A DNA stretch of 64,000 bases, from contig JAJCZX010000038.1 in the NCBI GenBank assembly GCA_029262195.1, positions 1-64,000 of the forward strand. Direction: 5' to 3'. The stretch's first letter is position 1; every line of letters starts with the position of its first letter. The stretch comes from Gemmatimonadota bacterium. Lineage in GTDB: Bacteria; Gemmatimonadota; Gemmatimonadetes; Gemmatimonadales; GWC2-71-9. Shown here piece by piece: positions 1 through 64,000 of this stretch. Under the pieces are notes generated by a model. The model ran no database searches. It was given only the letters and a program-made list of their open reading frames with translations, and was not told the origin of the DNA. A program made the translations under genes and the position numbers.

Positions 1-139
1 GTGAACGACCATCTTGAGGTGACCAGTGGTGGAAATACTCCGAAATCCGAGCTAATCAGCCTTGGCAACGAGGAGCCGATGTTTGCAAATGCTCTTTAAA
101 CTCTAACCCGTGAGTGTCTCACTTTTATTGACAGGCTCC

Positions 140-384
140 GACCAGCATCGGGTCCAGCGACCGTTCTACGTCCTTGATCTGGGGTCCTCCAGCTACTCGA
201 TCGGCTCGGTCTGTAGCTGGTAGAGGCATTCCAGCTCATCGGCCGACTCAACGTTGAATTTCTCGTAGATGCGATGAATCGAATTCAGTGTGCTCTTACG
301 TTTTTCTACGAGAGTGAGTCGGGCACGCATCACATCGCGCATGGCTCTCAGTTCCGGGTTGATCATGTGAGTATATGGAATCAA
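140..384 (-). pseudogene. IS110-family transposase remnant (frameshifted fragment)
   Basis: Minus ORF 193-384 'INPELRAMRDVMRARLTLVEKRKSTLNSIHRIYEKFNV' resembles the IS110 central segment (ELRxLRxLLRxRxxLVxxRTxLKNRIHxxLxKY). The next similar segment, 'QIKDVERSLDPMLVGA', is in another frame just downstream. Confidence 0.55.
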
Positions 385-780
385 ACAATTGGTGCTGCTT
401 GCCGAGGGCTATTGACGTCGTAGGTTTGTGTGCATGGAAGGTTACGGGATGAGAAATCTGATATTGAGCGGCTGGCGCCCGGTCGCAAGCGCAGTGCAAT
501 TGCGGAGTCGTTATGCCGCATGGGTACCTCACGCCAATTGCGGCTTACACTCGTATTTGGTAACCTTGAGCATGGACTATAGCAATCTGGTTACGATTGA
601 GCCGGGCAAGCGCGGTGGAAAATCGTGCGTTCGAAGTCTTCGTATCACTGTCTGCGATATTGCGGAGCGACGGGTTCGCGGCGCGCACGCCAGTCGAATT
701 GAGTGAGGCGTTTGACTCATTCGTTTGATTCAGCAAGTCCGTGTGTTGTTGATATGATGGTGAATCCCGAGGAACGCACC

Positions 781-900
781 ATGCCTCCGCGCATCACCGC
801 ACGACAAGCGTTCGTTTACAGCATGGCAAAAGCGCACAAGTTTTTTTGCATGGGAGACAAAGACGGCAGTGCCAGCGTTGTTAGAGAAGCCCTTAACTAG
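781..900 (+). CDS. small hypothetical protein (39 aa) overlapping the next gene
   Basis: ATG at 781, stop TAG at 898-900 overlapping the GTG start of the next ORF. Confidence 0.3.
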   Translation: MPPRITARQAFVYSMAKAHKFFCMGDKDGSASVVREALN

Positions 901-1961
901 TGGTGTCCTCCAATCTTATCCGCAGGCTCCAAGCATCTCCCGTCGCCCGCCTAACGACCTACTTCGTCCTCCTCGGAGTTGGTATTGCGCTCGCGGTGTG
1001 GTACTTCCCCGAGTTAGCCGACGCATTCCATGCCGAAACACGTGGCCAGATCGATCAACTACCGGCTGATCTCCAACCTGTCGGAGTAGTGCGTGATGAA
1101 CTCCCACCATTTATCCAACAAGTTTCCGTCGCGCTGCTGTTGCTGGGGGGTAGCCTTCTATTCGTTACGCCGATAGTTCGGATCTACATGGTAACAAAGC
1201 GACAAGAAGGTTACGACAAGACGTTCGTTCAGGTCCTATTCATGCTTCCGGTCGTGGTGGCGGCTGTGGTTCAGATCGTGCGTGGTGATCTCGCGTTGGC
1301 TTTTGCCCTCGCCGGTATCGTCGCCGCCATTCGCTTTCGTACCACACTTCGAGACCTGAAGAACGCCGTATTTGCGTTTGCCGCTATCGGCATCGGTCTC
1401 GCGGCCGGAACCGGTTCTTGGACTTTAGCGGGTGTGCTTTCGCTGGTCTTTTCCGCCACTGCCTACACACTGTGGAAGGGAGAGATAGGCGGTTTAGAAG
1501 GGACGTTTTCACTACCAACCGGTTCCATGCGATTGTCAGAGGCTCTGGTACCCGGCGAGAGCCAACGCTCTGTGGTTGTTGGGAGTGAGCGACTTACGAG
1601 TATCCTTTCACCCGTCGAGTTGACCTTCATGACTGAACATGCCGCAAAAATGGTAAGGTATATTCGCGCAGATGCGCTTAAGAGCAAGCAAAAATACGAC
1701 ACATTATTACTCATCTACACGAGTGATTCCGAGGTCGCCCGCCCGGCCGCAGCAAAACTCCTCGATAAATACACAAAGCGTTGGCATTTGGTGGATCAGT
1801 TTCCTGGGCCTGAAGACGCAACTGTTCTCGAGTACCTTATACGCTTAAAGAAAGATGCAGAAGTCGGAGAGTTTCTTGATCGTCTTAGCTGTGCGGATGA
1901 GTCTCCGCTTCGGGCGGCCGAGTTGAAACCAATCAAGGGGCTTCGTGACAAAATGAGCTAG
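900..1961 (+). CDS. DUF4956-like multi-TM membrane protein
   Basis: 353 aa with several TM helices; 'FALAGIVAAIRFRTTLRDLKNAVFAFAAIGIGLAAG' is typical of DUF4956. Confidence 0.7.
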   Translation: MVSSNLIRRLQASPVARLTTYFVLLGVGIALAVWYFPELADAFHAETRGQIDQLPADLQPVGVVRDELPPFIQQVSVALLLLGGSLLFVTPIVRIYMVTKRQEGYDKTFVQVLFMLPVVVAAVVQIVRGDLALAFALAGIVAAIRFRTTLRDLKNAVFAFAAIGIGLAAGTGSWTLAGVLSLVFSATAYTLWKGEIGGLEGTFSLPTGSMRLSEALVPGESQRSVVVGSERLTSILSPVELTFMTEHAAKMVRYIRADALKSKQKYDTLLLIYTSDSEVARPAAAKLLDKYTKRWHLVDQFPGPEDATVLEYLIRLKKDAEVGEFLDRLSCADESPLRAAELKPIKGLRDKMS

Positions 1962-2492
1962 AGACGAGCGGCGTGCGAATCGTGGCCGATCTGACGCCGG
2001 ACAAACAGATTCTCCCGGAGTCGATGCGAAAGCAATGGTGACCCGGGCCCAAGCGTCGCGCCTGGATAAGCTGCGTGGTTGAAAATGTTACATATCCATC
2101 AGGCGGGCCTGTGTTGCGACCGCTGTAAACCGTTCAACCATCTGCTATCGTTGCCGCCCCCCCAGACATTGCTACGCCGTAGGTTACACGAGCTGGATGG
2201 GGGCTCGCGGCAGTTACGGTTGTCGCAGGCTTCACACGATGCTCAGGTGTGAAAGTTCGCTGCAAACTCAAGATTAATCTTATGCGGCGGCCTAATTGGT
2301 CGAAGGTCTTTGCCGATGTGAATGATCTTTGTTCTGATGCTGGGAAGCGGCGCGTGATACGGGTCGCCGCCGCGAGGGCCCTGGGTGGCGGAAACATGGT
2401 GAGCGACGGGTGTAACTAATGAGTGTGAATATGATGTTGAGGAAAGCGGCGCAGCATATGCGCAGAAATGTTGGGCGGAAAGGTCTGAACCC

Positions 2493-2933
2493 ATGAGCAA
2501 AATCTTCTTCTACGGCCTGTTCATGGATCGGTCTCTGCTCACTGAGAAAGGTCTTCACCCAGAGATTATCGGGCCAGCATCGCTACCCGACTACCGCATC
2601 CATATCGGCGAGCGAGCAACATTGCTGCGATCCGCTTCGAGTCGCGCCTATGGAATCGTGATGGAACTCGACGACGAGGAAGCTCGCGAGCTCTACTCGG
2701 AACCCAGTGTACGAGAGTATAAACAGGAAAGCGTCCAGGTGAAGCTCCTGGACACGGGCGAAACCGTCGTGGCCGACTGCTACAACCTGCCGCGCGAGTT
2801 GGGTCTGGCCGGGACGAATCCCGCTTATGCGACCAAGTTGTCAAAGTTGGTTGAGAAGTTGCAGTTCGATTCGGCATACGTCGAAGAAATCGCGGCGTTC
2901 GGCGACGTGTCCACTAGACAGGAACACCCCTAG
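2493..2933 (+). CDS. gamma-glutamylcyclotransferase-like (AIG2/GGCT fold) protein
   Basis: 'FFYGLFMD..', 'GIVMELDDEEARELYSEPSVREYKQESV' GGCT-like pattern. Confidence 0.65.
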   Translation: MSKIFFYGLFMDRSLLTEKGLHPEIIGPASLPDYRIHIGERATLLRSASSRAYGIVMELDDEEARELYSEPSVREYKQESVQVKLLDTGETVVADCYNLPRELGLAGTNPAYATKLSKLVEKLQFDSAYVEEIAAFGDVSTRQEHP

Positions 2934-2967
2934 GCGGCGGTTTTCCTCTTCAGGCTAATGAGTTTCG

Positions 2968-3204
2968 CTACCTCCCCCCTCGGGTAGCGCCGAGGCTCAT
3001 CAATGTTCGGACCATCAGATCTAGACTTACCGAAGCGTCGGCCGTTTCGAGTTTTGCCACTCTCGACTGGCTTGATCCTACGAACTCAGCTAACTGTGCT
3101 TGAGTCAGGTGCTGTCTTTTCCGTCGTTCGCGCAACCCTGTAGCCAGCGCCACCTTCATTTCAACAAAAGCTGCTTCTTCTTCCGACAATTCTAAGAAAT
3201 CCAC
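2968..3204 (-). CDS. XRE-family HTH antitoxin-like regulator
   Basis: 'LRERRKRQHLTQAQLAEFVGSSQSRVAKLETADASVSLDLMVRTLMSLGA' HTH_XRE; GTG start. Confidence 0.8.
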   Translation of the reverse strand: MDFLELSEEEAAFVEMKVALATGLRERRKRQHLTQAQLAEFVGSSQSRVAKLETADASVSLDLMVRTLMSLGATRGGR

Positions 3205-3332
3205 GTCTTGTCGCCGTCTGTCACACGAAGTTCATGGCACCCGCGACCGATTGACGGCATCGGTCTTGATCGTGGCATAGACAACCTCTCTCCCAATTGC
3301 AATCTTCTTAGGAGGGCTCCGGCCAAGAGATC
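3192..3332 (-). pseudogene. truncated RelE/HigB (Gp49-like) toxin fragment upstream of the XRE antitoxin
   Basis: Own translation of the minus strand: 'LLAGALLRRLQLGERLSMPRSRPMPSIGRGCHELRVTDGDKTWIS*'. This matches the family core (LLRxLQxGexLxMPxSRPMPxIGxxCHELRxxDxxxTWR) but lacks the C-terminal part. Confidence 0.65.
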
Positions 3333-3364
3333 AACGAAAAAACCATCAACGCGAGATTTCACAT

Positions 3365-3874
3365 ATGAACACTATACTCCCTGGACGAACCGTCCGTCGC
3401 CGTTCGACTCCCATGCTGGTTCTTCTGGCAATTATGTGTTTTGGCGCGCCCGTTCAAGCCCAAAAGGTTTTCTTCGATGCCCCGATTCCCGATTCGCTGG
3501 TCGGTCTGGCGGTGTACCAAAATATTCCCGGCCTGCAAAGAACAATCTCCTTTGGGTTCCAAGAGGGTTACCAGTTGGATGTCGGGTATTTTCGGGATAC
3601 GTTGGTGGCGGTGTTAAAACGCCCAACTGAAGAGTGGTACACGGTAGTGCGTTTCCTGCAGATGCCTGAGTTGGTCGATACCGAAGAATTGGCATTCGGA
3701 TGTGTTGTTGACGACAAACCGGACCGCCGAGTGTTTGGAATTGCTCGATCTGCCGACGCGCCTCGATTGGTAATGAACAACGCGTGGATGGTTGATGTCG
3801 CGATTGAGGGTTTTGTTCCAATCGTGACCGTCGGAGTCGAGTGTACCGGACTTGGAAGACCGGATCGCATTTGA
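3365..3874 (+). CDS. hypothetical secreted protein
   Basis: N-terminal signal-peptide-like segment 'MLVLLAIMCFGAPVQAQ'. Confidence 0.6.
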   Translation: MNTILPGRTVRRRSTPMLVLLAIMCFGAPVQAQKVFFDAPIPDSLVGLAVYQNIPGLQRTISFGFQEGYQLDVGYFRDTLVAVLKRPTEEWYTVVRFLQMPELVDTEELAFGCVVDDKPDRRVFGIARSADAPRLVMNNAWMVDVAIEGFVPIVTVGVECTGLGRPDRI

Positions 3875-4006
3875 GGGAGCGGTCTTGGTTTGCAAACGAT
3901 GCCGTCGCCGCGAGAGGCGTTATCGCGGTCGTTTGCCACACCGTCCTGGGAGCGTTTCGGGTTCCCGTCCCTCGCGCTTGACCTCCTGCCCGGCTATGCT
4001 TGACGC

Positions 4007-4627
4007 ATGCTTCTCGCCGCCCTAATCATCTTCGCCGTTTTTAGCCTGCTGTTGCTGGGGCTCGCCGGTGCTGCCTTTCGGCGAAAGCGCTATATGGGCA
4101 GTTTCATCTTTACCCTCAGTGGGTTGTTGTTTCTCGCCATCTCCGCGCTGTCGGGCACCATCGGCATTGCCACCCGCGGGTATCGCGCTCTCACGCGTGA
4201 AGAAACGGCGATCCGCATCATCACCGAACCCATAGCTCCGCACCGCTTTCGAGCCAGGGTGATTTATCCTGACGGAAGCGACACCACCTATTCCGTGACG
4301 GGCGACCAGGTCTATGTCGACGCCCATATTCTCAAATGGAAACCGATTGCCAACTTCCTTGGACTCCACACCGCGTACGAACTCGACCGCATCGGCGGGC
4401 GTTACGTCAATCTGGTGAATGAAAGGGACAGCGTCCGCGCCATATTCTCCCTGAAACAGGATAAACCGATCGACATGTTCGCGTTGCGGACCAGGTACGC
4501 CCTTCTCGCCCCGTTCCTCGACGCCGAATACGGTTCAGGAACGTTCATCGCGGCCGACCGGCTTATGGAGTACGAAGTGCGTGTCTCGACAACCGGGTTG
4601 TTGATCAGGCCGGTCGAATCTCGCTAA
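4007..4627 (+). CDS. hypothetical membrane protein (two N-terminal TM helices)
   Basis: 206 aa ORF, hydrophobic N-terminus, good coding appearance. Confidence 0.7.
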   Translation: MLLAALIIFAVFSLLLLGLAGAAFRRKRYMGSFIFTLSGLLFLAISALSGTIGIATRGYRALTREETAIRIITEPIAPHRFRARVIYPDGSDTTYSVTGDQVYVDAHILKWKPIANFLGLHTAYELDRIGGRYVNLVNERDSVRAIFSLKQDKPIDMFALRTRYALLAPFLDAEYGSGTFIAADRLMEYEVRVSTTGLLIRPVESR

Positions 4628-5486
4628 GGTCAACCTCGGCCGTTTCCTGATTGACGCTCGGGCCCGCAATAGAGATGGGCATCGGTTCGGTGACCGACCC
4701 TGTGTAGATCGTACGGTGCGGAAACGGGATCTCGATGCCGCGTTCGTCGAAGACGCGTTTCACTTCCTCGTACAACGAGTTACGTAGTTCGAGGAAGTTC
4801 TCTTCCGCGGCCCAAACCCTAAACTGGAGGTCGACCGAGGAATCGCCGTAACCAAGCATGAGGGTGCTTGGTTTCGGTTCTTCGAGGGAAAGCGGGTTCT
4901 TATGTGCTATCTCTTCCAATACCTGTCGCACTGCGGCAATATCTTCCTTGTACGCGATCCCGATCCGCAAATCTACGCGCCTCAGCGGGTAATGCGTCAA
5001 GTTGGTCATGTTCGACTTTAGCATGGTTTCGTTGGGAATCCGCACCAGGAGATTGTCGAACGTCGTCAATCGGACCGAAAGGAGATCGATTGAGACCACG
5101 CGGCCGGTGGTGTCACCGACTTTGATTACGTCACCCATCACGAAAGGCTGTTCTCCCATCAGAAATAGCCCGCTGATGAGGTTTGACGCGGACGTTTGGG
5201 CCGCGAATCCGACCGCCACCGTCAGGATGCCTGCCGCGCCGACGAGCAGACTGAGATTCACCCCCAGGATATTTAGTGCCCACGAAAGTGCGATAAGGAC
5301 GATGGTGGACTTGACGACCCGCCGCACGACCAACTGATGCTGTGCCCGTAACCGTTCGATCGGCAGCCGCCGTTCGGCGATTCTGGCAAACAGAGCGCCG
5401 CCGAGAAGCACCACAACCGAGTAGGCTATTTGCGCCACGCGCTCGGATCCCGGTAAACTCGACAGGATATCAAACAATTTTTCCAC
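4605..5486 (-). CDS. MscS-family mechanosensitive ion channel
   Basis: TM segments then 'GILTVAVGFAAQTSASNLISGLFLMGEQPFVMGDVIKVGDTTGRVVSIDLLSVRLTTFDNLLVRIPNETM' MscS signature. Confidence 0.95.
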   Translation of the reverse strand: MEKLFDILSSLPGSERVAQIAYSVVVLLGGALFARIAERRLPIERLRAQHQLVVRRVVKSTIVLIALSWALNILGVNLSLLVGAAGILTVAVGFAAQTSASNLISGLFLMGEQPFVMGDVIKVGDTTGRVVSIDLLSVRLTTFDNLLVRIPNETMLKSNMTNLTHYPLRRVDLRIGIAYKEDIAAVRQVLEEIAHKNPLSLEEPKPSTLMLGYGDSSVDLQFRVWAAEENFLELRNSLYEEVKRVFDERGIEIPFPHRTIYTGSVTEPMPISIAGPSVNQETAEVDLSEIRPA

Positions 5487-5496
5487 AGTTGCTATC

Positions 5497-6357
5497 TCAT
5501 CGGAATAGAGTGGAGAAGGCGCGCATTACCACGTTCCCGTCACCTGTTTCCCGTGCCGGGGACAGAAACCTCGGTTGGTCGACAAACCGGGGCGGTGTGT
5601 TCTCGATCGTTTGTTTGGCATACTCGCCGCCCTCACTGCGCTCCAGTTGTACGTCTTGCGTCCACAGGCGTCCGTCGGACCCAGCGTAAAGCGCAAGCTG
5701 GTTTACAGGGAGATTCAGTCGCTCAAGCGCCAGAACGTCGCTTGCCTCGTTCTTGATGGTCACCGCTGTCACCGCGCGGTGGGGTCGGTACTGCAGGTCT
5801 TCCACCCGGAGTCGGCAGAAAGTCTTGCTGGCGTAGCACAGGCCGCCATCCTGCGTTGACGGTCCGAACCAGGTGTCGGAAGGGCGGACCAACGGCATGT
5901 CGATTAGCGAGTGTCTTGGTTCCACCGTCTCGACCGCTACCCAGAGGGGCGACCCCACAAACATAACGGTCTCTTCTCCGGGGGGGATGTAGAAAGGGCT
6001 ATCCGGGCGGGTGACGACGGGCCGGTCTGCGGTGCGCGGTATGATTTCGACTGAGTCCGATCCTCCAGCGATCGCGAAACGGTTCAGAGTGGCTTCGGGG
6101 TCAACGGAAATATCGGGTTTCGTGACGGCGCGTTCAACCGTCCTGTCGGTGGATTCGGTGCCACCTGAACAGGCTACCTGCCACTCGCCGGGCAAATGCC
6201 GAACCCAGAGAGTGAACGGCCCCATCCTCCAGCGATGTGGCCGTCCGACCTCGAGGTCGGCGGAGCCCCACCAGATCTGATCACTCGCGGAGCCGTCGGT
6301 CGCGCCAGCCTTCATGGAATGCACCAGTGATATGTGAATTTTTTCATCAGCCTGCAA
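5497..6357 (-). CDS. DUF432-like protein next to MscS
   Basis: 'IWWGSADLEVGRPHRWRMGPFTLWVRHLPGEWQVA', 'FYIPPGEETVMFVGSPLWVAV'; MscS neighbour as expected for DUF432. Confidence 0.65.
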   Translation of the reverse strand: MQADEKIHISLVHSMKAGATDGSASDQIWWGSADLEVGRPHRWRMGPFTLWVRHLPGEWQVACSGGTESTDRTVERAVTKPDISVDPEATLNRFAIAGGSDSVEIIPRTADRPVVTRPDSPFYIPPGEETVMFVGSPLWVAVETVEPRHSLIDMPLVRPSDTWFGPSTQDGGLCYASKTFCRLRVEDLQYRPHRAVTAVTIKNEASDVLALERLNLPVNQLALYAGSDGRLWTQDVQLERSEGGEYAKQTIENTPPRFVDQPRFLSPARETGDGNVVMRAFSTLFR

Positions 6358-6577
6358 TCCGCCAATCGTTGAATTTCTCAGACCTCGCCAAATATAGTTG
6401 GGTCGGCCCTATGGGGAACGTCCGCCTGACGGGAGTGAAATGATCGCGTCAACCATGCGCAAATGCAACGGGCCCAGATCATGCCTTTGGGCACGCAGCA
6501 AAGCACCGTCCGCCAGTAACGCGGCCTATGCTGAAGACCGGAGGCCCCGGCAACGCCGAGCCGTGCGGTACAACTCC

Positions 6578-8818
6578 CTATTCTATCAAAATACGTTCTT
6601 CGGCCCCGACAAAGAGCGCGTCCCGAATCTCGGCATGGCGTAACAGGTAGTCCGGACCCCGTTCGTGCAGGCGTGACTCGTTCAACCCGAACATTACCAG
6701 ATCGGAATCCGCCGACTTGGAACGAACCAGACCCTCGAGGTCGATGTTGTCATCCAGGGCGAAGATGCGGAGGTTTTTCGCACTGATGGGAAGTCGACCG
6801 GAGTGAATCATGTCGTGGAGTTCCTGCTGGCGCTCATCCATGTTGGTCCGCGGGAACGCTGCGAAGATGCGAATCTGTCCCCTCTCCCAATCCTGATGTC
6901 CCAGGAGGATATAGGCCAGCAGGATCATAAGATTGGCATTGCGATAGTCGTGCAGGGTCAGCCACACGTCGATCAACCCGCGTTGTCCGAAAAAGTGCTC
7001 CGCATGCCGGAGGACCAGGCTGTTGACGCTCCCCGCGCTGGCGAGACGCACGCCGGTCATGACCTCTTCCAATATCGCCGGTTCGTCGTCGGGCGAGAAT
7101 TCCATCAAGAGGCAGTTGTTCTCCATCCCCGAGATGCCCGGAACCTGAAGAGACTGCGCAATCGCCGAAACCTTGGATGGTGAAATAAGGGTGTCGACAT
7201 AGATTGCGCTGCGGCGGGCCTGCATCATCTGCACCAATCGTTCCAGGTGCTGGCGGCTTTCCTGGTAAGTCTCCCTGTCCAGATCGCCTTCGACATAATG
7301 GAGGTAGGTCCCGACTCCGTAGCGGTGCGTCAGCCAGGTGAAAAACTGGATCGGCGCGCTGCGACGGAAGGTCCGATCGTTAACCATGACGACGGCAGGA
7401 CGCCATTCGTCGTTCGTACGGTTCCCGACGTCCGCCTGAAGTTTTACCTGGGAGAACCGGGTCGCCTGGGTGAGGACCCCGGTGAAGATGGCAGCAAGAT
7501 CATCTCCGCCGCGCTGGGATCGGATCACGCGGTACAACACGATCATGATACTCACGGCCAGAATCGCGTATACCGGGTCCATCTGCAACATCAAGCCGAA
7601 CGACATAACCGCGCCGATGAGGCTGAGGTACCACTTTGATCGGAAGCTCGGACGGTAACTTGGCCGTGCGGCAAAATGCTCCAGAGCCGATATCGAGCAC
7701 AACGCGCCGTATGTCAACATGAAGAACATCGAGATGATGCGGGCCACGGCGTCAATGTTGCCCATGGCGACCGTGACGATGGCTATGGCGGCTGTAACGA
7801 TGGTTGCGTTGCGAGGTTCGTTCGAACTACCAGTCCCACTGCTTAAGAACGAGTTGACTCGCGCAGTCGGGAAAACGGTGTCGCCCCCCAGCGCCTGCAG
7901 GGTACGGGGCGCCACCAGGATCGAGCCGATCGCCGATGACACAGTTGCTGCGGCTAATCCGATCGGGATGATCGGTCCCCACAGAGCGATACGGGACATT
8001 ATCAACTGGTCACCTGCGAGCGCGTCGGGCGGCGCAGAGGCGGCCATCTTGACGGCGATCAAAACGTATACCACCATGCCTACCAGGGTAGCCGAGGTTA
8101 CACCTAGAGGGATGGACTTTCCCGGGTTGGCGAGGTCCCCGGACAAACCAACGCCCGCGGTCATGCCGGTAAACGCTGGGAACACGATCGCAAAGACCAC
8201 GATGAAGGGGACCGGGTTATCCACAGCGGCGAACATGCCCATATCGCTTTGTTCTACGCCGTCGATCGGACCTCCGAGGAAGAATAGGACCAGTGACATG
8301 GCGAGGATACCCACAACGATCCAAAGAGCCTTGACGCCGAGATCGGCGCCTTTTGTCAGCACCACACCGGCGAGGCCCACTGTGGCTGGCAGTGAGATTA
8401 CCCGTGGGTCGAACCCGAAACCGGTGACGCTCTCTAAAAATGGTGCCAGCGGTCGGAACGCTTCAGCGAACGCTATCATATAAAACGCCACGGAGACAGC
8501 CTGAGATACGTAGAGGCTGATACCGATCGCCCCTCCGATCGTGGCCCCGAAAGAGCGCGAGATGATGAAGTATTCTCCGCCACCTTCTACTCGACGGTTG
8601 GTGGCGATTTCCGCGATCGCCAGGGCCGTCGGAATTGTCACAAGGTGTCCGACCACGATCAAGCCCACCGTACCGAGCAGACCAACCTGCCCGACCGCGA
8701 AACCGAAGCGGAGGAACATGACGGCGCCGAGGATGGTGCTGATGCTTGCGAGGAAGACCGGTGCGGTCCCAAAACCGTGCCCGGTTCCTCCGGTGCCTTC
8801 GGCGATCGGAGTCGTCAT
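6578..8818 (-). CDS. SLC12-like amino acid permease / cation-chloride cotransporter family protein
   Basis: 'ISTILGAVMFLRFGFAVGQVGLLG', 'GGGEYFIISRSFGATIGGAIGISLY', long cytosolic C-terminus; probable ATG at 8818 (the ORF opens at 8923). Confidence 0.85.
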   Translation of the reverse strand: MTTPIAEGTGGTGHGFGTAPVFLASISTILGAVMFLRFGFAVGQVGLLGTVGLIVVGHLVTIPTALAIAEIATNRRVEGGGEYFIISRSFGATIGGAIGISLYVSQAVSVAFYMIAFAEAFRPLAPFLESVTGFGFDPRVISLPATVGLAGVVLTKGADLGVKALWIVVGILAMSLVLFFLGGPIDGVEQSDMGMFAAVDNPVPFIVVFAIVFPAFTGMTAGVGLSGDLANPGKSIPLGVTSATLVGMVVYVLIAVKMAASAPPDALAGDQLIMSRIALWGPIIPIGLAAATVSSAIGSILVAPRTLQALGGDTVFPTARVNSFLSSGTGSSNEPRNATIVTAAIAIVTVAMGNIDAVARIISMFFMLTYGALCSISALEHFAARPSYRPSFRSKWYLSLIGAVMSFGLMLQMDPVYAILAVSIMIVLYRVIRSQRGGDDLAAIFTGVLTQATRFSQVKLQADVGNRTNDEWRPAVVMVNDRTFRRSAPIQFFTWLTHRYGVGTYLHYVEGDLDRETYQESRQHLERLVQMMQARRSAIYVDTLISPSKVSAIAQSLQVPGISGMENNCLLMEFSPDDEPAILEEVMTGVRLASAGSVNSLVLRHAEHFFGQRGLIDVWLTLHDYRNANLMILLAYILLGHQDWERGQIRIFAAFPRTNMDERQQELHDMIHSGRLPISAKNLRIFALDDNIDLEGLVRSKSADSDLVMFGLNESRLHERGPDYLLRHAEIRDALFVGAEERILIE

Positions 8819-8965
8819 GGATGAAACTCTAACATAGCGCCCGCCGCGGGGGTAGTCTGTTCCACCCAATCCAGGGCTTCTATCGCTAGAAGAAAAGGTG
8901 ATTTGACTGGCAAATGATCTCATTCTGAAGCATTATATGGTTGTCGTTGCGCAGGGCGTTCCGAG

Positions 8966-9778
8966 TTGCAAATAAAGGTTCTTATCGTTCCGGAGGAGTC
9001 CGTGGGAACTATAGATTTCGGTAGACACAGCCAAGATTACTCGGAGTATCGCCCGGGGTTTCCCCCATCATTTTATCAACGTGTCAACGCGGTCATCCCC
9101 ATTCGAGGGACCCGCGCGTTAGACCTGGCTACCGGCCCTGGTACTGTGGCCCTGGAGTTGTGTGCACTCGGAAGCTCTGTTGTGGGTATTGACAATTCCG
9201 TCGGCCAAATAGCAGTTGCAAAACGGGCGGCCCGACAGCGGGGCATGGATAACGAGGTTCAGTTCTTCGTTAGTAGCGCCGAGAGTACGGGATTGGAAGC
9301 AAAGCCCTCTTTTGACCTTGTCACAGCGGGTCAATGCTGGCATTGGTTCGATAGTGATGCCGTATTGTCCGAGGTTGAGCGCCTTCTACGTCCGGGTGGC
9401 CTGTTGTTCATCTGCCATTTCTCTTATCTCGCTGATCAGAGCCCGGTGGCAAGAGATACCGAAGAACTTGTTCTACAATTCAATCCGTCCTGGTCCATGG
9501 CTGGCCACACCGGCACCTATCCAGAGCGGATCGATGAGGTAACTCAGAGCGGTTTTGAAGTTGTAGATGTTTTTAGTTACGAACACGATGAAGCGTTTTC
9601 CCACGCTGCGTGGCGGGGAAGAATACGAACCTGCAATGGCGTGGGCTCGGGTGGCCTTTCTCCTGCCGAAGTGACTCGCTTCGATGAGGCGTTACGGCAC
9701 CTCCTCGCGGAGAAGTATCCCGATCCGATGTCAGTTGAGCATCGCGTGTGGTGTCTGGTGGCTCGGAAACCGGAGTGA
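8966..9778 (+). CDS. class I SAM-dependent methyltransferase
   Basis: 'ALDLATGPGTVALELCALGSSVVGIDNS' motif I; 'ERLLRPGGLLF'. Confidence 0.85.
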   Translation: MQIKVLIVPEESVGTIDFGRHSQDYSEYRPGFPPSFYQRVNAVIPIRGTRALDLATGPGTVALELCALGSSVVGIDNSVGQIAVAKRAARQRGMDNEVQFFVSSAESTGLEAKPSFDLVTAGQCWHWFDSDAVLSEVERLLRPGGLLFICHFSYLADQSPVARDTEELVLQFNPSWSMAGHTGTYPERIDEVTQSGFEVVDVFSYEHDEAFSHAAWRGRIRTCNGVGSGGLSPAEVTRFDEALRHLLAEKYPDPMSVEHRVWCLVARKPE

Positions 9779-10138
9779 ATTTGGTCTTTTTATATTTTTC
9801 CGCACGGCGGAGTGATGCTACTCTTGAGGTTCCCTTGACCGCCCGATCGTCGTATCCCTGCACCACTGAACAAGACCATACTGCTCGGCCTCACGCTGCT
9901 CCTGGCGTGCACACAGTGGAGCGATATTTCGGCGCCGTGCCCGGGCACCTAGTAGGTGTTTATGTCGGCACTAACCTCGCCGAGGTCGGCGACGATCCGA
10001 TTGATTCCCTGGGATTCTCGAGAATGCGGTCGCGCCACAGGGCGTTGTGGGGATTCGAACAACTATTCGATGACATGATGATAACAATGTCAAAGAAATT
10101 GAAATCACAGACTCCCGGTCTTTTTTGATAACCTGACC

Positions 10139-10849
10139 ATGTTTTCAAAATCAGCAGAATTCTATGACCTGATATACCGGTCCTTCAAAGACTACGCGGG
10201 GGAGTCCGCGGAAATAGCGTCTATGATTCGCGATCGACTTCCCCAAGCGAAATCGGTGCTGGACGTCGCCTGCGGCACGGGAGAACATGCAAAACATTTG
10301 AGTACCTCGCACGGTTTTTTGGTTGACGGTATTGATCTTGACGCCGCGATGGTGGAAATAGCCAGGGCAAAGGATTCGAAGGGGACGTACGATTGCGCGG
10401 ACATGTGTGATTTCTCGCTTGACCGATCCTACGACGTCATACTCTGTTTGTTCAGCTCCATCGGATACGCCAAAACTCTCGACAAAGTTGTCGCTGCTTT
10501 CAGCAGGTTTCGAAACCATTTGAGGCCGGGCGGAATAATTGTGGTCGAGCCGTGGTTCGCGCCGGAAGACATGAAACCGGGGTTCCTCTCGATGAAAACG
10601 GCCGAGGACGATGAACACAAAGTTTGCCGCCTCTCGTTTAACGAAATCGACGGCCGCATTTCTCTTGTCCATTTCGAGTATCTGATCGGCGGTCCCGGAG
10701 GGATTCAACATCTCAGAGAAACTCATGAACTGGGTTTATTCACCAGGGCAGAAATGGAAGCGGCATTCCGGAAGGTCGGCTTTTTCGCGACCTATGATGC
10801 CGAGGGTCTTTCAGGGCGCGGGGTGTGGGTTGTGGAAGCCGCAGGCTAG
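10139..10849 (+). CDS. class I SAM-dependent methyltransferase
   Basis: 'SVLDVACGTGEHAKHLSTSHGFLVDGIDLDAAMVEIA', 'RNHLRPGGIIVVEPW'. Confidence 0.9.
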   Translation: MFSKSAEFYDLIYRSFKDYAGESAEIASMIRDRLPQAKSVLDVACGTGEHAKHLSTSHGFLVDGIDLDAAMVEIARAKDSKGTYDCADMCDFSLDRSYDVILCLFSSIGYAKTLDKVVAAFSRFRNHLRPGGIIVVEPWFAPEDMKPGFLSMKTAEDDEHKVCRLSFNEIDGRISLVHFEYLIGGPGGIQHLRETHELGLFTRAEMEAAFRKVGFFATYDAEGLSGRGVWVVEAAG

Positions 10850-10886
10850 ATTGCCCACCCACACTGTTGACCTAAAAAGGCACCTT

Positions 10887-11174
10887 ATGGCACTTACTAT
10901 AGTAGCGAGTATTCGAGCTGAATCCGGCAAGGAAACTTTCCTTGAAGCCGAGTTGCAAAAGCTGGTGGAACTCACGAGGAAGGAAGCTGGATGCATTCAG
11001 TATGATCTCCATAGGAACAACGAAGAACCGGGACATTTCCTCTTTTTCGAGAATTGGGACAGCCGGGATCTGTGGCAGGCACATATGGAATCGGACCATA
11101 TCGCGGCATATAAGACTGCTACTGAAGGTGCCGTGGCCGAATTTCTCCTTCACGAGATGGACCGTATCGCCTGA
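10887..11174 (+). CDS. antibiotic biosynthesis monooxygenase (ABM) domain protein
   Basis: 'MALTIVASIRAESGKETFLEAELQKLVELTRKEAGCIQYDLHRNNEEPGHFLFFENWDSRDLWQAHMES' ABM family; start moved to ATG 10887. Confidence 0.9.
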   Translation: MALTIVASIRAESGKETFLEAELQKLVELTRKEAGCIQYDLHRNNEEPGHFLFFENWDSRDLWQAHMESDHIAAYKTATEGAVAEFLLHEMDRIA

Positions 11175-11232
11175 GGCGGTCGATTTTGTAATGACTGATC
11201 AAAGGGCCTTCGCTGCCTGTTATGTTTGTACA

Positions 11233-11712
11233 ATGGGGAAGACAACTTTTTGGATCGCGGCCATCGTCTGCCTTGGCGCCACGGTTTCGTGTCGTCGGCC
11301 ACCTGCGAACAGTGAGGCAGGAGATTCCGTGTTGGTTGAACCGCTCGGGGATACAAGGCTCCCGCTCAAAGAGATTATGGTCGGCCTCGAAAACGATCTG
11401 GCCCGTGTATCTGGTGGACTCTGGCGTGAAGACACAGGGTCCATTCGAGAAGGAGCGAGACGCGTCGCCGACCACCCCCGGGTGGTGCGAAACCAAATGA
11501 GCGCAATTCAAGCCGCCCTGGCTGATGACTTTGCAGCTTTCGCCGGGTTAGATCAAGTTGTTCACCGTTCCGCCGTCGAGCTGGTCGAAGCAGTCGACTC
11601 AAGTAGAACGACGGAAGAAATGTTCGAAATCTTCCTTCGAATCCAACGCGGATGTGTATCCTGTCACGAAACCTTTCGGGAGAGGGTAGGGGAGGCGTTG
11701 GGGTCGTTTTGA
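11233..11712 (+). CDS. exported cytochrome c'-like protein (C-terminal CxxCH)
   Basis: Lipoprotein-type signal '..IAAIVCLGATVSC'; near-C-terminal haem motif 'RGCVSCHETFRERVGEAL'. Confidence 0.6.
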   Translation: MGKTTFWIAAIVCLGATVSCRRPPANSEAGDSVLVEPLGDTRLPLKEIMVGLENDLARVSGGLWREDTGSIREGARRVADHPRVVRNQMSAIQAALADDFAAFAGLDQVVHRSAVELVEAVDSSRTTEEMFEIFLRIQRGCVSCHETFRERVGEALGSF

Positions 11713-11883
11713 CTCCATCTGCCACCATGAATTATGAGGCGTTCGTTCTCTGGGAGTGGTTGGCCCTTCTGCTGAGTGTCGATTCACCTTCTGCCTATAA
11801 GGGGTGTGCAGAGCGTCACCGCCTCGAGAATTCTCAGATTGGAAATCCCGAACCCCTGATCGAGTCGACTAGAGTGTGAGCGG

Positions 11884-12462
11884 TTGAGTAGCGATCAATC
11901 GGGGTTACCGCTCAAGTTGGAAGACCCCACCGCCAGGCGTGCTGACTCCTATCGGGCACTCGTCGCCGAGTTTGTCGAACGGGGGGAAGACCTTGTTCCG
12001 TTTCCGCTGCAGTTCGAACATACCGACTTCGACGCGTTTCTTGCCCGAATGGCTTCCTGCTCGCGAGGTGAGGGAATTGCTCCGGGATTTGTTGCCCACT
12101 CCACTTTCTGGCTCGTTCGCGACAACCAGGACGTCGTTGGAGTTTCGAACCTTCGTCACGCCCTCACGGACTCGTTGCGGAGGGAAGGAGGGCATGTGGG
12201 CTATGGAGTGCGTCCCAGTGCGCGTGGCAACGGCTATGCCACGGAGTTGCTGCGCCAGACGCTTGCCAGGGCTGAGAGACTTGGTTTAGATCGAGTCCTG
12301 GTGACGTGTGATAAGGACAACGAGGCTTCCGCCCGGGTCATTCTTCGCAATGGCGGCGTACTGGATTCGGAAGAATTCCTTACCAAAATTGGCGGTATTC
12401 TCCAAAGATACTGGATCTCGATTCCATATAAATCGACCTTAAACAGTTGCCTTTCTTTGTAG
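11884..12462 (+). CDS. GNAT-family N-acetyltransferase
   Basis: 'GGHVGYGVRPSARGNGYATELLRQTLARAERLGLDRVLVTCDKDNEASARVILRNGG'. Confidence 0.9.
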   Translation: MSSDQSGLPLKLEDPTARRADSYRALVAEFVERGEDLVPFPLQFEHTDFDAFLARMASCSRGEGIAPGFVAHSTFWLVRDNQDVVGVSNLRHALTDSLRREGGHVGYGVRPSARGNGYATELLRQTLARAERLGLDRVLVTCDKDNEASARVILRNGGVLDSEEFLTKIGGILQRYWISIPYKSTLNSCLSL

Positions 12463-12478
12463 CGCAAAGTACTTTGCG
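12463..12478. promoter_or_regulatory. perfect 16-bp palindrome CGCAAAGTACTTTGCG, candidate operator
   Basis: Arms CGCAAAGT / ACTTTGCG with no spacer, immediately after the GNAT stop and 61 bp before the next start. Confidence 0.5.
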
Positions 12479-12539
12479 TTAACCTGCCGCATCCCAGGGC
12501 ATCACTTAAGAAAAACCTGAGCTTTCCAGGAGGCGATTC

Positions 12540-13070
12540 ATGGTCGCTAACACCATTTTCAGGCGCCTACGCGGCGCGTTGGGCAACGCTGTAGTTTGGG
12601 GAGGCGCCTGGTTTACCGGAGCGCTCGCTCTATTCGGCACCCTGCGGGTGGTCGGCGTATTTGATTTTTCCTGGGGTGCCATACTGTTCACCTCTTTTCA
12701 AGCCGGAGTCGTCGGTGGCGTTGCGGGAGGGTTCTTCGCAACTGTGATAGGCCTTCTGTACCGAGGGCGCCGGTTATCCGAACTCAACTGGGTGCGTTTT
12801 GGTTTGGGCGGAGCTGTGGTTACCGGAATTTTCGTACCTTTATTCCTGCAGGCGATGAATTTGCTTTCGGGAGATGGGATGGTACCCTGGGCACTGGTCC
12901 TGGACGATATCCCTCTGGTAGCGGTATTCGGCGGGCTTGCAGCCGGCGGCTCATTGAGAATTGCGCAGTATGCAGAAAAAGCGCTTCCTGACGGGGCTCG
13001 GGATAGATTGGAGGCTGGACAGAGCGTGGCGGAACACACTGTTTTAGAGAAAGACAAGGTCACGCTTTGA
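12540..13070 (+). CDS. hypothetical 4-TM membrane protein
   Basis: Hydrophobic helices 'VVWGGAWFTGALALFG', 'AGVVGGVAGGFFATVIGLLY', 'GAVVTGIFVPLFLQAM', 'VAVFGGLAAGGSL'. Confidence 0.7.
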   Translation: MVANTIFRRLRGALGNAVVWGGAWFTGALALFGTLRVVGVFDFSWGAILFTSFQAGVVGGVAGGFFATVIGLLYRGRRLSELNWVRFGLGGAVVTGIFVPLFLQAMNLLSGDGMVPWALVLDDIPLVAVFGGLAAGGSLRIAQYAEKALPDGARDRLEAGQSVAEHTVLEKDKVTL

Positions 13071-13195
13071 AGGCTGCCCAGGCAAAATTCATGGGCTGTT
13101 GTTTTGACGGATCCTTGTTCTGACGTACATCATGGATGTTGGAATTGCCGTCGCAGTCTCCTCTCGATGGCTTACCCAATGTCGACGGAGGTGGT

Positions 13196-14428
13196 ATGAC
13201 GACGATGGAGAAGCCGGTGCCCAACCGGAAGAGTCTCTCAGGACTGGTGTTAACCCTTTGTGTCTTCGTTTTTTCCGCGATTCCGACTAAGGCCCAGGAT
13301 ACCGTGGACAACCCGCGACCTGTATGGAACGCCGAAGAAGGCTTTCGCTTTTCCGAGGCACCGTCACTGCTGATCGGCAACGAACTGGATGAGATGTACC
13401 AGTTCTTTCGCGTAGCGGGGGCCGCACGACTGAGTGACGGACGCATCGTAGTAGCTGATGGAGGAAGTCGCTCGCTCCGTTTTTTCGACCAGACCGGCGA
13501 ATTCCTTAACTCGGTGGGTAGGCAGGGTGGTGGCCCCGGGGAGTTTCAAGACCTTTCCAAATTCTTTCTCGTCGCGGGCGATACCATCGTAGCGGGGGAC
13601 CGGCGAGACCTTTCTTACTTTTCGGAGTCCGGGCAATACCTGATGCGACGCGGAGGTCTCAACGACGACATGCGGGCCTCGCTTCGGTTCAGGGACGTTG
13701 TCGCGGCTTTTGACGGGAGCGGGTTGCGAGTCACTGCATCGGTGCCGATGCGCCCGGAGCCTCGCCCCGGCGGTGGTGCCTGGATTGAGCCTGTGGGTGT
13801 TTCGTTCATCGACGGAGACAACCAGGAAGTACGGTCGCTCGGCATGCTACCCGGCATGGAAGTAACCATGTCAGAAGGCCGACCTCGCCCCCCATGGTTC
13901 GGAGCGACGTCGGCATTTGCAAGTGATGGTGAGTTGTTCTATACCGGGCTCGGCACCGAGTACTCTATTCGGGTTTTTGATCGCGGTGGCCAACTGGTGC
14001 GAACAATCCGCAGGGCATGGGAACCGCAGTCCGTTAGTGGAAGTGACATTGACGAGTACGTACGCGAGTGGGGCAAACGTTGGATCAGGTCGACTGGGAC
14101 CGAAGCCGAAGCCGAACGCCGATCTCTGCGGGCCGATCCGTATGCGGAGAGGGTGCCAGCCTTTTCGCAGTTCGTCGCTGATCGCGCGGGGCGGCTCTGG
14201 GTCCGAGAAGCCAACCTGGCCGACGCGCCTGGCGCCGGGCAACTCAACACGCGGTCGCTGGTACCGAGTACGTGGAGTGTTTTTAACTCTGAAGGCCGGT
14301 GGCTGGGAGATGTTGTCATGCCTGCTCGGTTCAAGCCTACCGATATCGGTGCCGACTATGTGCTTGGCACGGTCACCGATGGAAATGGGGTTGAGATGGT
14401 GGCAATGTTTGCCTTGGAAAACAGGTAG
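13196..14428 (+). CDS. exported 6-bladed beta-propeller (NHL-like) protein
   Basis: Signal peptide; 'RLSDGRIVVADGGSRSLRFFDQTGEFLNSVGRQGGGPGEFQDLSKF' blade motif; 'WSVFNSEGRWLGDVVMP' C-terminal blade; ATG 13196 behind ggaggtgg. Confidence 0.85.
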   Translation: MTTMEKPVPNRKSLSGLVLTLCVFVFSAIPTKAQDTVDNPRPVWNAEEGFRFSEAPSLLIGNELDEMYQFFRVAGAARLSDGRIVVADGGSRSLRFFDQTGEFLNSVGRQGGGPGEFQDLSKFFLVAGDTIVAGDRRDLSYFSESGQYLMRRGGLNDDMRASLRFRDVVAAFDGSGLRVTASVPMRPEPRPGGGAWIEPVGVSFIDGDNQEVRSLGMLPGMEVTMSEGRPRPPWFGATSAFASDGELFYTGLGTEYSIRVFDRGGQLVRTIRRAWEPQSVSGSDIDEYVREWGKRWIRSTGTEAEAERRSLRADPYAERVPAFSQFVADRAGRLWVREANLADAPGAGQLNTRSLVPSTWSVFNSEGRWLGDVVMPARFKPTDIGADYVLGTVTDGNGVEMVAMFALENR

Positions 14429-14560
14429 TTGAACCGACAGTGATGCCCTCGACGTATGACGCTTAGTCACGATCCAGGGCCAGGGAAGGAAGTGGGAATG
14501 GTGTCTTCTCTGGCTTCGACACGACATTGTCGACTGGTTGATAGGATGCCTCGTGGATGT

Positions 14561-14704
14561 CGAGAATGGACCGTGTTGGATCCGGATGGGCGTTGGCTCG
14601 GCACATCGGATACGCCGGAAGGGGTATCCATTAGAACTATCACCTGCGGTTTCATCGGTGAACTGGATGTGCCGTTCGTTGTGGTTCACTGGATTGACAG
14701 ACCG
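14561..14704 (+). pseudogene. remnant of a second 6-bladed beta-propeller C-terminus
   Basis: 'EWTVLDPDGRWLGTSDTPEGVSIRTITCGFIGELDVPFVVVHWIDRP' parallels the C-terminal blade of the intact upstream protein (WSVFNSEGRWLG...); no N-terminal domain. Confidence 0.5.
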
Positions 14705-14705
14705 T

Positions 14706-15035
14706 ATGGTGGGAGTCGCGATGGTTCGGTGGGCTGCAATCCCCGGTGTCATGATCCTCCTGCAGAGTGCCTGTTACACGTGGCAGAAGCTAGACACCGC
14801 ACCCGCTGCCGAGTCCTTGCCGTCCAGGGTTCGCATAGTACTGATTGACAGCACGCATGTTGTCTTGACCGAAACATCATTGGGTTCTGATTCACTTTTC
14901 GGTCTGTTGACCGAGGGTTTCCAACCAGCGAATCCTCCCCGAGTTGCTTACTCTCTCGATCGAGTGGCTAGTTGGGAGTGGGAGCGTTTTAGTCCGACGC
15001 GTACAATCGGAGGTTTCGTGCGGTACCTGCGATAA
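14706..15035 (+). CDS. small putative lipoprotein
   Basis: 'MVRWAAIPGVMILLQSACYTW' lipobox-like signal; alternative start 14721. Confidence 0.5.
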   Translation: MVGVAMVRWAAIPGVMILLQSACYTWQKLDTAPAAESLPSRVRIVLIDSTHVVLTETSLGSDSLFGLLTEGFQPANPPRVAYSLDRVASWEWERFSPTRTIGGFVRYLR

Positions 15036-15209
15036 CCTTGGGACTACTCTACCTGATTGCGTGTAACGGTGAAAGGTGTGAGGCGCATGAACAGTAATGT
15101 GGCGAGTTTGATTGGCAGCTCGACCCCCCTACCGGACGTCAGAGCGGCGCGGACAAAACTACTGGGCCGCCTGGCTCTTCTGGCGGTTGCTGCGCTCTGG
15201 TCTCTTTCC

Positions 15210-16250
15210 TCAGTTTGTCGGTGGTATCAGCAGCCTTCGAACTATAACCCGTCCCTCAAAGTCCCGTCCCATGGTACCCCGATGGGTATTGAAATAAACG
15301 ACGTCTTTGGTAGAGTTGGTGGCGATTCCATTCGGTTCTTCGATCGTGGATACACCAACCGGCCCGTCATCATATCCCGGCCTTCCGTTTCCGCTGACAA
15401 TTCCGAAGGCACCGGTCTCAAGTTCCACCCTGTAGATCACATGGTCCCATATTTTGTTCACGTACAAAGCTCCCCCCGCGACAACCGCATGTGAGTTGGC
15501 TGCCCGCCCGGGGAGCTCGGCAAGAATCTCGACATCACCGTCCGGCGTCCACTTGAAGACCTTCCCACTACCGAGGTCAGAGACGTAAATGTTGCCGACA
15601 TCGTCCATGGTGACCCCGTTGGGCTGAGTCATTTCGTCGTGGCGAAGCACTATTTCGGCGGGCCCCCCTTCCGAGCCAACCCGAGCCAGATATTTGCCCC
15701 GGTGGTTCGCAACGATGAAGTCTCCGGTTGGCCGTTGTAGAATCCCAACAGGGCCGTCCAATCCATCTTCCGCGAAGACTGTACGTGTTCCGTCCGGGCT
15801 AATGCGATAGATCTTGTTTTCCGTCCAGTCGCATTGCAAAAGGTCGCCGGTGTCGAGTACCAGGTTCCCGGATGCCGAAACAAACTCTCCGTTCAAAAGG
15901 GTTGTTTCTCCATTCGGAGCGGTCTTCCAAACGGATTCGCTGAAATTGGTGTTGAAGATGCTTCCGTCCTGGTCTATAGACATGCCCCCGATCCCCCCGG
16001 ACGACAGCATCTCGATGCTGGTGGGCACCGTTTCAGTAAAATGCTCGGGGATCGGAGAACCGTCAGACATCGTTCCCGGCGCGTTCAGTATTCGTTCGTC
16101 GGCGCTAGGCCTCGTTGCATCAACAGGAGGCAGGCCATCTGGAGAACATGCTGTGAGTGCTATCAAGCCACCGAAAAAAACACCGAGTGTTGAGGTGCCA
16201 GTGGTTTGGCGGACCGGGGCGGGATTCGGATCGTCGGGTTTCACGTACAC
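15210..16250 (-). CDS. NHL/SMP-30-like beta-propeller lipoprotein
   Basis: Signal 'GVFFGGLIALTAC'; repeated 'QPNGVTMDDVGNIYVSDLGSGKVFKWTPDG'. Confidence 0.85.
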   Translation of the reverse strand: MYVKPDDPNPAPVRQTTGTSTLGVFFGGLIALTACSPDGLPPVDATRPSADERILNAPGTMSDGSPIPEHFTETVPTSIEMLSSGGIGGMSIDQDGSIFNTNFSESVWKTAPNGETTLLNGEFVSASGNLVLDTGDLLQCDWTENKIYRISPDGTRTVFAEDGLDGPVGILQRPTGDFIVANHRGKYLARVGSEGGPAEIVLRHDEMTQPNGVTMDDVGNIYVSDLGSGKVFKWTPDGDVEILAELPGRAANSHAVVAGGALYVNKIWDHVIYRVELETGAFGIVSGNGRPGYDDGPVGVSTIEEPNGIATNSTKDVVYFNTHRGTMGRDFEGRVIVRRLLIPPTN

Positions 16251-16335
16251 CTCTTTCGAAATACGGCGCGGATAGCTTGGTTGTTAACAAAAGCAGCTGG
16301 TTGCGGGTAATTGATTATTCAAATATCGCGCAAGT

Positions 16336-16439
16336 AGTATATACAAATAGTATATATAAAACAACATGGCGTTACCCATTGCAACTCTAACATGTGGCGC
16401 CAAAGCAAGTTGGAGACCGTACGGGCAGTATATATAATG
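16336..16439. repeat. AT-rich repeat AGTATATA(C/T)AAA(A/T): tandem 13-bp pair plus third copy
   Basis: AGTATATACAAAT (16336-16348), AGTATATATAAAA (16349-16361), AGTATATATAATG (16427-16439). Confidence 0.5.
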
Positions 16440-16446
16440 ACGCCCA

Positions 16447-17043
16447 TTGAAAACCTTACGGCCTCGGCATGGAAAGGGTCAATTGTCCGATTTCAACGAG
16501 AACCCGCTGGGAGCAGTCAAATGGGGTTTTACTACGCGTCGTCTGCGCGCAGAACCATGGCATTCACATGCTGGAGACAATCCAGGGCTCACGGCGACGG
16601 TGAAACGGTTGCTCACACCCGAAGTAACCGCATCGTTGCCTGGCAGTTGGCAAGGGGCGTATGACGAGAATCGGGTGAAACAGTGGATCGCCGATCGAGA
16701 TGATGAGGGAACCACTCTTTTGATATGCGAAAACGGTACCTTTGAACCGGTTGGCTTACTCCTGGTTCACGCCTCAAGAAGCGGCGGTGACTCAGATATC
16801 GAGTTGAGGGTGGGGTATTTACTCGGAAAAGAATTCTGGGGAATGGGCTATGGCACCGAACTGCTTGTTGGCCTGGTCGGATGGGCTCGGGCCATTGGAG
16901 TAGGGTCGATTGTGGCTGGCGTTTCGGGAGACAATATCGCTTCCCGCAAAGTTCTGGAGAAATCCGACTTCGTGCGGTGCGACAGTACCAGTGGAACCGA
17001 GTTGTTTTATCAAATTCGCTTTGATCAGAAGAGAGAGAAATGA
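16447..17043 (+). CDS. GNAT-family N-acetyltransferase
   Basis: 'VGYLLGKEFWGMGYGTELLVGLVGWARAIGVGSIVAGVSGDNIASRKVLEKSDF'; start uncertain. Confidence 0.85.
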   Translation: MKTLRPRHGKGQLSDFNENPLGAVKWGFTTRRLRAEPWHSHAGDNPGLTATVKRLLTPEVTASLPGSWQGAYDENRVKQWIADRDDEGTTLLICENGTFEPVGLLLVHASRSGGDSDIELRVGYLLGKEFWGMGYGTELLVGLVGWARAIGVGSIVAGVSGDNIASRKVLEKSDFVRCDSTSGTELFYQIRFDQKREK

Positions 17044-17321
17044 AAAAATTTATGCTGTTGCACTTCGGATTTGAGACGCCAACGCCGGAAATAATGGAGG
17101 CGTGGAATAATTGGTTCGAATCGATCAAAGACATCGAGGTTGAGCGGGGCGGGTTCAAGTCAGGAAGGGAGATTTCGAAAGATGGTGCCACCGATCTCCC
17201 CTGGGGGCCGGGCTGTATTACAGCGTACAACATTATTGAAGCCGAAGACATGGCTGCGGCGGAGAAAGTCGCTCAAGAGAATCCGTTTATAACGAGCATT
17301 CGGGTGTATGAACTGAGGTAG
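17040..17321 (+). CDS. YCII-related domain protein
   Basis: 'MKKFMLLHFGFETPTPEIMEAWNNWFESI..SGREISKDGATDLPWG..ITAYNIIEAEDMAAAEKVAQENPF'. Confidence 0.8.
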   Translation: MKKFMLLHFGFETPTPEIMEAWNNWFESIKDIEVERGGFKSGREISKDGATDLPWGPGCITAYNIIEAEDMAAAEKVAQENPFITSIRVYELR

Positions 17322-17340
17322 GCGTGCCCTGATCTTACCA

Positions 17341-18105
17341 ATGCACTCTTCACTGAACGCAATCGCACACCGACCGTGGCCTCTACCGTCGAAGCCGTGG
17401 GCCTGGCGGCAATCGTGGCTAGACCTGCTTTTCGCCCACTGGCCCGTACCGCTTAAGGCTCTGCGGCCGCATATCCCCTCCGAGCTGGAGATTGAAGAGT
17501 TCGACGGGACCGGTTGGCTGGGCGTGGTTCCGTTTCGAATGGCAGGGGTAGCCAAACGTCCGTTGCCGGACATCCCTGGGACCTCGGCCTTTCCCGAATT
17601 GAACGTTCGTACTTACGTCAATTGTGGAGGACGGCCGGGCGTATGGTTCTTCAGTCTCGACGCCAGCAATGCGCTGGCTGTCTGGGCAGCGAAGACGTTT
17701 TTTCACTTACCTTATTTTCGATCGCGGATGTCGCTGACCGATGACAACCGAACGATCAAGTATTCATCTGTTCGCAAAGACCATACTGGGGGCCCCGCGT
17801 TCGCAGCGGAGTATAGCCCCGTCTCCGATCCCTTCCTTGCTGAGCCGGGCACACTGGAGCACTGGTTGACAGAGCGCTACTGCCTTTACGCCCGCACCAC
17901 ACGCGGTAAGATTCAACGCACCGAAGTGCACCACCGGCAGTGGCCGCTTCAAAAAGCAAAAGCCCAGATCACCGAGAACGAGATGGGGCGATCGTTTGGT
18001 GTCTCGTTGGAAGACGAGCCGGCAACGTTGCATTTTAGCCGGAGTATTGACGTCATCGTCTGGAACCCGGAGACCGTGGACTGTGGGGCCCGACCGGATG
18101 CCTGA
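17341..18105 (+). CDS. DUF2071 (YqjF-like) protein
   Basis: 'WLDLLFAHWPVPLKALRPHIPSELEIEEFDGTGWLGVVPFRM', 'FPELNVRTYV', 'GVWFFSLDASNALAVWAAKTFFHLPYF'. Confidence 0.9.
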   Translation: MHSSLNAIAHRPWPLPSKPWAWRQSWLDLLFAHWPVPLKALRPHIPSELEIEEFDGTGWLGVVPFRMAGVAKRPLPDIPGTSAFPELNVRTYVNCGGRPGVWFFSLDASNALAVWAAKTFFHLPYFRSRMSLTDDNRTIKYSSVRKDHTGGPAFAAEYSPVSDPFLAEPGTLEHWLTERYCLYARTTRGKIQRTEVHHRQWPLQKAKAQITENEMGRSFGVSLEDEPATLHFSRSIDVIVWNPETVDCGARPDA

Positions 18106-18808
18106 AACCGAACTCTACACACCCGTCAAACAGTTCCTTGAAGCTCAGGGATATGAGGTCAAAGGGGAAATCGGCCCCTGCGATGTGATGGCCGTTCGCG
18201 GCGACGAAGAGCCGGTTGTTGTCGAACTGAAAGAAAACTTCAACCTGGCCCTTGTCCTTCAGGCGGTGGATCGGCTGGCTTTCTGTGACACGGTTTATGT
18301 GGCCTTCCGCATAGGAAACGCGCATAGCGCTTCCTGGCGTACCCGTAGGAAACAGGTTCTGCGGCTTCTGCGCAGGCTCGGCCTGGGGCTTCTCACCGTC
18401 AGCACCCGCGGAAAAGTAGTCGCTGCGCTTGATCCTGCCCCGTATCGCCCGAAACCCCAAACTGCTCGTCGGAAGAAGTTGCTGCGGGAATTCGCTGAGA
18501 GAATAGGTGATCCAGAAGACGGCGGTTCCTCACCGCGGCGCCGACTTACCGCCTATCGTCAGGATGTTCTGAGATGTGCGGTGCAGCTGGATCGAGACGG
18601 GGTTTTAAAGGCCAGCGTTCTCAAACAGCTCACGGGAGTAGACCGGGCCGGAACGATTTTGCGTGACAACCACTACGGGTGGTTTGAAAGGGTCAAGGCC
18701 GGATATTATGTGGTGACCAAAAAGGGGAAACGCGAGTTATCAGATTGGACTGCGGCGATCGAACAACTGGACGCCGCATCCGAGTCAAACAAAAAGGAGA
18801 ATGAGTGA
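18098..18808 (+). CDS. DUF2161 protein (PD-(D/E)xK-like)
   Basis: 'LYTPVKQFLEAQGYEVKGEIGPCDVMAVRGDEEPVVVELKENFNLALVLQAVDRL'; 8-nt overlap with the preceding CDS. Confidence 0.85.
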   Translation: MPETELYTPVKQFLEAQGYEVKGEIGPCDVMAVRGDEEPVVVELKENFNLALVLQAVDRLAFCDTVYVAFRIGNAHSASWRTRRKQVLRLLRRLGLGLLTVSTRGKVVAALDPAPYRPKPQTARRKKLLREFAERIGDPEDGGSSPRRRLTAYRQDVLRCAVQLDRDGVLKASVLKQLTGVDRAGTILRDNHYGWFERVKAGYYVVTKKGKRELSDWTAAIEQLDAASESNKKENE

Positions 18809-19185
18809 TGCCAGAAGCCAACGATCCTACTGCTCCTATTTGCCTCAAAGCAAGCCAATACCCTGACGTGGACGAAGGGACCGCTTGCACTCAGAACTCG
18901 TTTAAGGCGAACAAGAAAGCGTTTCTGTACATCGGCCAACAGGGCGGCCGCTACAAGGCAATGTTCAAACTTCAGAAGTCCATCCCTGAGGCCAGCAAAC
19001 TCGCCCAAAAGAACCCCGACGATTTTCAGGTTGGCTCCAACGGATGGGTCACGGCCCGGTTTTCGTTCGAGGCTCCGCTGCCGAAAAAACTCTGGGAAAA
19101 GTGGCTGGAAGAAAGCCACGGGTTATGCGTCGCCAAATCCCCGGCGAAGAAGTCACAGAAAGGGAAGAAAAAAGCGGGAAATTGA
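18808..19185 (+). CDS. MmcQ/YjbR-like (DUF419) protein with Lys-rich tail
   Basis: 'EGTACTQNSFKANKKAFLYIGQQGGRYKAMFKL..', '..VGSNGWVTARFSFEAPLPKKLWEKWLEES'; TGATG overlap with the previous stop. Confidence 0.65.
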   Translation: MPEANDPTAPICLKASQYPDVDEGTACTQNSFKANKKAFLYIGQQGGRYKAMFKLQKSIPEASKLAQKNPDDFQVGSNGWVTARFSFEAPLPKKLWEKWLEESHGLCVAKSPAKKSQKGKKKAGN

Positions 19186-19310
19186 CGACGTCTCAATTGC
19201 GCTTCTGAAACGTTCCGGCCCTATTTCGCCACCTTCCCATTTCGGCCCGCATGTGCAAATTAGCAATGTTGGGGGAAACCCAGGGGCACACATATCATAA
19301 TTGGAGCAAA

Positions 19311-20183
19311 ATGAGCAAAAGCATTTTGATCACAGGTTGTAGTACCGGATTCGGTTTCGACGCCGCAAAATATTTGGCCCAAAAAGGGCATACGATTTAC
19401 GCCACAATGCGCGGTGTTGCAGGAAAAAACAAAGCTCCAGCGGACGCGTTGCGAGAATTTGCGAATTCGGAAAACGTGAGCATCACAGTTCTGGAAATCG
19501 ATGTTACTTCTGATGACAGTGTAACCGCGGCCGTTGCACAGGTTCCTGAAGTTGATGTCCTTATCAACAACGCCGGTGTGGGATTTGCTGGCCCCGTCGA
19601 GGCGTTCTCAACTGAACAATTCCAGCAACAGATGGACGTCAACGTTACCGGCACATTTCGCACAACCAAAGCCGTTCTTCCTGGAATGAGGGTGCGAAAA
19701 ACGGGTTTGGTGATTCAAATCAGTTCGATCGCGGGTCGGATCGCGGGTCCGGCGTTCGGGATCTATCACGCCAGCAAGTGGGCTCTGGAAGGACTAAGCG
19801 AATCGTGGAGATATGAGGTCGGTCCGCTTGGCATCGATATCGTGCTGGTTGAACCCGGTCCATTTGCAACGAGCTTCTTCGGCAATATTCAACCCGGCCT
19901 GGACGAAACAGTGATGTCGGCTTACGGACACGTGGGAGAGTATTCCGACGGTTTCGGAGTAAAGGTGAATGCTGCGTTTGAGGACGCCGAGGCTCCAACC
20001 GACCCCATGCTGGTAGTTAAAGCTTTCGAAGATCTCATTAACACACCGGCCGGCCAACGCCCCTTGCGAACGGTAGTGGGCCTCGATTTCGGAACTCAGG
20101 GACTCAACGATGTCGTGGCGCCGGTAAGGCAGGGCATAATGGAGTTTCTTGAAATAGCTGACTGGGATGGGCCGAAGGGGTAA
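19311..20183 (+). CDS. SDR-family oxidoreductase
   Basis: 'ILITGCSTGFGFDAAKYLAQKGHTIYATMRG', 'LINNAGVGFAGP', 'YHASKWALEG'. Confidence 0.9.
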   Translation: MSKSILITGCSTGFGFDAAKYLAQKGHTIYATMRGVAGKNKAPADALREFANSENVSITVLEIDVTSDDSVTAAVAQVPEVDVLINNAGVGFAGPVEAFSTEQFQQQMDVNVTGTFRTTKAVLPGMRVRKTGLVIQISSIAGRIAGPAFGIYHASKWALEGLSESWRYEVGPLGIDIVLVEPGPFATSFFGNIQPGLDETVMSAYGHVGEYSDGFGVKVNAAFEDAEAPTDPMLVVKAFEDLINTPAGQRPLRTVVGLDFGTQGLNDVVAPVRQGIMEFLEIADWDGPKG

Positions 20184-20275
20184 GAGCCTGGCGTTCGCGC
20201 TGTTCGATAAGGGCGTGGACACCGAAGCCCAAATTGAGTTATCGTGAAGTGTCAGTTCTGTTCTGACGAGGATCG

Positions 20276-20621
20276 TTGGCAAGGCGGGAGTTGGGCGGAG
20301 TTGAGTTGGGTCTTGGAGACGGACTTTCGTCATGGGAGCCAGTTTTCCATCAGATAGCGGAATTGACGACGGTCATCGCTTACAGCCGAGCAGGCTATTC
20401 GGGCAGACTGCTTGGGCCCGCTGGCAATCAACGGGATTCTGACGATGCTGTGGGAGTGCTAAGAACTTTGTTGAACAAGATTGACGCCGAGGGGCCTTTT
20501 ATTCTTGTGGCTCATTCGGTGGGTGGCCCGTGACTCGCCAGAGCTCGTTATTCAAGAGGTTAGTCGCATGCTGGATCGGATACGGAGACAGCGATCTGAA
20601 AAAATGGTACTGAACCGGTGA
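20276..20621 (+). pseudogene. alpha/beta hydrolase pseudogene with internal deletion and frameshift
   Basis: Frame 1: 'GLGDGLSSWEPVFHQIAELTTVIAYSRAGYSG...GPFILVAHSVGGP*' stops at the nucleophile elbow. Shifted frame continues 'RDSPELVIQEVSRMLDRIRRQRSEKMVLNR*', the C-terminus typical of the same family. Confidence 0.75.
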
Positions 20622-20627
20622 GTAGCC

Positions 20628-20780
20628 ATGAGCACTAAGAAACAACACAGGAAGATTAAGGCAGAGAAGAAACATCGGTCCTCCCGGCGCACGGCGGCTA
20701 GTAAAAACGTGATCAGCTCTATCGTCGGACTGTTGGTCTTGGTAGGAGTGATCTGGGTCGTTTTCGATCTCCTGGCATGA
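20628..20780 (+). CDS. small basic single-TM protein (50 aa)
   Basis: Own translation: MSTKKQHRKIKAEKKHRSSRRTAASKNVISSIVGLLVLVGVIWVVFDLLA*; ATGA overlap with the next CDS; too short for the ORF track. Confidence 0.6.
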   Translation: MSTKKQHRKIKAEKKHRSSRRTAASKNVISSIVGLLVLVGVIWVVFDLLA

Positions 20781-21334
20781 CTTCGACAACTGAGCGGAAC
20801 CCCGACAAATTCGCGCTTCTCGTTGTAGACGTGCAAAATGCCGCGGTGGAATACAAACCCTATCGGGGCGAAACCGTACTCCAGAACATTGCTCGCCTGA
20901 TCGATGCATGCAGGAACAAGAACATCGAAGTGATTCATGTGCAGCACGATGACGGGCCCGGCACCTCATGTGAAAAGGGTACCGAGGGGTGGGAGATTCA
21001 CGAAAGTGTGGCTCCTGCGCCTGGCGAAAAAGTGGTGGGGAAGCAATTCAACAGCGCTTTCCGACAGACGGACCTGGAAGACCATCTTGAGCAGCGCGGT
21101 ATCCGGAAGCTGATCGTGGTTGGGATTCAAACCGAGTACTGTGTCGACACGACAATAAGAGTTGCGTTCGAAAAGGGCTTCGAAATTGTCGTTCCCGAAA
21201 TGACCAATACGACCTACGACAATGGCGTCGTCACTGCCGAGCAGATTTACGAGTTATACAATCACAGGATCTTTGCGGGACGCTTCGCCGAACTTGTCTC
21301 TGTCGAGGACACTCTGATTCGAATAGTGGGATAA
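20777..21334 (+). CDS. isochorismatase-family cysteine hydrolase
   Basis: 'ALLVVDVQNAAVEYKP', 'GKQFNSAFRQTDLEDHLEQRGIRKLIVVGIQTEYCVDTTIRVAFEKGFEIVV'. Confidence 0.92.
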   Translation: MTSTTERNPDKFALLVVDVQNAAVEYKPYRGETVLQNIARLIDACRNKNIEVIHVQHDDGPGTSCEKGTEGWEIHESVAPAPGEKVVGKQFNSAFRQTDLEDHLEQRGIRKLIVVGIQTEYCVDTTIRVAFEKGFEIVVPEMTNTTYDNGVVTAEQIYELYNHRIFAGRFAELVSVEDTLIRIVG

Positions 21335-21424
21335 CCGAGCGGGGTGGTGGTGTGGCCCGAGGGATCCCTGTAGTATCTTTATTCCAGCCTTGGCTCTGCT
21401 CATTCCCAACCTTCAGGAGGACCG

Positions 21425-21949
21425 ATGTCTGACCTTCCAGTCTTGAATCTCAGAAGATGGATCGAAGAAAACCGCGAGCTTCTGAGGCCTCCGGTTGGCA
21501 ATAAGATGGTCTGGAGCGATTCCGAATTCCTGGTGATGGTGGTCGGCGGTCCCAATCAGCGCAAAGATTACCACGTGGAAGAGGGAGACGAGTTCTTCTA
21601 TCAGATCGAAGGCGACATTGTTGTCAGGATCATGGTTGATGGCAAACCTCGGGACGTGGAGATCAAAGAAGGCGACATGTTCTTGCTGCCCGCTCGGATA
21701 CCACATTCGCCCCAACGTCCGGCTGATACGGTTGGTCTGGTCATCGAACGGCAGCGAAAAGAGGGTGAACTCGATTCTCTTCGCTGGTACTGCGACAACT
21801 GCCTTGAAATTATCCACGAAGCCTCCTTTCAACTGGAAGACCTCGGGAAACAGCTCAAACCGGTTATCGAAGAGTTCTACGCCTCCGAGGAACTCCGCAC
21901 GTGCAACAAATGCTCAGCGGTGATGGAAGTACCAGCGGCGGCCAAATAA
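21425..21949 (+). CDS. nbaC: 3-hydroxyanthranilate 3,4-dioxygenase
   Basis: '[30 protein letters not shown]', '[29 protein letters not shown]', C-terminal 'WYCDNC..CNKC'. Confidence 0.95.
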
Positions 21950-21951
21950 TT

Positions 21952-22989
21952 TTGACGGGGCGCGCGGAGAAACCTGGCCTCCGGGTGGACCTACACACCC
22001 ATGTCCTACCTCGGGTGTGGCCCGATTTGCAGCAACGCTACGGCTACGGCGGGTTTATCCGCCTGGACCACGTCGATTCATGCACCGCCAGAATGATGGA
22101 AGACGACCATTTCTTTCGCCTGGTGGAACACAACCTCTGGGATGCTGACCGACGAATCGAAGAATGCGATCAGGCTGGTGTCTCGGTACAGGCGCTCTCG
22201 ACCGTCCCGGTTATGTTTAGCTATTGGGCCAAACCAGAAGACGCTCTGGATCTTTCACGCCTGCTCAATGACGATATCTCATCAAAAGTTGTGGCCTACC
22301 CCAAACGCTTTCTCGGGCTCGGCACAATCCCCATGCAGGACGCGAAACTTGCTATCGGTGAGCTCGAAAGGTGCGTCAAAGAACTCGGCATGGCCGGAGT
22401 CGAGGTTGGAACCCACGTAAACGACTGGAACCTCGACGCGGTTGAGTTGGAAGACATTTTTGCTGCGGCAGAAGATCTTGGCGCCGCCATGTTCATCCAT
22501 CCCTGGGACATGATGGGAAGCGACCGGATGCCGAAGTACTGGCTCCCGTGGCTTGTGGGGATGCCAGCCGAAACAAGCATGGCAATGTGCTCGATGATCT
22601 TTGGCGGCGTGTTTGAACGACATCCGAATCTGAGGGTTTGTTTTGCTCACGGAGGAGGGTCATTCCCCGGAACCATCGGCCGAATAGAACACGGATTCAA
22701 AGTGCGACCTGATCTTTGCGCTGTCGACAACGCGGTTAATCCGCGTGACTATCTGGGACGCTTCTACGTGGACTCACTGGTTCTGGACCCGAACGTTCTC
22801 ACGTCTTTGATTGAGTTGATGGGAGAAGACTGTGTTGCTCTGGGTTCTGACTATCCTTTCCCCCTCGGCGAAATACCGGCTGGCAAAGCGATTGATGACG
22901 CGGGAGATCTAAGCCCTTCAGTCAAGAAGAAAATTTTCGAAACCAACCCCCTGGCATTTCTCGGGGTGAATCCTTCGCAATTCGAATAG
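21952..22989 (+). CDS. nbaD: 2-amino-3-carboxymuconate-6-semialdehyde decarboxylase (ACMSD, amidohydrolase 2)
   Basis: '[15 protein letters not shown]', '[32 protein letters not shown]', '[20 protein letters not shown]', '[11 protein letters not shown]'; likely TTG start at 21952. Confidence 0.92.
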
Positions 22990-23001
22990 CGTGCTGAATT
23001 G

Positions 23002-24273
23002 ATGGAATACGAAAACTCGGAAACGTTTGCACGCGACGCCGACAACCACGACGAATTGGCTGGCTTCCGCAAACGTTTTTCAATCCCGATCCACAAGGAC
23101 GAGGATGCCGTGTATCTCGTTGGCAATTCCCTGGGTCTGATGCCTGAAGTCGCGCGAAACGCAGTGCAAAATGAATTGGATTCATGGGCTCAGTTAGGCG
23201 TCGACGGGCACTTTAAAGACCAACACCCTTGGTACTCGTATCACGAAGAGCTGCGCGCAGCCGGAGCGTCGTTGGTCGGAGCCAAACCATCTGAAGTGGT
23301 TTTCATGAACGGACTGACAGTCAATCTCCATCTGATGATGGTCAGTTTTTTTCGGCCCGGCGGCAGGCGAAACAAGATCCTCATTGAGAGTGGCGCCTTT
23401 CCCTCAGATCTCTACTCGGTGCAATCCCAACTGCACTGGCACGGGCTGGATCGGGACAAGGATCTGATTCAGGTGCAACCCTCCCTGGCTTCCGAAGGTG
23501 TTACCAGCGAAGACATCGTTGCAGCCATTGAAGACCAGGGGGATGAGATAGCCCTGGTACTCGTAGGTGCCGTGAATTTTTTTACCGGCCGCCTTTACGA
23601 CATGGCCGAAATAACCCGTGCCGGCCAGGCTGCCGGTTGTCTGGTTGGGTTTGATCTGGCTCACTCTGCCGGTAACGTGCCCCATTCCCTCCACGATTGG
23701 GGTGTCGACTTTGCCGCCTGGTGCACGTACAAATACTTGAACTCGGGCCCTGGAGCTGTCGCCGGTTGTTTTGTACATGAACGTCATCATGCAGACGACC
23801 GGTTGCCGCAGTTCGGCGGCTGGTGGGGCAACGACCCTGACACTCGCTTCGACATGAACGCCGAACGCGACTTCGCCCCGGTCTCCAGCGCCGATCGCTG
23901 GCAGATGTCTAATCCGCCGATACTGGCCATGGCCCCCGTTCGGGAATCGCTCAATATTTTCGAAGAGGCAGGCATAGAAAACATTCGCAACAAATCAATT
24001 GAAATGACAGGGTATCTGTCTTTCCTGGTTGACGAATTGGGCAGTGAAAACGTCGAGGTGCTGACTCCGGATGATCCGAGGAAAAGAGGTAGCCAATTGT
24101 CTCTCCGCATCGGTCGAGACCCCGTGGGTTTATTTAAATCTCTCTCCGCGAAGGGTGTGGCGACCGACCTTAGGAAACCTGACGTGATTCGGGTTGCACC
24201 TGCGCCATTGTACAACAGTTTCCACGATGTTTGGCGTTTCGCCAGCATCCTGCGAGAAACCCTGGACGACTGA
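23002..24273 (+). CDS. kynU: kynureninase
   Basis: 'YLVGNSLGLMP', 'FDLAHSAGNVPHSLHDWGVDFAAWCTYKYLNSGPGAVAG' PLP-Lys context. Confidence 0.96.
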   Translation: MEYENSETFARDADNHDELAGFRKRFSIPIHKDEDAVYLVGNSLGLMPEVARNAVQNELDSWAQLGVDGHFKDQHPWYSYHEELRAAGASLVGAKPSEVVFMNGLTVNLHLMMVSFFRPGGRRNKILIESGAFPSDLYSVQSQLHWHGLDRDKDLIQVQPSLASEGVTSEDIVAAIEDQGDEIALVLVGAVNFFTGRLYDMAEITRAGQAAGCLVGFDLAHSAGNVPHSLHDWGVDFAAWCTYKYLNSGPGAVAGCFVHERHHADDRLPQFGGWWGNDPDTRFDMNAERDFAPVSSADRWQMSNPPILAMAPVRESLNIFEEAGIENIRNKSIEMTGYLSFLVDELGSENVEVLTPDDPRKRGSQLSLRIGRDPVGLFKSLSAKGVATDLRKPDVIRVAPAPLYNSFHDVWRFASILRETLDD

Positions 24274-25595
24274 TGGCCGAGAAAGAGACAGTGACGATCG
24301 TTGGAGCTGGCCTGGCAGGATCGTTGATGGCTGCTCTTCTGGGGGAGCGTGGGTACAAGGTAACCGTGATGGAGATGCGATCCGACCCGCGGAGCACCGA
24401 AGTTCCCCGTGGCAGGTCCATCAACCTTGCAATTTCCACCCGTGGCCTCACAGCGTTAGGACGAATTGGCCTGGACAAACAGATTCTACAAGCCGCCGTG
24501 CCGATGACAGGACGGATGATTCATTCGCCCCTGGGTCATACCAAATTCCAGAAATACGACCGGGCAGGGCAGGCCATCAACTCGGTGTCACGCGGCGATC
24601 TGAATATTGCCCTGATCGAAGCGGCAGACAAACATTCAAATGTCGCATTCGTTTTCGACCACAAGTTAAAAGAATGTGATCTCGAGCAGAGAACGTTGAG
24701 TTTTGAAATCGCCGGAACGGACCAGCGCCGCACTTTGCAGCCTGACATCATTATCGGCGCCGACGGCGGCTATTCGAGAGTCAGAAAACCAATGCTTCGG
24801 AATGATGGCTTCAGCTACAGTCAGGATTATCTCGAGCACGGGTATAAAGAGTTGCGAATCCCCGCGGGGTCCCAAGGAAGTTTTAAGCTGGCGAAGAACG
24901 CTTTGCATATATGGCCCCGGGGCGGCTACATGATGATCGCCCTCCCCAACTCCGATGGATCCTTTACCTGCACCCTTTTCTGGCCCATGACAGGCCCCAA
25001 CGGCCTCGATAGGCTCAAGACTCCAGCAGAGGTTGAGACCTTTTTCAAGGCCAATTTCCCGGATGCGGTGCCGCATATGCCAACTCTCGCAGACGACTTT
25101 TTACACAACGCCAACAGCAGTCTGGCGACGTTTCGTTGTTGGCCGTGGAACTATGGTCGGACGGTATTGATCGGGGACGCGGCACACGGAGTGGTACCGT
25201 TTTACGGACAGGGTGCGAACGCGTCGTTCGAAGATTGTGTGGAACTGATTGATTGTCTTGGAGCAAATGACGGGGATTGGAATGTAGCGATAGCCGAATA
25301 CGGGGTGAATCGAAAACGACACGCTGATGCCATCGCCGACCTGGCCATCGCCAACTTCATCGAAATGCGAGACAGTGTAGGTTCGGGACGATTTCTCTTG
25401 AAAAAGAAGATGGAAAAGTTTGTCGAATCCATGATACCGTTTTTCTACACACCTCTTTACACCATGATCAGTTTCTCAAACATCCCGTACGCTGATGCGG
25501 TCGAAAAATCCGAGCGGCAAGATCGGGTGCTGAATGTCATCGCCAAAACCGTACTGGCTGCGGCTGTCGGCATCCTGGTCTGGGCAATTCACTAG
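24273..25595 (+). CDS. kmo: kynurenine 3-monooxygenase
   Basis: 'TIVGAGLAGSLMAALLGERGYKVTVMEMRSDPR', 'GRSINLAISTRGLTALGRIGL', 'LIGDAAHGVVPFYGQGANASFEDC'; TGATG overlap with kynU. Confidence 0.96.
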   Translation: MAEKETVTIVGAGLAGSLMAALLGERGYKVTVMEMRSDPRSTEVPRGRSINLAISTRGLTALGRIGLDKQILQAAVPMTGRMIHSPLGHTKFQKYDRAGQAINSVSRGDLNIALIEAADKHSNVAFVFDHKLKECDLEQRTLSFEIAGTDQRRTLQPDIIIGADGGYSRVRKPMLRNDGFSYSQDYLEHGYKELRIPAGSQGSFKLAKNALHIWPRGGYMMIALPNSDGSFTCTLFWPMTGPNGLDRLKTPAEVETFFKANFPDAVPHMPTLADDFLHNANSSLATFRCWPWNYGRTVLIGDAAHGVVPFYGQGANASFEDCVELIDCLGANDGDWNVAIAEYGVNRKRHADAIADLAIANFIEMRDSVGSGRFLLKKKMEKFVESMIPFFYTPLYTMISFSNIPYADAVEKSERQDRVLNVIAKTVLAAAVGILVWAIH

Positions 25596-25604
25596 AGAAA
25601 AAAG

Positions 25605-26384
25605 ATGAGCATAACCTACCCTTCCTATTTGAAACTCGATCAACTCCTCAGCCTGCAGGAGCCTCTGAGCGACGGTGAGCACGACGAGATGCTCTTTATC
25701 GTTATCCATCAGGTTTACGAACTCTGGTTCAAATTGATGATGCACGAGTTTGACAAAATCATCGCAGACCTGCGCGGTGATGATCTGTATGGAGCCATCA
25801 CCACGTTCCAGCGGGCTCGTACGATTATGAAGACTCTGGTTGGGCAACTGGATGTGCTTGAAACGATGACTCCAATGTCGTTTCTGTCGTTTCGAGATCG
25901 ACTGGAGACATCATCGGGATTCCAGTCCGTTCAATTCCGCCAGTTTGAGTTTGCCCTGGGCTACAAACGCCCGGAGATGTTGGCCCACTACAATCACGAT
26001 CCAGCCGGGCAGGAATTCCTTAAAGAATGCCTGGACCGAGAATCGGTTGCAGATGCGTTCTATGAGTTTCTTCAGAACCGGGGGGTCACTTTGCCACCTG
26101 ACGTAGTCGACCGTGACCGCAGAGCCGCAATTTCCCCCTCGTCCAAGGTGCAGGACGGGATAGTGCACCTTTACCGCAACAACCCCGACGTAGCGATCCT
26201 GCTTGAGCTGATGACGGACTTTGATGAGGGGTTACAGGAATGGCGTTACCGCCACGTCAAGATGGTCGAACGTACTATTGGCAATAAGAGCGGCACCGGG
26301 GGATCACCGGGCGTCGATTTCCTGAAACGCTCGCTCTTTATTTCTGTCTTTCCTGACCTGTGGGCTGTCAGGCATCAGTTTTGA
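25605..26384 (+). CDS. kynA: tryptophan 2,3-dioxygenase
   Basis: 'YLKLDQLLSLQEPLSDGEHDEMLFIVIHQVYELWFKLMMHEFDKI', 'MSFLSFRDRLETSSGFQSVQFRQFEFALGYK'. Confidence 0.97.
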   Translation: MSITYPSYLKLDQLLSLQEPLSDGEHDEMLFIVIHQVYELWFKLMMHEFDKIIADLRGDDLYGAITTFQRARTIMKTLVGQLDVLETMTPMSFLSFRDRLETSSGFQSVQFRQFEFALGYKRPEMLAHYNHDPAGQEFLKECLDRESVADAFYEFLQNRGVTLPPDVVDRDRRAAISPSSKVQDGIVHLYRNNPDVAILLELMTDFDEGLQEWRYRHVKMVERTIGNKSGTGGSPGVDFLKRSLFISVFPDLWAVRHQF

Positions 26385-26391
26385 CGCGGCG

Positions 26392-27027
26392 ATGATTTAC
26401 GACATTAGTCCAACCGTCTCCCCGGCTCTGGCGGTCTGGCCCGGCGACACGAAGCCTACGCGGGAGGTTTTGCTCGATCTAGCGCGAGGTGACAACCTTA
26501 CCCTTTCCACCTTGAATGCCACGGTCCACCTGGGCTCTCACACAGACGCACCAAGTCACTATGAAAAGGACGGGGCGACGATTGAAGAGGTTGCCCTCGA
26601 TACCTACTTGGGACTGTGTCAGGTGATTGATTGTTCGGGGGAGGGGGGAGTTGGGAGGGGGGAACGAGTAGAGAGGTCCCATCTGCTGTCGCCACCGACA
26701 TCTGAGCGAGTGTTGCTAAGGACGGGTACCTATCCTGATCCAGAACAGTTCAATGAAGATTTTGCCGGTCTATCTCTGGAACTCGTGAACAAGCTGGCTG
26801 GATGTGGGGTGAAGTTGATCGGAGTGGACACGCCGAGCGTGGACCTGTTTAGCTCCAAAGACCTACCAGCGCATCAGGCGTGTGCCAACAACGGGATACT
26901 AATTCTGGAGGGTATCGTTCTAACCGATGTCCCTGACGGAGACTATGAATTGATCGCTTTGCCACTGAAACTAGAGGGCTTCGATGCGAGTCCGGTGAGG
27001 GCGATACTCAGGGACGTTGGAGGTTAG
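26392..27027 (+). CDS. kynB: kynurenine formamidase (cyclase-like)
   Basis: 'MIYDISPTVSPALAVWPGDT', 'HLGSHTDAPSHYEKDGATIEEVALDTYLG', 'GVKLIGVDTPSVDLFSSKDLPAH'. Confidence 0.95.
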   Translation: MIYDISPTVSPALAVWPGDTKPTREVLLDLARGDNLTLSTLNATVHLGSHTDAPSHYEKDGATIEEVALDTYLGLCQVIDCSGEGGVGRGERVERSHLLSPPTSERVLLRTGTYPDPEQFNEDFAGLSLELVNKLAGCGVKLIGVDTPSVDLFSSKDLPAHQACANNGILILEGIVLTDVPDGDYELIALPLKLEGFDASPVRAILRDVGG

Positions 27028-27058
27028 AAGAAAGAAGTCAGAAGATAGGGGCGTGACG

Positions 27059-27478
27059 TCAGGGGGTTGCAATGACTTTCAGTTCCACGGCAATCGGGGT
27101 TGGGAGGCAGTTAACCTCCAGGGTGGTGCGGGTCGGTTGATTGTCCTTGAAATATTCGGCGTAGAGTGCGTTGAAAGTGGGGAAATCGTCCCTCATGTTG
27201 GTCAGAAACACGGTTACATCGACTATGTTCGCCCAGCTTGAACCAGCGTCTTCAAGTACCGTTTTGATGTTTTCGAAAACGGCTCGACATTGAACCTCAA
27301 TGTCATAGGATACAATGTTGCCGTTTTCATCCAAATCCACGCCAGGGATTTTTTTAATCCCCTTTGTTCGCGGCCCCATTCCGGATAAAAATAAAAAATC
27401 ACCGACGCGTTTTGCGTGGGGAAACGCCCCCACAGGTTCCGGGGCTCGCAAACTGTTGATCGTGTCCTTCTGGGCCAT
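27059..27478 (-). CDS. RidA-family protein, probable 2-aminomuconate deaminase
   Basis: 'PEPVGAFPHAKRVGDFLFLSGMGPR', 'NIVDVTVFLTNMRDDFPTFNALYAEYF' RidA family; adjacent to AMSDH. Confidence 0.85.
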   Translation of the reverse strand: MAQKDTINSLRAPEPVGAFPHAKRVGDFLFLSGMGPRTKGIKKIPGVDLDENGNIVSYDIEVQCRAVFENIKTVLEDAGSSWANIVDVTVFLTNMRDDFPTFNALYAEYFKDNQPTRTTLEVNCLPTPIAVELKVIATP

Positions 27479-28941
27479 TAGTCTCCCGTGTACGTGCAGA
27501 CGTTTTTCGGTTCAGTGAAAAACCGCAAGGCTTCGTTGCCACCTTCTCGACCCACTCCGCTGTCTTTCATCCCCCCAAACGGCACCCTCAGATCTCGCAG
27601 CATCCAGCAATTTATCCACACCGTTCCCGCTTCGAGGGCTTCGGCGACTCGGTGGCTGCGTGCCAGATCGGATGTCCAAACAGAAGCGGAAAGTCCGTAA
27701 CGTGTCCCGTTCGCAATCGTGATCGCTTCTTCCTCTGTGTCGAACGGGATTATGGTCACCACAGGACCAAAAATTTCCTCCTGATTCACGCGGCAGTCAG
27801 GCCCCAGACCGGTAATCGCAGTCGGATTGAGAAAAAATCCTCCAGTGCAACGTTCGCTCAAACCCGACGGGGCATCTCCTCCGCACTCGATGTTGCCGCC
27901 CTCTGCGATAGCAAGATCGACGTATGATTTCACCTTGGCCAGATGTTGTTCTGAAACGAGTGCGCCGTGATCGGTATCATCGCAAAGGGGGTCACCGACC
28001 TTCAAGCCATTTGTCGCTGTAACGAAACGTTTAACGAATTCGTTGTGAATTGAACGCTCCACCACAATGCGGGACCCACACAGGCAAATCTGTCCCTGGT
28101 TAGAAAACGACGAACGCACAGTGGTTTCGACGACCGTATCAAGATCTGCGTCCGCGAAGATCAGGTTGGGGTTCTTTCCCCCCATCTCAAGCGCCAACTT
28201 TTTGAAGCTTCCCGCAGTGGCTTTTGCAATCGCGGCGCCCGTGGCGGTGCCGCCGGTAAACGAGATCGCCCTAACCTCTTCGTGTGCAACCAGGGGGGCG
28301 CCAGCCCCCGGTCCGGTCCCGTGGACGATATTCAGCACGCCCGGCGGTAACCCTGCGTCGTCGCAAACCTGTGCTAGAAGGAAGGCTGTCATCGGCGTTA
28401 TCTCAGACGGTTTGGCTACAGCTGTGTTCCCCGAGGCGATGGCGGGGGCGATTTTCCAGGTAAGAAGATACAGAGGTAAATTCCAGGGACTGATCAAACC
28501 GACCACACCCAGGGGGCGACGCAGAGTGTAATTGATGGCCTGATGGTCCGTTATGTGTGCTTCGGTGTTGGTATGGAGAATGGCCGTCGCAAAGAACCTG
28601 AGGTTGGCCACGGCGCGAGGGATATCGACGCTTTCCGCAAGAGAAATCGGTTTGCCAGTGTCGACACTTTCGGCCCGCGCGAATTTTTCCAGGCGATCTT
28701 CAACCAGTTGTGCCATCCGAAGCATCACGGTAGACCGCGTTTGGGCAGTGGACTTCTTCCAACCTTGAAACGCATCGGATGCTGTCGCGATGGCTGCGTC
28801 CACATCTTCGGCGCCGCTATCGGGAATTTCACCGTAAACTTTACCTGTGGCCGGTTCTACATTCTTCAGGTAGTTGCCCTGCGCAGGAGGTCGAAATTTC
28901 CCTCCTATGAAGTTGTCGATCCGAATAAGGCCTGTCGTCAT
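27478..28941 (-). CDS. 2-aminomuconate 6-semialdehyde dehydrogenase (ALDH)
   Basis: ALDH motifs 'LEMGGKNPNLIFADADLD', 'SNQGQICLCGSRIVVE'; kynurenine-cluster context. Confidence 0.88.
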   Translation of the reverse strand: MTTGLIRIDNFIGGKFRPPAQGNYLKNVEPATGKVYGEIPDSGAEDVDAAIATASDAFQGWKKSTAQTRSTVMLRMAQLVEDRLEKFARAESVDTGKPISLAESVDIPRAVANLRFFATAILHTNTEAHITDHQAINYTLRRPLGVVGLISPWNLPLYLLTWKIAPAIASGNTAVAKPSEITPMTAFLLAQVCDDAGLPPGVLNIVHGTGPGAGAPLVAHEEVRAISFTGGTATGAAIAKATAGSFKKLALEMGGKNPNLIFADADLDTVVETTVRSSFSNQGQICLCGSRIVVERSIHNEFVKRFVTATNGLKVGDPLCDDTDHGALVSEQHLAKVKSYVDLAIAEGGNIECGGDAPSGLSERCTGGFFLNPTAITGLGPDCRVNQEEIFGPVVTIIPFDTEEEAITIANGTRYGLSASVWTSDLARSHRVAEALEAGTVWINCWMLRDLRVPFGGMKDSGVGREGGNEALRFFTEPKNVCTYTGD

Positions 28942-29713
28942 AGAGCCGTAATCCTGCCCCCGTCGACCGGAATATTGGTGCCGCTGATGTACGCGGCGGC
29001 AGGTGATGCGAGAAACAGCACCGCTTCGGCTGTCTCCTCAGGGGTGGCAAACCGTCCGGCGGGAATCGTCGATTTCATTCCTTCGGCAACCTCGTCTTCA
29101 GATTTCCCCTGGGCAGTTGCTTTGCCCGCTATGATCGAAGCCAAACGGTCGGTTGAGGTGAATCCCGGTAAAACGTTGTTGACCGTGATACCGTCCGGAC
29201 CCAACTCCATCGACAACGTCTTTGACCAGCTGGCCACCGCGCCCCGGACCGTATTGGAAACTCCCAGCCCAGGAATCGGCTGTTTTACAGAAGTGGATAT
29301 GATGTTGATAATCCTACCGTGACCTGCCTCCCTCATTCCCGGAACCAAAGCCTGTGCGAGAACCTGGTTGCAAAGCACGTGTCGGGCAAAGGCCACTGAA
29401 ATTTCGTCGGGAGTAGCGTCGATGAGTGGGCCGCCTTTGGGTCCGCCGCTGTTGTTCACGAGGATATGATAGGCGCCTGTGGAGTCCACATGGTTCCGGA
29501 CCACATCGCCTAACTTCTGGGGGTCGTCAAAATCTGCTGCCAGGTAGTTGTGTCCGTCACCTTCGAGAGCAGAACAAACCTCCGAGAGCTTCGATGCGTC
29601 CCGTGCAACCAGTGTTACAGCAGCCCCATTTCGTGCAAGAAGCTCGGCGGACGAGCGCCCGATGCCGCGGGTGCTCCCGCAGACCATGGCACGTTTTCCA
29701 TTCAATACGCTCA
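28938..29713 (-). CDS. SDR-family protein with non-canonical active site
   Basis: 'MVCGSTRGIGRSSAELLARNGAAVTLVARD', 'LVNNSGGPKGGP'; the YxxxK position reads S-N-T-V-R. Confidence 0.85.
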
Positions 29714-29736
29714 TTAAAGGTGTGTTCTCCTTTGGC

Positions 29737-30906
29737 TTAATCCTGCGCTGAAGCCTGGCGCGCACACTCAGCCAGAACAGCGGCGCCTACAAAAATAGCT
29801 TCGTCTTCAGCGTAAAAAAGGGGGGAGTGGGCAGGGATTACGTCTCCGTCAGCAAAACGGGCCCCGACCCTCATGAAGCAGCCCGGAATCTGTTCCTGGT
29901 AGGCGGCAAAATCTTCACCGGCCATATTGACCAGGCCGAACGGCACCAATGCCTCTGATCCCAAAACAGTCGACACCGCAGCGCGGGCCACCGCAGTTGC
30001 GTCGGGAGGGTTAACTACTGGTGCGGGCCCCATTTTGATGTCTACTTCAACGGGAAGTGAAAACATTTGTGAAACACCTGCGGCGATGTTCCGGATTTCC
30101 TGGTGGATTTGTTTTCTGGTGGAAGCGAGGGTGGCTCGTATCGTTCCGCCAGTACTTGCCTGAGCAGGAATGACGTTTGGCGCTCGACCCGCGGAGAGTT
30201 GTCCGAGGGTAACCACGCCGGGTGAAGCTGGATCCAGCTTGCGAGAGACGATGCTTTGGGCAGCGACGATGAATTGCGCAATAGCCAGAACCGGGTCGGG
30301 TGCCTCGTGCGGTCGCGCACCGTGAGCCCCACCGCTCGTCGCGACCACCGAGAATGTATCGCTCGATGCAGCTAACGGTCCCTCATCCGCCACCACCTGG
30401 CCCAAAGGAAAGCGCCGGTCTACGTGAGCACCAAAGATCAGCGAGATACCTTCCAGCGCACCATCCTTGATTATTTTTTTCGCGCCCTGGCCGGTTTCCT
30501 CCCCGGGTTGCAAGATCACCACTACATCGGACTGCGCCGGAGAGGCCACCAGGAGATGTGCAGCACCCACCGCCCAGGTGGCATGAACGTCGTGGCCGCA
30601 GGCGTGCATAACGCCAGGGACCTGGGATTGGTAGGGTAACCCCGTGGCTTCGTGGATCGGTAGCGCATCGATATCTCCACGGATACCAATGGCCGGCAAC
30701 GATCTGTTTTGCCCCGGAATGCGAGCCACCAATCCAGTGTCTCCGACCCGTTTCACATCGTCAGAAATCTCTCGTAGCTCGGCTTCAAGACGATTGGCCG
30801 TCTCCACTTCCTCAAACGACAATTCCGGATTCTGATGGATGTGATGTCTTAGGTCCGTCAGTCGCTTCCGCAGCGCGGGCGGAACTAGTTGTTCAACGTT
30901 GCCCAT
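29737..30906 (-). CDS. M20-family amidohydrolase, candidate N-succinyl-L-amino acid desuccinylase
   Basis: 'AIGIRGDIDALPIHEATGLPYQSQVPGVMHACGHDVHATWAVGAAHLL', 'LQPGEETGQGAKKII', 'MAGEDFAAYQEQIPGCFMRVG'. Confidence 0.9.
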   Translation of the reverse strand: MGNVEQLVPPALRKRLTDLRHHIHQNPELSFEEVETANRLEAELREISDDVKRVGDTGLVARIPGQNRSLPAIGIRGDIDALPIHEATGLPYQSQVPGVMHACGHDVHATWAVGAAHLLVASPAQSDVVVILQPGEETGQGAKKIIKDGALEGISLIFGAHVDRRFPLGQVVADEGPLAASSDTFSVVATSGGAHGARPHEAPDPVLAIAQFIVAAQSIVSRKLDPASPGVVTLGQLSAGRAPNVIPAQASTGGTIRATLASTRKQIHQEIRNIAAGVSQMFSLPVEVDIKMGPAPVVNPPDATAVARAAVSTVLGSEALVPFGLVNMAGEDFAAYQEQIPGCFMRVGARFADGDVIPAHSPLFYAEDEAIFVGAAVLAECARQASAQD

Positions 30907-30909
30907 TGG

Positions 30910-32028
30910 CTACTGTCCTCCCTCCGCTTTACGCACTGTCAATTGGTCAACGCGGCCAACATCCACTTCAACTCCCAGGCCGGGAGAAGTGGGTACCACA
31001 ACATAACCCTTTGCGTTCATCGTCCACTCCGGTGACACAATATCCTGCTCCCAGTATCTGGAACTCGGACTGATGTCGCCCGGAAGGGTGAAGTTGGGCA
31101 ACGAAGCGAGGGCTACGTTGTACGCGCGGCCAACACCGCTCTCCAGCATCCCTCCGCACCACACGGGGATACCGACTGACGCTGCCAGGTCGTGAATAGC
31201 AATGGCCTCAGCGAATCCTCCGACGCGCCCGGGTTTGATGTTGATGACTCGGCCGCTGCCCAATTCAATCATCTCACGGGCCTTTTCAACGGATGTGATT
31301 GACTCGTCCAAACAGATCGGCGTGGTCAACAACTTCTGAAGATGGGAATGCCGGTAGACATCGTCCCACGCCAGCGGTTGTTCGATCATGATCAGTCCGA
31401 ATCGGTCGAACTGTTTCAAAACAGGGACGTCGTCCAGCGTGTAAGAGTTGTTTGCGTCGACCATAAGGTCGTGATCTCCTATTGCGTCGCGTGCTGCAGC
31501 AACGTATTCGAGATCTTTGCCGGGCTTCACTTTTACTTTGATTTTCTGATAACCGGCTTCCACCGCCTCGCTGGCTTTGCGACCAAGAGCCTCAGGAGAA
31601 TCCTGGATACCAATCGAAATCCCGGTGCCGACTTTGTCTCTACTCCCTCCTAGCACACCGGAAAGAGGGGTTCCGGCGCGTTGGGCGGTCAAGGCCCAAA
31701 CTCCCATCTCCACAGCTGCCTTAGCCATGTGGTTGCCACGAATCGCATGGTCCAGGGCAAGGGAAACTTCCGTTGGCGAATCGAACTCTCTTCCAATCAC
31801 CAGAGGCGAAATCCATTCCTTGATCGCCACCCAGGCTGTGTCGATAGCTTCAGGGGAGTAATTTGGCACGGCACCGGCAACGCACTCGCTCCATACGGAC
31901 ACTCCGTCCACGTCAGTTATTTCGAGAAGCAGGATTCTGCGGTCGGTCTCAACACCGGAAGAAATTTGGAACGGTTCTTTCAACGGGATTTGGATCTCGC
32001 GCAACCCGACGCTCTTGATGTTGATCAA
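30910..32028 (-). CDS. enolase-superfamily N-succinylamino acid racemase / OSBS subfamily protein
   Basis: 'KIKVKVKPGKD', 'DLMVDANNSYTLDDV', 'MIEQPLAWDDVYRHSHLQKLLTTPICLDESI', 'INIKPGRVGGFAEAIAIHDLAASVGIPVWCGGMLESGVGRAYNVALASLPNFTLPGDISPSSRYWEQDI'. Confidence 0.93.
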   Translation of the reverse strand: MINIKSVGLREIQIPLKEPFQISSGVETDRRILLLEITDVDGVSVWSECVAGAVPNYSPEAIDTAWVAIKEWISPLVIGREFDSPTEVSLALDHAIRGNHMAKAAVEMGVWALTAQRAGTPLSGVLGGSRDKVGTGISIGIQDSPEALGRKASEAVEAGYQKIKVKVKPGKDLEYVAAARDAIGDHDLMVDANNSYTLDDVPVLKQFDRFGLIMIEQPLAWDDVYRHSHLQKLLTTPICLDESITSVEKAREMIELGSGRVINIKPGRVGGFAEAIAIHDLAASVGIPVWCGGMLESGVGRAYNVALASLPNFTLPGDISPSSRYWEQDIVSPEWTMNAKGYVVVPTSPGLGVEVDVGRVDQLTVRKAEGGQ

Positions 32029-32909
32029 CTGTCGCTCCCCAATTCTAGCCTGTAGAAACAGCGACCCGAACCAGCGTCGCGTCCGAACTCCACGACATCA
32101 TAGCCTCGTCCTAAATAAATCTCGAACGCTTCCCTCGTATTAACACGCCATTCTTTGGCCCGCATGGCGGATTGATGTTTCACTATAAGAATGTCTTCCG
32201 GGATTTCGATTATGACATCGCCTTCGGCTGAGTTCTCGATATCGCCCGGCAGGGGAATTCCTTCCGCGAAAGTCGAATTGACTGTCTTTACATCACCGTT
32301 GATTTTCAGTCGCGCCTGAGACCTGGCATTTTCAAGGTCCCACCTGGCTATGAACCTGTCCGTTCCGATTCCCGAGTCGAGTTTGCCTCGGTATCCGTCA
32401 CCGTACATCGACTTTACGTACTGGTCGATCGACACTCCCAGATTATTGATATTGAAGTGGGCGTTGCGGGCCACCAACGGATCAAAGGTCCAATACATCA
32501 TGGGTATTCCCAACTCGAGAAGGCGTTTCCTCTGGTACTTTTTTAAGGCCCGGCCAAGTCCTGTGTCGCGTCGTTCCGGAACGACGGCGAGCATGTGTGA
32601 CCAGTGTCCCTGAGAGCCGTTGCGCACTCCTGAGATGCCGAAAACAAATCCTAAAAGATCCCCCGATTCGTCGAAGGCTCCTGCTACTATCCCACCGATC
32701 TTCTGGGTGATCTTTAAAATGCCAGTGGTGGCGAATTCGGGGAAATTTGCGCCCCAGGTAGCTTCCTGCAGTAGGGCGCACGCGTTGTACTCGTCGGAAG
32801 CACTGAGATCGCGTATTTCCACGCCGCTGGTTTCGGATTCCTGTTTCACACTAACAAGTTGACCAAAAGAGCCGGTGGACGGAACCGGAGGCGGTAATGT
32901 TACCTTCAA
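32025..32909 (-). CDS. GNAT-superfamily acyltransferase (COG3375-like), candidate D-amino acid N-succinyltransferase
   Basis: 'GSQGHWSHMLAVVPERRDTGLGRALKKYQRKRLLELGIPMMYWTFDPLVARNAHFNINNLG'; 4-nt overlap with the racemase gene. Confidence 0.85.
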   Translation of the reverse strand: MKVTLPPPVPSTGSFGQLVSVKQESETSGVEIRDLSASDEYNACALLQEATWGANFPEFATTGILKITQKIGGIVAGAFDESGDLLGFVFGISGVRNGSQGHWSHMLAVVPERRDTGLGRALKKYQRKRLLELGIPMMYWTFDPLVARNAHFNINNLGVSIDQYVKSMYGDGYRGKLDSGIGTDRFIARWDLENARSQARLKINGDVKTVNSTFAEGIPLPGDIENSAEGDVIIEIPEDILIVKHQSAMRAKEWRVNTREAFEIYLGRGYDVVEFGRDAGSGRCFYRLELGSDS

Positions 32910-32959
32910 AGGATACAGTACAACCCTATAACTTTAACCTTCTGACTTCTACGCTACCC

Positions 32960-33709
32960 ATGAAAAGATTCCTTGCTACGTTTGCCCTGGTGGCGGTATT
33001 GATTCCCGCAACCAGCTTCGCACAAAACACAACAGTCGTCGTCAGAGTTCTTGCTCACGATGCCAAGATCATCGGGAGCGGCGTTGGCGGCGCAAGAGTT
33101 ACGATCAAGAACGCCCGGACCGGGGAAGTCCTCGCAGAGGGCGAACACGGAGGGAGTACTGGAAACACTGACGCCATTATGGTTACGCCTCGGGTCAGGG
33201 GTACGGCTGTTTTTGACGGTGCTGGCCAATTCGTTGCCCATCTCAACCTGAATCGTCCCACAACTCTTGAGTTCATTGCCGAAGGGCCTCTGGGGTTTCC
33301 TGCCGCCACACAACGCGCCACGAAGACTATGGTGGTCATGCCCGGCGAAGATATGACGGGTGACGGCGTGGTGCTCGAATTGCACGGATTCATAGTTGAA
33401 GTTTCCTCTACCGGCGAGATTGTCGGAGGATCTCGTGCAGTAGCTATCACGGGCACGGTTCGAATGATGTGTGGTTGCCCCCACACTCCGGGCGGACTCT
33501 GGGACGCCAATCGCGTTTCAGTGTCGGCGAGGGTTATCGTTGGTGGAAGATTGTTGCGACAGGAGCCGATGGAATACGCTGGAACTCCCAATACTTTTAC
33601 GGCGGAGTTGGACCTTTCAGATGTGCCTGCGGGTTCGATGATCCACGTTGTCGCATCCGACCCCACTAGACAAAACGCCGGTTACAGCTCTGGCCTGGAG
33701 GTAAAATGA
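32960..33709 (+). CDS. hypothetical secreted protein
   Basis: Signal peptide 'MKRFLATFALVAVLIPATSFAQ'; contains 'MMCGCPHTPGGLWDANRVSV'. Confidence 0.75.
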   Translation: MKRFLATFALVAVLIPATSFAQNTTVVVRVLAHDAKIIGSGVGGARVTIKNARTGEVLAEGEHGGSTGNTDAIMVTPRVRGTAVFDGAGQFVAHLNLNRPTTLEFIAEGPLGFPAATQRATKTMVVMPGEDMTGDGVVLELHGFIVEVSSTGEIVGGSRAVAITGTVRMMCGCPHTPGGLWDANRVSVSARVIVGGRLLRQEPMEYAGTPNTFTAELDLSDVPAGSMIHVVASDPTRQNAGYSSGLEVK

Positions 33710-34104
33710 TCAAGCAGACGGTCGCAGTACTTACGGTAACACTGGTGCTTGGATGTGGCGGGGAACACGACCAGCATGACGCTGACGCTCCGACCCCGGT
33801 GGCTACCGCGGCCGGCCCAACACCTACCATGTACCTCCCGGGGGAGACCCTGTTCAATCTGAACTGCGCCAGCTGCCACGGGGTCAAGGCCACCGGTACT
33901 CAGCAGGGCCCACCGCTCGTCCATCGCATATACGAGCCGTCACACCACGCCGACGCAGCGTTCTATCGGGCTGTTGAACTCGGGACCCAGGCACACCACT
34001 GGGGCTTCGGAGACATGTCCCCGGTTGAAGGAGTGTCGAGGGGCGACATCACGCTGATCATAAATTTCGTCAGGTGGCTCCAGAGGGAAGCCGGTATTAC
34101 CTGA
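33706..34104 (+). CDS. c-type cytochrome lipoprotein (mono-haem)
   Basis: 'TVTLVLGCGG' lipobox; 'LFNLNCASCHGVKATGTQQGPPLVHRIYEP'; ATGA overlap with the upstream gene. Confidence 0.85.
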   Translation: MIKQTVAVLTVTLVLGCGGEHDQHDADAPTPVATAAGPTPTMYLPGETLFNLNCASCHGVKATGTQQGPPLVHRIYEPSHHADAAFYRAVELGTQAHHWGFGDMSPVEGVSRGDITLIINFVRWLQREAGIT

Positions 34105-34176
34105 CGCAGATAAACACAGATTCTTGCAGATTGGATCAGCGTTTATCTGTGGCCCTATCTGCGTTAATCTGCGGCT
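34105..34176. repeat. palindromic intergenic repeat (CGCAGATAAACACAGAT ... ATCTGTGGCCCTATCTGCG TTAATCTGCGG)
   Basis: Imperfect inverted repeat between two convergent genes, made of reiterated ATCTG(C/T)G units. Confidence 0.65.
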
Positions 34177-35168
34177 TAGCAGGCAGGTGGGAGACTGGCC
34201 GGCCCGATCGCGCTCCTATCGGTGATCTGGATCTGCGTGGCCACCCACACCGGAGCTTGAGATCCCTGACCGACGACAATCCAACGGTCGTCTCCGTCAA
34301 CTAAAACCCCCTGGGCCTGGTACCTCACGTCAACGGTTACGTCCAGACAGCCGTTCGGTGGTCTGACCTCTGCCTTGAATTGGCGCAACGGGCGGGCATC
34401 GAGATTGGCGTAGACCTGATATTTGCCGTGGCGCTCAGCAAGGGGCGGATTCCTGTCGCCAGTCTCGACCGGCGTCCCGAGAAGCGCCAGAGCTCCAAGC
34501 GCCGATTCGGCAGACATCCCAACGGACAACCCTTGCCAGGTGCGGTTGGGTACCCTGAAAGTTATCGAGTAGATCGCATTGTTCAGGGCATCTACGACCA
34601 GGTCCGATCCATACTGGTATCTGGCCAGACGCCTATCTGACGGATGTTGGCCAGGCGGTTGCGTGCCCAGAACTGAAAAAAGGATTTCGACGGGGGCACC
34701 GGGTTGGACCGGGAAGGGCAGGGGTGAGGCGACAACACCCGGGCTGCGCTGATCCGAGTATTTCGCAGTATTGGTGAACCATACGACGGCCACCAGAATC
34801 ACAAGGAGCGGTATCCCGAGTTTAAGAATTTTTCGGTCGCCCGTGCGGTCGTAAATCCCTTGAATTTTGCTGCCGACTGTCTCGATCGGTGGGGCTTCCT
34901 CGTTAATACTGGCGGCTGTGCCGCGGAACAACTCGTTGAGAGTCTCCTGGCGACCAGGTGTTTTTTCCGGTTGGGCCTGCGGTGGCGTTTTGGGTCCCGG
35001 CGTGGCCGCATCCCGGGTGACGGGGCCAGTTTGACGTGCCCGCGAAGCCCGAGCCAATTCCTGCATAATACCCTGCTCGCCAGTTTTTTCGCTGGCGCAG
35101 GCGGGGCACCCGCGGGGATTGTCGTCGTTATAAGGTATGTCGTGCTTGGGGCACCGAACTAACGCCAT
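34176..35168 (-). CDS. hypothetical zinc-ribbon/single-TM protein
   Basis: 'VRCPKHDIPYNDDNPRGCPACA' metal-ribbon-like N-terminus; TM 'LKLGIPLLVILVAVVWF'. Confidence 0.75.
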   Translation of the reverse strand: MALVRCPKHDIPYNDDNPRGCPACASEKTGEQGIMQELARASRARQTGPVTRDAATPGPKTPPQAQPEKTPGRQETLNELFRGTAASINEEAPPIETVGSKIQGIYDRTGDRKILKLGIPLLVILVAVVWFTNTAKYSDQRSPGVVASPLPFPVQPGAPVEILFSVLGTQPPGQHPSDRRLARYQYGSDLVVDALNNAIYSITFRVPNRTWQGLSVGMSAESALGALALLGTPVETGDRNPPLAERHGKYQVYANLDARPLRQFKAEVRPPNGCLDVTVDVRYQAQGVLVDGDDRWIVVGQGSQAPVWVATQIQITDRSAIGPASLPPAC

Positions 35169-35172
35169 AGAC

Positions 35173-35736
35173 CTACCTGAGCTTCGGGAGAGTTACGCCT
35201 ACTTGTCCTTGATATTTGCCTTTTTTGTCGGCATAGGAAGTTTTACAAATATCATCGTTGTCGGCCTCAAAGAACAGTACCTGCGCAATTCCCTCATTGG
35301 CGTAGATCTTCGCGGGCAACGGTGTTGTATTTGATATCTCGAGAGTCACGAAGCCCTCCCACTCGGGCTCGAACGGCGTGACATTGGTAATAATTCCACA
35401 CCGTGCGTAGGTGCTTTTGCCAACGCAAATGGTCAAGACGTTTCTTGGAATTCGGAAGTATTCTACCGAACGGGCCAACGCGAAAGAATTTGGCGGTACG
35501 ACGCAGATGTCTCCTTCAAACTCCACGAAGGACTTGTCATCGAAGTCCTTCGGGTCCACTATGGCCGAGGAAACGTTGGTGAAAATCCGGAACTCGTTGG
35601 CGACGCGCATATCGTATCCATAGGAAGAAACGCCGTAACTGATCGCAGAGTCAGCCATTTGCGCGTCTTCATATGGTTCGATCATTCCGTGTTCTTTGGC
35701 CATTCTGGTGATCCAACGATCCGACTTAATCGACAT
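35173..35736 (-). CDS. dcd: dCTP deaminase
   Basis: '[20 protein letters not shown]', '[52 protein letters not shown]'; ATG at 35736. Confidence 0.96.
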
Positions 35737-35951
35737 TTTTCTCCAACTGTGCGCCCTGCAGGTTCGTTTCTGTCGCCGCCAAATCATCGCCGGTGACCGT
35801 GGTTTTCGAAACGCCTCAGCGTTCCGCCGGTGCTAAAGGTACCATGGAGAAATGCCGTTATCCATCATACGCCGCGAATTTGCTTGAACTCTTGCGCCTG
35901 GCTAGGTAACTTGCTGTCCCAATTTAGTGAAATTCTTCACAAGCCTAGAGC

Positions 35952-36308
35952 ATGAAGACCGAATACATAGCATTACTGATGTTGATGGGCCTTGTAGTTA
36001 TCACTGCGCTTGGAATGTTGGTGGGTTCACACTTCCTCTCAGCGCGACGGCCTACAAAAGTAAAATCTACGCCTTATGAGTCCGGGATTCCGGTTCTCGG
36101 TGGCACCAGGGAACGCTTCTCAGTGAAGTTCTACCTGGTAGCGATGCTTTTTATCGTGTTTGACATCGAAACCGTTTTCATGATTCCCTGGGGCGTCTCT
36201 TTCCGGCAACTCGGACTTTTCGGACTGATCGAGATGTTGGTATTTGTCCTCATACTTCTGGTAGGATTCATCTATGTATGGAAGAGGGGAGCGCTCGAAT
36301 GGGACTAG
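35952..36308 (+). CDS. nuoA: NADH-quinone oxidoreductase subunit A
   Basis: '[42 protein letters not shown]'. Confidence 0.97.
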
Positions 36309-36916
36309 ATAATATGGATTCAGGCTCTAGCGATATAGTCTCTTCGGTTTCACCCAACTGGCTCACGACGAAACTCGACTTTCTCGTCAATTGGGGGCGG
36401 TCCAATAGTCTCTGGCCTATGCCGTTCGGGACAGCCTGTTGCGCAATCGAATTTATGGCCACGGCGGCCAGCAGATATGACATCGCGCGATTCGGGATGG
36501 AGAGGATGAGCTTCTCTCCGCGCCAGGCAGACGTGTTGCTCTGCGCCGGGAGGCTGCCGTACAAATTGGCTCCGGTTATCCGGCGGATTTACGACCAGAT
36601 GCCGCAGCCCAAATGGGTCATTTCCATGGGAGCTTGCGCTTCCAGTGGAGGCATTTTCGACACCTACTCGATGGTCCAGGGAATCGACACTATAGTGCCG
36701 GTCGACGTCTATGTACCCGGGTGCCCGCCACGACCCGAAGGTTTGCTCTACGGAATTCTTATGCTGCATAAAAAAATCCGCGGCGAGACCCTGGCCGATG
36801 CGAGCCTGCGGGACGAGAAAGAACTGGACGACTCAGGCCTCATCATGCCGGCCTCCTTAATGGATGAATTGGCCGAACCGTTCGGCAATTCGATTCACCA
36901 GACACGCTCCGAGTAA
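36299..36916 (+). CDS. nuoB: NADH-quinone oxidoreductase subunit B
   Basis: '[47 protein letters not shown]', 'MGACASSGG', '[14 protein letters not shown]'; ORF opens at 36278. Confidence 0.98.
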
Positions 36917-36918
36917 TC

Positions 36919-37554
36919 GTGAACCAATCAGTCGATGCGTTACGCGCCAGGTTCGGGGAAGCGATCCAGGATCACCATGTCTCCTGCGGCGATACGTACG
37001 TTTACGTTGATGCTGATAAGGTCTATGAAATTCTCAACTGGCTCAAAGAGGAGCCGGGACAAGAGTACGACTATCTGGTAGACGTGACGGCAGTCGAATA
37101 CCGCGACCCGGAACCACCGTTGGAAGTGGTTTATGAACTGTTCTCCCATCCGCGAAAGGTGCCCCTGCGGCTTAAAGCTAAACTTGAGAAGGAAGGGGAT
37201 CTTGAGATTGATTCCGTCGTATCGATCTGGCACGGCGCGGATTGGCTCGAGCGAGAGGTCTTCGACATGTTCGGGATCAAATTCCGCAATCATCCTGATT
37301 TACGGCGAATTTTGATGTGGGAGACCTACGACGAAGGCTACCCACTGCGAAAGGACTTCCCGCTAAGAGGGAGGTTCTCACGCTCCGAACAGGTGCGACG
37401 AGTCCTCAAGGGCAATCCCGAAACGAATTACTCAGTGGAAGAAATTTCCATTGCCAAAGACAACACCTCCATACCCGACGACATGAGGCAACGACTCCTT
37501 CGGGGCGAGAGTGGCAATATCCCGGATTCAGCTAGCGAGGCTGACCGTGTCTGA
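36919..37554 (+). CDS. nuoC: NADH-quinone oxidoreductase subunit C
   Basis: 'SIWHGADWLEREVFDMFGIKFRNHPDLRRILMWETYDEGYPLRKDFPLRG'. Confidence 0.97.
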   Translation: MNQSVDALRARFGEAIQDHHVSCGDTYVYVDADKVYEILNWLKEEPGQEYDYLVDVTAVEYRDPEPPLEVVYELFSHPRKVPLRLKAKLEKEGDLEIDSVVSIWHGADWLEREVFDMFGIKFRNHPDLRRILMWETYDEGYPLRKDFPLRGRFSRSEQVRRVLKGNPETNYSVEEISIAKDNTSIPDDMRQRLLRGESGNIPDSASEADRV

Positions 37555-38821
37555 GAAGAGCACTGTGGAATTCGAGCTGAGGACGCCGGGAATTGACGGT
37601 CAGGGTAACCCGACTTCACACGCTGTTGGCCTGGCTGACGATGCTCCGGATCTCCATTCGGATCATATGCTTGTCAACATCGGACCGCAGCACCCGGCTA
37701 CTCACGGGGTGCTTCGGTTGGTAGCCGAACTCGATGGCGAAGTGGTTGTCAAACTGATCCCGCACCTGGGTTACCTCCACTCCGGCTTCGAGAAACTTGG
37801 GGAATACCGGTTCTACAACCAGCTAATTCCGCTGACCGACCGCATGGATTATCTGGCTCCGATGGCCAATAACGTCGGCCTGGCCCTAACGGCCGAAAAA
37901 CTCATGGGGATCGAGATAACCGAGCGCTGCAAGGTGCTCAGGGTCATTGCCTGCGAAATGAGCCGAATAATTGCCCATCTTGTCTGGCTTGGTACCACAT
38001 CGATCGACATTGGAGCTTTTACCCCATTCCTTTGGCTGTTCCAGGAACGGGAGAAGATGTACAACCTCCAGGAAGCGTGGACCGGCGCCCGCCTGACGAC
38101 GAGCGTGACGCGTGTGGGCGGCATGATGGCCGATATTCCCGAAGGATTTGAAGCAGGTATGCGGAAATTCTTGCTCGAATTCCCCAAAACGCTAGACGAA
38201 GTAGACAAAATTCTTTCCGGCAACGGCATCTGGTGTGGTCGGACGCAGGGGATCGGCATCATGTCCGCTGAAGAAGCAGTCGATTACTCTCTTTCAGGTG
38301 CCATGCTTCGCGCCAGTGGCGTTCCCTACGACGTGCGGAAAGATCGCCCATATCTCGACTACGAGAGTTACGATTTTGATATTCCGCTGGGCGAGCACGG
38401 GGATGTCTTCGACCGATATCTCGTGCGGTTTGAGGAAATCAGGCAGTCAGCCCGAATTTTGGAGCAGGCTCTCGATCGTCTTGAAGATGGACCGATTAAC
38501 GTAGACGATCCGAGGGTAATCCTACCCCCCAAAAGCGCGGCCATGAGTGAAATGGAAGCGATGATCTTCCACTTCAAACACGTGATGGAAGGAGTAGAAG
38601 CCCCCGTTGGGGAAGCGTTCTGTTCGATAGAGGGTGCCAAAGGCGAATTAGGCTACTATCTGGTCTCCGATGGATCTGCCAAGCCGGTCCGATGGAGAGT
38701 TCGACCCCCCGCGTTCATCAATCTCGCGGCACTCCCGAAAATGTCTGAAGGGCATCTACTGTCGGACATGATAGCAATTAATGCCAGCATCGACATCGTG
38801 ATGGGCGAAGTGGACCGGTAA
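37547..38821 (+). CDS. nuoD: NADH-quinone oxidoreductase subunit D
   Basis: 'NIGPQHPATHGVLRLVAELDGEVV', 'PYLDYESYDFDIPLGEHGDVFDRYLVR'; GTG start 37547 overlapping nuoC. Confidence 0.97.
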   Translation: MSEKSTVEFELRTPGIDGQGNPTSHAVGLADDAPDLHSDHMLVNIGPQHPATHGVLRLVAELDGEVVVKLIPHLGYLHSGFEKLGEYRFYNQLIPLTDRMDYLAPMANNVGLALTAEKLMGIEITERCKVLRVIACEMSRIIAHLVWLGTTSIDIGAFTPFLWLFQEREKMYNLQEAWTGARLTTSVTRVGGMMADIPEGFEAGMRKFLLEFPKTLDEVDKILSGNGIWCGRTQGIGIMSAEEAVDYSLSGAMLRASGVPYDVRKDRPYLDYESYDFDIPLGEHGDVFDRYLVRFEEIRQSARILEQALDRLEDGPINVDDPRVILPPKSAAMSEMEAMIFHFKHVMEGVEAPVGEAFCSIEGAKGELGYYLVSDGSAKPVRWRVRPPAFINLAALPKMSEGHLLSDMIAINASIDIVMGEVDR

Positions 38822-38841
38822 CACAGGATCTGGATTAACGA

Positions 38842-39354
38842 ATGCAAGAAGCAGCAGAATATCAATCGGTTTTTGTAGGTGCGGCGAGAGAAAAACTCGA
38901 CGACATCATGAGCAGGTATCCGACAAAGCGAGCCGCGCTGTTGCCGGCCCTCTGGATTGTTCAGGAAGAGCGTGATTGGATACCTGAAGGTGCGATGATC
39001 GAGATCGCCGAACTACTGGATATTACCGCCGCACAGGTCAAAGGTGTCGCAACCTTCTACACCATGTACCACAAACACCCGGTTGGTGAAAACTTTATCC
39101 AGGTTTGCACGACTTCCCCCTGCAACGTTTGCGGGGCCGAAAATGTCGTAAAAGCTCTCCTGAAGGAGACTGGTTGTGGTGAATTGGGTGCTACTTCACC
39201 TGACGGCAAGTTTACCATCACCGAAGTTGAATGCCTGGGGGCGTGCGGGTTTGCCACGCCGATTATGGTAAACGATGACTTCCTTGATAGCGTGACAATG
39301 GAAACGGTCCCTGAGGTCGTGGCCCGCTATCGCGACGGAAAGGCGACCGGTTAA
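38842..39354 (+). CDS. nuoE: NADH-quinone oxidoreductase subunit E
   Basis: 'YPTKRAALLPALWIVQEERDWIPEGAM', 'VCTTSPCNVCGAE', 'EVECLGACGFATPIMVNDDF'. Confidence 0.97.
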   Translation: MQEAAEYQSVFVGAAREKLDDIMSRYPTKRAALLPALWIVQEERDWIPEGAMIEIAELLDITAAQVKGVATFYTMYHKHPVGENFIQVCTTSPCNVCGAENVVKALLKETGCGELGATSPDGKFTITEVECLGACGFATPIMVNDDFLDSVTMETVPEVVARYRDGKATG

Positions 39355-40661
39355 TGGGCTATCCACACAAGTCCGATCCAAAAGAAAACGTCGTACTCAG
39401 TGAGTATTTTGGCGATGCCGGTGCCCGGACCTACGACGGCTGGGTCGAGCGAGGAGGATATAAGGCTCTAAAAACTGCCCTTGGGATGGAACCCAATGCG
39501 GTCACTGACATAGTCAAACAGTCGGGCCTTCGGGGCAGGGGCGGTGCCGGTTTCCCAACTGGTCTTAAATGGTCTTTCATGCCCAAAGAAAAGACCAGGG
39601 CCCATTATCTCTGCTGCAACGCTGACGAATCTGAACCGGGCACTTTTAAGGATCGCGAGATCATGAGGTGGACGCCTCACGCCCTTATTGAGGGCTGCGC
39701 TATTGGTCAATACGCCATTGGTGCCGAGGTCTGCTACATCTATATCCGTGGCGAGTTCACTGAACCGATCAAAGTCATGCAGGCCGCGCTGGACGCGGCT
39801 TACGCCAACGGAGTACTCGGTGATAACGCGATGGGTAGCGGCAAGAAGTTGGACATGTACATCCACCGCGGCGCGGGTGCGTACATCTGCGGGGAAGAAA
39901 CCGCGTTAATGAATTCGATCGAAGGGCGACGGGGGAACCCGAGGATAAAGCCGCCGTTTCCAGCGGCAGCAGGGCTCTTTGGCATGCCCACCACCATCAA
40001 CAACGTGGAAACACTGGCGGCCGTACCCCACATCATCAACAGGGGTGCCGAATGGTACAGCGGCCTCAGTCTCGCCAGCGAAAAAAGTTCAGGTACCAAG
40101 TTGTTGTCCGTATGCGGCAACGTTCGCAAACCGGGCAACTACGAAGTCACGATGGGCTTCCCACTTAAAGAACTCATCTACGATCTGTGCGGTGGGATGC
40201 CGGAAGGGCGAACCCTTAAAGCAGTGATCCCAGGCGGTTCCTCGGTGCCTATTCTCACCAGGGAAGAAGCCGAAGGTTGTATCCTCGACTATGAAGGTTG
40301 TGTTGCCGCCGGCACCATGCTTGGGTCCGGTGGGGTCATCGTCTTTGATGACAGCGTGGACATGGTCTATCAGATTATGCGCCTCGCCAAATTCTACGCC
40401 CACGAATCCTGCGCCCAGTGTACACAATGCCGCGAAGGAACAGCGTGGACAGTACGAATTCTCGAGCGGATTCTGGCGGGTAAGGGGACCCAGGACGATA
40501 TCGACCTGTTGCTCGACCTCGCCGACCAAATGACAGGAAAAACCATCTGCGTATTGAGTGATTCCTGCGCAGTGCCGGTCGTTAGCGGCATCACAAAATT
40601 TAGAGACGAGTTTGACGCGTACATCAGTGGTGCGCGCGAACCAGTCCTGACACACGGTTAA
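39354..40661 (+). CDS. nuoF: NADH-quinone oxidoreductase subunit F
   Basis: 'SGLRGRGGAGFPTGLKWSFMP', 'CNADESEPGTFKDREIM', 'ESCAQCTQCREGTAW'. Confidence 0.98.
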   Translation: MGYPHKSDPKENVVLSEYFGDAGARTYDGWVERGGYKALKTALGMEPNAVTDIVKQSGLRGRGGAGFPTGLKWSFMPKEKTRAHYLCCNADESEPGTFKDREIMRWTPHALIEGCAIGQYAIGAEVCYIYIRGEFTEPIKVMQAALDAAYANGVLGDNAMGSGKKLDMYIHRGAGAYICGEETALMNSIEGRRGNPRIKPPFPAAAGLFGMPTTINNVETLAAVPHIINRGAEWYSGLSLASEKSSGTKLLSVCGNVRKPGNYEVTMGFPLKELIYDLCGGMPEGRTLKAVIPGGSSVPILTREEAEGCILDYEGCVAAGTMLGSGGVIVFDDSVDMVYQIMRLAKFYAHESCAQCTQCREGTAWTVRILERILAGKGTQDDIDLLLDLADQMTGKTICVLSDSCAVPVVSGITKFRDEFDAYISGAREPVLTHG

Positions 40662-40666
40662 CGGGA

Positions 40667-42232
40667 ATGTCCGAAGAACTGGTAAAACTCACTATTGAAG
40701 GTGTCGAGGTCAGTGTCCCGCGGGGCACCACCGTAATCGAGGCCGCCAAAGAGGCCGGGATAAACATTCCGCATTACTGCTATCACAAAGGTCTCCCAAT
40801 AGCAGGTGTGTGCCGAATGTGTTTGGTACAGATTGAAGGGGCGCCAAAACTTCAAATTTCCTGCGCCACCGAAGTTGCGGAAGGTCAGGTCGTGCGGGTG
40901 TTCGGCGAAGAAGAATCCAAAGCCCGTTCTTCAGTTCTCGAGTTCCTACTGATCAACCACCCTCTCGATTGTCCAATCTGCGATCAATCCGGAGAATGCG
41001 AACTCCAGGACTTCACATTCGATGAACGTCAGGGACAATCCAGGTACAACGATTTTCCCAAGCGCTACGATCCGGCGGAGCAGTTCGGAGACGACGTGAT
41101 GTTCGTTGCCAATCGCTGCATCCTTTGCACTCGATGCGTGAGGTTTATGGACCACGCCGCTGAGGAGCCCGTCTTAAACGTCAGCGAAAGAGGCGATCGG
41201 GCGTTCATCGGAATGCATCCCGACGCCGAGTTGAATCATCCGTGGGCGGGGAATGTTGTCGACCTTTGTCCGGTGGGCTCACTCATCTCAAAGGACTTCC
41301 TCCATAAAGCGCGAGTATGGGAGTTAGATCACACCGACAGCATCTGCACCGGATGTTCTCAGGGCTGCAATATCCATATTGATACCAGAGAGGAACTCGT
41401 CGTACGGCTGCGCCCGCGCGCCAACGAAGACGTCAATAAATTCTTTATGTGTGACGAGGGGCGTTCGAACTACCGGTGGCTCAATAGCGGCGACAGGATT
41501 GAAGCGCCTCTGGTTGCTGAAGGCGGCAGTCTTGTTGCCTCAGGTTGGGACCATGCCCTCGCCCGAGTAGCCCAGATTGTAAAAGGCTCCACAGGTGACG
41601 CCGTGGTTCTGGCTTCGGGCAAGAGCTCCAATGAGTCCTTGTTCTTCCTGCGGGAACTGTTTGGCGAGTTCGACCTAAAAGCCCACTTCCGTAACTTCAC
41701 GGTTGATGGCGAGTTGCCTCTTTCGGGGGTTGAAGGCCTCGCGTTGAGGGAAGAGAGAATCCCCAATGGTACAGGTGCCCGACAACTCGGTTACGATGAT
41801 TCGTTCAATGGTGTTTCCAACGCGTCTATCTTTTTGATCCTGGGTGACGACCTTGAAGGCATCACCCCGGAGATGCTCTCCGGTGCCAAGAATTTCATTT
41901 ACGTTGGCACCACACTTCCAGAAGCTGCCCGCAACGCGGACGTGGTGCTTCCTGCCACGACCGTTGCCGAGGAGGATGGCACGTACGTGAACCGCGATAA
42001 TCGGGTTCAACGTTTTTCGCAGGCCCGCACTGCTCCTGGAATGGGGAGGCCTGCATGGTGGGCCTTCGCAGAGGTTCTGAAGGAATTGGGTCGCGGAGAT
42101 GCCGTGGATACTGCTGCGGAGGCGTTCGACGCGATGGCGTCGAACGTCGGTGCGTTCAATGGGATGTCCTACAGTACCCTTGGGAAGAACGGACAAAAAT
42201 TGGCCGAGAGTAGTGCGGGAGTGTCGAAATGA
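40667..42232 (+). CDS. nuoG: NADH-quinone oxidoreductase subunit G
   Basis: 2Fe-2S 'GINIPHYCYHKGLPIAGVCRMCLVQ', 'HPLDCPICDQSGECELQDF', 'CILCTRCVRFM', 'CTGCSQGCNI'. Confidence 0.96.
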   Translation: MSEELVKLTIEGVEVSVPRGTTVIEAAKEAGINIPHYCYHKGLPIAGVCRMCLVQIEGAPKLQISCATEVAEGQVVRVFGEEESKARSSVLEFLLINHPLDCPICDQSGECELQDFTFDERQGQSRYNDFPKRYDPAEQFGDDVMFVANRCILCTRCVRFMDHAAEEPVLNVSERGDRAFIGMHPDAELNHPWAGNVVDLCPVGSLISKDFLHKARVWELDHTDSICTGCSQGCNIHIDTREELVVRLRPRANEDVNKFFMCDEGRSNYRWLNSGDRIEAPLVAEGGSLVASGWDHALARVAQIVKGSTGDAVVLASGKSSNESLFFLRELFGEFDLKAHFRNFTVDGELPLSGVEGLALREERIPNGTGARQLGYDDSFNGVSNASIFLILGDDLEGITPEMLSGAKNFIYVGTTLPEAARNADVVLPATTVAEEDGTYVNRDNRVQRFSQARTAPGMGRPAWWAFAEVLKELGRGDAVDTAAEAFDAMASNVGAFNGMSYSTLGKNGQKLAESSAGVSK

Positions 42233-43443
42233 CTCCTGAACTAAAGGGCTTCCTGCTGGTCGCGTCTCTTAAAATCTTGGTCGCGTTTTCTCTCGTGAAC
42301 GTGGGAGTGATAATGGTGATCTGGGCCGAACGCAGGGTCAGCGCTTTTTTACAGGATAGACTTGGCCCCAACCGCGTTGGACCTCTGGGATTGCTCCAGT
42401 CGCTGGCCGATGGCGTGAAAAATTTTACCAAAGAGGAAACCTATCCGGCCGAAGCTGATCCGGTCGTGTTTGTTCTGGCGCCCGTCCTTTCGTTCATTCC
42501 AGCTATGTTGGCAGCGGCTGTAATTCCGTTCGGCTCTCCGCTGCCCGGTTTCGATATGACCTTGCCGATCATCGGGCAGATTGTCTATTCCGGGGAAATC
42601 CCGATGATGATCGCCGACCTTCCCATCGGTTTCCTGTTTATCCTCGCCATTACATCGCTGGGCGTCTACGGGATCGTGATGGCGGGATGGTCTTCTAACA
42701 ACAAGTACGCCTTCCTGGGCTCCCTCCGGGGCAGCGCACAGATGGTTAGTTATGAGATCGCCATGGGTATGGGGTTGGTCGCGCTGATGATTCTGGTTGG
42801 TAACGTCACTCTGACCGAAGCCATCGCGCGGCAGCAGGAGTCGACGTGGTTTATTTTCCCGCTCTTCATCGGATTCTTCCTGTTCGCGGTTTCTTCCCTT
42901 GCCGAAACTAACCGACTGCCGTTTGATCTCCCCGAAACGGAGTCGGAATTGGTGACAGGTTTTCATACCGAATACAGCTCCATGAAATTTTCGATGTTCT
43001 TCATGGCCGAGTACGCGAACATGATTACGGCATCGGCGATGATGGCCACACTATTTTTTGGTGGATGGGATATTCCTTTTACGACCTGGGACGAGGGCCC
43101 GGCTAGCTACCTGCGTTTCTTTGCGACGTTTGGAGTGTTCCTCGCGAAGACCTGGATGTTCATGCTCACCTTTATCTGGATCAGGTGGACCTTACCCAGG
43201 TTCAGGTTCGATCAACTGATGCAGCTGGGCTGGAAGTTCATGATCCCGCTGGCTCTTGGATACATCATGTTGATCGCTACCACAGTCTGGGTCCTGGACA
43301 CCAGAGGCGTTGAATTTGGGATCGTTTACAGCCTGATCCTGTTCGCCGTCAACCTGCCGCTTACATACGTTTTGTTCTCCATCCTGGACAGAGGGAAAGT
43401 GTTGGGTGGATCACAGCATAAGAGAGTAAAGGTGTCTGCCTGA
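42229..43443 (+). CDS. nuoH: NADH-quinone oxidoreductase subunit H
   Basis: 'WAERRVSAFLQDRLGPNRVGPLGLLQSLADGVK', 'ETNRLPFDLPETESELVTGFHTEYSSMKF'. Confidence 0.98.
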   Translation: MTPELKGFLLVASLKILVAFSLVNVGVIMVIWAERRVSAFLQDRLGPNRVGPLGLLQSLADGVKNFTKEETYPAEADPVVFVLAPVLSFIPAMLAAAVIPFGSPLPGFDMTLPIIGQIVYSGEIPMMIADLPIGFLFILAITSLGVYGIVMAGWSSNNKYAFLGSLRGSAQMVSYEIAMGMGLVALMILVGNVTLTEAIARQQESTWFIFPLFIGFFLFAVSSLAETNRLPFDLPETESELVTGFHTEYSSMKFSMFFMAEYANMITASAMMATLFFGGWDIPFTTWDEGPASYLRFFATFGVFLAKTWMFMLTFIWIRWTLPRFRFDQLMQLGWKFMIPLALGYIMLIATTVWVLDTRGVEFGIVYSLILFAVNLPLTYVLFSILDRGKVLGGSQHKRVKVSA

Positions 43444-43949
43444 TGGCTATTTCAGTCAAGGTGATGCAACGTAAGAATCAGGAGATCAGCTACCTCCGGG
43501 CGGCGCTGAAAGGGATGGCCTTGACGTTCAGTCATCTGAAACGCCCCAGCGTCACAATGCAATATCCGGAGGAGACAAAAACCGAAGATTGGAAATTGCC
43601 GGAGCGCTGGCGCGGTACACACCGCATGCTGACCGATGAGCAGGGTAGGGCAAAGTGCGTTGCGTGCGGCCTTTGTCCGCAAATCTGCCCGGCGAACTGT
43701 ATCAAACTGGTTCCGGGCGAAGACGAGGAGGGACATCGTTACCCGCTTGTTTACGAAATCGACGAGTTCCGATGCGTATTCTGCGGATATTGCCAGGAAG
43801 TATGCCCGGAAGAAGCGATCCATGTTGGACAACACTATGAGAACGCTGAATACAGCCGTGACCGCTTCGTCTATGACCTGGAACGTTTGTGCGCTCAGAC
43901 GCACCCGGTTTCTACACTCTGGGATCCGTCGGATGCGAGGGGTGAATAG
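43443..43949 (+). CDS. nuoI: NADH-quinone oxidoreductase subunit I
   Basis: Two 4Fe-4S motifs 'CVACGLCPQICPANCI' and 'CVFCGYCQEVCPEEAI'. Confidence 0.97.
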   Translation: MAISVKVMQRKNQEISYLRAALKGMALTFSHLKRPSVTMQYPEETKTEDWKLPERWRGTHRMLTDEQGRAKCVACGLCPQICPANCIKLVPGEDEEGHRYPLVYEIDEFRCVFCGYCQEVCPEEAIHVGQHYENAEYSRDRFVYDLERLCAQTHPVSTLWDPSDARGE

Positions 43950-43952
43950 GCG

Positions 43953-44468
43953 ATGACTCTGCCACTTTTTTGGGTGTTCGGGGGAATTGCGATCCTCTCG
44001 GGGTTCATGTGCATCACGCGGCGGAGCCCTGTAGCCAGCGCCCTTTGGCTGATTCAGACAATGTTCTCGCTGGCAGGGATTTACGTCCTGCTTGATGCCC
44101 AATTCATCGCAGTAATACAGGTACTGGTCTATGCCGGCGCGATCATGGTGATCTTTTTGTTCGTGATCATGTTGTTGAACCTGGGTCGAACCAAGACCAC
44201 CGACATGGTTGGGCGGCCCGGCCAGATCACGTCCCTCGTCCTTGGTACGTTGATGACGCTAGAGCTTTTCGTCCTCAACAAAGTGATTCCAGCCGAGCAG
44301 TTCAGGTTACCTGAGGGAACGATGGCCACGATGACCGATGAAATGGGGGCCGTCGGTATGATCGCTGAGCCTCTGTTCCGGGGCTACATAGTTCCGTTTG
44401 AGATTACGTCCGTGCTGCTTCTTGCTGCGGTGGTAGGGGCGGTCGTCCTGGCAAAGAGGAAAATTTAA
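43953..44468 (+). CDS. nuoJ: NADH-quinone oxidoreductase subunit J
   Basis: '[34 protein letters not shown]'. Confidence 0.97.
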
Positions 44469-44764
44469 TGCTTCTCGGCCCGTCCTTAATCGTATCGGCT
44501 GTGTTGTTCAGCCTCGGGGTCGCCGGCGTGCTGTTGCGGCGCAATGCCATCATTATTTTCATGTGCGTAGAATTGATGCTCAACGCTGTCAACTTGAGCT
44601 TCATTGCCTTTGCCCAGCAACTCGGTCCCGAGGGTCACGTAATCGTGTTTTTCGTGATGGCCGTGGCTGCTGCTGAAGCCGCCGTTGGACTCGCGATCAT
44701 AATTTCTATCTACCGTTTCAAAGAGACGGTTAATCTCCAGAACATCAATCTGTTAAAGGGATAG
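44468..44764 (+). CDS. nuoK: NADH-quinone oxidoreductase subunit K
   Basis: '[30 protein letters not shown]', '[17 protein letters not shown]'. Confidence 0.97.
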
Positions 44765-46741
44765 ATGCCTGCTTCAGTAGGGTGGGTTTGGTTAGTTGTC
44801 TTGCTTCCGTTGCTGGGATTCCTGGCAAACGGGGCGATAAGCTTCATCAAACCAGATGCTAAAGGTGCGGTGAGCGCGATCGGCGTCGGCGTGTTGGCCG
44901 CTGCCTTTGGTGTATCCGTGGCGGTCGTTTCTGGGCTGGCGGGTGCTGCTCACGATGCTCCCTTTATTGTAACTCTCTGGGAATGGATGCCGGTCGGCGC
45001 GTTCCACATTGACCTGGCCTTCCAGGTTGATCAACTCTCGGCGGTGATGTTGCTGGTTATCACGGGTGTTGGCACGTTGATTCATATATTCAGTACCGGC
45101 TACATGAGCGAAGATCCGAGTTACCCACGGTACTTCGCTTATCTAAACCTGTTCATCTTCTTTATGCTTATCCTGGTGCTTGGATCAAGCTTCCCGGTGA
45201 TGTTCATCGGATGGGAAGGCGTCGGTCTCTGTTCCTATCTCCTGATCGGTTTCTGGTTCTCGGAAAAAGCCAACGCCGACGCAGGTAAAAAAGCATTCAT
45301 CATGAATAGAATCGGGGACTTTGGTTTCCTGATTGCTATGTTTATGATCTTCGGCGCAACCGGGTCACTTTCGTTTGTTGAGGTCTTCGAGGCGGCCCCG
45401 GCCACGCTGGCTCTGGGCGGCACAACCGTCACTTTAATAACTCTGGCCTTATTCCTTGGTTGCACCGGAAAGTCGGCCCAGATTCCATTGTATACCTGGC
45501 TTCCGGACGCAATGGCGGGTCCAACGCCAGTGTCGGCACTGATCCACGCCGCCACAATGGTCACGGCCGGTGTTTACCTGGTTGCTCGCTCGAACATCCT
45601 TTTCGCTCTGGCACCGATTTCGTCTACGGTTGTGGCTGGTATCGGTGGGCTCACCGCATTGTTTGCCGCGACGATTGCAATGAAGCAGTGGGACATCAAA
45701 AAGGTCCTGGCGTACTCAACCGTCTCCCAACTCGGTTTCATGTTTGTAGGCGTTGGAGTGGGTGCTTACGCGGCTGGCGTCTTCCACCTGGTCACCCACG
45801 CGTTCTTTAAAGCGCTGCTGTTCCTCGGCGCCGGCAGTGTGATACACGCGCTGCATCACGCTTATCACCACACTGGCAGTCATGAAGACGCGCAGGACAT
45901 GCGTAACATGGGTGGTCTGAAAAAGTTCATGCCGTGGACCGCCGGTGTAATGTGGATTGCGACTCTGGCTATTGCGGGTATTCCCGGGTTCTCAGGATTT
46001 TTCTCTAAAGACGAGATCCTCGCCCAGGCGTTCGCGCGCGGGCACGATGTACCGTTCTTCTACGTCGTGTGGGGGATGGGAGCGGTCGCAGCGCTGATGA
46101 CCGCTTTCTACATGACCCGAATGATGATTTATACATTCCATGGTCCCAACCGGACAGGCGAAAAAGAGGGTAGTCACCTTCATGAGGTGTCGTGGGTGAT
46201 GACCGGGCCTCTGGTAATTCTAGCCATAGGAAGTTTGTTCGGCGGATTCCTCAACCTCCCGGCTGTACTTCCGGGAGCGGGTTGGTTGCACCATTGGTTA
46301 GAGCCTATTACAGAAGGTTCCGCCGCTTTCGTCGGCGAAGTTCATCTGGCACATAACACCGAGTGGATCCTTCTGGGCCTCGCTACCGTGATCGCGGTGG
46401 TTGGCATTCTCGGAGCCTACCGGCTCTTGAAACCACAGAACCTCGTCCCTGCAAAGGATGCGACCCCTGAGACGGGAATGCAAAAGGTCCTGCTCAACAA
46501 GTACTACGTTGACGAGATCTATGACGCGGTTGTTGTGAAGCCGTTGATGTGGCTCTCGCGAGCGATTCTCTGGAAGACTGTCGACGAAAAAGCGATTGAT
46601 GGCGCTGCGGTGAACGGCTCCGCCAACATCACGAGGTTCGCAGGTTGGTTCGGCACGCGCTTCCAAACGGGTCGCGTCGGAACCTACGTTTTCTTCTTCG
46701 TTGTGGGAGCCCTCGTGCTTCTGAGGACGATGGTGCGATAG
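44765..46741 (+). CDS. nuoL: NADH-quinone oxidoreductase subunit L
   Basis: 'GWEGVGLCSYLLIGFWF', 'QIPLYTWLPDAMAGPTPVSALIHAATMVTAGVYL'. Confidence 0.98.
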   Translation: MPASVGWVWLVVLLPLLGFLANGAISFIKPDAKGAVSAIGVGVLAAAFGVSVAVVSGLAGAAHDAPFIVTLWEWMPVGAFHIDLAFQVDQLSAVMLLVITGVGTLIHIFSTGYMSEDPSYPRYFAYLNLFIFFMLILVLGSSFPVMFIGWEGVGLCSYLLIGFWFSEKANADAGKKAFIMNRIGDFGFLIAMFMIFGATGSLSFVEVFEAAPATLALGGTTVTLITLALFLGCTGKSAQIPLYTWLPDAMAGPTPVSALIHAATMVTAGVYLVARSNILFALAPISSTVVAGIGGLTALFAATIAMKQWDIKKVLAYSTVSQLGFMFVGVGVGAYAAGVFHLVTHAFFKALLFLGAGSVIHALHHAYHHTGSHEDAQDMRNMGGLKKFMPWTAGVMWIATLAIAGIPGFSGFFSKDEILAQAFARGHDVPFFYVVWGMGAVAALMTAFYMTRMMIYTFHGPNRTGEKEGSHLHEVSWVMTGPLVILAIGSLFGGFLNLPAVLPGAGWLHHWLEPITEGSAAFVGEVHLAHNTEWILLGLATVIAVVGILGAYRLLKPQNLVPAKDATPETGMQKVLLNKYYVDEIYDAVVVKPLMWLSRAILWKTVDEKAIDGAAVNGSANITRFAGWFGTRFQTGRVGTYVFFFVVGALVLLRTMVR

Positions 46742-48298
46742 ATGAGCGAACTCCTTCTTTCTATCGGATACGAGCGCTGGGTAATTGACGCTCTCATCGC
46801 AATCCCGCTCTTCACTGCGGCAGTTGTAACACTTGGTCCTGATCGCCTTGCCAGAGAAATCACCCTGGCGGGAACGCTGCTTGAGTTCGTCGTTTCGATC
46901 GGCCTCTGGTGGGCATATGATCCGTCTACTGCGGCCATGCAGTTCCAGATGGCCCGGGAGTGGATTCCCCAGTGGGGGATAGCATATCGGGTGGGAATCG
47001 ATGGGATTTCGCTGTTCATGATTCTCTTGACCACGTTCACAATGCCGTTGGCGGTACTTGGATCGTGGAATTACATCAAGGATAAATGGCGCCCGTACTA
47101 TGCGTTGTTGTTGATTCTGACAGCAGCGTTAATAGGCGTGTTTGTGGCCCTGGATCTATTCCTGTTCTACGTGTTCTGGGAAGTCATGCTCATCCCGATG
47201 TACTTCATCATCGGCGTGTGGGGCGGTCCCAACAAACTCTACGCCGCCATCAAATTCTTCATCTATACGTTCGTCGGCTCGCTGCTGATGCTGGTGGCAA
47301 TACTTACGATCTATTCTAAGATCGGAGCCGCTACAGGCATCTATTCGTTCTCATACGGGCACATCCTGGCCAACATCGGACATGTCAGTCACCTGGCCGG
47401 GTGGTTGTTCTTCGCGTTCGCTCTGGCGTTCGCAATCAAGGTTCCCGTGTTTCCGTTCCATACCTGGTTACCGGATGCTCACGTTCAGGCGCCGACGGCT
47501 GGTTCGGTCATCCTGGCAGGCATCTTGTTGAAGATGGGAGCGTACGGTTTTCTCCGTTTTGCATTACCGCTCTTTCCCTCGATCGTACTGGACCCAACGG
47601 TCGTGTCGATCGTGGTTACGCTCGGCGTCATAGGAATTATTTATGGCGCATTGGTTGCCATGGTTCAACCGGATTTCAAAAAACTGGTCGCCTATTCTTC
47701 AGTGTCTCACCTTGGCTTCGTCATGCTGGGCATCTGGAGTCTTACTGTTGCGAGCGTCGAAGGCGCAATTCTTATAATGATCAACCACGGCATCTCAACC
47801 GGAGCGTTGTTCTTCCTGGCAGGAATGTTGTACGAGCGACGCCACACCCGTGAGATAGCCGACTTCGGTGGAATTGCCCGGGTTGTGCCTGGCCTGGCAG
47901 TGATCCTGACGCTGGTGTCCCTCTCGTCAATCGGGCTCCCAGGGACCAACGGTTTCATAGGAGAGTTCCTTGTCTTGCTTGGATCCTTCGATCAACACCC
48001 CGTTGCCACGATCATAGCTACAAGTGGGGTGATCTTTGCGGCTGCATACCTACTGTGGGCCCTGCAGAGAATGTTGTTCAATAAATTGGACAACCCGGCT
48101 AACGAAAAAATGTCAGACCTGTCCCTCAGAGAGTATCTGGTGCTCGGGCCTTTAGTGGCCTGCATTATCTGGATCGGCGTTTATCCAGCACCAATTCTCA
48201 GGAGAATAGAAAGCAGTGCCGAAGCGTTGGTTCTGCAGGTGCGGGGCGAAATACCAGACATCGCGGGTCCTGATTTGCCCGGAGTTGAAATTGAATAA
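46742..48298 (+). CDS. nuoM: NADH-quinone oxidoreductase subunit M
   Basis: 'LFLFYVFWEVMLIPMYFIIGVWGG', 'FPFHTWLPDAHVQAPTAGSVILAGILLKMGAYG'. Confidence 0.98.
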   Translation: MSELLLSIGYERWVIDALIAIPLFTAAVVTLGPDRLAREITLAGTLLEFVVSIGLWWAYDPSTAAMQFQMAREWIPQWGIAYRVGIDGISLFMILLTTFTMPLAVLGSWNYIKDKWRPYYALLLILTAALIGVFVALDLFLFYVFWEVMLIPMYFIIGVWGGPNKLYAAIKFFIYTFVGSLLMLVAILTIYSKIGAATGIYSFSYGHILANIGHVSHLAGWLFFAFALAFAIKVPVFPFHTWLPDAHVQAPTAGSVILAGILLKMGAYGFLRFALPLFPSIVLDPTVVSIVVTLGVIGIIYGALVAMVQPDFKKLVAYSSVSHLGFVMLGIWSLTVASVEGAILIMINHGISTGALFFLAGMLYERRHTREIADFGGIARVVPGLAVILTLVSLSSIGLPGTNGFIGEFLVLLGSFDQHPVATIIATSGVIFAAAYLLWALQRMLFNKLDNPANEKMSDLSLREYLVLGPLVACIIWIGVYPAPILRRIESSAEALVLQVRGEIPDIAGPDLPGVEIE

Positions 48299-48307
48299 GG
48301 TTTCAGA

Positions 48308-49831
48308 ATGCAGATAGATCTTGCAACGCCGGGCGGTTTGGCCCTATCGCTGTTGCCGGAAATTTTCCTGGTCTTATGGGGATGTCTTGTTCTCCTCGTA
48401 GCCGCATGGAAACACTCCGAAGAAAACGCGACCGATTTGGTTGGAAGGATTTCGCTGGTCGGCCTTCTCGGAACCCTCGCGGTCGTGTGGTGGATGTGGG
48501 TCGGCGACTGGACCGCTGGCGAATTCGCCGCCATGATGGCGCTTGATAATTTCAGGTATGCGACCTCGTCGGTGTTTATCATAGCTTCGATCCTTGCCGT
48601 CGCGATGTCCTTCGGCTACCTGGGTAGAGAGCGCATTCTGATTCCGGAATATTACGCGCTGATGCTTTTCGGGACGGCCGGGATGATGTTCATGGGTGGG
48701 GGAGCAGATCTCATCGTGATATTCATCGGCCTTGAATTGATGTCTGTTTGCATTTACGTGCTGGCAGGTATCAACCGCCGCAGCGTTTTCTCTGCCGAGG
48801 CTGCCCTGAAATACTTCTTACTGGGCGCCTTTGCGTCGGCTTTCTTCCTGTACGGCATCGCTCTTATTTACGGCGCAACCGGAACGACTAACCTTGCGCT
48901 GATTGACTTCCAGATCGCGGCATCAGGACTTAACGATTCGGTGATGATCATGCTGGGGGTCGCCTTCCTGTTGGTCGGGTTCGGCTTCAAGGTGGGCGCA
49001 GTACCTTTTCACATGTGGGCACCTGACGTTTACGACGGCTCGCCAACTCCAGTTACGGCATATATGGCCACTGCGGTTAAGGCCGCCGGGTTTGCCGCTC
49101 TCTTCCGAATTCTGTTACACGGATTTGGCAACTCGCTTGAAATCTGGCAAACCGGGGTATGGTGGCTTGCTGCTATAACGATGGTCCTTGGTAACCTGTT
49201 CGCCCTGGCACAACGCAATCTGAAACGCATGCTAGCCTACAGCTCGATTGGTCATGCGGGTTACCTTCTTGTGGCGGTCGCCTCCGGTGGGGCCATGGGA
49301 GCCTCGGCTTTCATCTTCTACATAGTTGCTTACACCCTGATGACCGTGGGCTCCTTTACAGTTCTTTCTGTGATCGGGAGGAACGGCGAACGCGACGTTA
49401 AGATCGACGATCTTTCAGGACTCGCTAGCAAACATCCGTGGATGGCCTTTGCCATGCTTGTGTTCATGCTCTCGCTTCTGGGCTTTCCCGGCACAGCCGG
49501 ATTCATGGGCAAGTGGTACATTCTCGCGGCTGTTTTAAAAGCTGACCAATTATCTCTGGCGGTTGTTCTCGTAGTTGCCAGTGTAATCTCTGCCGGTTTC
49601 TACCTGCCTGTTGTTATGGCAATGTACATGAAACCCACCACAGACGCCGATTCGCACCGCAATGCCATCACGTCCGGGGCAGCGAAGTGGGTGGTAATCG
49701 GAACAGCCCTTGCACTGCTAGTTTTCGGCGTTTGGCCGAACAGGCTCGCCGATGTTTCAGCAAACGGGGCCGACAACTTTCGGCAGGTCTCACCTATCAC
49801 GACGCCCCTGAGTACGCCGGGGGCTGAATAA
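48308..49831 (+). CDS. nuoN: NADH-quinone oxidoreductase subunit N
   Basis: 'FIGLELMSVCIYVLAGI', 'KVGAVPFHMWAPDVYDGSPTPVTAYMATAVKAAGFA'. Confidence 0.98.
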   Translation: MQIDLATPGGLALSLLPEIFLVLWGCLVLLVAAWKHSEENATDLVGRISLVGLLGTLAVVWWMWVGDWTAGEFAAMMALDNFRYATSSVFIIASILAVAMSFGYLGRERILIPEYYALMLFGTAGMMFMGGGADLIVIFIGLELMSVCIYVLAGINRRSVFSAEAALKYFLLGAFASAFFLYGIALIYGATGTTNLALIDFQIAASGLNDSVMIMLGVAFLLVGFGFKVGAVPFHMWAPDVYDGSPTPVTAYMATAVKAAGFAALFRILLHGFGNSLEIWQTGVWWLAAITMVLGNLFALAQRNLKRMLAYSSIGHAGYLLVAVASGGAMGASAFIFYIVAYTLMTVGSFTVLSVIGRNGERDVKIDDLSGLASKHPWMAFAMLVFMLSLLGFPGTAGFMGKWYILAAVLKADQLSLAVVLVVASVISAGFYLPVVMAMYMKPTTDADSHRNAITSGAAKWVVIGTALALLVFGVWPNRLADVSANGADNFRQVSPITTPLSTPGAE

Positions 49832-49845
49832 CCCACGGTTGTCTT

Positions 49846-51219
49846 GTGAAAATTCCTGAAGTTATTTTCCGCGAGTACGACATTCGCGGAATCGTCGGCG
49901 AACAGGTCGATGCTCAACTTGCCTCTGCCATTGGCCGTGCATTTGCCACTCTGTTGCGGTCCAGGGGATGCGAAACTCCTCGTATCGCCGTTGGCAGGGA
50001 CAATCGTCCTTCCGGTGAACTGTTGGCCTCAGCCGTGCACGATGGGATCGCTGCAGCCGGCGGTACCTCCATAGATGTTGGGCAGTTACCAACACCGGCG
50101 TTGTATTTCGCGGTGAAAAGCCTCGATACTGACGGAGGACTCCAGGTTACCGGGTCTCATAATCCGTCAGAGTTCAACGGGTTCAAAATGTTGTCAGCCA
50201 GCGGCCCTATCTATGGCGACGCAATCCAGGAAATCGGGACGATAATAAAAAATGATTCTGCCGATGCGGGCCACGGGTCCCGTGAAGCCAATTCCTCCAT
50301 TCTGGAAAAATGGGTCGAAGCGATCCTTGAACGTAACGGCCCGCTGAAACGACCGGTCAAGGTTGTTGTCGACTGCGGTAACGGCGTTGCATCCCTGGTC
50401 GCAGAGAACCTGTTGACGAGACTCGGAGCCGATGTGGTGCCCCTTTTCTGTGAGTCAGATGGCACGTTTCCCAATCACCACCCCGATCCTACGGTCGTTG
50501 AAAACCTTAAAGACCTCCAGGAGGCCGTGCGGCGTGAGGGCGCTGAGATCGGTATTGCCTTCGACGGCGATGGTGACAGAATAGGCGCCGTTGATGAAAC
50601 GGGAAAGGTCGTTTTCGGAGACCAGATCCTGATCCTACTCGGAAGGGATCTGGTAAGGCGCCAGGGGAGAGGGCACTCGGTGATATTCGACGTCAAATGT
50701 TCTCAGGTCCTGGCGGATGAACTGAGCAAGTCGGGGTTGAATCCCGTTATATGGAAAACCGGGCATTCGTTGATCAAGTCCAAGATGAAAGAGTTGGACG
50801 CGCCTCTTGCCGGGGAGATGAGCGGGCACATGTTCTTTGCCGGCGACTACTTCGGCTTCGATGACGCTCCGTTTGCCGCGGCACGCCTGCTGGACTTTCT
50901 TGGCTCCAACCCTGGACCGTTATCCAGCCTAATGGCCGATGTGCCGCGTACTGTCGCCACGCCAGAATTGAGAGTAGACTGCCCGGACGAAGTGAAGTTT
51001 GAAGTGGTCGAAAGGGCCTGTACCCACTTCGCGAGCAAGTACGAGGTGCTGACCCTCGATGGAGCGCGGATAACGTTTCCGAAAGGGTGGGGCCTTATAA
51101 GGTCATCAAATACTCAGCCCGTGTTGGTAATGAGATTTGAAGCTGAAACCGAAGATGATCTCACTGAATATAGGGACGAGGTTGAGGATTGGTTGAAGGA
51201 CCAGGGAGTGGCGGTTTGA
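49846..51219 (+). CDS. phosphomannomutase/phosphoglucomutase
   Basis: 'VFREYDIRGIVGEQ', 'GLQVTGSHNPSEFNGFKM', 'GIAFDGDGDRIGAVDE', 'GEMSGHMFF'. Confidence 0.95.
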   Translation: MKIPEVIFREYDIRGIVGEQVDAQLASAIGRAFATLLRSRGCETPRIAVGRDNRPSGELLASAVHDGIAAAGGTSIDVGQLPTPALYFAVKSLDTDGGLQVTGSHNPSEFNGFKMLSASGPIYGDAIQEIGTIIKNDSADAGHGSREANSSILEKWVEAILERNGPLKRPVKVVVDCGNGVASLVAENLLTRLGADVVPLFCESDGTFPNHHPDPTVVENLKDLQEAVRREGAEIGIAFDGDGDRIGAVDETGKVVFGDQILILLGRDLVRRQGRGHSVIFDVKCSQVLADELSKSGLNPVIWKTGHSLIKSKMKELDAPLAGEMSGHMFFAGDYFGFDDAPFAAARLLDFLGSNPGPLSSLMADVPRTVATPELRVDCPDEVKFEVVERACTHFASKYEVLTLDGARITFPKGWGLIRSSNTQPVLVMRFEAETEDDLTEYRDEVEDWLKDQGVAV

Positions 51220-52160
51220 ACGAAACTATCGTCGTAGCCCTGGGCGGAAATGCACTGGCACCGTCAGACGTAACTCCAACCATTGAGTTACAATTCGCAC
51301 ACACGCGCGAGTCTATGGCGACAATAGTCGAGTTGGCCAGGGAAGGGTGGAAGGTGGCAATAGTTCATGGCAACGGTCCGCAGGTGGGCGACGAGCTTTC
51401 AAGAAACGAAATCGCTATCGCCAAGCTTGCGCCACTACCGCTGGGCGTTCTCGTCGCCTCTACGGCCGGATGGATCGGGTACATGATCCAGCAATCGCTT
51501 CGCAATGCTCTGGACAAAGCCGGGATCGACAAGCACGTCGTTACCCTGGTCACACAGACCGAAGTGTCGAAAGACGATTCTCGCTTGAGCAATCCCACCA
51601 AACCGATCGGTCACACCCTGGACGAAGAAGAAAAGGCCAGCCTTGAAGGACGCGGAGTGACGGTGGGTCGGGACGGCAAGGGGAGGTGGCGACGAATGGC
51701 TGCCAGCCCGACACCGGTATCAATACTTGAGTCCGATTCGGTCACCCAGCTTGTCAATGAGGGCAAAATCGTTGTTGCATGCGGCGGCGGTGGGCCACCC
51801 GTGTTTTGCGCCGAAGAGACCGGCGGCTGGGAAGGAATCGACGCAGTAATCGACAAGGACCTTACAGCATCAGTTCTGGCAACTGACATCGGGGCCAGTA
51901 CCCTCTTGATCCTTACGGACGTCGATGGGGTTTACCATGATTGGGGCGGCCCGGAACAACACCGAATAGATAAATTGACCATGGCCGAGGCGATTGATCT
52001 GCTCAAAGAGGGCTCGGTGAGTGAAGGAAGTATGAGGCCGAAAGTCGCAGCTGCCGTTGGTTTTTTGAAACGCGGTGGCGAGAAGGCAATAATTGCTGAA
52101 TTAGGAGATGGTCTCGCAGCTCTTAAGGGTGAGACAGGGACAACGATCAGGAGACAATGA
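51216..52160 (+). CDS. arcC: carbamate kinase
   Basis: 'VVALGGNALAPSD', 'VAIVHGNGPQVGDELSRNE', 'VVACGGGGPPVF', 'AVIDKDLTASVLATDIGASTLLILTDVDGVYHDWG'; probable TTG start. Confidence 0.93.
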   Translation: MNETIVVALGGNALAPSDVTPTIELQFAHTRESMATIVELAREGWKVAIVHGNGPQVGDELSRNEIAIAKLAPLPLGVLVASTAGWIGYMIQQSLRNALDKAGIDKHVVTLVTQTEVSKDDSRLSNPTKPIGHTLDEEEKASLEGRGVTVGRDGKGRWRRMAASPTPVSILESDSVTQLVNEGKIVVACGGGGPPVFCAEETGGWEGIDAVIDKDLTASVLATDIGASTLLILTDVDGVYHDWGGPEQHRIDKLTMAEAIDLLKEGSVSEGSMRPKVAAAVGFLKRGGEKAIIAELGDGLAALKGETGTTIRRQ

Positions 52161-52161
52161 A

Positions 52162-53301
52162 TTGAATCTGCACGAATACCAGGCTCGCGAGCTACTTAAG
52201 GAGGCGGGAATAGCCGTTCCGGACGGCGATGTCGCCGATACCCCTGAAGCCGTAGAAAAGATCGCTGAACGCCTCGGCGGTAAGGTGGTGGTGAAAGCTC
52301 AGGTACATGCGGGCGGTCGAGGCAAGGCCGGAGGTGTGAAACTGGCCGACACTGCTGCGGAAGCCAAAGAACACGCTCGCGCGATTCTCGGCATGGAGAT
52401 AAAAGGCCTAACCGTCGAAAAAGTGCTTGTCGCCCCGGCCGAAGACATCGCGACGGAAAGTTACGTGGGAGTGATCGTGGATCGCGAATCTCAGCGGGCC
52501 GTCGTCATGGTTAGTCCTGAAGGCGGCGTGGATATCGAAGAGGTCGCCGCCAAAACCCCTGAAAAGATTTTCAAAGTCGCGGTAGATCCCCGGTACGGGC
52601 TGCTTGCCCATGAAGCAATGGGGCTGGCATTCGAGCTTTTCGACGATATCAAATTGGTGCGCCAGGCCGCTGGTATCATTTCTAAACTGTATCAGGTCTT
52701 CGTGTCGAGCGGCGCCTCGTTGATCGAGATTAATCCGCTGGTTTCCACGCCCGAAGGGACGGTAAAGGCCCTTGATGCAAAACTCGGTGTCGACGACAAC
52801 GAACTCGGCAGAAAACCTAAGATCGAAGCCCTGCGAGACCTTTCTTCTGAGGATCCGAGCGAGGTAGACGCCCGTGAAGCCGGACTCTCTTTCATCAAAT
52901 TGGACGGAAACGTTGGCTGCTGCGTAAATGGTGCCGGTCTGGCCATGGCCACAATGGACCTGGTGAAATATTACGGCGGCGACCCGGCGAACTTTTTGGA
53001 CATCGGTGGGAGCAGCAACCCTCAAAAGGTCGTAACGGCTTTGGAAATTATTACCAGAGACAAAAACGTCAAAGCGATTTTATTCAACATTTTCGGCGGC
53101 ATCACCAGGTGCGATGATGTTGCAAATGGTATTGTTACGGCCCTGGATCAAACGGAGATCAAGGTGCCCCTGGTTATCCGGCTTACCGGAACCAATGAAG
53201 CCGAAGGGATCAAGATTTTGGAAGACAGAGGATTGAGCGCTCTTACTGACATGGATGATGCAGTCGAAAAGGCCGTGGCAATGGCGAAGGAGGCCGCATG
53301 A
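52162..53301 (+). CDS. sucC: succinyl-CoA synthetase beta subunit (ADP-forming)
   Basis: '[22 protein letters not shown]', '[20 protein letters not shown]', '[12 protein letters not shown]'; probable TTG start. Confidence 0.97.
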
Positions 53302-54167
53302 GCATTTTCATCGACGAAAAAACGAAGCTGGTTGTTCAGGGAATTACCGGAAGAGATGGGTCGTTCCACTCCAGCCAGATGATTGAATACGGAACGCAGG
53401 TGGTTGCAGGTGTTACTCCCGGAAAAGGTGGGCAGAAGTTTGAAGATAAGGTCCCCGTCTTCAATACAATGGCCGAAGCGGTGGAGGCTACCGGTGCAAA
53501 TGCCTCGGTGATCTACGTGCCCGCTACGTTTGCAGCAGATGCGATTATCGAAGCCGGAGACGCCGACGTTGCCCTGATCGTTTGCATTACAGAAGGGCTT
53601 CCCGTCCAGGACATGACCCGGGTCATTCCCTTTTTGGCCGAGCGAAACATTCGGTTGATTGGGCCGAACTGCCCGGGCCTGATTTCTCCGGGCAAGTCGA
53701 AGGTCGGTATCATTCCGGCCACCATTTGCGCAGAGGGCAGGGTAGGACTGGTTTCTCGCAGTGGGACGCTCACCTATGAAATTGTGCATCAGTTGACCAC
53801 CAGCGGCATCGGGCAGTCGACCTGTATCGGAATCGGAGGGGATCCAATCATTGGAACCAATTTCATCGATTGTCTGGAAGCTTTTCAGGCCGATGACGAA
53901 ACCGATGCTATTGTCATGATGGGTGAAATCGGTGGAACCGACGAACAAAAGGCCGCGGAGTACGTCGCCGCCAACGTCACCAAACCTGTGGTCGGGTTTA
54001 TTGCGGGTCAGACGGCCCCTCCGGGCCGTCGTATGGGACACGCTGGTGCGATAATTTCAGGATCGGCCGGAACTGCTGCCGAAAAGATGGAAGCGTTCCG
54101 AAAAGCCGGAATTGGGGTCATGGAGCGCCCCGCCGACGTCGTGAAATTGATTAAAGAACGCCTCTAA
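53298..54167 (+). CDS. sucD: succinyl-CoA synthetase alpha subunit
   Basis: '[34 protein letters not shown]', '[19 protein letters not shown]', 'GHAGAIISG'. Confidence 0.97.
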
Positions 54168-54185
54168 GGAGCGTCGATAGAGAGT

Positions 54186-55085
54186 TTGAAACTATTGGAA
54201 CTGCTGCCTGCCGAGAGGATTCGAGTCCCTCTGGAGGTAACCACTCTCTCAGATGCCACATTCGTGCTGTTGGATGCGGCTTCCGGGTCGCACGAGTTGG
54301 CCGAGTCTATGGGGGATCTCACTGACGAATCCCTGGCCAAGGATGCCGTTACCGTAGGACAGCAGGCATTCGTCATCCATTTCCGCACCGATATGGTTTC
54401 CAAGGTATCGGTGGCTCTTGGTGTTTCCCGCGACCCGATCGGCAAAGGAGACGACGACGCCAAACAGGGTCGGATCGTAGTCGTGATCATCGGCCCACAT
54501 AGCGACCCGTCGGCATTTCTCCAGGCTGTGAGCGCGTTCGCTGCGATTCTGGGCAAGGAAGCTGTTGTAGACGCCCTTCTCGCGGCCGAATCGAGCGCAG
54601 AAGTGCTCGAAATACCGGATCTCGGGTCACTTACCCTCAGAGGCTACCTGACCGTTCGGGACCTGATGACCAGACGGGTACTCTCGGTGCGAGCTGACAC
54701 GACCCTCGGGGAAGCCACTCGCATCATGGTCACCCAACGGGTTTCTGACCTCCCGGTCGTTTCCGAAACCAACGAAGTCATCGGCGTTGTCACCCACCGT
54801 GAAATTCTTAGCGTTATGTTGCCCCGTTACCTCAAACGAATGAAAAGCGGGCAGTTTATAGCTGCCCGGCTGCGGCTCCCAGGTGAGGTCTCTGATCCGC
54901 GAATGATTCCTGTCGGCGACGTGATGAACCGTAGCGTGTTGTGCACATCAGAGGACCAGGCGATGGCCGATGTCGCGACCATGATGATCAATAAAGACAT
55001 AGCGAGGTTCCCGGTCACCCGAGATGGAATTCTGGTCGGCACACTGACCAAAGACGAAGTTGTGCGGCGGATGTTCGGACCATAG
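54186..55085 (+). CDS. PTS EIIA-like domain fused to two CBS domains
   Basis: N-terminal 'AFVIHFRTDMVSKVSVALGVSRDPI' parallels EIIA 'AIPHARxDxVxxPVVALGVSxxGI' with the His aligned; two CBS repeats 'VRDLMTRRVLSVRADTTLGEATRIMVTQRVSDLPVV' and 'VGDVMNRSVLCTSEDQAMADVATMMINKDIARFPV'. Confidence 0.75.
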   Translation: MKLLELLPAERIRVPLEVTTLSDATFVLLDAASGSHELAESMGDLTDESLAKDAVTVGQQAFVIHFRTDMVSKVSVALGVSRDPIGKGDDDAKQGRIVVVIIGPHSDPSAFLQAVSAFAAILGKEAVVDALLAAESSAEVLEIPDLGSLTLRGYLTVRDLMTRRVLSVRADTTLGEATRIMVTQRVSDLPVVSETNEVIGVVTHREILSVMLPRYLKRMKSGQFIAARLRLPGEVSDPRMIPVGDVMNRSVLCTSEDQAMADVATMMINKDIARFPVTRDGILVGTLTKDEVVRRMFGP

Positions 55086-55174
55086 ACCGGTTTCGACATT
55101 TTCGGCACTTCCACCAAAACCTGTTAGATTCCGCGCTTATTCATACGACATTTTAGGAATTGCAAGGACGACAT

Positions 55175-55576
55175 ATGAGGACACTCACGATAATAAAGCC
55201 GGATGCAGTAGCTGGCGGCAAAATGGGCAAAGTACTTGCACATCTTGAAGAATCTGGGTTCACGGTTGCAGCCGCGAAGTTCATGCACCTGACGACCGAA
55301 CAGGCTCAGGCTTTCTATGAAGTTCACGCAGAACGCCCATTTTATGGCTCTCTGGTGGAATTCATGACGTCAGGCCCCTGCATGCCGATGGTTCTTGAGG
55401 CAGACGATGCTGTGGCAAAATTGCGGGAAGTGATTGGAGCCACCGATCCAGCCGAGGCAGCTGACGGCACGGTGCGTAAGCTTTTCGCCGAGTCCAAGGA
55501 ACGCAATGCGATCCATGCTTCGGATTCTTCGGAAAACGCAACCAACGAAATCGCGTTTTTCTTCCCGAACCTGTAG
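55175..55576 (+). CDS. ndk: nucleoside diphosphate kinase
   Basis: '[28 protein letters not shown]', '[16 protein letters not shown]', '[20 protein letters not shown]'. Confidence 0.97.
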
Positions 55577-55634
55577 GATTCCTGGTTACCGGTTGCGTTG
55601 ACCCAAGTGCCAGCCACTACTACATTTAGAGGCT

Positions 55635-56141
55635 ATGCTTCGAGTTAAACTAGGGCCTCTGGCGGCAGGTGCCATTAATGTCGCCTTAGTGGTCCCCTCG
55701 GACGAATCTTGTTTTGAGGATTTGAGCTTCGGTCTTGAGGGTCCGGTCGAAGTAAATGGGAGGATTACAGCAGCAGGAGACGCGCAATATTACTTTCACG
55801 GTGATATCGGTGTAAAAGCCAGTATGGAGTGCCGACGTTGCTTAAATTCTGTGGCTGTAGAAAGAACGTTTGAGGTGAGCGTGTTGTTCGCCGAAGACGA
55901 AGAAATGACGGATCCTTCGGTTTATAATATCCCGGAGTATTCCGCCGAGTTGGACCTGGGTCAAATGGTTCGAGAGGAAACGATTCTCGCCATGCCCAGC
56001 TTTGTTTTGTGTAAAGAAGACTGTGCAGGCTTGTGCCAGACGTGCGGTGCAAACCTCAACGACGACCGGTGTGCGTGCGAACGCAAGGTCGATCCGCGTT
56101 GGGCGGCGTTGGAGCAGTTGAAGAATACCCTGACTGACTGA
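55635..56141 (+). CDS. DUF177 (YceD-like) protein
   Basis: 'MECRRCLNSV..', 'CKEDCAGLCQTCGANLNDDRCAC'; directly upstream of rpmF. Confidence 0.92.
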   Translation: MLRVKLGPLAAGAINVALVVPSDESCFEDLSFGLEGPVEVNGRITAAGDAQYYFHGDIGVKASMECRRCLNSVAVERTFEVSVLFAEDEEMTDPSVYNIPEYSAELDLGQMVREETILAMPSFVLCKEDCAGLCQTCGANLNDDRCACERKVDPRWAALEQLKNTLTD

Positions 56142-56152
56142 ACGAGGAAATC

Positions 56153-56335
56153 ATGGCAGTACCAAAGAGAAGAACGTCGCGTAGTCGCAAGCTTAAGCGG
56201 CGGACGCACCACAAGGCAGCCATTGTTGCCACGCAGCCGTGCACGCGATGCGGCGACCCAAGGAGGCCTCACCGGGTTTGTCCAACGTGCGGCTATTACG
56301 CCGGCAAAAAGGAAGTAGAAACAGAGGAAATTTAG
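56153..56335 (+). CDS. rpmF: 50S ribosomal protein L32
   Basis: 'MAVPKRRTSRSRKLKRRTHHKA...CTRCGDPRRPHRVCPTCGYYAGKKE'. Confidence 0.98.
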   Translation: MAVPKRRTSRSRKLKRRTHHKAAIVATQPCTRCGDPRRPHRVCPTCGYYAGKKEVETEEI

Positions 56336-56350
56336 GTGCAAAAAACTAAT

Positions 56351-56375
56351 ACCGACTCAACGTCGGTGCTGTTTT
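56351..56375 (+). terminator. weak stem-loop between rpmF and fabH (ACCGAC-TCAAC-GTCGGT then GCTGTTTT)
   Basis: 6-bp perfect stem with a short T-tract; possible attenuator rather than a full terminator. Confidence 0.3.
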
Positions 56376-57360
56376 GAATAAACCCATAGTCGAAATTGCC
56401 GGAACCGGTCGCTACACACCCGAGAGGATTCTCACCAACGAGGACCTCAGCAAGATGGTTACCACCAGCGACGAGTGGATCACCGAAAGAACCGGAATCA
56501 AAGAACGCCGGATTTCTTCTGACACGGAGACACTTGCCTACATGGGTAGGATCGCCGCTGAGCAGGCTCTGGAAGAAGCTGGTCTTGCTGCGGACCAGAT
56601 AGACACCATTCTGTTTGCTACCGCGTCGCCGGATCGATTGTTGCCGTCTACCGCATGCGACCTGCAGGCCGCACTGGGTGCCGAGAATGCCGCCGCAATG
56701 GATATCGGCGCCGCGTGCTCCGGATTCATTTTCGCGGTGACTGTTGCCGAAGGGATGATCTCTTCGGGGAAAGCCAAGAACGTGCTTGTTATTGGCGGTG
56801 AGAGGCTTTCAAGAATTGTCGACTACGAAGACCGTTCCACTTGCATACTCTTCGGTGACGGTGTCGGGGCCGCGATTGTGCGCCCGGCAACCGGCGATCG
56901 CGGAGTGGTGTCCACCTACTTGAAGTCAGATGGTCGCCTCGCGGAGTTGTTGTGGAGACCTGCGGGCGGTTCAAGCATTCCGGCTTCGGCTGAAAGCGTC
57001 GAAGACAAATCGATCTACATGCAGATGGCAGGCCCCGAAGTCTTCAAACACGCTGTGAAGTCGATGACTGACGCGTGTGACCGAGCAATGGAGATGGCTG
57101 GTTTAACTGGCGATGACATCGACGTGATGATTCCACACCAGGCTAACGTTAGAATTATCAAGGCAACCGCAAAACACGCGGGGATGCCTATGGAAAAGGT
57201 TGTTGTGAACGTAGACCGCTTTGGAAATACCTCCGCCGCATCTATCCCAATCGCTCTGGACGAACAAATCCGAGCGGGAACAATCAAAAAAGGAGATACG
57301 GTGCTTCTGGTCGCCTTTGGAGCAGGGTTCACCTGGGGAAGCATGGTGGTGAAGTGGTAG
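56374..57360 (+). CDS. fabH: 3-oxoacyl-ACP synthase III
   Basis: 'TTSDEWITERTGIKERRI', 'AAMDIGAACSGFIFAV', 'PHQANVRIIKATAKHAGMP', 'GNTSAASIPIALDE'. Confidence 0.97.
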   Translation: MNKPIVEIAGTGRYTPERILTNEDLSKMVTTSDEWITERTGIKERRISSDTETLAYMGRIAAEQALEEAGLAADQIDTILFATASPDRLLPSTACDLQAALGAENAAAMDIGAACSGFIFAVTVAEGMISSGKAKNVLVIGGERLSRIVDYEDRSTCILFGDGVGAAIVRPATGDRGVVSTYLKSDGRLAELLWRPAGGSSIPASAESVEDKSIYMQMAGPEVFKHAVKSMTDACDRAMEMAGLTGDDIDVMIPHQANVRIIKATAKHAGMPMEKVVVNVDRFGNTSAASIPIALDEQIRAGTIKKGDTVLLVAFGAGFTWGSMVVKW

Positions 57361-58298
57361 ACTGCATTATTCTTTGCCCCGGACAGGGCTCCCAGAGGGT
57401 CGGCATGGGCCGCGATCTCGCAGCGGCTTTCCCGGAAGCGAGAGCAGTGTTTGAAGAAGTTGATGACGCCCTCGGGGTTTCTCTCTCTAAGATCATGTGG
57501 GAAGGTCCCGATAGGGCCCTTACCCTGACCCACAACGCCCAACCTGCCATCCTTGCCCATTCCCTTGCAATCCACGCTATTGTCGGAGACATGCTTTCTC
57601 CCAAGATCGGAGCGGGCCACTCTCTCGGTGAATACAGCGCCTACGCCATCGCCGGTGCGATCTCAATCGGCGATGCTGCGAAGTTGGTTCGTCGACGCGG
57701 TGAGTTGATGCTTGACGCCGGCGGAAAACGGGAAGGCACAATGTCTGCCGTGGTGGGACTTGATACAAGTGAAGTTGAACGTTGCTGTCGCGAAGCGTGC
57801 TCAGGTGACGAGGAAATTGTGGTTGCCGCCAATATCAACTCGCCCGATCAGACGGTCATTTCTGGAGACCCGGTTGCCGTCGAACGTGCAGGGGTGCTTT
57901 GTAAAGGAGCCAACGCCAAAAGGGTCATTCCTTTGAAAGTGAGCGGTGCGTTCCATTCCCCGTTGATGGCCCCCGCCCGAGAGGGCCTTCGGAAAGAACT
58001 TGCCGGCGTAAAGATGGCTGATCCCGCCTTTCCCATTATTGCCAACGCGACTGCCAAACCGGTTTCGGATGCCAGTCAGGCCAGGGAACTCCTTTCCGAG
58101 CAACTGACATCTCCGGTGCGCTGGGTTGATAGCATGTTCCGGGCCACCGAAGACACTGACGACGGTACTGTTTTCCTGGAGGTCGGTCCAGGTACCGTGC
58201 TCGCAGGACTCATGCGAAAAATAGTCAAAGGCCGGAGAGCGGTTAGCCTTGGAGGTGCCGAAGAGGTTGGCGCCTTTTTGGAGCAACGGAAATCATGA
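57354..58298 (+). CDS. fabD: malonyl-CoA:ACP transacylase
   Basis: 'LCPGQGSQRVGMGRDL', 'GAGHSLGEYSAYAIAGAIS', 'VSGAFHSPLMAPA'. Confidence 0.97.
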   Translation: MVDCIILCPGQGSQRVGMGRDLAAAFPEARAVFEEVDDALGVSLSKIMWEGPDRALTLTHNAQPAILAHSLAIHAIVGDMLSPKIGAGHSLGEYSAYAIAGAISIGDAAKLVRRRGELMLDAGGKREGTMSAVVGLDTSEVERCCREACSGDEEIVVAANINSPDQTVISGDPVAVERAGVLCKGANAKRVIPLKVSGAFHSPLMAPAREGLRKELAGVKMADPAFPIIANATAKPVSDASQARELLSEQLTSPVRWVDSMFRATEDTDDGTVFLEVGPGTVLAGLMRKIVKGRRAVSLGGAEEVGAFLEQRKS

Positions 58299-59029
58299 TT
58301 GACCTTTCCGGCAAAGTCGCATTGGTCACAGGGGCATCCCGGGGCATCGGGAAATCCATCGCAGCAGAATTTTCTCGCTGCGGAGCCAGGGTTGCGCTCG
58401 TCGCGCGGAACAGGGAAGCTCTCGAGGCCGTGGCAGCAGAATTGGCTGGAGACACCGCAATATTCTCGGCAGACGTGTCGGACAACGAAGCCATAGCTAA
58501 CCTGATCAAGGACGTGGAGACTGCGCTGGGCCCTATCGATATCCTCGTAAACAACGCGGGGATTACGAAAGACGGCTTGCTAATTCGCATGTCAGAAGAC
58601 GATTGGGATTCCGTTCAGGCTGTTAATTTGAAAGCAGCCTTTACCCTGACGAAAGCGGTAACGCGCGGAATGATGAAACGCCGCAACGGACGGATTATCA
58701 ATATCACAAGTGTGGTTGGTTTAACCGGCAACGGCGGACAAAGCAACTACGCAGCTTCAAAAGCCGGCCTGATCGGTTTCACCAAATCCATAGCCAAAGA
58801 ACTCGGCTCTCGAAACATACTGGTGAATGCCATTGCTCCCGGTTTTATTGAAACAGATATGACGGCAGACCTTCCGGCAGACACAAAGGAAGCACTGCTA
58901 TCGCAGATAGCGCTAGGAAGGCTCGGTGCGGGTGACGATATTGCCAACGCCGCAGCATTTCTCGCATCCGACCTCGCCGGCTACATGACCGGACAGGTCA
59001 TGGTAGTCGACGGCGGCATGGTAATGTGA
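58295..59029 (+). CDS. fabG: 3-oxoacyl-ACP reductase
   Basis: '[31 protein letters not shown]', '[20 protein letters not shown]', '[20 protein letters not shown]'. Confidence 0.97.
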
Positions 59030-59057
59030 AAACCTTCAACCCACAATTGAGGAAAGC

Positions 59058-59306
59058 ATGAGCGATATCGAACAAAAAGTGAAAGAGATCATCGCAGAGG
59101 AGTTGGGAGTCGAAATGGAAAAGCTGTCCGATACAGCGAGTTTCATGGAAGACCTGGGCGCTGACAGTCTCGACACCGTTGAGCTGGTCATGGCCTTCGA
59201 AAAGGAATTCGACATCGAAATCCCCGATGAAGAAGCGGAAAAACTGCGCACCGTGGGCGATGCAATGACCTTCCTGCGCAACAAACAAGATGAGATGGGT
59301 GGGTAA
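59058..59306 (+). CDS. acpP: acyl carrier protein
   Basis: '[54 protein letters not shown]'. Confidence 0.98.
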
Positions 59307-59308
59307 AG

Positions 59309-60547
59309 TTGAGACGGGTAGCAATAACGGGAATGGGAGTCGTCTCCCCCCTGGGACTCAACGAAACTGAGACCTGGGAGGGACTGCTCACCGGTAGGTC
59401 GGGAGCGGCGCCAATCACACAGTTCGACGCTTCTGAATACCCGGTCCGGTTCGCGTGCGAAGTCAAAGACTTTGACGTTTCCCAGTACATGGAAAAGAAA
59501 GAAGCACGGAGAAGCGACAGGTTTGTTCACCTCGCCATGGCTGCATCCGAACAGGCCATTCAAGACGCAGGCCTCGGGGACGGTTTGCCGGATCCTGAAA
59601 AGGCCGGCGTGATCATCGGCAGCGGCATCGGAGGTATTGCCACGTTCGAGGATCAGGTGAAAACATGGCTTACCAAAGGCCCCGGTCGAGTATCGCCTTT
59701 CTTTGTTCCTATGTTCATACCTGATATCGCGGCGGGATTGATTTCAATCCGCTACGGTGCCAAGGGCCCGAACTATTGCACCGTATCAGCGTGTGCATCA
59801 TCGACGCACTCCATTGGCGAGGCTTACCGTCTCGTCCAAACGGGGGTGGCCGACATTATGATCGCCGGTGGGACCGAAGCCGCAATCACGCCGATGACGG
59901 TTGCGGGCTTCGCTAACATGAAGGCGCTTTCTGTCCGAAACGATGAACCTGAAAAAGCATCCAGGCCTTTCGATAAAGGTCGGGATGGTTTCGTACTCGG
60001 CGAAGGTTCCGGTATGGTTGTTATCGAGGCCCTTGACCATGCTCTGGAGCGGGGCGCTCGCATCAGGGCCGAGGTTGCCGGGTATGGGCTCACAGGTGAC
60101 GCTCACCACATCACTTCTCCGGCTCCTGGCGGTGAGGGAGCAATCCGGTCGATGAAAATGGCCATCGGTGGTTCCGGATTGGAGCTCAATGATTTTGGAT
60201 ACATCAATACCCACGGTACTTCGACACCCCACGGGGACGTTGCCGAGTGCAATGCTGTACGATCGGTTTTCGGAGACCACGTTGACGATATGATCGTCGG
60301 CTCCACCAAGTCTATGACCGGTCACCTTCTGGGTGGGGCCGGGGGACTTGAAGCTGCCATTTGTATGATGGTGCTGGAGAACGGGGTAATTCCTCCAACA
60401 ATCAACCAGGACGATCCTGATCCAGATTGTCGCGTGAACTGCGCTCCGAATGTTAAGGTTTCACGCGAAGTGGATGCCGCGTTGTCGAATTCGTTTGGAT
60501 TCGGTGGCCACAATGCCACTCTGGCTCTCAAGCGTTATACAGATTAG
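59309..60547 (+). CDS. fabF: 3-oxoacyl-ACP synthase II
   Basis: 'RRVAITGMGVVSPLG', 'CTVSACASSTHSIGEAYRLVQTGVADIMIAGGTEAAITPM', 'NTHGTSTPHGD', 'NSFGFGGHNATL'. Confidence 0.98.
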   Translation: MRRVAITGMGVVSPLGLNETETWEGLLTGRSGAAPITQFDASEYPVRFACEVKDFDVSQYMEKKEARRSDRFVHLAMAASEQAIQDAGLGDGLPDPEKAGVIIGSGIGGIATFEDQVKTWLTKGPGRVSPFFVPMFIPDIAAGLISIRYGAKGPNYCTVSACASSTHSIGEAYRLVQTGVADIMIAGGTEAAITPMTVAGFANMKALSVRNDEPEKASRPFDKGRDGFVLGEGSGMVVIEALDHALERGARIRAEVAGYGLTGDAHHITSPAPGGEGAIRSMKMAIGGSGLELNDFGYINTHGTSTPHGDVAECNAVRSVFGDHVDDMIVGSTKSMTGHLLGGAGGLEAAICMMVLENGVIPPTINQDDPDPDCRVNCAPNVKVSREVDAALSNSFGFGGHNATLALKRYTD

Positions 60548-61693
60548 ATGGAGCGGATCACGCTCAGGGACTCAAAACTGGAGTCCGTTGCCGAAAAGGT
60601 GCTGAGCAACGAAAGGCTGAGCCTTGACGATGGCCTGGACCTTTTTAAGACCAATGACATTGTAGGGCTCGGGTCGCTGGCGGATTTTGCTAACCGGCGG
60701 ATCAACGGCGACCGCGTGTATTTTTCTTCTAACCAGCACCTTAATCCGACCAACGTCTGCATTCTGCGGAACGTCTGCGCATTTTGTTCTTTTGCGCGCA
60801 CGCCCAAAGAAGATGGCGCCTATACGCAGTCGCTAGAAGAGACTCTGGCTGAAGCCGAGACTGCGTCCGGCTCGCCGACACGGGAGTTTCACATCGTGGG
60901 GGGGTTGCACCCGAAACTCACCCTTTCCTACTACACCGACCTTATTACCGCTCTTAAAGAACACCACCCTGGGGTTCATGTAAAAGCTCTGACGGCGGTC
61001 GAAATAGCTCACCTGGCGAGGATCGAGAAGACATCTACAGTTGATGTTTTGACCCGTTTAAAGGCTGCCGGCCTGGACACGATGCCGGGCGGAGGCGCAG
61101 AGGTTTTCGGTACCGGTGTCCGCTCTACGATCGCGGAGAGGAAACTTGGCTCGGCCGAGTGGATTCGAGTCCACAAGGAAGCTCACGCTCTCGACATCAA
61201 CACCAATTGCACGATGCTGTACGGGCACGTTGAAACCCTTGAAGACCGCATGGAGCACCTGAACATGTTGCGGGAGCTTCAGGACGAATCGGGTGGGTTG
61301 TTGGCTTACATCCCGCTGGCCTTCCATCCAGACAACAACGACCTGGGCAGGGAACTGGGTCTGGAAGGGACCACGACCTCGGGGTTTGACGACCTCAAGA
61401 ACATCGCTGTCGGAAGGCTGTTCCTGGACAACGTTCCCCACGTTAAAACACACTGGCCCATGGTTACCCCGTTTCTTTCTCAGGTGGCGTTGCACTTTGG
61501 GTGCGACGACCTTGAGGGCACCGTCGTTTACGAAAGGGTCTATCACGACGCGGGAGCCCACACTCCGCTCGGCATGTCGTATGAAGGACTCATCGAATTT
61601 ATTCAGGCTGCCGGCAAAACACCGGTCGAACGTGACTCGCGCTACAACACAGTGAACGAGTTCGATTCAGACCTGACACCGGCCACGGTTTGA
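60548..61693 (+). CDS. mqnE: aminofutalosine synthase (radical SAM)
   Basis: 'NQHLNPTNVCILRNVCAFCSFARTPKEDGAYT', 'VGGLHPKLTLSYYTDLI', 'MPGGGAEVF'. Confidence 0.93.
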   Translation: MERITLRDSKLESVAEKVLSNERLSLDDGLDLFKTNDIVGLGSLADFANRRINGDRVYFSSNQHLNPTNVCILRNVCAFCSFARTPKEDGAYTQSLEETLAEAETASGSPTREFHIVGGLHPKLTLSYYTDLITALKEHHPGVHVKALTAVEIAHLARIEKTSTVDVLTRLKAAGLDTMPGGGAEVFGTGVRSTIAERKLGSAEWIRVHKEAHALDINTNCTMLYGHVETLEDRMEHLNMLRELQDESGGLLAYIPLAFHPDNNDLGRELGLEGTTTSGFDDLKNIAVGRLFLDNVPHVKTHWPMVTPFLSQVALHFGCDDLEGTVVYERVYHDAGAHTPLGMSYEGLIEFIQAAGKTPVERDSRYNTVNEFDSDLTPATV

Positions 61694-61695
61694 CC

Positions 61696-62517
61696 GTGAG
61701 AGTCGGTCGCATAGGGTACATAAATTGTTTCCCGGTTTACGGCGCCATCGACAGAGGGATTGTTGAGATCCCCGGCTCGCTCGTCACTGGCACTCCCTCA
61801 GAACTAAACGGGCTTCTTGCAGCGGGGGAATTGGGATTGTCAGTGATCTCCGCAGTTGAATATGCGCGAGACTCCTCTCGATACACCTTGCTACCCGACC
61901 TCGCGATTTCCAGCGATGGGCCCGTTCAATCGGTAAAACTCTTTTCCCGTGTACCAGCAAACAAACTTGAAGGCGGCACGATCCTGGTTTCGCAGTCATC
62001 GCGTACATCGGTCTTGCTCCTCGATCTGTTGCTGAAGGAAAAATGGAACGTCAGAGCCCATAGGGCTGAGGTCCGGGCCGAGGTAGAAGACCTGGAATCT
62101 CTGGCACGATTACCCCACGACGCTGTCCTTGTGATCGGCGATGCGGCGCTACACCTCGACGTGACTCACTCTTACAACCACTCGTACGATCTCAGTGCGG
62201 AGTGGAAGGATTGGACGGGTCTCCCGTTTGTATTCGCCGTGTGGGCTGCTCGTCGAGATGCAGATTCTACGGCGATTGGCACAATTCACCGTGGCCTGCT
62301 GGAATCTCGCGATTGGGGTTTGGATAACCTGGATACCCTTGCCGATGACGCGTCAAAAGCAACCGGGTTCGAACTAGAGATGTGTCACGACTACCTTTCC
62401 GGCCTTGATTATGCGTTGTCTCCTACGCACATAGAAGGTTTATCTACTTTCTTCACCAAACTTGAAGCAAACGGAGTCATTCCGTCTGGCACCCTGCAAT
62501 TCTTATCCGTGGCTTGA
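61696..62517 (+). CDS. mqnA: chorismate dehydratase
   Basis: 'RVGRIGYINCFPVYGAIDRG', 'GTPSELNGLLAAGELGLSVISAVEYARDSSRYTLLPDLAISSDGPVQSVKLFSRVP'. Confidence 0.95.
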   Translation: MRVGRIGYINCFPVYGAIDRGIVEIPGSLVTGTPSELNGLLAAGELGLSVISAVEYARDSSRYTLLPDLAISSDGPVQSVKLFSRVPANKLEGGTILVSQSSRTSVLLLDLLLKEKWNVRAHRAEVRAEVEDLESLARLPHDAVLVIGDAALHLDVTHSYNHSYDLSAEWKDWTGLPFVFAVWAARRDADSTAIGTIHRGLLESRDWGLDNLDTLADDASKATGFELEMCHDYLSGLDYALSPTHIEGLSTFFTKLEANGVIPSGTLQFLSVA

Positions 62518-62521
62518 ACAA

Positions 62522-63577
62522 ATGATCGACAGAAACAGCGCCGAATTCAAAGACTACCTCGACCTATATGAGAACGCGTCGCTGCTGGAGTTGGGCTCCA
62601 TGGCCGACGCCAAACGCATCGAACTCCATCCAGAAGACGTCGTTACCTACATCGTCGACAGAAATATCAACTACACCAACGTCTGCGTTGCGGATTGTAA
62701 ATTCTGTGCATTCTATCGCCGCCCCAAGGACAACGAAGGGTACGTCCTCTCTTTCGAAGAAATTGGAGCCAAGATCGAAGAAACGAAGGCCCTGGGTGGC
62801 GTGCAGATTTTGATCCAGGGTGGACACAACCCTTACATCCCCTTCGATTGGTACCTGGATCTCTTGAGATATATCAAGGAAAAACACCCCATCCACGTAC
62901 ACGGATTTTCTCCCTCCGAGGTGGATTTCTTTTCAACCCGCTTCCGCATTGCTACAGAAGATGTGATCAAGGCTCTGATGGACGCCGGTCTTGATTCCAT
63001 TCCTGGCGGGGGCGGGGAGATTCTAGTACAGGACGTGCGTGACCGCGTTGCCAAGAAGAAAGCCGGCGCTGACCGCTGGCTTGAGGTGATGGAGATTGCT
63101 CATAACCTCGGCATGAAGACATCGGTTACGATGATGTACGGGCTGGGGGAGTCCAATGCGGACCGGATAGAGCATTTGATGCGAGTCAGGGAGGTCCAGG
63201 CGCGGACCAACGGCTTCACCGCTTTTATCATGTGGCCGCTGCAGCCCGAGAATACCGAAATGGAAGGCATTGAACGTACCGACTCGGTTACCTACCTGAG
63301 GACAGTTGCCATTTCCAGATTAATCCTCGACAACGTTCCCAATATTCAGGCGTCATGGGTTACGATGGGACTGAAGATTGGACAGGTGTCACTCGGGTTT
63401 GGATGTAACGATTTTGGGTCTTTGATGATCGAAGAGAACGTTGTCTCGGCAGCAGGAACCACCCACGCCACAACAATCGAAGAGATCGAACGAACAATCC
63501 AGAACGCGGGCCTTACGCCGGCCCGCCGACATCAGGATTACTCCATGGTGGAGGCCGAAGCGGTAAAGGCCGGGTAA
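62522..63577 (+). CDS. mqnC: cyclic dehypoxanthinyl futalosine synthase (radical SAM)
   Basis: 'VTYIVDRNINYTNVCVADCKFCAFYRRPKDNEGYVLSFEEI', 'LIQGGHNPYIPFDWYLDLLRYIKEKHPIHVHGFSPSEV', 'IPGGGGEIL'. Confidence 0.95.
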   Translation: MIDRNSAEFKDYLDLYENASLLELGSMADAKRIELHPEDVVTYIVDRNINYTNVCVADCKFCAFYRRPKDNEGYVLSFEEIGAKIEETKALGGVQILIQGGHNPYIPFDWYLDLLRYIKEKHPIHVHGFSPSEVDFFSTRFRIATEDVIKALMDAGLDSIPGGGGEILVQDVRDRVAKKKAGADRWLEVMEIAHNLGMKTSVTMMYGLGESNADRIEHLMRVREVQARTNGFTAFIMWPLQPENTEMEGIERTDSVTYLRTVAISRLILDNVPNIQASWVTMGLKIGQVSLGFGCNDFGSLMIEENVVSAAGTTHATTIEEIERTIQNAGLTPARRHQDYSMVEAEAVKAG

Positions 63578-63581
63578 TTGG

Positions 63582-63665
63582 TTGTCCTTCAGGACAAATC
63601 CGACGCGATAGCGTCGGGCCGAACCGCCCCTTCAGGGGGGATAGTTGAAACGCACCCCTGGGTGC
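63582..63665. repeat. run of four adjacent short hairpins between mqnC and purE
   Basis: TTGTCCT-TC-AGGACAA (63582-63597); CCGACGC-GATA-GCGTCGG (63600-63617); CCCC-TTCA-GGGG (63627-63638); GCACCC-CT-GGGTGC (63652-63665). Confidence 0.7.
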
Positions 63666-63691
63666 CAGAACAAAAAACGGAGTTGTTTGAA

Positions 63692-64000
63692 ATGTCCGAT
63701 AAGCCAGTCCTCGTCGTGGTTGGATCTGAAAGTGACCGAGATCGTATTGCACCTGCGTTGGCAGTTCTAGACGAAGCAGCTGTTGGTTACGACTTCGAGG
63801 TTTCTTCGGCGCATCGCAATCCCGATCAAACTGCTGAACTAGCTCGAGGAGCTCGAGACAAAGGGTATCGCGTGATCATTGCCGGTGCTGGATTGGCAGC
63901 CGCGCTGCCCGGTGCTGTCGCATCTCTCACCGACCTTCCAGTCGTCGGCGTTCCTTTCGAAGTTGGAGCATTGAGAGGTGTTGATGCTTTGTACGCCATT
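63692..64000 (+). CDS. purE: PurE-family AIR carboxylase / N5-CAIR mutase (partial, runs off the window)
   Basis: Own translation: 'MSDKPVLVVVGSESDRDRIAPALAVLDEAAVGYDFEVSSAHRNPDQTAELARGARDKGYRVIIAGAGLAAALPGAVASLTDLPVVGVPFEVGALRGVDALYAI'. Confidence 0.88.
   Translation, partial: MSDKPVLVVVGSESDRDRIAPALAVLDEAAVGYDFEVSSAHRNPDQTAELARGARDKGYRVIIAGAGLAAALPGAVASLTDLPVVGVPFEVGALRGVDALYAI

Follow-up and report, generated by a model that had tools for sequence, protein, structure and literature searches.

A probable D-to-L amino acid conversion gene trio packed with lower kynurenine genes in one genus of Gemmatimonadota

An irreversible conversion of D- to L-amino acids based on an N-succinylamino acid racemase (NSAR) was reportedly described by Sakai et al. 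in 2006 (Biochemistry 45:4455, as cited in PMC8762209) for a gene trio of Geobacillus kaustophilus. The locus considered here resembles that trio in having a GNAT acyltransferase, an enolase of the NSAR subfamily and an M20 amidohydrolase side by side, with the same racemase catalytic residues, but differs from it in that the trio heads an apparent operon running on into kynurenine genes. The Bacillota trios used for direct comparison were those of Oceanobacillus and Desulforamulus. A known D-to-L module joined to an operon for aromatic amino-acid degradation gains a testable physiological setting.

Gene content and packing of the locus

The locus lies in a stretch of 64,000 nucleotides (the window) from a draft genome assembled into 42 contigs totalling 4.2 Mb (Table 1). 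Most of the named organisms with related loci are Gemmatimonadota, the phylum to which the genome probably belongs. All genes named in the first-pass annotation were found where it had placed them, and searches with profiles and against PDB sequences confirmed their families. On the plus strand, HAAO, ACMSD, KynU, KMO, TDO and KynB (21425-27027) converge on the minus-strand operon, which runs from ~32.85 kb down to 27059 in the order GNAT, NSAR, M20, SDR, AMSDH, RidA. Of the meta-cleavage kynurenine pathway, TDO, KynB, KMO, KynU, HAAO, ACMSD, AMSDH and a putative deaminase occur together. TDO (269 bits) and KynB (210 bits) match their models strongly, although both score below the curated NCBIfam cut-offs (391 and 223, respectively); RidA is assigned as the putative deaminase by protein family and gene position only, and the SDR, recurrent in the kynurenine clusters of this family, is a candidate lower-pathway reductase. 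The match of ACMSD to PDB 2wm1 starts at residue 27 and the N-terminus of its listed reading frame overlaps HAAO; the true start is probably about 21979. The TTG at 32909, listed as the start of GNAT, probably lies too far upstream. An isochorismatase-fold hydrolase, unnamed in the earlier annotation, is encoded at 20777-21334, and no homologues of it were found in the related loci tested.

Table 1. Features of the locus, with positions in the window and the supporting matches
Feature	Position	Strand	Evidence
HAAO, 3-hydroxyanthranilate 3,4-dioxygenase	21425..21949	+	NCBIfam NF009763, 261 bits vs cut-off 220
ACMSD, 2-amino-3-carboxymuconate semialdehyde decarboxylase	21901..22989	+	PDB 2wm1, E=3.6e-144
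KynU, kynureninase	22999..24273	+	NCBIfam TIGR01814, 445 bits vs cut-off 246
KMO, kynurenine 3-monooxygenase	24231..25595	+	PDB 6lkd, E=5.9e-98
TDO, tryptophan 2,3-dioxygenase	25605..26384	+	TIGR03036, 5e-80; PDB 2nw7, 3.1e-59
KynB, kynurenine formamidase	26392..27027	+	TIGR03035, 4.9e-62
RidA-family protein, probable 2-aminomuconate deaminase	27059..27478	-	PF01042; adjoins AMSDH in the family's kynurenine clusters
AMSDH, 2-aminomuconate 6-semialdehyde dehydrogenase	27478..28941	-	PDB 4i1w, E=1.8e-137
SDR oxidoreductase	28938..29714	-	PF13561; adjoins AMSDH in five other clusters and in G001
M20 amidohydrolase, probable N-acyl(succinyl)-L-amino-acid hydrolase	29737..30906	-	TIGR01891, 327 bits vs cut-off 154; PDB YxeP, 7.2e-69
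N-succinylamino acid racemase, NSAR/OSBS subfamily, enolase superfamily	30910..32028	-	TIGR01928, 341 bits vs 201; PDB 2zc8, 5.1e-95
GNAT acyltransferase, probable D-amino-acid N-succinyltransferase	32025..32849	-	AlphaFold pLDDT 91; Foldseek GNAT matches, E about 3e-8
Divergent intergenic region, probable promoter region of the six-gene operon	32850..32960		Sequence reading

The trio has the layout of an inversion module: the gene of the GNAT-fold acyltransferase overlaps the NSAR gene by 4 bp (TTGA), and M20 follows after a gap of 3 bp. M20 and SDR are separated by ~22 bp, if SDR begins at the ATG at 29714 rather than at the listed GTG, and this gap contains AAGGAG, which resembles a ribosome-binding site; the SDR gene runs 4 bp into AMSDH, which in turn shares 1 bp with RidA. 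As the M20-SDR gap is too small for much of a terminator or promoter, the six minus-strand genes likely form one transcript, as far as can be read from the sequence. Between KynB and RidA we observed no hairpin terminator that would beat shuffled sequences. The measured gaps and overlaps agree with the earlier proposal that the trio shares an apparent operon with SDR, AMSDH and RidA. These three are the only kynurenine-side genes on the strand of the trio; TDO, KMO and KynU lie on the converging strand.

The only other genome of the genus in our sample (G001; the window genome is G000) contains the same 12 genes in identical order, HAAO-ACMSD-KynU-KMO-TDO-KynB / RidA-AMSDH-SDR-M20-NSAR-GNAT, with amino-acid identity of 46-80% and the short M20-SDR gap intact. 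Its flanks differ from those of the window on both sides, one carrying biotin-ligase-like and CoaX-like genes (as read from translations), the other a D-Ala-D-Ala dipeptidase. Thus, the join of the trio and the kynurenine genes does not stem from misassembly and seems to be maintained; a chimera at the M20-SDR boundary is excluded by the identical junction. The whole operon is conserved in this second species, but the linkage was found in one genus only, and a general neighbourhood is not supported. In the trees, the GNATs of G000 and G001 are sisters (support 82), and their M20 proteins pair at 64. The two NSARs are unpaired in the free tree; the tree constrained to pair them is not rejected (p-AU 0.69) and has a higher likelihood, and we rejected separate origins of the two racemases. 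The simplest reading is one inherited join, retained as both flanks changed.

The racemase and its partners

In the PDB search, NSARs from Thermus, Deinococcus and Amycolatopsis are the enolase's best solved relatives, at about 304-322 bits, whereas dipeptide epimerases and cycloisomerases score at most 113 bits, bearing out the initial assignment to the NSAR subfamily rather than to the dipeptide epimerases. All NSAR catalytic residues are present (K164, K166, D191, E216, D241, K265 and R268) and are invariant in a clade of 71 sequences; they form the pattern of a KxK motif with a second Lys as the acid/base pair, three acidic metal ligands, and an Arg after the second Lys. A genome search yielded a single NSAR. 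MqnE and MqnC of the futalosine pathway score above the cut-offs within the window, and MenD exceeds its cut-off in none of 26 genomes (the window genome and 25 relatives); hence a dedicated OSB synthase is unlikely, in line with the earlier remark that the enolase need not serve menaquinone synthesis.

Twelve NSAR positions are common to G000 and G001 and rare across the clade. One residue that they share, E27 of the 20s loop, is uninformative, being present as well in NSARs with no known kynurenine linkage. Such distinctive residues are few; we rejected a specialised pocket, and the sequence suggests no clear specialisation.

GNAT had no sequence matches in Pfam, NCBIfam or PDB; its structure model was built from an alignment of 33 sequences, and an R-x-x-G-x-G motif can be read in its sequence. 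The GNAT, NSAR and M20 families are also found side by side in Oceanobacillus and Desulforamulus.

Judged by its neighbours in other genomes, the trio would salvage D-amino acids from cell walls or peptides, above all D-Ala. A D-Ala-D-Ala dipeptidase (M15) is located at most 3.5 kb from the trio in 12 loci of about nine distinct genomes, including the kynurenine-linked trio of G001, and none was found at 3.5-10.5 kb. In a family sample, 33 of the 61 genomes carry the dipeptidase gene, mostly as a single copy, and it lies within about 5 kb of NSAR in four of the nine genomes having both. A random-placement estimate for this linkage is about 1e-8, an overstatement given the close relationship of some of the genomes. 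Most trio loci do not show the linkage, and several of the genomes that do are closely related; the trio of the window has no dipeptidase beside it, and the M15 match of its genome is on another contig. Further neighbours are class-C-like D-aminopeptidase-type hydrolases, amino-acid permeases, GntR regulators, and an amidohydrolase resembling N-acyl-D-amino-acid deacylases.

Occurrence of the trio and the kynurenine genes, together and apart

Of the 395 phylum genomes searched, 227, more than half, have the racemase (E<=1e-90), and 12 have KMO (E<=1e-70). Both are present in three genomes (G000, G001 and G086), and in G086 they are on different contigs. NSAR occurs in 3 of 12 KMO genomes vs 224 of 383 others in the phylum, fewer than expected (Fisher p=0.03); for the family the figures are 3 of 11 vs 23 of 91, in line with expectation (p=1.0). 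Thus, genome-level co-occurrence of the trio and KMO is not enriched in either sample. No kynurenine genes were seen in the flanks of the best 80 other NSAR loci; vice versa, in five clusters of the same family SDR-AMSDH-RidA adjoin kynurenine genes without the trio.

In Acidobacteriota, 39 of 347 genomes carry KMO, 17 of them with an NSAR relative, and none of the 39 has a linked trio. We rejected two candidate cases of independent linkage: in the Acidobacteriota genome G778, NSAR and KMO are 12 kb apart with unrelated genes between, and the NSAR has no GNAT or M20; in Caldithrix, whose NSAR is close to that of the window, KMO is on a different contig. The first-pass annotation had suggested a survey of neighbourhoods for the trio with TDO or KMO, and its outcome is that the trio is common without kynurenine genes and vice versa, the linkage being found only in two genomes of one genus. 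Among open-access papers we found none joining NSAR with the kynurenine pathway.

In three relatives (G024, G036 and G007), the trio without kynurenine genes adjoins MALVRC and, on contigs that extend far enough, dcd and the nuo operon; a TMP gene intervenes in two of the three. This context matches the right flank of the window. In G086, a kynurenine cluster occupies the nuo-side site beside a lone GNAT that falls in the same tree group; NSAR and M20 lie on a contig other than that of the cluster. Taken together, these loci indicate that the trio probably preceded the kynurenine genes at the nuo-side site.

Possible meanings of the join

On balance, we lean towards a general D-to-L salvage trio of the phylum that was joined in this genus to a lower kynurenine operon. 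The gene identities, active-site residues, packing and conservation in the second species are directly established; the mechanism built on them would be as follows. GNAT would N-succinylate a D-amino acid, with succinyl-CoA as the presumed donor, NSAR would racemise the N-succinyl amino acid over a substrate range that we infer, and the M20 enzyme would strip succinate from the L-form, drawing D to L. SDR, AMSDH and RidA would act at the lower end of the kynurenine pathway. The trio would probably receive D-amino acids, such as D-Ala, from cell walls and peptides and, presumably as a part of amino-acid catabolism, would be co-transcribed in this genus with tryptophan degradation. Kynureninase also yields L-alanine, so that both halves would feed L-amino-acid catabolism, and a loose metabolic tie exists for any substrate of the trio. 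The short M20-SDR gap shared by the two species would also agree with a more specific tie to tryptophan.

Such a tie would mean that the trio is specialised in this genus, yielding L-Trp or L-Kyn from D-Trp or D-kynurenine for the adjacent pathway, which we consider doubtful; that it was recruited here as a dedicated D-tryptophan or D-kynurenine entry into the pathway seems a little less credible still; if true, it would provide a racemase-based D-Trp catabolic operon needing neither a D-amino-acid oxidase nor a PLP racemase. The operon packing and the junction are preserved in two divergent species, HAAO and GNAT mark the boundaries of a block whose flanks have both changed, and the genome has no second NSAR; moreover, NSARs have broad activity (PMC7431475), and the substrates of GkNSAR include N-succinyl-phenylalanine (PMC8142540). 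Against this stand the same-family kynurenine clusters without the trio, the lack of NSAR enrichment in KMO genomes of the phylum and of the family, the absence of a linked trio from the 39 KMO-bearing Acidobacteriota, and the scarcity of residues common to the G000 and G001 racemases and otherwise rare. D-Trp was the substrate originally proposed for the trio; given its wide occurrence without kynurenine genes, the clusters without it, and neighbours suggesting D-Ala and other D-amino acids, D-Trp may be one of its substrates, but a trio dedicated to D-Trp is unlikely. It is also improbable that a kynurenine cluster simply landed by the ancestral nuo-side trio, leaving a metabolically meaningless junction: the nuo-side trios without kynurenine genes and the cluster of G086 at the same site agree with such an accident, but G001 retains the 12-gene block and the short gap despite different flanks. 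Finally, NCBIfam labels the TIGR01928 family as OSB synthase, and OSBS and NSAR are inseparable by sequence alone in this subfamily; nevertheless, an enolase acting as a menaquinone OSB synthase, dipeptide epimerase or other superfamily enzyme, with the D-to-L reading wrong, is very hard to believe. GNAT and M20 adjoin NSAR across phyla, and these neighbours, the PDB scores, the futalosine genes and the absence of MenD led us to exclude the epimerase, cycloisomerase and OSB synthase identities.

Comparable GNAT-NSAR(-M20) modules that stand alone occur in Gemmatimonadota, Acidobacteriota and elsewhere. These consist of homologous genes, mostly in the same order (identity about 50-65% for NSAR, 30-47% for GNAT and 40-58% for M20), but, unlike the trio of the window, have no kynurenine genes and often lie by dipeptidase, D-aminopeptidase-like or N-acyl-D-amino-acid deacylase-like genes; for the phylum, the survey suggests a module that salvages cell-wall D-amino acids such as D-Ala. 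The kynurenine half, in turn, resembles the known meta-cleavage pathway of 3-hydroxyanthranilate, having HAAO, ACMSD, AMSDH and the putative deaminase together with TDO, KynB, KMO and KynU in convergent operons. It differs from that pathway in having no decarboxylase, hydratase or aldolase genes within the cluster, the SDR instead taking a recurrent place in a kynurenine operon without the usual next enzymes, and, in this genus only, in having the trio attached.

The SDR and other genes of the kynurenine cluster

Most of the family's complete kynurenine clusters carry an SDR (49-60% identity) next to AMSDH; this SDR is a candidate for a reductase that would convert 2-aminomuconate, or its keto product, to 2-oxoadipate. 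Within the window's kynurenine cluster, the usual genes for 4-oxalocrotonate decarboxylase, hydratase and aldolase are absent. For the isochorismatase-fold hydrolase, no homologue was found among the related loci tested. Elsewhere in the window, MqnE and MqnC, together with a probable MqnA, represent the futalosine route of menaquinone synthesis.

Coordinates of the features (L numbers, related loci; L113, from the second genome of the genus)
Feature	Position	Remarks
Isochorismatase-fold cysteine hydrolase (biuret/ureidoacrylate hydrolase-like)	window 20777-21334	directly upstream of HAAO
SDR	window 28938-29714	counterparts in L113, L127, L129, L130, L132, L133
Trio GNAT	window 32025-32849	
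MqnE, MqnC	window 60548-63577	both over cut-offs; probable MqnA between
Second GNAT + metallo-beta-lactamase-fold hydrolase	L134:4540-6297; L124:3965-5619; L120:12389-14140	
D-Ala-D-Ala dipeptidase (VanX/DdpX type)	L113:16768-17952; L136:16501-18912	linked to NSAR trio; also L135, L137, L016, L121, L035, L044, L074

The GNAT family

The trio GNAT family is common beside NSAR, although it has no Pfam-A or NCBIfam match at E 0.001; in the window protein, a C-terminal part (about residues 180-274) reaches past the GNAT domain. This family also includes a second GNAT, whose partner gene encodes a metallo-beta-lactamase-fold hydrolase; in the relative G086 such a pair adjoins the kynurenine cluster, at the position held in the window by the trio.

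Linkage of the trio to D-Ala-D-Ala dipeptidases

In several genomes the NSAR trio is linked to a D-Ala-D-Ala dipeptidase, in some cases fused with a class-C-like hydrolase. This linkage suggests that D-Ala salvage is a native role of the trio.
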